From contig JACZYW010000005.1 in NCBI GenBank assembly GCA_022570885.1, positions 1 to 33,650 of the forward strand: a DNA stretch of 33,650 nt, given 5' to 3'. This DNA comes from Chloroflexota bacterium (lineage in GTDB: Bacteria > Chloroflexota > Dehalococcoidia > DSTF01 > RBG-16-68-14). Below are positions 1 to 33,650 of the stretch, piece by piece. Under the pieces are notes generated by a model. The model saw only the letters and a program-made list of their open reading frames with translations, made no database searches and was not told the DNA's origin. The position numbers were made by a program, and so were the translations under genes. Position 1 is the stretch's first letter. Each line of letters begins with the position of its first letter.

Positions 1-146
1 CGGTCAATCACAAGCCCCAGCGCGCGTGGCGGGGAAGATAGGCTTGCTTCCCATCGCACCGATTACTGTGCGAAAAGCCGGATATTAACGGAACAGTTTA
101 AATCATTCACCGCTGCCTGGCACTGCACCGCACGGGAAATTCAGGC

Positions 147-608
147 TTATGGCTTCACCGGTTCGACGATAAGAGTCACGCCGTCGGCGTCGGTAACCGT
201 CACCCGGGCGCCCTTGGCCGCATCGGGTCCTTGCACCCGCCACAGGGTATCGCCGATGCGTATCTTGCCCCGGCCATTCTCGAGCGGTTCGGCCATCACA
301 TAGGTCTTGCCGATATGCTGATGCGCACGCCGGTGCAGCAGGGGCCTCTCGCCCGGCGCCTCCGCGCCGGCAGGAAAGAATTTTCGCGCCAGCGCCACCA
401 CCGCCAGAGACAACAGCGCGAACTGTACCGCCTGCCATTGCCAGGCGATGTCGGTCAACAGCGCCACCGCGCCCACGGCCGCCGCGGCAAGCCCGAACCA
501 GACCAGAAAGACGCCCGGCGCGGCAAGTTCCAGAACAAGCAGCAGCGCCGCCAGAATGAGCCAGTTCCAGGCGCCCAGGCCGACGACTATCGAGGAGATA
601 TTTTCCAT
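147..608 (-). CDS. NfeD family membrane protein
   Basis: This 153-residue protein has the usual NfeD architecture. Hydrophobic segments fill residues ~15-75 (two to three membrane spans, e.g. LILAALLLVLELAAPG), and a C-terminal OB-fold follows at ~95-150 with the typical RIGDTLWRVQGPD stretch. NfeD proteins partner with SPFH/stomatin proteins (QmcA type) in membrane quality control; no stomatin gene is visible before the window edge. The ATG start follows a weak TAAGG. The sequence style is alphaproteobacterial, unlike the rest of the window. It lies beside a junction at ~670-683 that cuts a protease gene, so this end may come from another genome. The 146 bp beyond its stop hold no gene that I recognise. 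Confidence 0.85.
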   Translation of the reverse strand: MENISSIVVGLGAWNWLILAALLLVLELAAPGVFLVWFGLAAAAVGAVALLTDIAWQWQAVQFALLSLAVVALARKFFPAGAEAPGERPLLHRRAHQHIGKTYVMAEPLENGRGKIRIGDTLWRVQGPDAAKGARVTVTDADGVTLIVEPVKP

Positions 609-637
609 GGCGATCGAACCTTACGCTTGCTCTATGT

Positions 638-1837
638 TCATGTCCTGGGGACCGAACCGCGCGCGCGCTCTGTCCCGCCGCCGCCACCGCTGTCCCCGCC
701 TATCGTAGTCGCGTTGTCGGTACGCGCTAGGTTGCAAACCCACAATTCAAACTGGACGCAGACGCCCACCGCTTCGACGGTGTGATCACAATCTTGAGAA
801 TTCGACGAGCGGCCATAGAAACATACGGAGCCACCCAACATCGTGCCGGTCTTGATACTATTCACGTCTCTAATGGTTGACGAGGTGGCATAGAACTCGG
901 CAAGCTCTGTATGGGACGTGGTGTGATACTCAACGTCTCCGAGGTCACCCCATTCTTGGTCTCTAAAGATCATGGAATACGGGGTAACCCCGGGCTGCTC
1001 GAACTGGTTGAGTCCACCGCAGTGGCCGGCAGTGATGATACCGTCGCCATTCGGGCCGCTAACGGACCAGCCGCTTGTGCACTCCCTGACCCCATCATCG
1101 CGAAGCCAGTTTCCGCTCCGGCTATGGTTGTTCGTGATGATCGGGCCAGAGCCTGTGATCACGGTCAGTTCGAGGTCGCTCGCATCTACCGTAGCGGCTC
1201 TGCCTTGCAACTCCCGGTCAGCCCGTACGCGATCCTGCACCGCCCCGAGGATGTCTAACTTACTCGGCTGCGTTGTCCCCTCAGGGAGCCGAAGTTCGAT
1301 GCGGATCACCCTGTCGATGGGGTCGAAAAACGTAACGAAATTCCGGTATCCTTGGCCTACCAGCGCCTCGGCTACCAACTCGGTGCGGCGCGCATGATCT
1401 GCCATCGAGATCATGCCCCCTCCAGCGAGGACGACGTTGTTTGCATCTAGAAGACCTTGCCCCTTGAGTTCTGAGCTGACCTCTGAAGGTACTTCCCCGG
1501 TAAACTGGATGTGGCCTCTCGTGTTAGGGACCGGCTCCACCCAAACAACCGAAATCTGATCCGGAAAGCGGATGATAAGTTCGTCCGCATACTTCGCGAA
1601 GGCTTGTTGGAACGCTATGGCGTCCTCAACACTCTCCACTGGAAGGCCTGTCTCACTCGCGAGAATGGCTGTATCGGCTGCCTGTGCAGCACTCTCGTCT
1701 TGACGCACCACATCGGGCTCAATCTGACGACCGAATGCCGTGGTTACAAATAACAAACTCACGATGAATAAGACTGCAACTGATAAATTCCTAATCTTCG
1801 TATCCGTTTCCCTCCATTTCTGGCAGCATTGAGGCAA
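638..1837 (-). CDS. Streptogrisin-like S1 serine protease, 3' truncated
   Basis: This is an exported trypsin-fold protease of the streptogrisin/alpha-lytic (S1E) kind. A hydrophobic signal segment (LSVAVLFIVSLLFVTTAFG, residues ~18-36) is followed by a pro-region of ~180 residues and then a catalytic domain. The His motif is GIITAGHCGG, the likely Asp lies in GDLGDVEYH, and the Ser motif is GGDSGG. Directly after GGDSGG the reading runs into a foreign tail (GGGTERARGSVPRT) that overlaps the upstream region of NfeD, so the last ~40-50 residues of the fold are missing. The ORF opens with TTG. A GGAGGG inside the first 12 codons suggests the true start is a little downstream, but no clean ATG/GTG sits there, so the N-terminus is uncertain. 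Confidence 0.75.
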   Translation of the reverse strand: MPQCCQKWRETDTKIRNLSVAVLFIVSLLFVTTAFGRQIEPDVVRQDESAAQAADTAILASETGLPVESVEDAIAFQQAFAKYADELIIRFPDQISVVWVEPVPNTRGHIQFTGEVPSEVSSELKGQGLLDANNVVLAGGGMISMADHARRTELVAEALVGQGYRNFVTFFDPIDRVIRIELRLPEGTTQPSKLDILGAVQDRVRADRELQGRAATVDASDLELTVITGSGPIITNNHSRSGNWLRDDGVRECTSGWSVSGPNGDGIITAGHCGGLNQFEQPGVTPYSMIFRDQEWGDLGDVEYHTTSHTELAEFYATSSTIRDVNSIKTGTMLGGSVCFYGRSSNSQDCDHTVEAVGVCVQFELWVCNLARTDNATTIGGDSGGGGGTERARGSVPRT

Positions 1838-1990
1838 ATTTTTGCTACCACGAGGCGATCATAATCTCGCATGTCACATTAGTCAAGTCCTTGGTCATTC
1901 CTCGGTGGCCGACAGAGCATGAAGAGGCCGGCGGCGGCCTCCTCGATTTCTGCCTTGTCGCTACTTCCGCCGCCGCATCCGATTCGGCGA

Positions 1991-2125
1991 TCAGCTGACC
2001 GCGCATGTGACGGACAGCACCGGCGGGAGGTCGCTTGGAAGGCGCTGCCAGTGATCGCCGCCGTCCGCGCTGGCGAAGACTTGGCCGTTGCTTGTGACGA
2101 CCAGTAGCTGCACTTTTGTAGACAT
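1991..2125 (-). CDS. 44-aa Asp-box (BNR-like) mini-protein downstream of acdA
   Basis: This ORF is too short for the supplied track. It has an ATG with a strong Shine-Dalgarno (GAGGAG, 7 nt upstream) and begins 14 nt after the acdA stop, so it is probably translated from the acd transcript. The product includes NGQVFASADGGDHWQRL, a clear Asp-box (S-x-D-x-G-x-x-W) as found in BNR/Ycf48-like and sialidase-type propellers, and it stops after 44 residues. It may be the surviving first repeat of a longer propeller gene or a genuine small protein. The 150 bp between its end and the protease start hold nothing else that I recognise. Confidence 0.5.
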   Translation of the reverse strand: MSTKVQLLVVTSNGQVFASADGGDHWQRLPSDLPPVLSVTCAVS

Positions 2126-2139
2126 CGGCGAACTCCTCG

Positions 2140-3573
2140 CTAGTCTAGCCCCTCTTGTTGGCGCCAGTAGTCGATGGCGCGACGGAGGGCGGCGGCGGCT
2201 CGCTCGAACGAGGCGAAGGCGGCCAGCCCCCGCTCGCCGACGCGGGCGCGGGCCTGCGAGGCCACATCCTCTAGGTGCCCGGGGTGAAGGACGGTGACGA
2301 ACGGCTTCGCGGAGCGCTCGCGATGGGCCTGCAGCAGGTCGAGCAGGCTGTCCAGGCTCGCCGGGTCGGCTTGCCAGCGGCGGGCCATGAAGCCGGAGGC
2401 GAGCTCGATGGCGATGGCGTCCACGTGCTCGTCTTCGTCCAGGATCTGGAGCAATCGCTCTAGGTGCTGCGGCTGGCCGCCGAAGCCGATCGTGCCGCCC
2501 ATATCGAGGGGATTGCGATAGCTGCCCCCGATGATGTTGAAGAAGCTGGCCAATTTCTCGTAGCTGGCCGCGGTCAGCAGCGGCACCTCCAGCCCCGCCC
2601 GCACGAAGGCATCGGTGATCACGACCGATTGGCCGCCGGTCATCGCCATCAGCCCCATGCCGCGTCCCGTGCCCGGCTTGCAGAAGAGCAGCGCCTTCAG
2701 CACATCGATGAGGTCGTCCATGCTCTCCGCGGTGATGGCGCCGGCCTGCTTGACGACGGCGTTCCAGACGGCGTTCGGCGTCGCCAGCGCGGCGGTGTGG
2801 GAGGCGATAGCGCGGGCGCCGGCTTCGGTGACGCCGCCCTTCCAGACGACGACGGGCTTCGCTTTGCTGGCCCGGCGCAGCGACTCGAAGAAGCGGCGGC
2901 CGTCCTTCACGCCTTCCGCGTAGATGGCGATGACCTGTGTCTCAGGATCAGCCGCTAGATAGTCGAGGTAATCTGGGATGTCCAGCACCTCGGCGTTGCC
3001 GATGCTGATCGAGGTGCTGACGCGTATGCCCTGAGCTGCGCCGTTAAGGCCGAAGTTGATCGCATGGGTGCCGGACTGGGAGATGAGGCCGACAGGCCCG
3101 GCTTCGCCCGTCGGCTGCTCGGCCGATTGGCGCACGCCCAGCCTCGGGTTGTAGAGGCCCATGCAGTTGGGCCCGATGAGCGGCAGTCCGGCCTCCCGGG
3201 CGATGCGGCCGATCTCCGCCTGGAGCTCTGCCCCTTCGGCTTCGCCCGTCTCGGCAAAGCCCGAGGTGAAGAGGGCGACGGCGCCTACTCCCTTCGCCGC
3301 GCAATCGGCGATGATGCGCGGGGCGATGGTGCGCGGTACCGAGCAGACAGCGTAGTCGATCTCGTCGGGTATCTCCGCCAGCGAGGGGAAGTTGGGGACG
3401 CCCAGCTCCTCGATGCCGGGGATCTCGTCCGGGTCGATCTGTACGGAGTAGAGCTTGCCCGTGAAGGTGCTCATGCTGCGCAGCCAGAGGTAGCCCATGG
3501 CCCGCTTGTCGCCAATCACGGCGACGGTACGCGGCCGGAAGGCGCGTGCCAGCTTGCTCTGAAGATCAGGCAC
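2140..3573 (-). CDS. acdA: ADP-forming acyl-CoA synthetase, alpha subunit
   Basis: This 477-residue subunit belongs to the NDP-forming acetyl/acyl-CoA synthetase family (acyl-CoA + ADP + Pi to acid + ATP + CoA). An N-terminal CoA-binding Rossmann domain (RTVAVIGDKRAMG, residues ~15-27) is followed by two succinyl-CoA-ligase-like domains. LIGPNCMGLYNP lies at ~132-143 and SQSGTHAINF at ~165-174. IASHTAAL at ~256-263 carries the histidine (about residue 259) that corresponds to the phosphorylated His of ACD enzymes. The start is GTG, 12 nt after the stop of the beta subunit, so the two are coupled. The organic acid used cannot be read from the sequence. The gene is intact, in contrast to the island to its right. 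Confidence 0.88.
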   Translation of the reverse strand: MPDLQSKLARAFRPRTVAVIGDKRAMGYLWLRSMSTFTGKLYSVQIDPDEIPGIEELGVPNFPSLAEIPDEIDYAVCSVPRTIAPRIIADCAAKGVGAVALFTSGFAETGEAEGAELQAEIGRIAREAGLPLIGPNCMGLYNPRLGVRQSAEQPTGEAGPVGLISQSGTHAINFGLNGAAQGIRVSTSISIGNAEVLDIPDYLDYLAADPETQVIAIYAEGVKDGRRFFESLRRASKAKPVVVWKGGVTEAGARAIASHTAALATPNAVWNAVVKQAGAITAESMDDLIDVLKALLFCKPGTGRGMGLMAMTGGQSVVITDAFVRAGLEVPLLTAASYEKLASFFNIIGGSYRNPLDMGGTIGFGGQPQHLERLLQILDEDEHVDAIAIELASGFMARRWQADPASLDSLLDLLQAHRERSAKPFVTVLHPGHLEDVASQARARVGERGLAAFASFERAAAALRRAIDYWRQQEGLD

Positions 3574-3585
3574 GGCGCCGCTCGT

Positions 3586-4290
3586 TCATGCTGTCGGCGC
3601 CGCGAGGACGATGCGGGCGTCGACGGCGACGGCGCTGTTCGGATAGGCGAAGACGGGGTTCAGGTCTAACTCCGTCACTTCCGCATGCTCCTCGATGAAC
3701 GCGGAGAGCTTGAGCAGGAGCGCTTCCAACGCCTCCAGGTCCGCAGGCTCCTGGCCGCGGTATCCCTGGAGGATGGGGAAGCCCTGGATGTCTCGCATCA
3801 TCTGGCGGGCGTCGCGAGCGGTGATCGGCACCACCCGGAAGGCGACGTCTTTGAGCACCTCTACCAATACGCCCCCCAAGCCGAACATCAGCACCGGCCC
3901 GAACTGGGCGTCCATGGTCATGCCCACGATCACCTCGATGCCCGGCTCCGCCATGCGCTGCACTGAGACGCCCTCGATCGGCGCGTCGGGCGCGGCACGC
4001 TTGGCCGCCGCCACGATCGCGTCGAAGGCAGCGGTCACCTCCTCGGCCGTGCCCAAGTTGAGCTGCACGCCGCCCACATCCGACTTGTGGGTGATCTGTG
4101 GCGAGACGATCTTCAGCGCCACAGGGTAGCCGAACTCCTTGGCCAGGGCGACAGCCTCGTCCCGCTCCTTGGCCAGCCGCGCTTCGACGACAGCGATACC
4201 GGCCTCGGCGAGCAGCTGCTTCGCCTCGACTTCGGAAAGGACGGTGCGTCCCTGCTGGCGCGCCCGGTCGATGATGCCAGCGTTCGTCAT
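3586..4290 (-). CDS. acdB: ADP-forming acyl-CoA synthetase, beta (ATP-grasp) subunit
   Basis: This is the 234-residue ATP-grasp subunit that partners the alpha subunit just downstream. The family signature is a lid/ATP-binding region with GYPVALKIVSPQITHKSDVGGV (residues ~54-75), followed by GIEVIVGMTMDAQFGPV and the metal/nucleotide segment ELDLNPVFAYP near the C-terminus. The length is normal for a stand-alone ACD beta subunit. It is transcribed before acdA; beta-then-alpha as separate genes is one of several arrangements known in this family. The tRNA-Gly gene lies divergently ~125 bp upstream, so the acd promoter must sit in that interval. Confidence 0.88.
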   Translation of the reverse strand: MTNAGIIDRARQQGRTVLSEVEAKQLLAEAGIAVVEARLAKERDEAVALAKEFGYPVALKIVSPQITHKSDVGGVQLNLGTAEEVTAAFDAIVAAAKRAAPDAPIEGVSVQRMAEPGIEVIVGMTMDAQFGPVLMFGLGGVLVEVLKDVAFRVVPITARDARQMMRDIQGFPILQGYRGQEPADLEALEALLLKLSAFIEEHAEVTELDLNPVFAYPNSAVAVDARIVLAAPTA

Positions 4291-4380
4291 AACAGCGCTG
4301 CTCTCATGGGTTGCATAAGCGCCCGCATCTTATCGAGAAGGGCAGGCGGGGTCAATGAGAGCGGAGGGGGCGGGCGAGGG

Positions 4381-4408
4381 TTGCGATCTACTACTGCCGG
4401 TGTATACT
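4381..4408 (+). promoter_or_regulatory. Sigma-70-like promoter of tRNA-Gly
   Basis: TTGCGA (4381-4386) and TATACT (4403-4408) are separated by 16 bp and end 8 bp before the first base of the tRNA. Spacing and position are as expected for a stable-RNA promoter. Confidence 0.65.
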
Positions 4409-4416
4409 AGATGCGA

Positions 4417-4532
<116 letters not shown>

Positions 4533-4533
4533 A

Positions 4534-4899
4534 ATGAATGCCAACGTCTACCTCGCACTAGGTGTGGGTATCGGCGCGGGCATTGGGACAGCGATCGGCG
4601 CAGCTACTGGCGCGATGGCCATCTGGCTACCAGTCAGCATAGGTGTGGGCGTAGCGGTCGGCGTGGCGTTGGGCCGCGCAGTAATAGCCTTGTCCTCGCG
4701 CTACACTCCGTCCACCACAGCAGGAGGTGGCGAGCATGACACCACGCACAGCAGCGCTCGCAGGCGTCGCTATCGCGATCATCTTCGCCGCATGCGGAGG
4801 CGATGGCGAGCAGGCTGCGAGCCTCGCCTGCACGGCACCCTCCGACTCGCCCGCTCCCTCTTCATGACGCGCCGACGATCGCGTTCTACTCAACCATAG
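4534..4899 (+). CDS. Small Gly-rich membrane protein at island edge
   Basis: The ATG lies 2 bp after the end of the direct repeat, so this ORF opens the island. Residues 1-50 form two glycine-zipper-like hydrophobic helices (YLALGVGIGAGIGTAIGAAT, then WLPVSIGVGVAVGVALGRAV). After ~residue 60 the translation becomes Arg-rich and overlaps the start of the next gene by over 160 bp in another frame, so the natural C-terminus was probably earlier and has been lost by a frameshift. The function is unknown. No strong ribosome binding site is seen, and only the N-terminal half is convincing. Confidence 0.4.
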   Translation: MNANVYLALGVGIGAGIGTAIGAATGAMAIWLPVSIGVGVAVGVALGRAVIALSSRYTPSTTAGGGEHDTTHSSARRRRYRDHLRRMRRRWRAGCEPRLHGTLRLARSLFMTRRRSRSTQP

Positions 4900-5213
4900 A
4901 GGGCCAATCGGACATATTCGTCATCAACGCCGACGGTTCTGGCGAATCCAACCTGACCAGCAACCCAGACGGCGGCGACTTTGGCCTCGACTGGTCGCCC
5001 GATGGTTCGTGCATCGTCTTCACGTCCGATCGAGACGGTGACCGAGAGATATACGTCATGAACGCCGACGGGTCCGCACAGACTCGCCTGACCGACCGCG
5101 CGGGCGACGACGGCTTCCCACGCTGGTCACCCGACGGAACAAAGATTCTCTTTCGCTTTGGCAGGCCAGCATTTGACGTCTTCGTGATGAACGCAGACGG
5201 GTCCGGTCAGATT
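4736..5213 (+). pseudogene. TolB-like beta-propeller lipoprotein, frameshifted and truncated
   Basis: A strong start (AGGAGG 8 nt before ATG) gives a lipoprotein signal with lipobox IIFAAC-GG, but the frame closes at TCA-TGA near 4867. The body continues in a different frame: repeats of the PD40/TolB type such as DIFVINADGSGESNLT, LDWSPDGSCIVFTSDRDGD and EIYVMNADGSAQTRLT. The frame change lies at about 4855-4870. The last repeat stops after VFVMNADGSGQ, where the sequence passes directly into the signal peptide of another lipoprotein. About three blades survive. An indel plus a deletion explains it; sequencing error could explain the first but not the fusion. Confidence 0.7.
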
Positions 5214-5910
5214 ATTGCGCTGCTCTTGGTCGCATGTGGCCTGTTCGAGCCATGGCGGTGACGACGGTGCGGAGTTGCCAGATACCTCGGTCGTCGCGGC
5301 CGTCGACCGGGTGTACAAGTTCGACGCCGCTGGCTCGCTGCCCCTAGCAGATCGGTCGGAACTACCGGTTGATCCTGGAGCCGTAACCGCCCGGTGGTAC
5401 ACGTTCAGGGGATGGTATGTCGCAGTATTCGAGGACCTAGACCTCGAGGCATTAGGTCCCCTGTGCCTGGGCACTTCCGTCTTCAATCCGACCGCAAACC
5501 AGCTCGAGCACGCGTTCACCTCGCCCACGGCTGAGGGAGCGTGCGACGACGCCGGAACAGGGGTGGCCGTGCCGCTCGCCCGCGGTAATACCGGCGTGCG
5601 CGCATGTGGCGGTCTCGTCTCGTACGTGACCAATATCCCCGCGGATCTCGATGGCGTGCTCTTCGCGACGCTCACCGTGTTCCCGGGCGACGGCACAGGG
5701 GTCGCGATCATGGGCCGAGTCGAGTCGACGATAGGACCGCTTGGTGAGATCGACGCAGCGAAGCTGCGCTGTGGCCCAGCGATGCGCCCACCGACCCCGG
5801 AGCCTACCGTGGCACCGACGCCGGCTCCCGCGAGCTCGGGCAACGTTGCCACAGCCGAGAGGGTGCCGCCCCCATCGCCACGCGAACCGGAGAACTGCGT
5901 CCCCCCCTGA
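5214..5910 (+). pseudogene. Secreted lipoprotein remnant (N-terminus lost, frameshift)
   Basis: The first residues, in the frame of the preceding propeller, read IIALLLVACGLFEP, a lipobox (LVAC) without its Met. The mature part continues in the +5215 frame from GGDDGAELPDTSVVAAVD onward, so a frameshift lies at ~5245-5265. The mature domain (~190 residues) has several Cys and ends with a Pro/Thr/Ala-rich linker (TPEPTVAPTPAPASS), typical of surface lipoproteins. I do not recognise the family. Fusion to the truncated propeller suggests a deletion that removed the end of one lipoprotein gene and the start of the next. Confidence 0.55.
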
Positions 5911-5935
5911 AACGGATGAGCTGCACGCGGTTCTA

Positions 5936-6534
5936 ATGACCGATGCTAGCCCATATTTCGTCCACCACCCGACACCTGACAACCCGGCCGCTCCAACCGT
6001 GATTTTTCTTCCCGGAGTAGGCGCGGAAGCGCGGAACGGATATGGGAGACCATTTTCGCTGATCAACCCGCCACCGAAGCGTTTCGCGTGGTGATTCCGT
6101 ACTCGTTCGACGCAGACTTCATCGACGAGGCAAACAGAACGTTTGAAATCCTCAACGAAGTCCTCTGGTGTTTCGGCGGCGATCCGGCCAAGGTCCACCT
6201 TGCCGGCACGTCGAACGGTGGGCTCGCGCCCTTTGCGCTGATGGTGTCGCGCCCGGAGCATTTTGCCACCTTGCTCGGTGCGCCGGGGGCCTTTCCCGTA
6301 CAGGATCCAGCGGACGTGGATCCAACGGTGTGGGCCGAGGCCCTCGCCAGCCGTGCGGTCTTTAACGGCGTTGCCGCCCACGACGAAGAATGGAAGCCCG
6401 AGGTTGTCGCGACGCACAATGCGCTGGCGGCGGCGGGCGTCGAATCGGTCTTCGTTGAGTTCGCTGGCCAGGGCCACGTTCTCACCGCTGCCCTTGACGA
6501 GAGCGTCTTCTTTGACTTTTGGGCCAAGCACTGA
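5936..6534 (+). pseudogene. Alpha/beta-hydrolase (esterase-like), frameshifted
   Basis: The N-terminal part reads MTDASPYFVHHP...TVIFLPGVGAEARNGYG in one frame. The continuation (ETIFADQPATEAFRVVIPYS, then DEANRTFEILNEVLW) is in the next, so one base was gained or lost at ~6040-6050. The second half carries the nucleophile elbow AGTSNGG and a late histidine in FAGQGHVL, giving a plausible Ser-His pair for a small esterase of the PHB-depolymerase/carboxylesterase style. The reading ends with FWAKH. If the indel is a sequencing error this would be an intact ~200-residue enzyme. Confidence 0.6.
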
Positions 6535-6737
6535 GTGCTTGTGCGAGGGGAGCGCGAAATCTTGCAGGCCTTGCCGCCGGCGCAACCAACAACGAGATCG
6601 CTTCCGCTCTATTCATTTCCCAGAACACGGTCAGCTATCACATGAAGAACATCCTCGGTAAGCTCCACCTCCGGAATCGGGCGCAGGCCGTCGCCTACGC
6701 TATCCGTTCCGGCCTGGTTAAGCCGTCAACCCAATAG
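6535..6737 (+). pseudogene. LuxR/NarL-type HTH fragment of a lost response regulator
   Basis: This is only the C-terminal DNA-binding domain of a NarL-type regulator. EREILQAL is read in one frame, then, after a one-base shift near 6572, AAGATNNEIASALFISQNTV and LHLRNRAQAVAYAIRSGLV. It closely resembles the HTH of the intact response regulator at 15929-16588 (NTVSYHMKNIL-KLHLRNRA is shared), so it is probably a paralogue whose receiver domain was deleted. It abuts the stop of the hydrolase remnant with no spacer, consistent with a deletion join. A rho-independent terminator follows. Confidence 0.65.
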
Positions 6738-6779
6738 GTCCAACATCCCACCAATCTAGGTAGGCGGCTCACCCCTTAC

Positions 6780-6819
6780 AGGGGTAGTCTCGCCCTGAGC
6801 GAGACTACCCCTTTTTCTT
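6780..6819 (+). terminator. Rho-independent terminator
   Basis: The stem AGGGGTAGTCTCGC/GCGAGACTACCCCT (14 bp, perfect) with loop CCTGA is followed by TTTTCTT. An upstream ACCCCT (6771-6776) can pair alternatively with AGGGGT (6780-6785), so two mutually exclusive hairpins are possible. Confidence 0.85.
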
Positions 6820-6842
6820 GGCCCCGCCCCTAAAGATCAGCG

Positions 6843-6872
6843 TTGTGCCGCGGACGGTACCCCACGCATAAT
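6843..6872 (+). promoter_or_regulatory. Candidate promoter of the island core operon
   Basis: TTGTGC (6843-6848) and CATAAT (6867-6872) are separated by 18 bp, downstream of the terminator and 44 bp before the ATG at 6917. It is the best sigma-70-like pair in the interval. Confidence 0.4.
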
Positions 6873-6916
6873 TCCCTCAGGAGACTTTGTTCGCGGTTTC
6901 ACAAGAGGGATCAAGG

Positions 6917-7288
6917 ATGGGAGCTCTCCGCATCGCCGTGGTGTTTTCTGAATCGCTCATGCTCGAAGGCTTGGCCGCCTTTCTCCGGGAAATGCAGGAC
7001 ATGGAGGTGACGAGTTTGGACCCTTCCCAACCTGATGCCGCCACTCGCCTCAGGCAATTGTGCCCGGAAGTGATCATCGTCGACGGCGAGGGCGTTGGTC
7101 AGTGGCCTGACCTTACCCTTCCCCAACTCCTGGTGGGCAATCCCGAAGCGAAGCTCATCGATGTGAACCGCCACATCAATCAGATAGCCGTCTACGAGCG
7201 GCACACGGTTCGCGTCGGCACAATCGATGACCTGCTGGCGACCTTTGGAACCCGTGATTCTGCTCGAGAAGGGGAGGTAGACGCATGA
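6917..7288 (+). CDS. Degenerate receiver-domain protein without output domain
   Basis: This ~123-residue protein has the outline of a NarL-type receiver: ALRIAVVFSESLMLEGLAAFLREM at the start and EVIIVDGEGVG at the beta3 position. The acidic pair that binds Mg in true receivers (DD in IADDH) is replaced by FSES, so phosphorylation is unlikely. There is no HTH afterwards. ATG 6917 was chosen over the longer ORF because it begins exactly at the receiver beta1 strand and follows GAGGGATCAAGG. It precedes the beta-propeller gene by 54 bp on the same strand, so it may act as a protein-binding regulator of this cluster. It could also be a decayed response regulator. Confidence 0.6.
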   Translation: MGALRIAVVFSESLMLEGLAAFLREMQDMEVTSLDPSQPDAATRLRQLCPEVIIVDGEGVGQWPDLTLPQLLVGNPEAKLIDVNRHINQIAVYERHTVRVGTIDDLLATFGTRDSAREGEVDA

Positions 7289-7342
7289 ATGGAACCTCGT
7301 GAATCGGAAGTATCCAACCGCTAGCAAGAAAGGAGCGTACAC

Positions 7343-8827
7343 ATGACGCCTATCAAGGCACTGAAAATGATCGGACTGGTGGCAGTTGTGGTGTCAATCA
7401 CACTCTTCGCCTTCGCCTGCGGCGGTGGCGACGACGACAATGGCGATTCCTCGGGGGACGCGGGCGTTCCCGACGCCGACATCCAGACCATCATTCAGGT
7501 GGGAGAGTTGCAGCCAGCCCCAGCCGGCGCCGAGCCGAGCGGCTGGGAGACGGAGTGGTCGCAGCTCCTCGGGATAAACCTGATCGCGCAGCTTGACTCC
7601 AGTGGACCCGACGCATGGGACCCCGGAGAACATCCCCTCGTCTACGTTAGCGCGGAGGGACCAGGATACGGATCAGCCGCGTTCGGCGGCGAGTTCCTCA
7701 GCAGCAGACAGATAGGCCCTGGCGTCGCGATCATCGACGCAAACACCCACGAGGCGGTTGCCACGACGCAGTACCTGGTCGATGGGGTTGACACGTACGC
7801 CGAGAACCACGGCATCGCGGTTTCAGCGGACGGGAAGTGGATCTACACGCAGGGGGTCAACCTCGAATCTGACCTGCGCGGCAACGCTGTGCTGCACATC
7901 ATCAATGCCCGCACCCTGAAGATCGACAAGATCATCCGGAGTCGGGTCCACCACGTGAAGGTGATCCACAACTCCTTCACGGGCAAGGATCTCGTGCTCG
8001 TGGAGGGCTGGGGCACATTCTTCGCAATGGATCCCTCGGATGACAATCGCATCGTCGGCGCCGTGGATCCAGCGGACCTTCAAGGGTCCGGTTACCTCGC
8101 CTTCAGCGACCCGAGCGGCCAGTGGCTTTTCATCAGTGTTCGAACGGGCTTCCGGGAGTCAGATGGTGGCATCGCGGTGGTGAGTTTGGACGACTGGAAA
8201 GTTAAGGCCCGGATCAACACGCAAGACGGCAGCCCCATCTGGATCGCTTTCGAGGCTGATGGCGATACGGCGTACGTCAGCGACGGCCATGAAAGCAAGA
8301 TCGCGAAGATCGACATCAGCGCGGAGGACCCCTCGGAGTGGCGTGTCGTTGGCATGGCCAACGCCGGGGCGATCGGACCGTACGGCCTCACGTTCAACTG
8401 GGATGACACGATGATCTTCGCCATGGGCAAGGGTGAGGCAAGTCACAACCAGGGCAAGACCGTGGGATTCACCAGCCCGGATCTGTTCGTTGAGCCCGAC
8501 CAGTATCGAGGCTGGGGAACGGTCCTCGGGCAGATCGTCTCCAACTGTCTGCGCCAGGACCATGCCATTGTCCATCCGGACCCCGATCTGAACGAGATGT
8601 GGATCAGCTGCAACAGCAGCTTTGACAACGTCATCGTGGACATGGGCACCCAGACAGTGATAGCGACCGTTCCACAGCCGAACGGCGGGAGCTCGCACAA
8701 CGGCTCCTTTGTGCGATACACGCCAGACTGGGCAGGCGAGCTGCTGTCAGACCAGAACGGCATGCATGGTAGCGCACTTGACGTGAAGCTGGACATCATC
8801 GCAAAGGCGGTGAACTCAGGCCAGTAG
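7343..8827 (+). CDS. Beta-propeller lipoprotein with conserved His motifs
   Basis: AAAGGAG lies 8 nt before ATG. A signal peptide ends in the lipobox LFAFAC-GGG, so the 494-residue protein is anchored outside the cytoplasmic membrane after an acidic linker. The rest reads as a seven- or eight-blade propeller (e.g. GIAVSADGKWIYTQ, AFEADGDTAYVSDG). Histidines recur at blade starts: ENHGIAVS, RVHHVKVIHN, RQDHAIVH, SSHNGSF and NGMHGSA. That pattern recalls metal-binding propellers such as nitrous oxide reductase or cytochrome cd1-like proteins, but no diagnostic NosZ or haem motif is present. The gene after it encodes a cupredoxin, so copper binding or electron exchange with it is a reasonable inference. 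The substrate is unknown. Confidence 0.7.
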   Translation: MTPIKALKMIGLVAVVVSITLFAFACGGGDDDNGDSSGDAGVPDADIQTIIQVGELQPAPAGAEPSGWETEWSQLLGINLIAQLDSSGPDAWDPGEHPLVYVSAEGPGYGSAAFGGEFLSSRQIGPGVAIIDANTHEAVATTQYLVDGVDTYAENHGIAVSADGKWIYTQGVNLESDLRGNAVLHIINARTLKIDKIIRSRVHHVKVIHNSFTGKDLVLVEGWGTFFAMDPSDDNRIVGAVDPADLQGSGYLAFSDPSGQWLFISVRTGFRESDGGIAVVSLDDWKVKARINTQDGSPIWIAFEADGDTAYVSDGHESKIAKIDISAEDPSEWRVVGMANAGAIGPYGLTFNWDDTMIFAMGKGEASHNQGKTVGFTSPDLFVEPDQYRGWGTVLGQIVSNCLRQDHAIVHPDPDLNEMWISCNSSFDNVIVDMGTQTVIATVPQPNGGSSHNGSFVRYTPDWAGELLSDQNGMHGSALDVKLDIIAKAVNSGQ

Positions 8828-8832
8828 CAGCG

Positions 8833-8878
8833 CGGTGCAGTGCCCGACCGCGGTTAAATGCGGCCGGGCACTGCACCG
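8833..8878 (+). promoter_or_regulatory. Long intergenic hairpin between propeller and cupredoxin genes
   Basis: CGGTGCAGTGCCCG pairs perfectly with CGGGCACTGCACCG (14 bp). Inside, after one mismatch, CCGC/GCGG enclose the loop GGTTAAAT. It starts 5 bp after the propeller stop. There is no T-run, so an mRNA-stabilising or processing hairpin, or a partial terminator that lowers downstream expression, fits better than a full terminator. Confidence 0.6.
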
Positions 8879-8908
8879 GTGGAGAGACGATGTGAGAGGA
8901 GAACAGTG

Positions 8909-9418
8909 ATGGCAGGCACCCGCGCAGAAGGATCAGGCATCGCTCTTGTTGCAATACTCGTCGCAATCGTCGCTCTGGTCGCGGCGGCATGCGGCGGATC
9001 AACGTCTGGCGGTTCCGCCCCGGCACCGACATCGCCCGCAGCCGACACACCCATGAACGATTCTCCAACGGCGGCGGACCCGATGGACGGTCCTGCCTCG
9101 TCGAATCCTTCTAGGATAGAGATTGAGGCGAGGGACAATATTTTCAGCGTCCAGACGGCTCCAGGAGTTCCTGGAACGATCGAGGCCTCTGCCAACACAG
9201 ACTTCACAGTGAGATTGGTTAACGAAGGTGTTCTCCCACACAACATCGCCTTCTTCACGAAGGAAGGGGGCGCCCTCCTCGCCGAAGGTGCAAACGGCCC
9301 CATCCTCCTGGAAGGAGAGGCGAGGTCGATCACCTTCAAGACGCCTGCTGCCGGTACGTACTTCTTCCTGTGCACGGTGCATCCACTTGAGATGATCGGT
9401 GAGTTTGTCGTCAAATAG
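8909..9418 (+). CDS. Cupredoxin lipoprotein (plastocyanin-like, type 1 copper)
   Basis: The ATG follows AGAGGAGA. A signal peptide with lipobox VAAAC-GGS and a Ser/Pro/Thr-rich linker (to ~residue 65) precede a ~100-residue cupredoxin domain. The type 1 copper ligands are all visible: His in LPHNIAFF, and Cys, His and Met in FLCTVHPLEMIGEF at the C-terminus. The protein should be a membrane-tethered one-electron carrier. It follows the His-containing propeller and precedes YtkA/FixH-like and CcdA-type genes, all on the same strand, which supports a shared envelope redox role. The 130 bp after it contain no gene. Confidence 0.85.
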   Translation: MAGTRAEGSGIALVAILVAIVALVAAACGGSTSGGSAPAPTSPAADTPMNDSPTAADPMDGPASSNPSRIEIEARDNIFSVQTAPGVPGTIEASANTDFTVRLVNEGVLPHNIAFFTKEGGALLAEGANGPILLEGEARSITFKTPAAGTYFFLCTVHPLEMIGEFVVK

Positions 9419-9548
9419 CGCGCCCAGATGAATTCGAGATGCTAAAGGGTAGCCAAGTGCAGAATGCTGTTGCGTCCGGCGAAGCCCTCGAAGCGATCGC
9501 GGCGTGTATTGACCTACTCGCTGAAGATCATAGCTCCGACGACGGGCA

Positions 9549-10151
9549 ATGAATCCGATAGCCCTCCGGGTCGTTGCGGCTACAGCGGTTGCCGCGGCAA
9601 TTCTCGCTGCCGCGTGCGGGAGCGCGCCTGCCGCACCATCGGACGCCCCCGAAACCACATCTCCCTCGTCCGAGACGCCGTCCGCACAGGTCGTGACGGA
9701 CACGCCGGCGAACTCCAGTCAGCCAACCGCGGGCCCGGGGGCTGATCAGGCCTACGTCCCAGAGCGCAGCATAGACACTGAGGAGAAGCGCCTGAATGTG
9801 ACGCTCAATGGCGAGACGGTATACATCCGGAACGGAAGTCAGGTGTTCCTTGGCGATGGCTTGGCTGTTGAGATCTTCGTCGACCCCTATCCCCCTTCGA
9901 CCCTGCGCACGTGGGTGGATCTCTATCTGACGCGGGATGGTGAGCCAGTCACAGACGCCAGTATGGGGATCGAGTACGACATGCTGGCAATGGTCCATGG
10001 CCCCTTCTCGGGCGTGGCGGAGAAGCTCGGAGGCGGCCACTACCTCTTCACGCTGGACTACATCATGTTTGGTCCCTGGGACCAGGCGGTCACCATCCGG
10101 ATCGGGCTGGAGCGGATCAGATTTCCGATCGTCTTGGTCGCGTACCCCTGA
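9549..10151 (+). CDS. YtkA-like domain lipoprotein
   Basis: This 200-residue protein has a signal peptide and lipobox ILAAAC-GSA, then a low-complexity Ser/Thr/Pro linker to ~residue 70. A beta-rich C-terminal domain of the YtkA/FixH-like kind follows (VDLYLTRDGEPVTDASMGIE, then MVHGPFSG and GHYLFTLDYIMFGPWDQAVT). Such domains occur in copper-handling and cytochrome-oxidase-assembly loci, though their chemistry is poorly defined. The next gene starts 13 bp downstream and encodes a second FixH-like domain. Family assignment is by pattern only. Confidence 0.55.
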   Translation: MNPIALRVVAATAVAAAILAAACGSAPAAPSDAPETTSPSSETPSAQVVTDTPANSSQPTAGPGADQAYVPERSIDTEEKRLNVTLNGETVYIRNGSQVFLGDGLAVEIFVDPYPPSTLRTWVDLYLTRDGEPVTDASMGIEYDMLAMVHGPFSGVAEKLGGGHYLFTLDYIMFGPWDQAVTIRIGLERIRFPIVLVAYP

Positions 10152-10164
10152 GGGGGCGTGAGAC

Positions 10165-11208
10165 ATGCCGGCCTGGATGCGGCGTACCCGAAGAGTCGCG
10201 ATTGTCATCACCGTCGCGATGGTGGCGCTGCTCCTGTGGCAGACGGTCGCGGCTCAGCCGGCATCGGCTCACGGCAAGGACCTCGACATCGCCGTCACGC
10301 CGCTGATTCCAGACCCGGGCCAACCGCTCCTGCGGCTCTATCGCGTCCATGTCGTGTACGCGAATGATCTCGAACCCGTGGAGGGCGCGACCGTCGTGCT
10401 TACGGCACGGCGCGAAGATGGCACGTCCGCTTTTCCGGCGTTGGAGCTGACAGAGGTGGACAACGGCGATGGTCTCTATGTTGGGGAGGCCGTCTTCGCC
10501 CGCTTCGGCGTCTGGGAGATGCAATTGAGCGTACAGGCGGCTGTCGGTCAGGGCGAAGGCAGCGTGACGTTCACCGACGATATCCGCCCAGGAGCGCTCG
10601 GCCCGGACCAAGAAGCTGCCCTGCGCGCGGAGGCTGAACGGGTCATTAAGCTCCAGCTTTCCTTCGGGTTCGGCTGGTGGCCCGACGTTGTCAATATTGC
10701 GATGCGGATCCTCCATTCCATGGCGGGCCTTGCCTATTTCGTCGTCACCGGCCTGGCGTTTAGCCTGGCGTGGCTCGGGATAACCTCGCGTCGCCTAGAC
10801 CTCCCGCGCCTGCTCGATCGCTTGTTCCTTCCGGCCGCGGCCACCAGCCTCGTGCTGCTTCTGGGCGCCGGACTCTACAGTGCTGCCTTTGATGCGCCGA
10901 TCACATTCCCGGGGATCTACGATATCTCAACCATGCGACGGATTCCGTATGGTGAAGCCTATCTCATAGCGTTTTTCGTCAAGGTCGCCTTATTCGTCAT
11001 GCTCGCGGTGCTGGCTGTCCGAATCAGCCGGACGCTCAGAGGATGGAACGCGAGCGACTCGACGCGTGCGAACGGCACGGTTGTCGCTAGGCTCAGGCGA
11101 GAGACGCTCTTGAGCACGGTAGTTGGCCTGGCCGTGGTGGCCGATGTCGCAGTCGTCATTTACTTGCACTACGTCAGCCACCTGGGTGTCTTTCTCCCCG
11201 ACGCATAG
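10165..11208 (+). CDS. FixH/CopC-like extracellular domain fused to CopD-like membrane part
   Basis: This is a 347-residue protein whose ATG follows GAGGGGGCG. An N-terminal signal/anchor (IVITVAMVALLLWQTVA) ends at ASAHGKDLDI, leaving a His near the mature N-terminus as in CopC-type proteins. Residues ~35-150 form an Ig-like domain of the FixH/YtkA type (VVYANDLEPVEGATVVLTAR). Four membrane segments follow (e.g. VTGLAFSLAWLGI, AATSLVLLLGAGLY, VALFVMLAVLAVRI, VVGLAVVADVAVVIYLHY). A His pair near the end (YLHYVSHLG) could bind metal. The fold suggests copper transport or insertion across the membrane, in line with the cupredoxin gene upstream. Confidence 0.5.
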   Translation: MPAWMRRTRRVAIVITVAMVALLLWQTVAAQPASAHGKDLDIAVTPLIPDPGQPLLRLYRVHVVYANDLEPVEGATVVLTARREDGTSAFPALELTEVDNGDGLYVGEAVFARFGVWEMQLSVQAAVGQGEGSVTFTDDIRPGALGPDQEAALRAEAERVIKLQLSFGFGWWPDVVNIAMRILHSMAGLAYFVVTGLAFSLAWLGITSRRLDLPRLLDRLFLPAAATSLVLLLGAGLYSAAFDAPITFPGIYDISTMRRIPYGEAYLIAFFVKVALFVMLAVLAVRISRTLRGWNASDSTRANGTVVARLRRETLLSTVVGLAVVADVAVVIYLHYVSHLGVFLPDA

Positions 11209-11515
11209 TCATCGGCATCCCTGGGGCAACGGCCAGAACATCAGCTCTCCAGCGCCTTCCCGCTCACAAGGCCGGCCACCGTGTCCCGCGAATCACATGG
11301 CAGCGCGCAAGGACTCGAGGCTCGCGTCATCCTACCCTGGGCGACATAGGCTGCGCTGCGGCCCTACCAACTTCGGTAGGTAGAAGCCCGCATCGAGACT
11401 ACTCGATTTCGCGCCAAGGCCCCCAAGGATCGGTGTTGTGCGATCCAGACGAACGGGCGATGATTGGAGTACGTGATTCCGAGTGGAGAGCGTTCTGCGG
11501 GAGTGCGTGGAAGCG
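11209..11515. other. Intergenic region, 307 bp
   Basis: No gene is seen. It contains a small hairpin, CCTACC-AACTTC-GGTAGG (11363-11380), without a T-run. A longer start for the next ORF (ATG 11483) falls inside it but has no clear ribosome binding site. Confidence 0.6.
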
Positions 11516-12130
11516 ATGCTGCGATTCATCATCATCGGTCTCCTGGTAAGCGCCGCGTTCGGTCTCAGCGGTTGTGGTGGCAATGCGGGAGACGGTGCCG
11601 CCGGCGCAAGCACTGCGTCTCTGGATACGGGAGCGGCCACTGGAGCTGAGAACGCGATTGGGGATCTCTCAGTGCGCGATTTGATTCCGTTGCTGACGCG
11701 TCGTGGGGTTGGGCCCGGTGAGTCTGGCATCGACCTCACGTACGCGCCACAGGTTTTCTTTGAGGTCACCGGCCTTGCGCCGCCAGCCGAGATCGGTTCG
11801 CGACCAACCCTAGCCTTCATCCTGGCGGAAACCATCCATGAAGGGGACCTCGTGAGCGAACCACCAGCCGTGTTTCTGGAGCTGGAAGGTGGTGAACGCG
11901 TGCCTCCGTACAGCGCGCTGGTCACGGCGGAAGACCCGCATCATCGGACGGTTCGCCTATTATTTCCACAGCCAGACGGGTGGCTGATATCATCGCGCGC
12001 GACCGGTGGCGGAGACACGATGAGGCTTGTGGTTCCACGGCACGACGGGACTGTCTCTGCCGGGCGTATCTTCGAATGGCAGCTGCCTATCGATTTCGGA
12101 GGCGGCGCCGACGAAAGCGATAGTGAGTGA
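11516..12130 (+). CDS. Lipoprotein, paralogue of the CcdA-fused extracytoplasmic domain
   Basis: ATG 11516 is preferred over 11483 because it begins directly with the signal sequence MLRFIIIGLLVSAAFG and lipobox LSGC-GGN, and GGAAG precedes it. The 204-residue protein has a ~140-residue mature domain. That domain aligns by eye with residues ~60-240 of the CcdA-type protein two genes downstream: HEGDLVSEPP versus HEGELPEPEL, VPPYSALV versus LPPAQTYSV, DPHHRTVRLLF versus SEHHQTVALQF, and WQLPIDF versus WSLPLRY. The conserved His-His may bind metal. I do not know a named family. It is separated by 4 bp from the next gene. Confidence 0.6.
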   Translation: MLRFIIIGLLVSAAFGLSGCGGNAGDGAAGASTASLDTGAATGAENAIGDLSVRDLIPLLTRRGVGPGESGIDLTYAPQVFFEVTGLAPPAEIGSRPTLAFILAETIHEGDLVSEPPAVFLELEGGERVPPYSALVTAEDPHHRTVRLLFPQPDGWLISSRATGGGDTMRLVVPRHDGTVSAGRIFEWQLPIDFGGGADESDSE

Positions 12131-12134
12131 CGCT

Positions 12135-12347
12135 ATGAAGTCCATCTCCCTACGACTGGCGCTCATCCTATCCCTCATCACCGCAGCGCAGATACTCTCG
12201 TTCCGCACGGCACTGGCGCACACGGGAGAAGATGCGAGCGCGGGGCACATGATCGTTGAATTTGGTCTCTGGGGCTTCGGCGTCGCCGGCGTGCTTATGA
12301 CAATCGTGGGGGTCTTCTGGATTCGGAACAAGGTGAGGCCACGGTGA
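12135..12347 (+). CDS. Small membrane protein (70 aa), translationally coupled to ccdA-like gene
   Basis: The 70 residues comprise a signal peptide ending near RTALAHTGED, a short His-containing segment (AHTGEDASAGHM) and one C-terminal membrane helix (LWGFGVAGVLMTIVGVFW) with a basic tail. The start is 4 bp after the preceding stop and the stop overlaps the GTG of the CcdA-type gene (GTGA), so the three are an operon. The function is unknown. The exposed N-terminal amine next to a His could coordinate copper, but this is speculative. Confidence 0.6.
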   Translation: MKSISLRLALILSLITAAQILSFRTALAHTGEDASAGHMIVEFGLWGFGVAGVLMTIVGVFWIRNKVRPR

Positions 12348-13813
12348 GCCGCGCTACTACCGCGACTACCGGATCTGTTGCGGTCGGGATCGGTCGTCTC
12401 GGGTTCGGGCGACCTTCCAGCACGTTCGTCGTCTTTGCGGTGGCTGTCGGCGTGATGCTAGGCGTGTGGCTGCTTTTAGCGTTGCTGTACAGCGGCATCG
12501 GAGGCGGTCGCAATGTTGTGGAAGCGCGCGGCGTGATCTCAGCGGTCACGAGCACCCGCGCGAGTTCGGGAAATTTTGAGGTACAAGGCATTCTCGCCAC
12601 CGCTGAGTACTTCAGGGTCACGGACCGCAGCGATGAGTTCTTCAGTCTAGCACCCGAGGAAAACCTTGCGACGCTCGCGACCAGTCCGCAGGCCTTTGAT
12701 GTCTTCGATGAGAGTGCAGATGCCCTCGCTGTGGATCCGGAGCGGACGTTGCCCGTGCTGCTGGTGGTTGACGTTCACGAGGGTGAACTCCCGGAGCCTG
12801 AACTCTGGGTCCCCGCTGTGTCGATGAGTGTCAACGGGGTGCTGCTGCCACCGGCCCAGACCTACAGTGTGGCATTCCGATCCGAACACCACCAGACGGT
12901 GGCGCTGCAGTTCGCGCGTCATGATGCCGAAGGGAATCTCTTTCTCGATGACAGTGATGGAACGCTGAGCCTGACAGTTCCCAACATTGAATCCGGAAGC
13001 GGTGAGCTGACGGTTGATTGGTCATTGCCTCTTAGATATCCGGCAGCCGAGGCTGGCGGCGTGTTCCCCGGTAGCGTTGCCACACTAGGCAGCGTCCTCG
13101 CTGTGATGGCCGGCTTGCTCGTCATATTCTCGCCATGCGTCGTGCACATGACAGCATACTTTCTCCCAGTCATTACCGGCCTTGGGATGCAAGAGATTAG
13201 GGCCCGGAAAGATGATGTTCGTTTCCGCGCGCACGTGGCACTGTCGGGCGTTGCCTTTGTCACCGGATTCGTATTGCTGTACACAGCGTTCGGCGTGGCG
13301 GCAGGATTTGCGGGGCAGTTCTTCTCGAACACAGCCAAGCTGGAGCCCTACATCTTTCCACTCCGGATCATCACCGGCACAGTCGTGATCTATCTGGCGA
13401 TTCAGACACTCGGCTTGTTCCGCCTTCCCTTCATCGTTTCGCTGCGATTGCCCGGCCGGCCGCACGAGGTGCGAAGTCCGCGGCAAGGATACGTCGCCGC
13501 CGCGATCGCCGGCATGAGCATCTCCGTCGGTTGCTTGGCCTGTGTGGGCGGGACGCTGCTGGCGTCATTACTGATCTACGCGGGCGCGTCGAGCTCGCCG
13601 GTTGTGGGTGGACTGACGCTGTTCCTCTTCTCCATCGGGATGAGCATCCCGTTTCTTCTTGTAGCATTCGCCTTTGAGAAGATGGTGCCGCAGATTAACA
13701 AAGTGTGGCCCTTGCTCCGCTATTCATCGGCGGTCGCCGGCGCCGTCATGCTGGTAGTAGGGCTGCTGATCCTCAGTGGGAATGATTCCGTCTTCGAGCG
13801 GCTCGTGGTGTAA
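12344..13813 (+). CDS. CcdA/DsbD-type transmembrane thiol transporter with N-terminal envelope domain
   Basis: This 489-residue protein has one membrane anchor (~28-50) followed by an extracytoplasmic domain (~55-245) homologous to the lipoprotein at 11516. A six-helix CcdA/DsbD membrane domain follows. Its two redox cysteine sites appear as VIFSPCVVHMTAYFLP at the first helix and SVGCLACVGGTLLASLL at the fourth; the second site has two Cys. Such proteins pass electrons from cytoplasmic thioredoxin to envelope thiols, as needed for cytochrome c or copper-site assembly. The extra domain is unusual and would be the likely electron receiver or docking site. It starts at GTG, overlapping the previous stop. 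Confidence 0.75.
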   Translation: MSRATTATTGSVAVGIGRLGFGRPSSTFVVFAVAVGVMLGVWLLLALLYSGIGGGRNVVEARGVISAVTSTRASSGNFEVQGILATAEYFRVTDRSDEFFSLAPEENLATLATSPQAFDVFDESADALAVDPERTLPVLLVVDVHEGELPEPELWVPAVSMSVNGVLLPPAQTYSVAFRSEHHQTVALQFARHDAEGNLFLDDSDGTLSLTVPNIESGSGELTVDWSLPLRYPAAEAGGVFPGSVATLGSVLAVMAGLLVIFSPCVVHMTAYFLPVITGLGMQEIRARKDDVRFRAHVALSGVAFVTGFVLLYTAFGVAAGFAGQFFSNTAKLEPYIFPLRIITGTVVIYLAIQTLGLFRLPFIVSLRLPGRPHEVRSPRQGYVAAAIAGMSISVGCLACVGGTLLASLLIYAGASSSPVVGGLTLFLFSIGMSIPFLLVAFAFEKMVPQINKVWPLLRYSSAVAGAVMLVVGLLILSGNDSVFERLVV

Positions 13814-13896
13814 ACGATTTCTCGCCGAGTGCGACGGGCCTGTGCGGCGGTCACGGTTTTCGTGTCGCCCCCCAGCGATGATCGGTGTCAGTACCC

Positions 13897-14571
13897 ATGA
13901 AGAGCCTGCCCAAGGTTGTTGCGTTCCTCGGCATCATCGCGGTGGTCAGCGCGGTCGGAGTCTTCATGTTGCGCCAGGCGGGGTATCTCTCGGAAAGGGC
14001 GACCATGGACGCTGGTGGAATGGCGGCCCGCGATCTGCCCATCGTCACTATCCTCCCGAAGGACGCCATCCCAGCCATCTTCGAGCCCGAGTTCCTTCCG
14101 GCGACAGACGGCGGGGCCCAACTTCACGACGACGACCTCGTCCTCGGCGTCAGCATCAACGGTGACGCGCGCGCTTACGGAGTGGCCTATCTCAGCGGTC
14201 ACGAGATCGTCAACGACACCGTGGGAGGCCGGCCGATTGCGGTCACCTGGTGACCGGTCTGCTTTTCGGGCATCGTGTATGCCCGCGAAGTCCAGGGGAC
14301 AGTCCTCACATTCGGCGTATCCGGCAAGCTCATGATGAACGCCCTGGTCATGTACGACCGTGAGACCGACTCACTCTGGAGCCAGTACCTGAGCTCTGCT
14401 GTGGACGGCATCTACGCAGGGACTGATCTGGAAGTCGTGTCCGCGTCGCTCGTCACCTGGAGCACTTGGTTGGAACGCCACCCCGATACCCTCGTCCTGG
14501 ATCAGGGCGGCCGCCGAATCGATCCCTGCGACTCCTACTACGGCGGGCGCGGGGCCTGCGAGTGGGATTGA
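13897..14571 (+). CDS. DUF3179 protein with in-frame TGA at its CPxC motif (candidate selenoprotein)
   Basis: Read through one TGA (14251-14253), this is a 224-residue DUF3179 protein. A signal anchor (VVAFLGIIAVVSAVGVFML) is followed by LVLGVSINGDARAYGVAYLS, HEIVNDTVGGRPIAVTW, [TGA], PVCFSGIVYAR, LTFGVSGKLMMNALVMYDRE and HPDTLVLD, all characteristic. In the family the motif after VTY/VTW is CPLC. Here the first Cys codon is TGA and the second Cys is kept (U-P-V-C), the geometry of many redox selenoproteins. Both halves keep the same frame and good conservation. A plain nonsense mutation is the alternative, since other island genes are broken. The stop is followed after 3 bp by the next ATG. 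GTG 13885 is an alternative start. Confidence 0.65.
14251..14290 (+). promoter_or_regulatory. Candidate bacterial SECIS hairpin after the UGA
   Basis: After TGA and 13 nt, CGGGCAT (14267-14273) and ATGCCCG (14279-14285) form a perfect 7-bp stem with loop CGTGT. CTT/AAG (14262-14264/14288-14290) extends it below a 2x2 internal loop. The apical loop begins 20 nt after the UGA and has G at its second position, matching the known spacing and loop preference of bacterial SECIS elements. The hairpin also lies within coding sequence, so chance is possible. Confidence 0.45.
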
Positions 14572-14574
14572 GGC

Positions 14575-15458
14575 ATGAACGAACCAGATCAGGGTGCGGG
14601 CGCGAACAAGGCGAAGGCCCCTCGTCTTCCGCGGTGTGATGGGATCCTAAGGCTGGGGCTTCTTAGCCTTGTGCTATGTGCCGTGCTGGCAACTGCCTGT
14701 AACTCTTCTGACGTGTCGTCACCGGCCGTAAGGCCTGTCGCCGACATCCTCGCCGGACAGATCGAGATCGCCGACCTCACAGCCAGCAGCGCCACAGTGC
14801 GGGTCGAGACGAACATAGACGTGGTCTGCTCTGTCGTGTACGGGCCAGACCAGAGCTACGGGAGCCAGAGCACAGACCCAGACATGGGTGGACTCCCACA
14901 CCGGGATCACCGGGCTCCCCTGCGAGGCTTGCAGCCCGACGCCGTCTACCACTATCGGCTCCAGGGCACTGGTCCCGACGGCACGCTCTATGTGAGCGAC
15001 GATCTGGCCTTCCGCACGCTGGCCACGGAGGCCCAAACGGAAGAACATGGCCGGAACGTGGCCAGCCTGGCCGCCGGCGCCCGGCTCGTAGAGGTTAGCT
15101 CAACCTTCGGCAACTCCGGCACGTGGGCCGCCAGCAACGCTCTTGATGGGGACCCACGAACGGAAGGTCATCCGCCGGCGACGGTGACGCTGCCTCAATC
15201 ACAATCGCTCTAGCCAGACCTTACGACCTGACCGCTATCGGCTTCTGGACCCGTACTATGGGCAGCACTGGCCAGATAACGAGCTTTGAAGTGGTCACGG
15301 AAGACGGTACGAAACTCGGCCCCTTTGATCTCCCTGACGCAAGCCGCATGCATATATTCCCCGTCTCTGTCCGGGCTGAGCGTCTGAGCTTCGAGGTGCT
15401 GGACTCTTCGGGTGGCAACACAGGAGCAGTGGAGATAGCCGCGTTCACCAGGGAGTAG
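14575..15458 (+). pseudogene. FN3/discoidin-like lipoprotein with one frameshift
   Basis: The first frame encodes a lipoprotein (LSLVLCAVLATAC-NSS) with a fibronectin-III-like domain (IEIADLTASSATVRVETN, LRGLQPDAVYHYRL). It then enters an F5/8 type C-like domain (SSTFGNSGTWAASNALDGDP). At ~15160-15168 the frame changes by one base and the domain continues (SAGDGDAASITIALARPYDL, IGFWTRTMGSTGQI) to VEIAAFTRE and a stop at 15458. The combined length would be ~294 residues. The domains suggest an exported protein binding surfaces or carbohydrate. Its ATG is 3 bp after the DUF3179 stop, so it belongs to the same transcript. The indel may be real decay or a base-call error. Confidence 0.6.
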
Positions 15459-15460
15459 CC

Positions 15461-15741
15461 TGGGTACGGGTGGTACGTTTCTGAGCACCGAGAGGACGGC
15501 GAGACTAGCATGGCCAGGAACAGCCTGGCCCGCGTCTGGGAGCGAGAGCTGCTGCCACGTAGCCCCTCGAGTTCTCCAGGCCCCTGCAGGCCGGCGATCC
15601 TCAGGACGCCCAGTTCCAGAGCGATGCTACGGCATGGTCGCTCTAGCGTTCTGGAACCCTGACGAGAGCGACACGGGCCGGGATTGCCCCGGCCATCTGA
15701 CGCGCACCTGGAACGGGCGGATTGAGATGACGCTGCGATAA
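15461..15741 (+). pseudogene. C-terminal remnant of an ethylbenzene-dehydrogenase-like haem-binding domain
   Basis: No complete ORF exists, but two frames together give a family-like ending. They read VWERELLPR, then LEFSRPLQAGDPQDAQF, then CYGMVALAFWNPDESDTG and HLTRTWNGRIEMTLR before a TAA at 15739-15741. The pattern (EF-RPL-TGD-DD-QF ... Y-M-VA-WN ... GH) recalls the DOMON-like haem-binding domain (EB_dh) found in c-type cytochromes and ethylbenzene dehydrogenase gamma subunits. At least two frame changes separate the pieces, and the 5' part of the gene is absent. It suggests the cluster once carried a haem protein as well. Confidence 0.4.
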
Positions 15742-15762
15742 TCCCTCTCCATTGGCTTGCTT

Positions 15763-15790
15763 GCCCGGGTGGTCCTCCTTCCACCCGGGC
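15763..15790. terminator. Hairpin between convergent transcription units
   Basis: GCCCGGGTGG/CCACCCGGGC (10 bp, perfect) with loop TCCTCCTT lies between the plus-strand train and the minus-strand two-component genes. It has no T-run on either side, so its role as a two-way terminator is inferred from position. Confidence 0.45.
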
Positions 15791-15928
15791 GGGCACGCCG
15801 CCGAAGTCCTGTGGGTCATCAGTAGCTCAGGGACACTGCGCAAGCAATTCTCAACAGATCGCACCTTGGCTTCCCTCGCTCACCCAAGTGGCGGTAGCGT
15901 GCCGCCTGAGGGGGGGGGCCAGCCAAGG

Positions 15929-16588
15929 TCATTGCTCCTCCTGGTTAAGGCTGACGAGGCCGGTTCGCAGGGCATAGGCAACAGCTTCGGCGCGGTTGCG
16001 CAGGTGGAGCTTGCTGAGGATGTTTTTCATGTGGTAGCTCACGGTGTTATGCGAAATGACGAGTGCTGCGGCTATCTCCTTGTTCGTGGCACCGCTGACC
16101 ACTTGCTGGAGCACCTCTCGCTCACGTTCCGTTAGCTCAGACTCAGGGCCATCGGTGGTGGGCGCTTCCCTGTCCTGGCGGGCGAACTCGGCCAGGATCT
16201 TAGCGGCCATGCCGGAAGAAAGGGGCGCGTCGCCCTCAGCAATGCTCTGGAGCATCCTGCCGAACTCCTCGCCGGAAGTATTCTTCAGGATGTAGCCCGC
16301 AGCGCCGCTCTTGATGGCCTCGAAAAGATCTTCTTCATCGGCTGAGACGGTCACCATGACGATCTTCGTCTCCGGCATCTCCGTCTTGATGAGCCGGGTA
16401 GCCTCCAGGCCGCTGCATTTCGGCATCCTGATGTCCATGAGGATCAAGTCCGGTCGGAGCTTTCGTGCTTGCTCCAGCGCTTCCCAGCCATCGCTGGCCT
16501 GGCCCGCAACCTCCATGCCCCAGGCGCGCAAGAGGCTGGCGACGCCGTCGCGAAACAGCGCGTGGTCATCGGCGATCAGGACGTTCAT
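15929..16588 (-). CDS. NarL/FixJ-family response regulator
   Basis: This is a 219-residue two-domain regulator. The receiver has the acidic pair in LIADDHALF, the phospho-acceptor Asp in LILMDIRMP (~residue 52), Thr/Ser in MVTVSAD and Lys in GYILKNT. The LuxR HTH at ~150-215 has LTEREREVLQQVVSGATNKE and NTVSYHMKNILSKLHLRNRA. It starts with ATG overlapping the stop of the kinase gene (ATGA), so the pair is translationally coupled. Its targets are not visible, but it faces the copper/thiol gene train and a paralogous HTH remnant lies at 6535. Confidence 0.92.
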   Translation of the reverse strand: MNVLIADDHALFRDGVASLLRAWGMEVAGQASDGWEALEQARKLRPDLILMDIRMPKCSGLEATRLIKTEMPETKIVMVTVSADEEDLFEAIKSGAAGYILKNTSGEEFGRMLQSIAEGDAPLSSGMAAKILAEFARQDREAPTTDGPESELTEREREVLQQVVSGATNKEIAAALVISHNTVSYHMKNILSKLHLRNRAEAVAYALRTGLVSLNQEEQ

Positions 16589-18498
16589 GCCTGCGTCCGT
16601 CCATGGCGCCGGCTCCCGGTAAGAGGCACCATCACGGTGACGTTGGTGCCGTTATAGGGCTGAGCATCAATGTGGAAGGTGCCGCCGATGGCCTCCGCAC
16701 GCTCTCGCATCGTCCGCAGGCCGAAACGAGGCCACTCGCCGCGTCTCGAGACCGACGGATCGAAGCCCTGACCATTGTCCTCGACCGTCACTATCAGTTG
16801 ATCATCCTTGGCCGCTAGCCTCACCCAGATCTCGCTGGCCTTGGCATGCTTTCTTACGTTGCTCAGCGCTTCCTGGATAATGCGTATGACCTGGATTTCC
16901 GTGGCCACGCTCAGCGAAAGGTCTCGTACCTCGTCATCCGACTGACACCGGACCCGCAGGCCGCTCTGTCGACTGAAATGCTGCAAGTACTCATTTAGTC
17001 CAGCCACGAATCCGGCCTCGGTCTGCTTGGTACTCAGCAGGCCTAGTATTGCTTCCCTGACATCCGCGTAGACTTCGCGGGCGGCTTCCTCCAACTCGGC
17101 GAGCAGTTGTTGCGCTTCCAGGCTCTTGCCCTCTTTGAGGAGCTTCCTGACGGCGAAAGCCTTGGTATTGACATACCCGAGAACCTGAGAAACCCCGTCA
17201 TGCATCTCGTGAGCGATCCGTTCGCGCTCCTCTAGGACAGCCATAGCTTGAACCTTTTCGTATAGCTGGGCATTCTTGATGGCTACTCCCATTTGGTTGG
17301 CCATTGATTCCAGCAACTGCTGGTCGCGAGTCGCTAGGGTTATAGGCTCCCTGGAAGCAACGCAAAGGACTCCAACGACTTTCCCCTCGGACCTTAGAGG
17401 CAGGGACGCAAGGACGCGAAGCGCTTCGTTCCCGAGTGGTTCTGGGCGGTACATTGGCTCCCCGGATTCAGCTACTCTCCCCACCACGCCCTCGCCTAGT
17501 TTGAGGATTTCGGCGCTCTGGGGAGCGTCGGCCTCGGTGGTGCGGCGAGCAGCCAGCCCCAGAGTTTCGGAGCGTTCATCCAGAAGCCAGATCTCGCCCG
17601 AATCGGCCTCGCTCACATCAATGATCGCGGCGAGAGCTATGTCCAGCACCTGGTCGAGTTCCAGTGTGCTGCCGGCGGCGGCCGACAGTTCGTGGAGAGT
17701 TGCTAAGTCTCGGTTCCGCCGTACCAGCTCCTGGAACAACGTCGACTTCTCGACAGCGATACCTATCTGACTGGCGACCCGCTCTAGCAGCTGGACTTCG
17801 TCGGCACCGAACTCCTTTTCTCGCTCGCTTGCCAGGCCTAGTATCCCAACCGTCTTCCCTCCGGACCGGAGCGGTACACTTATCAACGAGCGCAGCCCTT
17901 CCCGGTGGGCTAGCTCTTGGACGCGGGGGTCGGCAAAAGCGTCCTTCACGACGATGGTTCGTCCGGTCCGCACCACCTCAGTCCCCAGCGGCTCCTCCCC
18001 CAGCTTGCTCCGCGCGGCTTGAGCGACCACGGCAGCGGACAGGCCGCGATGAGCTGTGAGGAAGAGCTCCTCTCTGCTCTCGTCAAGCAGGCAGATGAGG
18101 CCAGCAGACACGCCAGTCCTGTCTAGCACTACATCCAGGCCCACGTTCAAGGTTTCCTCCAAGCTTTCCAAGTTGTCCAAGGCGGTTGTTACCGCGTTAA
18201 TGGCGGAGAGCTCTCGGTTCTTCCGGAGAATCTGCCCTTGTAGCCTGTCCACAATGTCAAACACGGCCTGAGAGAAGAAGAACGCGGCGACGGCGGCGAC
18301 GGCGGTGATGGAGCTGAACGCTATGGCCGCATGGATGTAGTTGGGCAAAATAACGAGGCCAATGAGATTAAGAGCTGCAACAGCCGCGACGGGGAGGGCG
18401 ACAGTCACCCACCGGAGACGCGAAACGGCCCTGCCCGCCTCTGCTGAAGGAGCAGGCTCGACGACTGGCGACCGTGCATTGAAGCGCTCAGCTCGCAT
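16585..18498 (-). CDS. GAF-domain sensor histidine kinase (NarX/LiaS type, HisKA_3)
   Basis: Two membrane helices (~residues 27-80, from VTVALPVAAVAAL to AAVAAFFFSQAVF) lead to two GAF domains (~100-250 and ~265-410). A HisKA_3 domain follows with the phospho-His in ERIAHEMHDGVSQ (~residue 435). The HATPase_c domain has the N-box IIQEALSNVRKHA and G1 box VEDNGQGFD. The lack of a large extracellular loop points to cytoplasmic sensing by the GAF domains, perhaps of redox or small ligands. The ORF track starts at GTG 18525. ATG 18498 is preferred because GGAGGTGAAGGG lies between the two. It overlaps its response regulator by 4 bp. Confidence 0.9.
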   Translation of the reverse strand: MRAERFNARSPVVEPAPSAEAGRAVSRLRWVTVALPVAAVAALNLIGLVILPNYIHAAIAFSSITAVAAVAAFFFSQAVFDIVDRLQGQILRKNRELSAINAVTTALDNLESLEETLNVGLDVVLDRTGVSAGLICLLDESREELFLTAHRGLSAAVVAQAARSKLGEEPLGTEVVRTGRTIVVKDAFADPRVQELAHREGLRSLISVPLRSGGKTVGILGLASEREKEFGADEVQLLERVASQIGIAVEKSTLFQELVRRNRDLATLHELSAAAGSTLELDQVLDIALAAIIDVSEADSGEIWLLDERSETLGLAARRTTEADAPQSAEILKLGEGVVGRVAESGEPMYRPEPLGNEALRVLASLPLRSEGKVVGVLCVASREPITLATRDQQLLESMANQMGVAIKNAQLYEKVQAMAVLEERERIAHEMHDGVSQVLGYVNTKAFAVRKLLKEGKSLEAQQLLAELEEAAREVYADVREAILGLLSTKQTEAGFVAGLNEYLQHFSRQSGLRVRCQSDDEVRDLSLSVATEIQVIRIIQEALSNVRKHAKASEIWVRLAAKDDQLIVTVEDNGQGFDPSVSRRGEWPRFGLRTMRERAEAIGGTFHIDAQPYNGTNVTVMVPLTGSRRHGRTQA

Positions 18499-18915
18499 TC
18501 CCCTGGACGTCCCTTCACCTCCCACAAGCTGGGCGGCGCAGAACTAGTAGCTGAACACCCGACTCCGACATATTTGTACGATACCTCTTACACACCTACT
18601 GTCACAAGCGCTCATATGGTCAATGTGATCCCCTTTACGTTTGCATGACCTACCTCCAAGAAGGGGCCGAATGGCCCTACGCACACGGGTCCGTTTGTCA
18701 CATCGAAGGTTGCGCATGGGAAGGGGCTCGACCCCCTCCGTTTTGGGGAAGCACGGGCGGATCATGGCGGCAGGAATCTGACGTTGACCACGCGAAGCCC
18801 CTGCTACCTGGTGACCCCGGTGTGGGGTGGCAAAACCCCATCCGTATCTGGAAGGTTGACCTGCTGAGCTGTGTGGGCCAGCCTTGAGGTAGCATCTCCT
18901 CTCGGAGGTCTGGCC
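18499..18915. other. Intergenic region upstream of the histidine kinase, ~415 bp
   Basis: It must hold the kinase promoter (minus strand). A weak pair, TTGTGA and TATCGT, is seen around 18575-18610. Short G/C-rich inverted repeats (GGGG-CTCGA-CCCC near 18725, GGGGT...ACCCC near 18824) precede the transposase remnant. No gene is supported. Confidence 0.4.
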
Positions 18916-19158
18916 TTGATCAGCTATCTTCCCCTCTTCTGCGCTCTCCTCCGTAGCGCCCTGGGCTCCCGCCAGCAGCTCCTGTTCGAGAACCTCGCTC
19001 TCCGTCAGCAGGTCGCCGTCCTGTCCCGTCAGTCGCGCCGACCGAGGCTATGGAGCGGCGTGGCCGACCAATGCAAGTCCTGGGCGACGCACGCGACCGG
19101 TCATCCCGAGATGTACGTCGCACAGCCCACGAGGCTGTTGAAAAAGTCTGGTCCGTAG
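18916..19158 (+). mobile_element. Transposase/integrase N-terminal remnant (rve/IS3-IS481 style)
   Basis: TTG start 7 nt after GGAGGT. The first ~45 residues (LLRSALGSRQQLLFENLALR, QVAVLSRQSRRPRL) match the conserved opening of rve-type transposases that continue with a DR-FW segment. Here the similarity stops at ~19052, and the catalytic DDE core is absent. Near 19133-19150 GGCTGTTGAAAAAGTCTG resembles a common insertion-sequence end. It is a dead fragment. Confidence 0.55.
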
Positions 19159-19250
19159 GTGTGGTGTGGCGTATGCTCGCCTTAGGAAGAGGCGGGGGGT
19201 GAGGAGGCTGCCAGATGATGGGCCACCGCACCAAGCGCTTATTGTTTTTG

Positions 19251-19294
19251 GGAGCGGGAAGAGGGGATTCGAACCCCCAGCCCCTCCTCGGCAA
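19251..19294 (-). repeat. Inverted tRNA-Gly 3'-half fragment
   Basis: Read on the minus strand, TTGCCGAGGAGG...GGGTTCGAATCCCC...CTTCCCGCTCC is the 3' half of a tRNA-Gly(GCC) from anticodon loop to discriminator. It is similar but not identical to the intact gene at 4417 (acceptor strand CTTCCCGC instead of CTTCCGC). It therefore came from a different tRNA-Gly gene or host and marks a second integration event. There is no 5' half, so it is not a functional tRNA. Confidence 0.75.
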
Positions 19295-19358
19295 TTGGGA
19301 TCCGGCTCTGCAAGCTGCTAACAATTAGGGGGTCGCGGGGCGATGCAATTAGGTGGTC
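19290..19358. repeat. Left arm of inverted repeat (pairs with 21097-21205)
   Basis: The reverse complement (GACCACCTAATTGCATCGCC ... TAGCAGCTTGCAGAGCCGGATCCCAATTGCC) matches 21097-21205, except for a few bases and a 40-bp extra piece in the right copy. It contains two copies of CGACCnCCTAATTG on the minus strand (19322-19335 and 19346-19359). Confidence 0.75.
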
Positions 19359-19485
19359 GGGCGTAACTGACGCTGGCGGAGCATCTGCTACCCAAGTATC
19401 TCGCGCTAAGCGCTGTGCTTCACGAATGGCGAGCTGAGCGAAAGCAGCCCAATTATGTGCTGTTCTTCAGCCCGCCTCGCGCGAA

Positions 19486-20129
19486 TCACGGCACCGGCGA
19501 CCAAGGGAAGACCTGGTCGGTTCCGGGATTTTCGGTGAGGCGAGTTTCGTCGGAGCCGTCTGACCCCATCACGTAAACCTCTCTGTTGCCATCGCGTTTG
19601 GACTCGAACGCTATAAGGCTGCCATCGGGCGACCACGCCAGGCTAAAGTCATCCAGGGGGCATCGGTCAAGCGCACCTCTTCAGAGCCATCAGCGTTCAT
19701 AACGTAGATGTCGGAGTTGCCGTTCCGCATTGCCGTGAAAGCAATGCGAGAACCATCCGGCGACCATGTCGGCCCTGAATCGCTCCCAGAATCATTCGTC
19801 AGATTTCGCGGGTCTGCTCCGTTCGCCGCCATCACGTATATTTCATTGTTCCCATCACGGTCAGAGCGGAAGACGATCTGGTCACCGGTCGGGAACCACC
19901 TGGCTTCCCAGTCCATCCCCAGGCTATCAGTTAGATTAATGGTCGGGGCATAGGTCCCCTCCGTCGGCGCTTGCCTCAGTGCCCATGAGCCGCATCTCCC
20001 TCGAAGCGTTCGACAGGCGACTAGCTTGTCCCGCCATGTAGGTCCGCCGGACGTAATCTTCACCCAGAGACGGCACCGGAGAAGCCATAGGGTGATGCCG
20101 AGGCCCGCGATCAGCAGCCCTGATCTCAC
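19486..20129 (-). pseudogene. TolB-like beta-propeller protein, frameshifted
   Basis: The minus-strand reading has PD40/TolB-type repeats: ARWFPTGDQIVFRSDRDGNN, EIYVMAANGADPRNLTND, TWSPDGSRIAFTAMRNGN and DIYVMNADGSEEVRLTDAP. At ~19650 the frame shifts and a further repeat follows (DDFSLAWSPDGSLIAFESKR, REVYVMGSDGSDETRLTE) to a stop at 19486. The N-terminal ~50 residues look out of frame or unrelated, so the true start is uncertain. A second fragment of the same family lies at 4736, so the two margins of the island carry similar broken propeller genes. Confidence 0.65.
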
Positions 20130-21096
20130 CCATGTGATGTTATCGCTCCAATCTTGCCAAGCCTTCGAACTCCAGCGAGTGGTGGAACGCTACGGCAATA
20201 GGTAGCTGGGACGACTGGGGCGCGGGCTGAACCGGCCCGGTGCTCAGGTTTGGTGGCCGAGAAAGGGACAGCGACTGTGGGATTGGAGGCGTCGTTGATT
20301 GCGCTCCTTTCCTTCGCTACAGTGTCTGCTGGACAACGGCCGAATCGCGTGAAAATCCTCTGGTCTGCCCTGTTTTCAGAGAATCAGAGGACCTGTGCCG
20401 GAATGGGTCGGCCTGGGGGCGCTAATTGAATCTGACTGGGGCTTGTTCAGAGGTGTTCCTGTCGAGAGTGCTTTGGAGCCTCTGGTCCTCCAGGACAGTC
20501 CAGCTTCCTCTGCCACGGGAACCGACGAGAGCAGCATGGTGACCTGCCCCCATAAATGCTACCACTCGCTATGTTAGTCTCGGTATGGCTGGCAGGAAGT
20601 TCGAAACCACGCGGGCTGTGGGTATCATAGCCTCAAATTCGAACTCCTAGAATCGCGCTCAGTCCGGACTAGGGTGAATCTCGGCTCGCTAAGGCTAAAT
20701 GTCGGCCGAATGACCCCAGATCTGGTTCGAATCCTGTTGGGTCATCTGTCACTCTGACGGCCCGGACGCTGTCGCCGGGCCCTCGCAGGGTAGATTCCCT
20801 CGGACGGGGTGAGGGGCCCCTCCGGGCGGCGTCGGGGCTTCTGGAATGGTTCTGGGGCGGCTGCTGGGAAACCGAGAGGCAAGGTCAGTCGGCGAGCGGA
20901 GGCTAGTCTCAGACCTCGACAGGAAGAGGCAGGAATCGTCCGGCGACCTATGCGTTGCCATGTAGTCGCGGACCAGCAGCTTCAGGCGAACGCGCTATGA
21001 CCTCGCACAAAAAGCCAGCGCACAAGGTGGAGTTGGGCGACTTGTCCCCGTTCGCCAGCCGTCTTGTAGAGCGATCTGAAGGCCATCGTTAGGCCA
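20130..21096. other. Non-coding or decayed DNA, ~970 bp
   Basis: No intact gene is supported. Around 20540-20650 TGACCTGCCCCCA, followed by ATG at 20585 (MAGRKFETTRAV, then a stop), looks like the left end and first codons of an IS3-like element, at low confidence. A hairpin GGCCCGG/CCGGGCC lies near 20758-20781. ORFs in the track here have no recognisable similarity. Confidence 0.4.
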
Positions 21097-21205
21097 GACC
21101 ACCTAACTGACACGCCCCGCGACCCCCTAATTGTTAGCAGCTTGCATCGACCGAAATAGGAGTGGTAAGTTCGGTAGCAGCTTGCAGAGCCGGATCCCAA
21201 TTGCC
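21097..21205. repeat. Right arm of inverted repeat with internal 40-bp insertion
   Basis: It matches the reverse complement of 19290-19358. TAGCAGCTTGCA occurs twice (21135-21146 and 21175-21186), bracketing a 40-bp piece that contains ACCGAA...TTCGGT. CGACCCCCTAATTG (21120-21133) and a variant AGACCACCTAACTG (21096-21109) are repeated motifs; a further CGACCTCCTAATTG lies at 21423-21436. Confidence 0.75.
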
Positions 21206-21286
21206 AAGGAGGGGGTCGGGAGTTCGAATCTCCTCTTCCGCTCCAAAAGAGCAACTAGGCGCACGGCTCGTATCTAGATCTGGCCG
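21201..21286 (+). repeat. Right direct repeat (attR-like), tRNA-Gly 3' half plus flank
   Basis: This is an 86-bp copy of 4447-4532 with one mismatch. It starts in the anticodon loop (TTGCCAAGG), lacks any 5' half and ends at TCTGGCCG. The left side of the repeat joins the island's inverted repeat; the right side should be original chromosome. Confidence 0.85.
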
Positions 21287-21731
21287 TTTTTCGGTCAGAG
21301 GAGGAGGTGGGCCGTGCGCCTTGACGGAGAAGGAACTCGCAGAAAAACTGCGCTCCAAAGGCTACGCAGTCTGGCAGCACTGGAGCCGCAATGACGTGTT
21401 TTAGCTTTGGCTGTGCGGCCGGCGACCTCCTAATTGGCAGGCCCTGCGAGGCCTCCGCCGCTGACCCTGACTGGGCAGCCAAATCGGAACGGGTGGCTCG
21501 AACTCGCGACCCTCTGCTTGGGAAGCAGATGCTCAGTAGCCTTCACTATGCAGACATAGTGTTCCCGCCAGACGTCACGGACAGCGAGGATACTGGCGTG
21601 GGCTGGGAAGCGCCGTCTCTCTCTGGAACGCGAAGCTTATCGGCCGCGTCAGCGAGACGGGTCAGGAGTGGCTAAGAGGATGCGTCGCACGAAGTCAGGA
21701 CTGAGCGGATATCCTCAGCCTGGCAGACGAG
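21287..21731. other. Chromosomal flank of the island, 445 bp
   Basis: A short in-frame stretch (LTEKELAEKLRSKGYAVWQHW, ending at 21404) after GAGGAGG could be a small or truncated gene, not recognised. At 21495-21534 (minus strand) lies a tRNA-Gly(CCC)-like fragment: GAGC, anticodon arm CTGCTTCCCAAGCAG and GGGTCGCGAGTTCGAGCC. It has no acceptor stem. Confidence 0.45.
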
Positions 21732-22043
21732 CTACCGTACTCGGCGACTCTGGGAACCTTTCAGGTTCTTGATCGTCAGCTTGGCACCCCTCTTCTTGGC
21801 GATCTCGACCGCCTTACTAAGGTCGTTTTGGGGCACGCGTAGCTCCTTCCTAGCGTTCCCCTGCGTCTGTAGACGGGCTATCGCCCGGCCGATCCGCTTG
21901 GGATCCGAACTCCGCTCTACCTCGGTGGCAATGTTCCCCTTCTTGACATCGAGCTTACGCTTCCCGCTGATCGACACTTCTGTGCGTCCACGGGAGCCCG
22001 CCACGCGGCCTGCGATTCGGGCTTGCTGCTGTTGCTTCGGCAT
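21732..22043 (-). CDS. Small basic protein, unknown function
   Basis: ATG 22043 is preceded by GGAGGG at 4 nt; the longer track start has no such site. The 103 residues are strongly basic and rich in Gln, Lys and Arg: MPKQQQQARIAGRVAGSRGR, then EVSISGKRKLDVKKGN and a C-terminal half with KAVEIAKKRGAKLTIKNLKG. No hydrophobic segment is present. The composition suggests nucleic-acid binding, but I recognise no family. It stands alone, 190 bp downstream of pyruvate kinase on the same strand. Confidence 0.6.
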   Translation of the reverse strand: MPKQQQQARIAGRVAGSRGRTEVSISGKRKLDVKKGNIATEVERSSDPKRIGRAIARLQTQGNARKELRVPQNDLSKAVEIAKKRGAKLTIKNLKGSQSRRVR

Positions 22044-22234
22044 CTGACCCTCCATGTGCTCCTGGTCCGTCGAACCTGTCTGGGGTGATGATACACGAAA
22101 CACTGAGGACGACGGAACAAGATTCAACCGGCGGGGAACTCACTGGCATGCAACGGAACCTCGGCCGACGCCAGCGAAGCGCATTTCGGATGAGTACACC
22201 ATTGGCACATGGTGCCTAGAGCGCTGGGGGCAGA

Positions 22235-23641
22235 CTACCTAACCCGCACCAACCTAACGAAATTAGTCCGGCCCGCAGGCCCATCAGGCGCTGCGCCGAC
22301 CACGACAACATCGGCACCACCTGAGAGAAGGCGCCTCGCGCTTAGCTCATAGGCGACGCCTCCGATCGCGTCCACGTCCTGTCGGGCTGCAATGACCGGC
22401 ACTACTCCTCGCCACAGGCAGAGCTCCCGGGCGGTGCTCTCCCGCTCGCAAAAGGCAAAGATCGGCTGCGTCGGTCGCAGCTTCGACAGAATCCGCGCCG
22501 TCCTCCCGGATCTCGTGAACGTAGCCAGCGCCGCTGCGCCGACCTCGGCCGCAAGCATCACTGCGGCGTGGCAGAGTGCGTGCGAGCGGCTCCCTCGGCG
22601 TGCCGGTTCCAGAACCGCCCCGCCTCCGATGGCTTCAGCCTCCACGACGATTCGGTCCATCGCCTGCACGGTCTCAGCCGGGTATTCGCCGATCGCCGTC
22701 TCGCCGCTGAGCATGACTGCATCGCTGCCGTCGAGGACCGCATTGGCCACGTCTGACGCCTCGGCACGCGTCGGCTGGGGACTGTGTGTCATCGACTCTA
22801 GCATCTGCGTCGCCGTGATCACGGGCTTCCCGAGCAGGTTCGCTCGTCTGATGATGCGCTTCTGTGCGCCGGGGACCTTCGCGGGTGACAGTTCGATACC
22901 AAGGTCGCCCCGTGCCACCATGACTCCGTCGAACGCGCGTATGATACCGTCCAGGTGTCTGAGCGCCTCCGGCCTCTCGATCTTGGCGAGGATGGGCACG
23001 CTCAGCGCCGACTTGGAGACGACTCTCCGGACGAGCTGAATATCGCTCGGGCGACGAACAAAGCTCAGCGCCACCATGTCGACGCCCTGGGCAAGTCCGA
23101 AGCGAAGGTCCTCCTCGTCCTTGACAGTCAAAGCTGGGGCGCTCAGCGCGACGCCTGGAATGTTCACTCCTTTGTGCGACCTGAGCGTCCCGCCGCGAGC
23201 GACGATACATTCAACCTCATGCCTGCGCGTCCTGCGCACCTGCAACTCGAGAGCGCCATCATCAAGCAGAACGCGGTCGCCTGGCCTGACTTCCTGGGGC
23301 AGGCCAGCATAACTGATCGAGATGCGTTCCGCCGTTCCCGCGATCGGCCGCGTTGTCAGGACGAGACGCGACCCCTCCCGCAATTCAACGGAATCGTCGG
23401 TGATGATGCCGACGCGAATCTTCGGACCCTGCAGGTCCTGTAGGAGGGCCACCAGCCTGCCAGCCTCCTGGGCTAGCCGTCTCGCCGTGGCAATGCGCCT
23501 AGCGTGCGTCTCCCTGTCTCCGTGCGAGAAGTTTAGCCGAAGTACATCGACGCCGGCCTCGATCATCTGCCGCAGGACGGCTTCGTCATCCGTTGCCGGC
23601 CCAAGGGTCGCTACAATCTTTGTCCGTCGCTTCCGCTTCAT
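22235..23641 (-). CDS. pyk: Pyruvate kinase
   Basis: This 468-residue enzyme transfers phosphate from phosphoenolpyruvate to ADP, the last step of glycolysis. Signatures in order are KIVATLGPATDD (~8-19), RLNFSHGD (~35-42), LQDLQGPKIRVG, the active-site lysine segment ILAKIERPEAL (~220-230), MVARGDLGIEL, PVITATQMLESM and SDVANAVLDGSDAVMLSGET. A shortened C-terminal domain follows (TFTRSGRTARILSKLRP). ATG start; AGGAGG lies ~13 nt upstream. No partner gene is adjacent. Confidence 0.95.
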   Translation of the reverse strand: MKRKRRTKIVATLGPATDDEAVLRQMIEAGVDVLRLNFSHGDRETHARRIATARRLAQEAGRLVALLQDLQGPKIRVGIITDDSVELREGSRLVLTTRPIAGTAERISISYAGLPQEVRPGDRVLLDDGALELQVRRTRRHEVECIVARGGTLRSHKGVNIPGVALSAPALTVKDEEDLRFGLAQGVDMVALSFVRRPSDIQLVRRVVSKSALSVPILAKIERPEALRHLDGIIRAFDGVMVARGDLGIELSPAKVPGAQKRIIRRANLLGKPVITATQMLESMTHSPQPTRAEASDVANAVLDGSDAVMLSGETAIGEYPAETVQAMDRIVVEAEAIGGGAVLEPARRGSRSHALCHAAVMLAAEVGAAALATFTRSGRTARILSKLRPTQPIFAFCERESTARELCLWRGVVPVIAARQDVDAIGGVAYELSARRLLSGGADVVVVGAAPDGPAGRTNFVRLVRVR

Positions 23642-24512
23642 GCTTCGGTCGAAAGGCCTCCTCGTCCTTGGCAGAGAATCCTTGATCTGAACCGCCCGCC
23701 TCCAAAACCGTAGGATGCGGCTCGGCGGGAGCTGGTGATTGTACGTCCCGGACGCGCAACCCTCTGCACGACGATCTTACACCACCCGAGCAAGGGCTGT
23801 ACGCAAGACAGCCAGCACCATGATGAAATAGTGTGCGGGTTCCTCCACGACGGGTGAGCGGATACTGATCCTGATGGCGAACTCATGAGTGGTGACCCTG
23901 TCCGAGCGCGCCGATCCTTCGCTCCGAGAGGCCCGGAGGCAGTTCGAGTAGCATGGAGCCCAAAGAGCGCCTGCCGGCCAGCAGGCGCACCCGCGGCCGC
24001 CCTTGACGCACACCATCGGCGGATAGCGAGCGCCTGAGCTGCGCCGCTGGATTGCCCTTCAGCCTAGGAAGTTCGCGATTGCCAGCTGATAGCTCGAAGC
24101 TGCTATAAAGTCAGAGACTGCGGTGCTTAGGTCGTTCGGCAGAGGCGCCAGCTGTTGACCGAACAAGCGGGAGCGAGAAATCGTCGCAAGTTCCAGAGCT
24201 CCTACGACCGAAGCAGGAGACCCTCAGGGCTGCTTCCAGTACGTGCAGATTTGTCGCTCGGGCCATATGCCAGCCATCCTGATGCTTTCGTACGGGGATA
24301 CCCGAACCGGTATTGATCCAGCGGTGGCGCTACAGTCTCACGGTACTACATGGCCCCCAGGACGCTTTCGATTGGACGAGCAGCATGATCTGCGTGGAAT
24401 AAGCCCAGCAGCATAAGGCCGTCACGGCCGTTGCGCCGTCCACATCGTGGAGCGAGTGGCGAGGACGATTGCGCCGCGCTCATCGGCCGATGTGCCATAA
24501 TAGCCCTGATCT
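23642..24512. other. Intergenic region, ~870 bp
   Basis: No gene is convincing; the two minus-strand ORFs in the track lack similarity. A hairpin GCGCCTGC-CGGCCA-GCAGGCGC (23967-23988) is followed on the minus strand by TCTTT, weakly terminator-like. The pyk promoter (minus) and the promoter of the KynB-like gene (plus) must lie here. Confidence 0.5.
24496..24501 (+). promoter_or_regulatory. Putative -10 box (CATAAT) of the cyclase gene
   Basis: CATAAT lies 11 bp before the ATG at 24513, and no Shine-Dalgarno lies between them, which would give a leaderless or near-leaderless mRNA. The nearest -35-like hexamer (TTGCGC, 24469) is 21 bp upstream, too far for an ideal promoter. Confidence 0.35.
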
Positions 24513-25151
24513 ATGAGAGTCTACGATATCTCCGTCCCGTTGCTACCGAACATGCCTACCTACGAGGGCGAACCCGGGCCGAAATTGGATTTCCTCAAAC
24601 TCTTGTCCAAAGGAGATTCCGCCACCGTGAGCGTCCTTTCGCTCGGGTCGCATACGGGGACCCATGTCGACGCGCCTTCCCACTTCATCGACGGCGCCGA
24701 CAGCGTAGAGAGGCTGTCGCTGGAGGTCCTGGTCGGCCCGGCGTACGTAGCCGAGTTCGGCGGCAACACGCACATCACCGCTGCCGACTTGGAATCGATG
24801 GCCATCCCTGACGATTGCCAGCGACTGCTCTTCAAGACGCGAAACGGCCTGCTCTGGGACGACCCAGAGTTCCACACCGATTTCATCGCCCTGGCCCCCG
24901 ACGCCGCCACGAAGCTAACCGAGCGCGGCATACGGCTGGTGGGCATCGACTACCTGTCCATCGAGCGATTCCGCGCGCGCCCCCACGAGGTGCACACGAC
25001 GCTGCTTGCCAGCGGGGTGGTGATCCTAGAGGGATTGGACCTGCGCCGCGTGACGGCCGGCAGCTACCTTCTGGTCTGCGCGCCTCTCAACGTGGTTGGC
25101 GCCGAGGGCGCCCCCGCGCGTGTCTTTCTCATCGACCAGACCCCGAAGTGA
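24513..25151 (+). CDS. KynB-like cyclase family protein (arylformamidase-type metal hydrolase)
   Basis: This 212-residue member of the kynurenine formamidase/cyclase family (PF04199) begins MRVYDISVPLLPNMPTYEGE. It has the metal-binding signature SHTGTHVDAPSHF (~residues 46-58), a late GIDYLSIERF and LLVCAPLNV at the end. These enzymes use divalent metal (often Zn or Mn) to hydrolyse formyl-kynurenine, isatin or cyclic imides; the substrate here is open because no tryptophan-pathway gene is adjacent. It is the only plus-strand gene right of the island and is probably monocistronic. Confidence 0.85.
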   Translation: MRVYDISVPLLPNMPTYEGEPGPKLDFLKLLSKGDSATVSVLSLGSHTGTHVDAPSHFIDGADSVERLSLEVLVGPAYVAEFGGNTHITAADLESMAIPDDCQRLLFKTRNGLLWDDPEFHTDFIALAPDAATKLTERGIRLVGIDYLSIERFRARPHEVHTTLLASGVVILEGLDLRRVTAGSYLLVCAPLNVVGAEGAPARVFLIDQTPK

Positions 25152-25217
25152 CGGCGTCGCCCGCGAAACCGATGTAGCGCGCAGCAGGCGCCTCTCCTCA
25201 AGCCATAAACGATCAGA

Positions 25218-26651
25218 TCACAGCCCAAAGAGTTCATTCAGTCGTCGTGCTGCCCGGAAGATGAGCTTGCCCGCATCTTCGTACAAGACCTCCTCGGTGA
25301 GCCGCGGAATGCTCGTTGCAAACGTAGGGTACACCTGGACGAGATTACGGAACGCGGGCGTGAGGCGGACTCCCTGATCGATGGCCAGTGTGAACTGGCC
25401 AATCATCTCGCTCGCAGCGGGGGCCAGAATGTGGGCGCCGAGGATCTTGAAGTTGCCCTCAGTTACCACCATTATCCTACCTGCCGCAGCCGCGTCCGTT
25501 CGAGCGCGGTCGTTCTGCTGCAGGTCCCACTCGAAGATACGGATGGACGTTTCGCCGTACTTCTGGCGTGCTTCTTCGGAGGTCATGCCGATGTGGGCGA
25601 GTTCTGGATCAGTGAACGTCGCCCAAGGGATGAGCTCGGGCGCATTCTGGCTACCCGCGTAAAACCTGTTGCGGATCGCCGTCGCAGTCTCTGCCCCGGC
25701 GCTGTGGGTGAACAGAAAACGCCCGATGGAATCCCCGACGGCGTAGATTGACTTGACGCTGGTGCGCAGCTTCGTATCGACGACAATGCCGCGCGGCCCC
25801 GTCTCCACGCCAACGCGATCTAAACCGAGCGAGTCGATGTTGGCCTTGCGGCCAGCGGCGACGAAGATCTCCTCGGCGCTCCAGGTGCGGGCTTCTCCGT
25901 TGATGCTGCCGTGAAAGACTTTGCCTCCTTCGCTGCGAGAGGCGCGGTCCAATTGGACGTTGAGGTGCACGTCTACGCCTTCGCCCACCAGGACTCCGAG
26001 CAGCGTCTCAGCAAGCGCGGGCTCGTCGCGTGCGAGCATGCGCGGCGCGACCTCCAGCACAGTGGTCTTGACGCCCAGGCGGTTCATCGCCTGGGCAATC
26101 TCGACGCCAATCGGCCCAGCGCCCACGACTAGCAGCGACCGCGGCGCCCGCTCCAGCCGGAAGATGCTTTCGTTCGTGAGGAAGCCAACCTCGTCCAGCC
26201 CTTCGATAGGTGGCGTTGCGGGACGAGAACCGGTGCAGAGAAGGATACGCCGGGCCATCAGCGCTTGCTCGCCGACCCGGACGGTGTGCTCGTCGACCAG
26301 CGTTCCCTCTCCGAAGACTACCTCGACGCCCAGCTTGCGATACCTGTCAGGACTGTCATCTGTCGTTGCGATCGACTCTTGAATTTCGGAGATACGCTTC
26401 CAGACCGTCGAGGTGTCCAACTCCATATTGGTTGAGGGCAGGCCGTACTTGTCGCCGTGGCGCATCGTATGGGCCGTCTTGGCGCTGGCAAGGAGCGCCT
26501 TGCTCGGCACGCAGCCCGTCCACAGGCAATCGCCCCCCAGCCGAGAGCGTTCGACCAGCGCCGTCTTCAGGCCGAGCCTTGGCGCCACCTCTGCCGCAAG
26601 CAAGCCGGCTGAGCCTCCGCCGACGACGATCAGATCGAATTCGTACTTCAT
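25218..26651 (-). CDS. FAD-dependent pyridine nucleotide-disulfide oxidoreductase (Lpd/MerA-like)
   Basis: The 477 residues carry an FAD-binding start (DLIVVGGGSAGLLAAEVA), a redox disulfide GGDCLWTGCVPSKALL (~residues 40-55), an NAD(P) site LLVVGAGPIGVEIAQAM (~175), FAD site IYAVGDS (~305) and a dimerisation domain. The usual His-Pro-Thr of lipoamide dehydrogenase is replaced by VYPTF, as in MerA-like and YkgC-like reductases, and the MerA C-terminal Cys pair is absent. It therefore probably reduces something other than lipoamide or mercury. It is the last gene of the minus-strand series, ~60 bp after nnrE. Confidence 0.85.
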   Translation of the reverse strand: MKYEFDLIVVGGGSAGLLAAEVAPRLGLKTALVERSRLGGDCLWTGCVPSKALLASAKTAHTMRHGDKYGLPSTNMELDTSTVWKRISEIQESIATTDDSPDRYRKLGVEVVFGEGTLVDEHTVRVGEQALMARRILLCTGSRPATPPIEGLDEVGFLTNESIFRLERAPRSLLVVGAGPIGVEIAQAMNRLGVKTTVLEVAPRMLARDEPALAETLLGVLVGEGVDVHLNVQLDRASRSEGGKVFHGSINGEARTWSAEEIFVAAGRKANIDSLGLDRVGVETGPRGIVVDTKLRTSVKSIYAVGDSIGRFLFTHSAGAETATAIRNRFYAGSQNAPELIPWATFTDPELAHIGMTSEEARQKYGETSIRIFEWDLQQNDRARTDAAAAGRIMVVTEGNFKILGAHILAPAASEMIGQFTLAIDQGVRLTPAFRNLVQVYPTFATSIPRLTEEVLYEDAGKLIFRAARRLNELFGL

Positions 26652-26709
26652 CCAGCACCTCCGCTCTCGCAGTTGGCGATGCGCCAGCGAGCCAGCGAGC
26701 TCACGCCGG

Positions 26710-27468
26710 TCATCCGCTGCTCATCCAACCGCCATTCACCCACTGAAGGAGAACCACGGCGTCCTCAGCGAACAGTGGCTCCACTTCCAGCCCAAGCCTG
26801 CGGTACAGCGACGGTGGCACGCTCAGGTCGGCCAGGTACAAGTCGCCCAGCCGCGCTCTCACGTCAGAGCCCCCCAGGCCCGTCTTGGGCAGGGCGAGGG
26901 TCATGGTGGCGGTGGCCTTGATCGATGGTTCGTACACCTTGCCCGAGCCCGCGTCTACGCCGGAAGGGACGTCCAGCGACACGATGGGCCTGCCGCTAGC
27001 GTTCGCAAGCTCGATCAGCGAGGCGGCCTGGCCCCGGGGCGCCCCTGCCAGGCTGTAGCCGATGAGCGCGTCGATGATAAGGTCAGCCTCAGCGAAGGCG
27101 CGTTGGAGAGGCTCCGGGGCCATCGCCTTCGCTTCCAGCAGCTCTACCCCCATGCTGTGCAAGATCGAGGCCTGTTGAGCGGGCACGTCGACAAGCTCCT
27201 CCAGCGGCCCGGAGAGGAGGATACGGACATCGCTTCCCATGTTGATCAGGTGGCGGGCCGCGACCAGGCCGCCGCCGCCGTTATTCCCCGTGCCGGCCAG
27301 CACCAGAACGCTCCTCCCCGGAGTCCCAGCAGTCAGGCTCGCGGCAAGCCGGGCTAGGCTGCGGCCGGCGTTCTCCATCATCTGCAGGAGGACGATCCCG
27401 TACTCCTCGATCATCAGCCGGTCCACCTCCCGCATCTGCTCCGTGGTGACGGACGGTACGCTCTTCAT
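26710..27468 (-). CDS. nnrE: NAD(P)H-hydrate epimerase (YjeF N-terminal domain)
   Basis: The enzyme repairs hydrated NAD(P)H by epimerising the R form. ATG 27468 directly follows GAGAGGGGAAGGG, so the longer ORF in the track is not used; the protein is 252 residues. Family features are EQMREVDRLMIEEYGI (~residues 10-25), MMENAGRSLA, VLAGTGNNGGGGLVAARHL (~55-73), ADLIIDALIGYSLAG and SLDVPSGVDAGSG. The ADP-dependent dehydratase domain often fused to it is absent. It lies ~90 bp after the GH15 gene on the same strand. Confidence 0.9.
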   Translation of the reverse strand: MKSVPSVTTEQMREVDRLMIEEYGIVLLQMMENAGRSLARLAASLTAGTPGRSVLVLAGTGNNGGGGLVAARHLINMGSDVRILLSGPLEELVDVPAQQASILHSMGVELLEAKAMAPEPLQRAFAEADLIIDALIGYSLAGAPRGQAASLIELANASGRPIVSLDVPSGVDAGSGKVYEPSIKATATMTLALPKTGLGGSDVRARLGDLYLADLSVPPSLYRRLGLEVEPLFAEDAVVLLQWVNGGWMSSG

Positions 27469-27560
27469 CCCTTCCCCTCTCGCTCCTGCTGCTGGCGAAC
27501 CAGCCCACTCGCGCCGGCGCCTCCGTGTAGCATTCGGCGAGGAAGCCGCAACCGCTGCTC

Positions 27561-29462
27561 TCATGATCCGCCCTTCCCAGCCTCGGCCGACTTAGCGCCC
27601 GCCCTGTGCGCTTCCGCTTCGTGGAGCTGCACCGCCGTGTTGATGAAGCCGAGATGGCTAAATGCCTGGGGGAAGTTCCCCAGCATCTCGCCGGTTTCGG
27701 CATCGGTCTCCTCGCTGAACAGGCCGAGGTCGTTGGCGCAGCTCCGAAGCTTCTCAAACAGATCGCGCGCTCGTTCAACCTGCCCCAGCGCGATCAGGTT
27801 GTCGGCGAGCCAGAACGTGCAGATAGTGAACACGCCCTCGCCGCCTGCGAGACCGTCGTTGTAACCCTTGTAGCGGTAGACAAAGCCCTGTGGCGACGTC
27901 AGCTCGCGCTCGATCGCTTCGATGGTAGAGCGCATGCGAGGGTCATCGGCGCGGATGAAGCCCACCAGGGGCAGCAGCAGGTTGCTCGCGTCCAGCAGCT
28001 TGCTGCCATACGCTTGCACGAAGACCCCACGCTCGGCATCGTAGCCCTTGGCCAGGATATCGCCCTTGATCTCCCTTCGCACATCGCGCCAGAGCTCGAT
28101 ATCTCCAGGGAGCTTGAGGGCGTGCGCGGCCTTGATCGCCCTGTCGAGGGCGACCCAGCACCAAACTTTCGAGGAAACGAAGTGCTGCCGTCCACCACGC
28201 GTCTCCCAGATCCCGTCGTCCGGCTCCCGCCAGTGCTCGATCACGAAGGCGACGACTCGCTGCAGGTACTCCCAATAGTCAGGATCCATCTCGCCGCCGA
28301 ACTTGCGGTACAGGTGGGCCGAGTCCAGCACTTCTCCATAGATATCCAGCTGGAACTGGGAGTACGCGTCATTTCCTATTCGGACAGGGCGCGAGCCACG
28401 GTATCCATCCAGCTCAGGCAGCTCCGTCTCTGTCAGCCGGCGCTCGCCACCCAGGCCGTACATGATCTGGAGGTCCCGGGCGCGCCCGGCGGTGCTCCAC
28501 TCCAGCCAATCCTTGAACGCCCGGGCCTCTGCTGTGTAGCCAAGGATGAACAGGCCGTAGAGCGCGAACGATGCGTCCCGGATCCAGGTGAAGCGGTAGT
28601 CCCAGTTGCGCCCACCCCCAATCGCCTCGGGCAGCGAAGTCGTCGCGGCTGCCAGAAGCGCGCCCGATGGCGCGTACGTCAGCGCCTTGAGCGTGAGGGC
28701 GGAGCGGAGGACATCGTCGCGGTACCGGCCATCGTACGTACACAGCGAGGACCACTCCTCCCAGAACCGCCGCGTTTCAGCGAGGCGGCGGTCGATCTCG
28801 TGCTCGTTGACCTCATCGACGTCGTGGGAGGTGAAAGACCTCCGTCCGACAGGGAGGCGCGGCTGATAGGTGACGACCGAATAGATCTTCTCGCCGGCGT
28901 TCAGGAGCCCTTCAGCCTGGAAACCACCATCTACCACCTGAAGGGGCGCCGAGCAGTAGAACGAGAGGGCGTCGGCGCCGCCGTGAGCGAAGCCCGCATT
29001 GGGGCTATTGAGGACGGCGTGCGGGACGATGGTGCCGTAATCGAAGCGTGGGCAGCACTCGACCACGAAGCGAACGTTGCCGCTGACGCACTCCAGGATC
29101 CGCAGCACTTGCCGACCGCGGCTCTCCTCTGTGGGTTCCTCCGGTGCGGGGTGCGGATGGACGGGCATGAAGTCCGTCAGCTTCGCAACCCCCGTGTCGG
29201 TGTCGAAGGTGGTTTCGAGGATGTTCGTCTCCGGCAGGTAGCGCCGGCTCACCGAACGGACCTCCCGAGGGGCGACCTGAAAATAACCGCCCTTGCGCCA
29301 GTCAAGGATGCGACTGAAGACGGCGGGACTGTCGAAGCGAGGAAAGCAGCACCAGTCGATGGACCCGGCCTTGGACACCAGGGCGCAGGAGTGCATATCG
29401 CTGATGAGACCGTAGTCGGCGATGGGAGGATACTGCTCGTCCTTAGTCAATTCCGGCTCCAT
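27561..29462 (-). CDS. Glycoside hydrolase family 15 protein (glucoamylase/trehalase-like)
   Basis: This 633-residue cytosolic protein (no signal peptide) begins IADYGLISDMHSCALVSKAG and SIDWCCFPRFDSPAVF, the N-terminal beta-sandwich typical of bacterial GH15. The (alpha/alpha)6 barrel has GGGRNWDYRFTWIRDASF, IGNDAYSQFQLDIYGE and DDGIWETRGG (general acid Glu), and the end has MLGNFPQAFSHLGFINTA with the catalytic base region just before it (FSEETDAETGE). Members hydrolyse trehalose or alpha-glucosides. GH15 genes are often neighbours of zwf, as in this minus-strand series, linking glucose release to the pentose phosphate pathway. Confidence 0.92.
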   Translation of the reverse strand: MEPELTKDEQYPPIADYGLISDMHSCALVSKAGSIDWCCFPRFDSPAVFSRILDWRKGGYFQVAPREVRSVSRRYLPETNILETTFDTDTGVAKLTDFMPVHPHPAPEEPTEESRGRQVLRILECVSGNVRFVVECCPRFDYGTIVPHAVLNSPNAGFAHGGADALSFYCSAPLQVVDGGFQAEGLLNAGEKIYSVVTYQPRLPVGRRSFTSHDVDEVNEHEIDRRLAETRRFWEEWSSLCTYDGRYRDDVLRSALTLKALTYAPSGALLAAATTSLPEAIGGGRNWDYRFTWIRDASFALYGLFILGYTAEARAFKDWLEWSTAGRARDLQIMYGLGGERRLTETELPELDGYRGSRPVRIGNDAYSQFQLDIYGEVLDSAHLYRKFGGEMDPDYWEYLQRVVAFVIEHWREPDDGIWETRGGRQHFVSSKVWCWVALDRAIKAAHALKLPGDIELWRDVRREIKGDILAKGYDAERGVFVQAYGSKLLDASNLLLPLVGFIRADDPRMRSTIEAIERELTSPQGFVYRYKGYNDGLAGGEGVFTICTFWLADNLIALGQVERARDLFEKLRSCANDLGLFSEETDAETGEMLGNFPQAFSHLGFINTAVQLHEAEAHRAGAKSAEAGKGGS

Positions 29463-29498
29463 TCTCCGGCCCGTGTGACTGCATCATACGTCACCGCC

Positions 29499-31616
29499 TT
29501 ACGGCCCGCTCGTGAGACCGCCTGGTACGATCGGCTGGGCAACTTCTGGTAGCTCGCTGGTCACTTCGCGCAGCTTCACCAGGTAGGCTGATAGGACGAA
29601 CGCCGTCCCGATGACGTTGGTCGGATCCTCTAGCCCGGCCGGTGTCGTCCCTTCCTGCGCGAAGAAGTCGACCACTAGCGAGATGACCAAGAACCCGAAG
29701 CCCGTCACCAGCAGCGGGAATGATGCTCTCGATCGAAGGAGCTCGCCGAGGAAGATCGCGACCATGGTCATGGCCACAACGCCATAGCCGAGCACGAATA
29801 TGTCGTCGGGGTTGTTGAGCAGGGGTATGGTCACCCCGAGACCCTCCTCCAACACATCGCCCATTCGCTCGTGGATCTGGAGATAGTCGTCGACGCCCAA
29901 CCAGAGGAGACCGGCGCCCGAGAGGATCCAGAAGAAGCTACCGGGGGCGTCTACCCGCTGTTCAGCCTGAGGGAGGCGCCAGAAGCGGGTGTAGATGAGA
30001 TACCCCGCCACGCCGGTCAGTAGCAGCTGCCCGGCCTTCAGCGTCTGGATTGGCCCGAACTCCCCGAACGTTAGCGCCCAACTTATTCCACCTGGTTCCG
30101 CCGACCGCTCACCTTTGAGCAGAAAGATGGTGCCAGCAACGATCAGGGCCACGAGGTTTACGGCGAGAATCACTCCGACCATGGGGAGGTGGGACCCAAG
30201 GTGTCCTATCGAATCCTTTACCCAAGCGATGACGTGGTGCGGCCGTAACAGATGCCAGCGGTCACTGACCATCCGGGACCCCAGTCCGGGGCCGGAACAG
30301 GCGAGCCAGCAGGTGAGCACCGCGAGGTGCTGCCGCTCGTACATCTTAAAGGGCAGCTTTCGTAGCCCCTCATCGAGCAGCACCGCCAGCAGGGGGCGGT
30401 TCTTGCGCAGAGGTTCGGCCACGATGTAGGCGAATGTACCCAAGCCCGGGAGCGCCGACAGCACGGCCACCGTGAGTGTGTGGATCTTTCGCGCCCCGCG
30501 CAGCTCCTCTCCCGAAACGCGCCCGCGAAGCGCCCGCGCCTCTATCCTGATCCGGAAGAATATCGTCCATCCAAAGCGCGCGATGCTACCCAGGGGGAAC
30601 CGCAGGGGGACGCTGATCGCGATGTGCGCACCGAGATGCCCCAGAACCGCGAGCGTCTCAGGGGCTTCCAGGCCGCGCAGGGCCATCTCCGCTTCTTCTC
30701 GAGCCAGGTTGCCTTCGTCTACCAGCCGCTGTACGGAGCCGCGCGCCCAACTGGTGGCCAGCTCTCGTCCTCCGCGCGCTTGGCGAACAGCAGCACGGAT
30801 CGCCCGGTAGGTGGTTGGCGGCCACAGCAGTCTCAGCGGCCAAAGGAGGAGGCCGCCGACAAACAGCAGCGCCTTTAGCAGCTTGGACCAAATTCGCAGC
30901 TCCGCCGCCTGCCATTCCTCGGCGCATTTCTGGTACTCATCAGTCGCGTCCCGCAGTTCGCGAAGGCAATCTGGCCCCACGGCAGCTTCGATCTCGCTGG
31001 CGTGCTGCTCGATGTATGTTCGCGTCTTGTCGACGAAGACATCGTCGAACACCGGGATCATCCCGGCCTTGATCGCGTCGATCCATTGGCCGATCGGCAT
31101 CATTGGCGAGGCCACGCCCGATTCCAGGTCGATGATCTTGTAGTCGCCTTCCGGCGTCTCGATGATGTTGCCCGGCGCCTTGGGATTCAAGGGATCGACC
31201 TGCCAGGTGGGAAGCCCCACCTCCTGGAAGCGCGGCGCAATCTTTCGCAGGAACGCCCGGGCTTGCTTCTTGTCCTTGGGCACCTCGCCCTCGATCAGCT
31301 GCGTGACGAAGATGCACCCCTCCTCATCGCAGCGGATGTCGAGTGTGGCAGCCACCATGTCCTTGCCGAACCAGAACTCGGTCAGGCGGCTCGCGATGAC
31401 CCGGCGCGCTCGAGCCGCGCGGAGGGATGCCTCATTGCGAACGTAGGGAAACGGCGCCTGAAACGCCAGCCAGTAGAGAAGTCTCACGTACCAGGGAGGG
31501 TCGTACTTCTTGATCGCCGTGCCGTGGACGCGGTCGAGCAGCACACGGCTGGCCAAGCCACCGGATATATCCGAGTGCTTTTCGTGGTCAGCCAGAAACT
31601 TCGCTTGATCTGACAA
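29499..31616 (-). CDS. Large membrane protein with N-terminal kinase-like domain
   Basis: TTG 31616 (GGAGGA 9 nt upstream) is preferred to the GTG in the track because the homologous PAP2 gene starts at the equivalent codon; this gives 705 residues. Residues 1-51 (SDQAKFLADHEKHSDISGG ... LLYWLA) are shared with the PAP2 protein. Residues ~50-240 resemble an atypical small-molecule/LPS kinase: HGTAIKKY may hold the ATP Lys, and YKIIDLESG resembles the metal-binding Asp region. About nine membrane helices follow (e.g. LLFVGGLLLWPLRLL, LPMVGVILAVNLVALIVAG, LVTGFGFLVISLVVDFF). It may phosphorylate a lipid or lipid-linked sugar. It is not a known named family to me. Confidence 0.65.
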   Translation of the reverse strand: MSDQAKFLADHEKHSDISGGLASRVLLDRVHGTAIKKYDPPWYVRLLYWLAFQAPFPYVRNEASLRAARARRVIASRLTEFWFGKDMVAATLDIRCDEEGCIFVTQLIEGEVPKDKKQARAFLRKIAPRFQEVGLPTWQVDPLNPKAPGNIIETPEGDYKIIDLESGVASPMMPIGQWIDAIKAGMIPVFDDVFVDKTRTYIEQHASEIEAAVGPDCLRELRDATDEYQKCAEEWQAAELRIWSKLLKALLFVGGLLLWPLRLLWPPTTYRAIRAAVRQARGGRELATSWARGSVQRLVDEGNLAREEAEMALRGLEAPETLAVLGHLGAHIAISVPLRFPLGSIARFGWTIFFRIRIEARALRGRVSGEELRGARKIHTLTVAVLSALPGLGTFAYIVAEPLRKNRPLLAVLLDEGLRKLPFKMYERQHLAVLTCWLACSGPGLGSRMVSDRWHLLRPHHVIAWVKDSIGHLGSHLPMVGVILAVNLVALIVAGTIFLLKGERSAEPGGISWALTFGEFGPIQTLKAGQLLLTGVAGYLIYTRFWRLPQAEQRVDAPGSFFWILSGAGLLWLGVDDYLQIHERMGDVLEEGLGVTIPLLNNPDDIFVLGYGVVAMTMVAIFLGELLRSRASFPLLVTGFGFLVISLVVDFFAQEGTTPAGLEDPTNVIGTAFVLSAYLVKLREVTSELPEVAQPIVPGGLTSGP
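31464..31616 (-). repeat. 153-bp duplicated coding segment, copy 1
   Basis: It aligns without gaps to 32488-32640 with about 15 mismatches by hand count (~90% identity). It starts exactly at the start codon and encodes the first 51 residues of the kinase-like protein. Similarity ends abruptly on both sides. Confidence 0.85.
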
Positions 31617-31857
31617 TCGGTAGTCTCCTCCCGCCACGATTCCCAGTCAACGCCCGCCGAGCAGAACGCTACTGGACTTGACCTTACTGTTTCTTCCTCC
31701 TCCTCTGCAGAGCGTACTCATATCGCTCACTCCTTTGCCCCAAATTCAGGTGGCCAGTGAACCCCGGGCATTCGAGGAAGTCCACTCGCGTCAATCGGTG
31801 CTTTTCACTCCCGCCTCGCTTCGGGCGGGCTCCACCCCTCCGTTGGCATGGAGGATG

Positions 31858-32640
31858 CTACCTCACAGCTTGCGGCGTCGCGGCCGGCCGTTTTTTCTGG
31901 TCCGCCCCGCTCCATCGACGATGTAGCCAGATCATCGCACTCAGCACCAGCAGACCGATAACGTAGCCTCCGAGCACGTCCGTGGGCCAGTGGGCACCGA
32001 GTTCGACTCGGGCGTAGCCCATCAGTGCAATCACCATGGCAAGGCTACCCTGTACGATGCGCCTAACAGGCTTGTTCGAGATCGAGATTTCCGCACAGTA
32101 GATGAGAAACCCGTAGAACAACGTGGCGCCGAGCACATGGCCGCTCGGAAAGCTGTGGCCACCCAACTGATACGTCACGTCGACGACCGAGGCGGAAGGC
32201 CGAGGCCGGTCGACCAACTGCTTCACTCCTTCTGATAGGACGCGAGCTAGCGCCGCGGCGGCGAGAAAGATGGAGAGGTGCCGCTGCCCCCATATCCACA
32301 TGGCCACGATGGCGACGGCCGGGATGACGGTTGAAATCGGTGAGCGCCCGATGACCGTCATGAACTTCGCTATCTGATGCAACGCATCCGGGCTCGCCGA
32401 CTGCACCCAGCCGATAGCGTCTACTTCCCACGCCGGATCAGCACTGGTAGCGCCGTATACAGAGAGCAGTGCCGTAATCGCCGCCAACGCCAGCCAGTAC
32501 AGAAGTCTGACGTCCCACGGAGGTTGGTACTTCTTGATCGCCGTGCCGTGGACGCGGGCGGGCAGCACACGGCTGGCCAAGCCACCGGATACATCGGAGT
32601 GTTCTTCGTGGTCAGCCAGAGGCTTCGCTTGATCTGACAC
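31858..32640 (-). CDS. PAP2-family membrane phosphatase with borrowed N-terminal module
   Basis: This 260-residue PAP2/acid phosphatase has its three catalytic motifs in order: KQLVDRPRPS (~140), HSFPSGHVLG (~165) and ARVELGAHWPTDVLGG (~210). Membrane helices lie between them (e.g. IPAVAIVAMWIWG, YVIGLLVLSAMIWL). It would dephosphorylate lipid phosphates such as undecaprenyl pyrophosphate or phosphatidic acid. GTG start at 32640. The first 51 residues (SDQAKPLADHEEHSDVSGG) duplicate the start of the kinase-like protein downstream and are not part of the PAP2 fold. A kinase and a phosphatase sharing a module suggests opposing actions on the same substrate or at the same site. Confidence 0.85.
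   Translation of the reverse strand: MSDQAKPLADHEEHSDVSGGLASRVLPARVHGTAIKKYQPPWDVRLLYWLALAAITALLSVYGATSADPAWEVDAIGWVQSASPDALHQIAKFMTVIGRSPISTVIPAVAIVAMWIWGQRHLSIFLAAAALARVLSEGVKQLVDRPRPSASVVDVTYQLGGHSFPSGHVLGATLFYGFLIYCAEISISNKPVRRIVQGSLAMVIALMGYARVELGAHWPTDVLGGYVIGLLVLSAMIWLHRRWSGADQKKRPAATPQAVR
32488..32640 (-). repeat. 153-bp duplicated coding segment, copy 2
   Basis: This is the counterpart of 31464-31616 at the start of the PAP2 gene. Upstream of the two start codons the sequences differ, so only coding sequence was copied. Confidence 0.85.
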
Positions 32641-32682
32641 GTTATCTACCGCCCCTGTCCAAACGTGCGGATGGTCTGTTCA

Positions 32683-33650
32683 TCAGCGCAGGTGCCAGGT
32701 TCGTGGAGCGATGAGCTCGTCCGCTTCCGGCGGTCCCCAGCTGCCTGCGGGATAGGGGCGTACCGGCGGCATTGCGTCGAGCACCGGCTGCACGACGGTC
32801 CAGGCGCGCTCCACGCCGTCGCCCCGTGCGAAGAGCGTGTGGTCACCGTCCATTGCCTCGTGGAGGAGGCGCTCGTACGCCTCTGCGGGCTGGGCCATGA
32901 ACGATTCGCCGTAAGAGAACCCCATATGCACCGGCTTTACTCTGATCTCCGGGCCCGGGACCTTAGCCAGGAAGGCGAAGCTGATCATCTCGTCGGGCTG
33001 GATGCTGATGGTGAGATGATTCGCCGGTAGCTGCTCCACCCCGGTGCCCTCGAAGAAGCGGATGGGGATGTCCCGGAAGGCGATGAGCACCTCGGTAGCA
33101 CGCCTCGGCAGGCGCTTGCCGGTGCGCAGGAAGATGGGCACGCCCGCCCAGCGCCAGTTGTCGATGGCGAGCCGGAGCGCTACGAAGGTCTCTGTCTGGG
33201 AGTCAGGGTGCACGCCCTCCTCGTCGCGATAGCCGGGCACGTCGTCACCCTCGACGCGGCTGCTCGAGTACTGCCCGCGAACGACGTTCGCCGGGTCGAG
33301 CGGCTGCATGGCGTGGAAAAGCTTGACCTTCTCGTCCCGGATCGCCTCCGGCTTGAACGAGCTCGGTGGCTCCATGGTGAGGAGCGACAGGACCTGGAAG
33401 ACGTGGTTCTGGATGATGTCGCGCAGGGCGCCCACCTCCTCATAGAAGGCGCCCCGGCCTTCGATGCCGATCGACTCGGCGACGGTAATCTGGATGTGGT
33501 CGATGGCGTCGCGGTTCCACACTCGCTCGAAGATCGAGTTGCCGAAGCGGAACACGAGGATGTTCTGCACCGTCTCCTTGCCCAGGTAGTGGTCGATGCG
33601 AAAGATCTGAGGCTCTTCGAACACCTCATGAAGTGTGTTCTCAAGCTCTT
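32683..33650 (-). CDS. zwf: Glucose-6-phosphate dehydrogenase, 5' end outside window
   Basis: This enzyme performs the first step of the oxidative pentose phosphate pathway, oxidising glucose 6-phosphate with NAD(P)+. The frame is open to the window edge (ELENTLHEVFEEPQ precedes the ATG used by the ORF track), so the N-terminal Rossmann domain is missing only because the window ends. The active-site signature RIDHYLGKE is near the visible start, followed by VFRFGNSIFERVWNRDAIDH, VGALRDIIQNHVFQVL, FLRTGKRLPRR and the C-terminal YERLLHEAMDGDHTLFARGD. It is the first visible gene of the minus-strand series that continues with PAP2. Confidence 0.95.
   Translation of the reverse strand, partial: ELENTLHEVFEEPQIFRIDHYLGKETVQNILVFRFGNSIFERVWNRDAIDHIQITVAESIGIEGRGAFYEEVGALRDIIQNHVFQVLSLLTMEPPSSFKPEAIRDEKVKLFHAMQPLDPANVVRGQYSSSRVEGDDVPGYRDEEGVHPDSQTETFVALRLAIDNWRWAGVPIFLRTGKRLPRRATEVLIAFRDIPIRFFEGTGVEQLPANHLTISIQPDEMISFAFLAKVPGPEIRVKPVHMGFSYGESFMAQPAEAYERLLHEAMDGDHTLFARGDGVERAWTVVQPVLDAMPPVRPYPAGSWGPPEADELIAPRTWHLR

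Follow-up and report, generated by a model that had tools for sequence, protein, structure and literature searches.

A recurring gene set around a histidine-rich β-propeller lipoprotein in Chloroflexota: a candidate periplasmic copper oxidoreductase with its carrier and loading proteins

The window, a stretch of 33,650 nucleotides from a Chloroflexota bacterium, holds the larger part of a gene set that turns up repeatedly in several bacterial phyla and for which no name was found. The set surrounds a His-rich β-propeller lipoprotein and probably specifies a lipid-anchored oxidoreductase of the periplasm that depends on a metal, most likely copper, together with a dedicated electron carrier, metal- and thiol-loading proteins and regulators. 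The first-pass annotation of this DNA had pictured an exported metalloenzyme with its electron donor and assembly factors. The exported redox protein, the carrier and the factors are borne out by recurrence, gene fusions and conserved His residues, while the metal, the catalysis and the roles of the accessory proteins are inferred. The set is patchily distributed across Chloroflexota and other phyla, and the presence of carrier and maturation genes side by side makes it a complete, testable package.

All main reading frames of the gene train were confirmed on the forward strand, roughly where they had been placed beforehand. A genome-neighborhood search of the kind proposed in the first-pass annotation found the propeller and its partners together in many genomes. 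Relatives of the propeller occur in 16 of the 294 genomes of the class that were searched, every one from a different family. Further relatives come from other Chloroflexota classes and from records whose labels read Limnocylindrales, Caldilineaceae, Acidimicrobiaceae and Arenicellaceae. On the regulatory side, the recurring neighbors are a lone receiver-like protein and a pair of the NarX/NarL type. On the redox and metal side they are a cupredoxin or cytochrome c, proteins resembling YtkA and CopD, and a CcdA-type transporter to which a new His-containing domain is attached. In loci from other classes (L111-L114; L numbers designate propeller loci) the series NarX-NarL-receiver-cupredoxin-propeller-CcdA-YtkA is repeated, whole or in part. 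The propeller is 68-75% identical to records of other named groups, compared with 36-62% to its same-class relatives, a pattern suggestive of horizontal transfer. A plasmid search gave no match, and a literature search found nothing that combines YtkA, propeller and cupredoxin, or thiocyanate dehydrogenase (TcDH) and N2O reductase (NosZ).

The propeller gene (7343-8827, forward strand) encodes a protein with a lipobox-like N-terminus, and the AF2 model (pLDDT 85, pTM 0.86) folds, as had been anticipated, into a propeller with about 8 blades, a number taken from the strand count. The protein reaches no family cut-off in Pfam or NCBIfam. A phmmer search of the PDB with the window propeller alone as query returned chance matches only, in the N-terminal lipoprotein signal region, and its sequence resemblance to known copper propellers goes no further than generic propeller repeats. 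All 31 aligned relatives keep H156, H203, H204, H407 and H452, and also D230, K363 and D406; H97 is Gly in 10 of the 31, and H368 is variable. In the model, each of the five invariant His residues is no more than 2 residues from where an innermost strand begins, and these strands belong to neighboring blades. Thus, they are not scattered over the surface, the alternative that had been raised earlier, and their predicted placement is as expected for a metal site in the channel, the site itself being a suggestion of the model.

A strong hairpin (8833-8878; two 19-nt arms, 95% complementary, found as a self-complementary match) directly follows the propeller stop codon. The next gene encodes a type 1 cupredoxin lipoprotein (8909-9418, forward strand; HN...CTVHPxEM), the proposed electron carrier, and this earlier assignment is backed by both Pfam and NCBIfam (Cupredoxin_1, 2e-6; amicyanin, 1e-8). 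As the first ATG of the cupredoxin reading frame (8858-9418) falls in the hairpin, a start at the ATG at 8909 is more likely. Nearly every locus with sufficient flanking sequence has a dedicated or fused cytochrome c or cupredoxin carrier: a cytochrome c is fused to the propeller in L047, L048, L049, L050, L051, L058, L065 and L115, a cupredoxin is fused to it in L063, L064, L112, L113 and L114, and a separate carrier adjoins it in most of the remaining loci. The fusions to cytochrome c or type 1 cupredoxin indicate that the propeller is a redox protein. Several conserved inner-strand His residues and a dedicated electron carrier, two of the features by which a functional copper-propeller oxidoreductase would be recognized, are both found.

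A CydA-like gene occurs in 7 of the 294 genomes, 6 of which also have the propeller (P=6e-8); none was found in the genome to which the window belongs. The CydA-like protein retains H19, E107, H186 and M393, and its Q-loop and E99 are missing. In some propeller loci this bd-type subunit without a quinol loop adjoins a membrane cytochrome c, and for this reason oxidation of a small substrate, with the electrons passing to an oxidase, is slightly favored as the direction of electron flow.

The next genes on the forward strand appear to handle copper and thiols. A YtkA-like lipoprotein (9549-10151), the proposed copper chaperone, matches its domain in Pfam/NCBIfam at 2e-6, in agreement with the first-pass annotation, and has conserved M145, M148 and H150 and nearly conserved H164 and M173. 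The protein earlier called FixH/CopD-like (10165-11208) is a CopD-like membrane protein with a YtkA-like N-terminal part, as judged from Pfam/NCBIfam and from homologues in L043, L045, L052, L063 and L064. Its membrane residues H184, H335 and H339 are conserved, as is an AHGK motif, which could provide an N-terminal His after signal cleavage. The CcdA-type thiol transporter (12344-13813) has both a DsbD_TM domain (PF02683, 4e-20) and the conserved Cys pair of the CcdA/DsbD family: C265 is present in 13 of 13 sequences, and C397 and C400 in 12 of 13, the remaining sequence being truncated before both. The extra domain that had been noticed in this transporter is indeed there, at its N-terminus (H145, H182, H183), and is homologous to a free lipoprotein (11483-12130) in which H119 and H154 are invariant (PHHR motif). 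Neither the fused copy nor the free lipoprotein matches a Pfam or NCBIfam family, and a fold search with the domain gave no confident match, just Ig-like sandwiches and weak CopC-like neighbors in CrdA and YcnJ. The new domain occurs in 14 of the 294 genomes, and 13 of the 14 also have the propeller (P about 5e-19). The gene set would thus add a new His domain associated with CcdA and, probably, a novel path by which copper is loaded on the outer side of the cell membrane.

The lone receiver-like protein (6917-7288, forward strand), which has no output domain, had been read as a degenerate receiver; it has no Pfam match, reaches no family cut-off and weakly matches the MadR receiver. The protein is present as described, and its homologues recur upstream of the propeller in L044, L053, L060, L061, L062, L063, L111 and L112. 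The NarL-type response regulator (15929-16588) and the NarX/NarQ-type histidine kinase with two GAF domains (16585-18525), both on the reverse strand, form a pair (15929-18525) that faces the train. The pair had been taken for a neighbor, but it recurs adjoining the propeller and is among its most consistent partners.

Other members of the train are more local. The small membrane protein with a His-bearing N-terminus (12138-12347, forward strand) is present, but elsewhere its homologue is found only in L043, and it is perhaps not a member of the set. The DUF3179 gene (13885-14571, forward strand; 1e-58 in Pfam/NCBIfam) has an in-frame TGA (14251-14253) at the first Cys of a CxxC motif, giving UPVC where the genome's own DUF3179 paralogues have CPLC, in a comparison of the paralogue rows with the window copy's own translation. 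The genome encodes SelB (322 bits), a tRNA-Sec interrupted by the end of a contig (49 bits, above the gathering score) and a SelD that itself has an in-frame TGA; SelA was not found in the genome, and the SECIS-like hairpin at the DUF3179 gene has a z of only -0.85. Given SelB, tRNA-Sec, SelD and the CPLC paralogues, the TGA is probably read as Sec, and the protein would be a genuine selenoprotein of the UxxC type, which is already listed. The gene and its probable Sec therefore agree with the first-pass annotation, but DUF3179 was found in no other propeller locus searched and is a local companion outside the recurring set. The FN3-like/discoidin lipoprotein gene (14575-15458, forward strand) is likewise present but broken by a frameshift near 15170, as intact one-frame homologues near the propeller show (L065, 4623-5354; L045, 15584-16486), and is only an occasional companion. 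The supposed remnant of a haem-binding domain is absent: neither a CxxCH motif nor a haem-domain match was found between 5000 and 19000.

By combining these observations, it is possible to outline how the system may work. His residues of adjacent blades (H97, H156, H203, H204, H407 and H452), accompanied by the conserved D406 and K363, would form a metal site at the mouth of the propeller channel. Copper is proposed because the cupredoxin, YtkA-like and CopD-like proteins with their conserved Met and His residues are present. The propeller would exchange electrons singly with its dedicated carrier, the type 1 cupredoxin here and a fused or neighboring cytochrome c in relatives. The YtkA-like and CopD-like proteins might pass copper outside and across the membrane, and the CcdA-type transporter with its His domain, together with the free lipoprotein copy, would supply reductant, hold metal during loading, or both. 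The NarX/NarL-type pair and the lone receiver-like protein would control expression. Tentatively, the propeller may belong to a class of its own among copper propeller enzymes, with some eight blades and a His cluster that differs from both CuZ and the TcDH site. Such an enzyme would carry out a periplasmic reaction not described so far, its substrate being a small inorganic or one-carbon molecule, and would have a dedicated maturation route in which thiol reduction is coupled to copper loading through the new His domain of the CcdA fusion.

Two other explanations are each unlikely, though worth weighing. In the first, the propeller stores copper, confers resistance or assists assembly in the envelope, similar to NirF-type maturation, and the locus is an operon for copper homeostasis, with the two-component pair as its sensor. 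The YtkA-like and CopD-like parts and the His-rich domains fit such an operon, and NirF is among the weak structural neighbors of the propeller. However, the near-universal carriers described above and the tandem diverged propellers of L050, L053 and L111 fit an oxidoreductase better than a storage protein. In the second, which is about equally improbable, the enzyme resembles TcDH and oxidizes a small sulfur, nitrogen or carbon anion, passing the electrons to cytochrome c or cupredoxin. TcDH is described as a copper propeller whose partner is a cytochrome c, with copCD and two-component genes close by (PMC9456337, PMC5328954). The divergent L115 matches it over His-bearing blades, and of the 50 Foldseek matches listed, pmTcDH scores highest in TMq (0.51). 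Yet the homology is limited to local repeats and does not span the whole propeller (E=5e-4 with a profile, 2e-5 for L115), several non-copper propellers match at least as well, one His is shifted by one residue in the alignment, and no sulfur-oxidation genes were recognized among the window genes scanned.

It is very unlikely that the propeller is a distant lactonase-type N2O reductase (L-NosZ), or a NosZ-like reductase fed with electrons by the cupredoxin. The His-rich propeller with a cupredoxin and the NarX/NarL-type regulator recall such an enzyme, and all 25 members scanned match the NCBIfam L-NosZ model. The matches are far under its cut-off of 700 bits, however, with 11.6 bits for the window and 67 bits for L065, which has the best E-value of the 25; at the phylum level no genome exceeds the cut-off, and the best matches examined are canonical NosZ with CuA. 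The CuA motif (CxxxCxxxHxxM) is found neither in the window, where the cupredoxin has a single Cys (CTVHP), nor in the fused carriers, which belong to type 1 or are haem proteins with CxxCH. The seven CuZ His residues could not be brought into register by circular permutation either: a doubled-profile hhalign comparison with real NosZ scored 52.5, and shuffled blade orders averaged 47 (sd 9) and reached 76. Finally, it is scarcely credible that the propeller, the cupredoxin and the others are unrelated neighbors. In favor of this reading, several genes are of generic families and many contigs are short, but the repeated co-localization in independent classes and phyla and the co-occurrence of the new domain with the propeller refute it for the core set. 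It still applies to DUF3179 and, perhaps, to the small membrane protein.

Comparison with known systems places the candidate oxidoreductase among several families. Propellers of the YVTN/YncE type, hydrazine synthase β and NirF have repeat sequence and fold in common with it, but none was found here with the same invariant His set or carrier fusions. The heavy chains of aromatic amine and methylamine dehydrogenases, which are Foldseek neighbors, likewise pair a propeller with a type 1 cupredoxin carrier (amicyanin or azurin); no TTQ light chain or MauG was recognized in the locus, however, and the conserved channel-side His residues would make another kind of site. The accessory proteins are likely related to CopC/CopD and YcnJ copper uptake and CcdA/DsbD thiol transport, the CcdA protein here differing by its fusion to the new His domain. 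In NosZ, copper is carried by a cupredoxin domain, and nos clusters include the accessory genes NosDFYL, which were not recognized at the locus. NosZ of clades I and II and L-NosZ share the His-rich propeller, but the window has neither a CuA site nor in-register similarity to the CuZ blades. With TcDH the system would share an exported propeller enzyme with a copper site made of His (trinuclear in TcDH, putative here, with conserved His on the channel side of the model), the partnership with a cytochrome c, and nearby genes of the copCD and two-component kinds. TcDH, in contrast, is Tat-exported and 7-bladed and is described with fccAB and ABC transporter genes, and its cluster description names neither a CcdA-type nor a YtkA-like protein, nor a cupredoxin. 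Few copper propeller enzymes are known, and their reactions, N2O reduction and thiocyanate oxidation, are environmentally important. The best reading is that the present propeller would work like thiocyanate dehydrogenase or N2O reductase while being a member of neither.

The train of same-strand genes that the first-pass annotation had described, running from 6917 to about 15458 on a contig of a 2.34 Mb draft genome, is present. It begins with a lone receiver-like protein (from 6917), the propeller lipoprotein (7343-8827) and a type 1 cupredoxin, continues with a YtkA-like lipoprotein, a CopD-like membrane protein, a lipoprotein and a small membrane protein, and ends with a CcdA-type transporter carrying an N-terminal extra domain, a DUF3179 gene that holds an in-frame TGA, then an FN3/discoidin gene. 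Reading frames support the train, and Pfam/NCBIfam searches the cupredoxin, YtkA-like, CopD-like, CcdA-type and DUF3179 genes; the propeller, the receiver-like protein and the lipoprotein have no Pfam/NCBIfam family above cut-off. The NarL/NarX pair (15929-18525) lies on the opposite strand and faces the train, as annotated. The FN3-like/discoidin lipoprotein gene (14575-15458) is frameshifted near 15170, and its unbroken homologues adjoin the propeller in two relatives' loci, L045 and L065. A strong hairpin with 19-bp arms (8833-8878) lies just 3' of the propeller stop, before the cupredoxin gene. Since the cupredoxin frame's first ATG overlaps with it, that gene probably starts at 8909. The hairpin possibly sets the relative expression of the two genes.

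The gene set is real and recurs, and no existing name for it turned up. Propeller relatives occur in 16 of 294 Dehalococcoidia genomes, each from a different family, in five genomes elsewhere in the phylum (sample of 400), and in records labelled Limnocylindrales (75% identity over the protein), Caldilineaceae (68%), Acidimicrobiaceae (47%) and Arenicellaceae (40%). By a hand tally of the fetched propeller neighbourhoods, many on short contigs, NarX and/or NarL accompany the propeller in about 20, the CcdA protein and/or the new His-bearing domain common to the lipoprotein (11483-12130) and the transporter N-terminus in about 19, a YtkA-like protein in about 12, a lone receiver-like protein in about 9 and a CopD-like protein in 6. 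Of the 294 genomes, 14 contain the shared domain and 13 of these also carry the propeller (hypergeometric P ~5e-19), and the pattern is repeated in later-fetched loci of other classes (L111-L114). DUF3179 was seen in no other fetched propeller locus, and the small membrane protein only in L043. Two to three diverged propellers stand within single loci (L050, L053, L111), which suggests that enzymes were duplicated and differ in substrate or partner.

A C-terminal cytochrome c (CxxCH) is fused to the propeller in eight loci and a C-terminal type 1 cupredoxin in five; in most remaining loci, the window included, a gene for one or the other adjoins it. That one propeller bears now one, now the other type of one-electron carrier is strong evidence for electron transfer to or from it. 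A separate cupredoxin-like family, marked by a conserved CxxxxCP segment and by HH pairs, is also fused to or adjoins the propeller set (L048, 7744-8316; L058, 10426-11010; L059, 2740-4755).

In the AlphaFold2 model, built with 25 relatives (mean pLDDT 85, pTM 0.86), innermost strands start near residues 99, 158, 204, 249, 298, 346, 405 and 454, a pattern that we take for about eight blades. All 31 sequences have H156, H203, H204, H407 and H452, and likewise D230, K363 and D406; at H97, 21 of the 31 retain the histidine. None of the five invariant histidines, nor H97, is more than two residues away from the start of an innermost strand (chance for the five ~8e-6, with the window chosen after the fact). 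Rather than being scattered, these histidines sit in the model on consecutive blades 7, 8, 1, 2 and 3, the way a channel metal site would be built. Copper is the likeliest metal, because the propeller is accompanied by a type 1 cupredoxin, a YtkA-like protein (M145, M148 and H150 conserved, H164 and M173 nearly so), a CopD-like protein (AHGK invariant, membrane His conserved) and the shared domain (H119 and H154 invariant). The set most likely encodes a copper-containing propeller oxidoreductase of the periplasm, along with a carrier, maturation factors and a regulator of its own. Of the earlier proposal of an exported metalloenzyme with donor and assembly factors, the redox partnership stands, and the set does recur; copper and catalysis are a probable reading of sequence and model.

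Four loci (L055, L057, L059, L060) carry a CydA-like subunit and a membrane cytochrome c by the propeller, in a conserved module that also holds a Usp/PCP_red protein and a small membrane protein. Seven of 294 genomes carry the CydA-like gene, and the propeller is present in six of these (P ~6e-8); at the threshold applied, no copy was found in the genome that holds the window. Compared with E. coli CydA, the protein keeps H19, E107, H186 and M393 and lacks E99 and the quinol loop (Q-loop), which suggests an enzyme linked to cytochrome c, not to quinol.

The probable DUF3179 selenoprotein (13885-14571) has UPVC at its site and is cut short about halfway along the family profile; its three paralogues in the genome are of full length and have CPLC there. 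The genome encodes SelB, a tRNA-Sec truncated where its contig stops, and SelD (contig C232, L123), which is probably itself a selenoprotein because of its own in-frame TGA; no SelA turned up in this draft. UxxC DUF3179 selenoproteins are already on record (PMC9312934, PMC13188914). This feature is real but known, and is outside the recurring set.

The Foldseek matches are to propellers of a generic kind (YVTN, amine dehydrogenases, cd1 nitrite reductase and, at TMq 0.51, thiocyanate dehydrogenase), and profile searches agree. In the member from L115, two blades that bear His match thiocyanate dehydrogenase (2e-5), with one His aligned and the other offset by one residue. The propeller fails as a member of NosZ (no CuA, no in-register signal) and of the lactonase-type L-NosZ family, the score being far below its cut-off. 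In its neighbouring genes it most resembles the thiocyanate dehydrogenase cluster, in which copCD-like, two-component and cytochrome c genes stand alongside the enzyme (PMC5328954, PMC9456337). So, on the tests made, the propeller would work like the copper propeller enzymes while belonging to neither the NosZ nor the thiocyanate dehydrogenase family.
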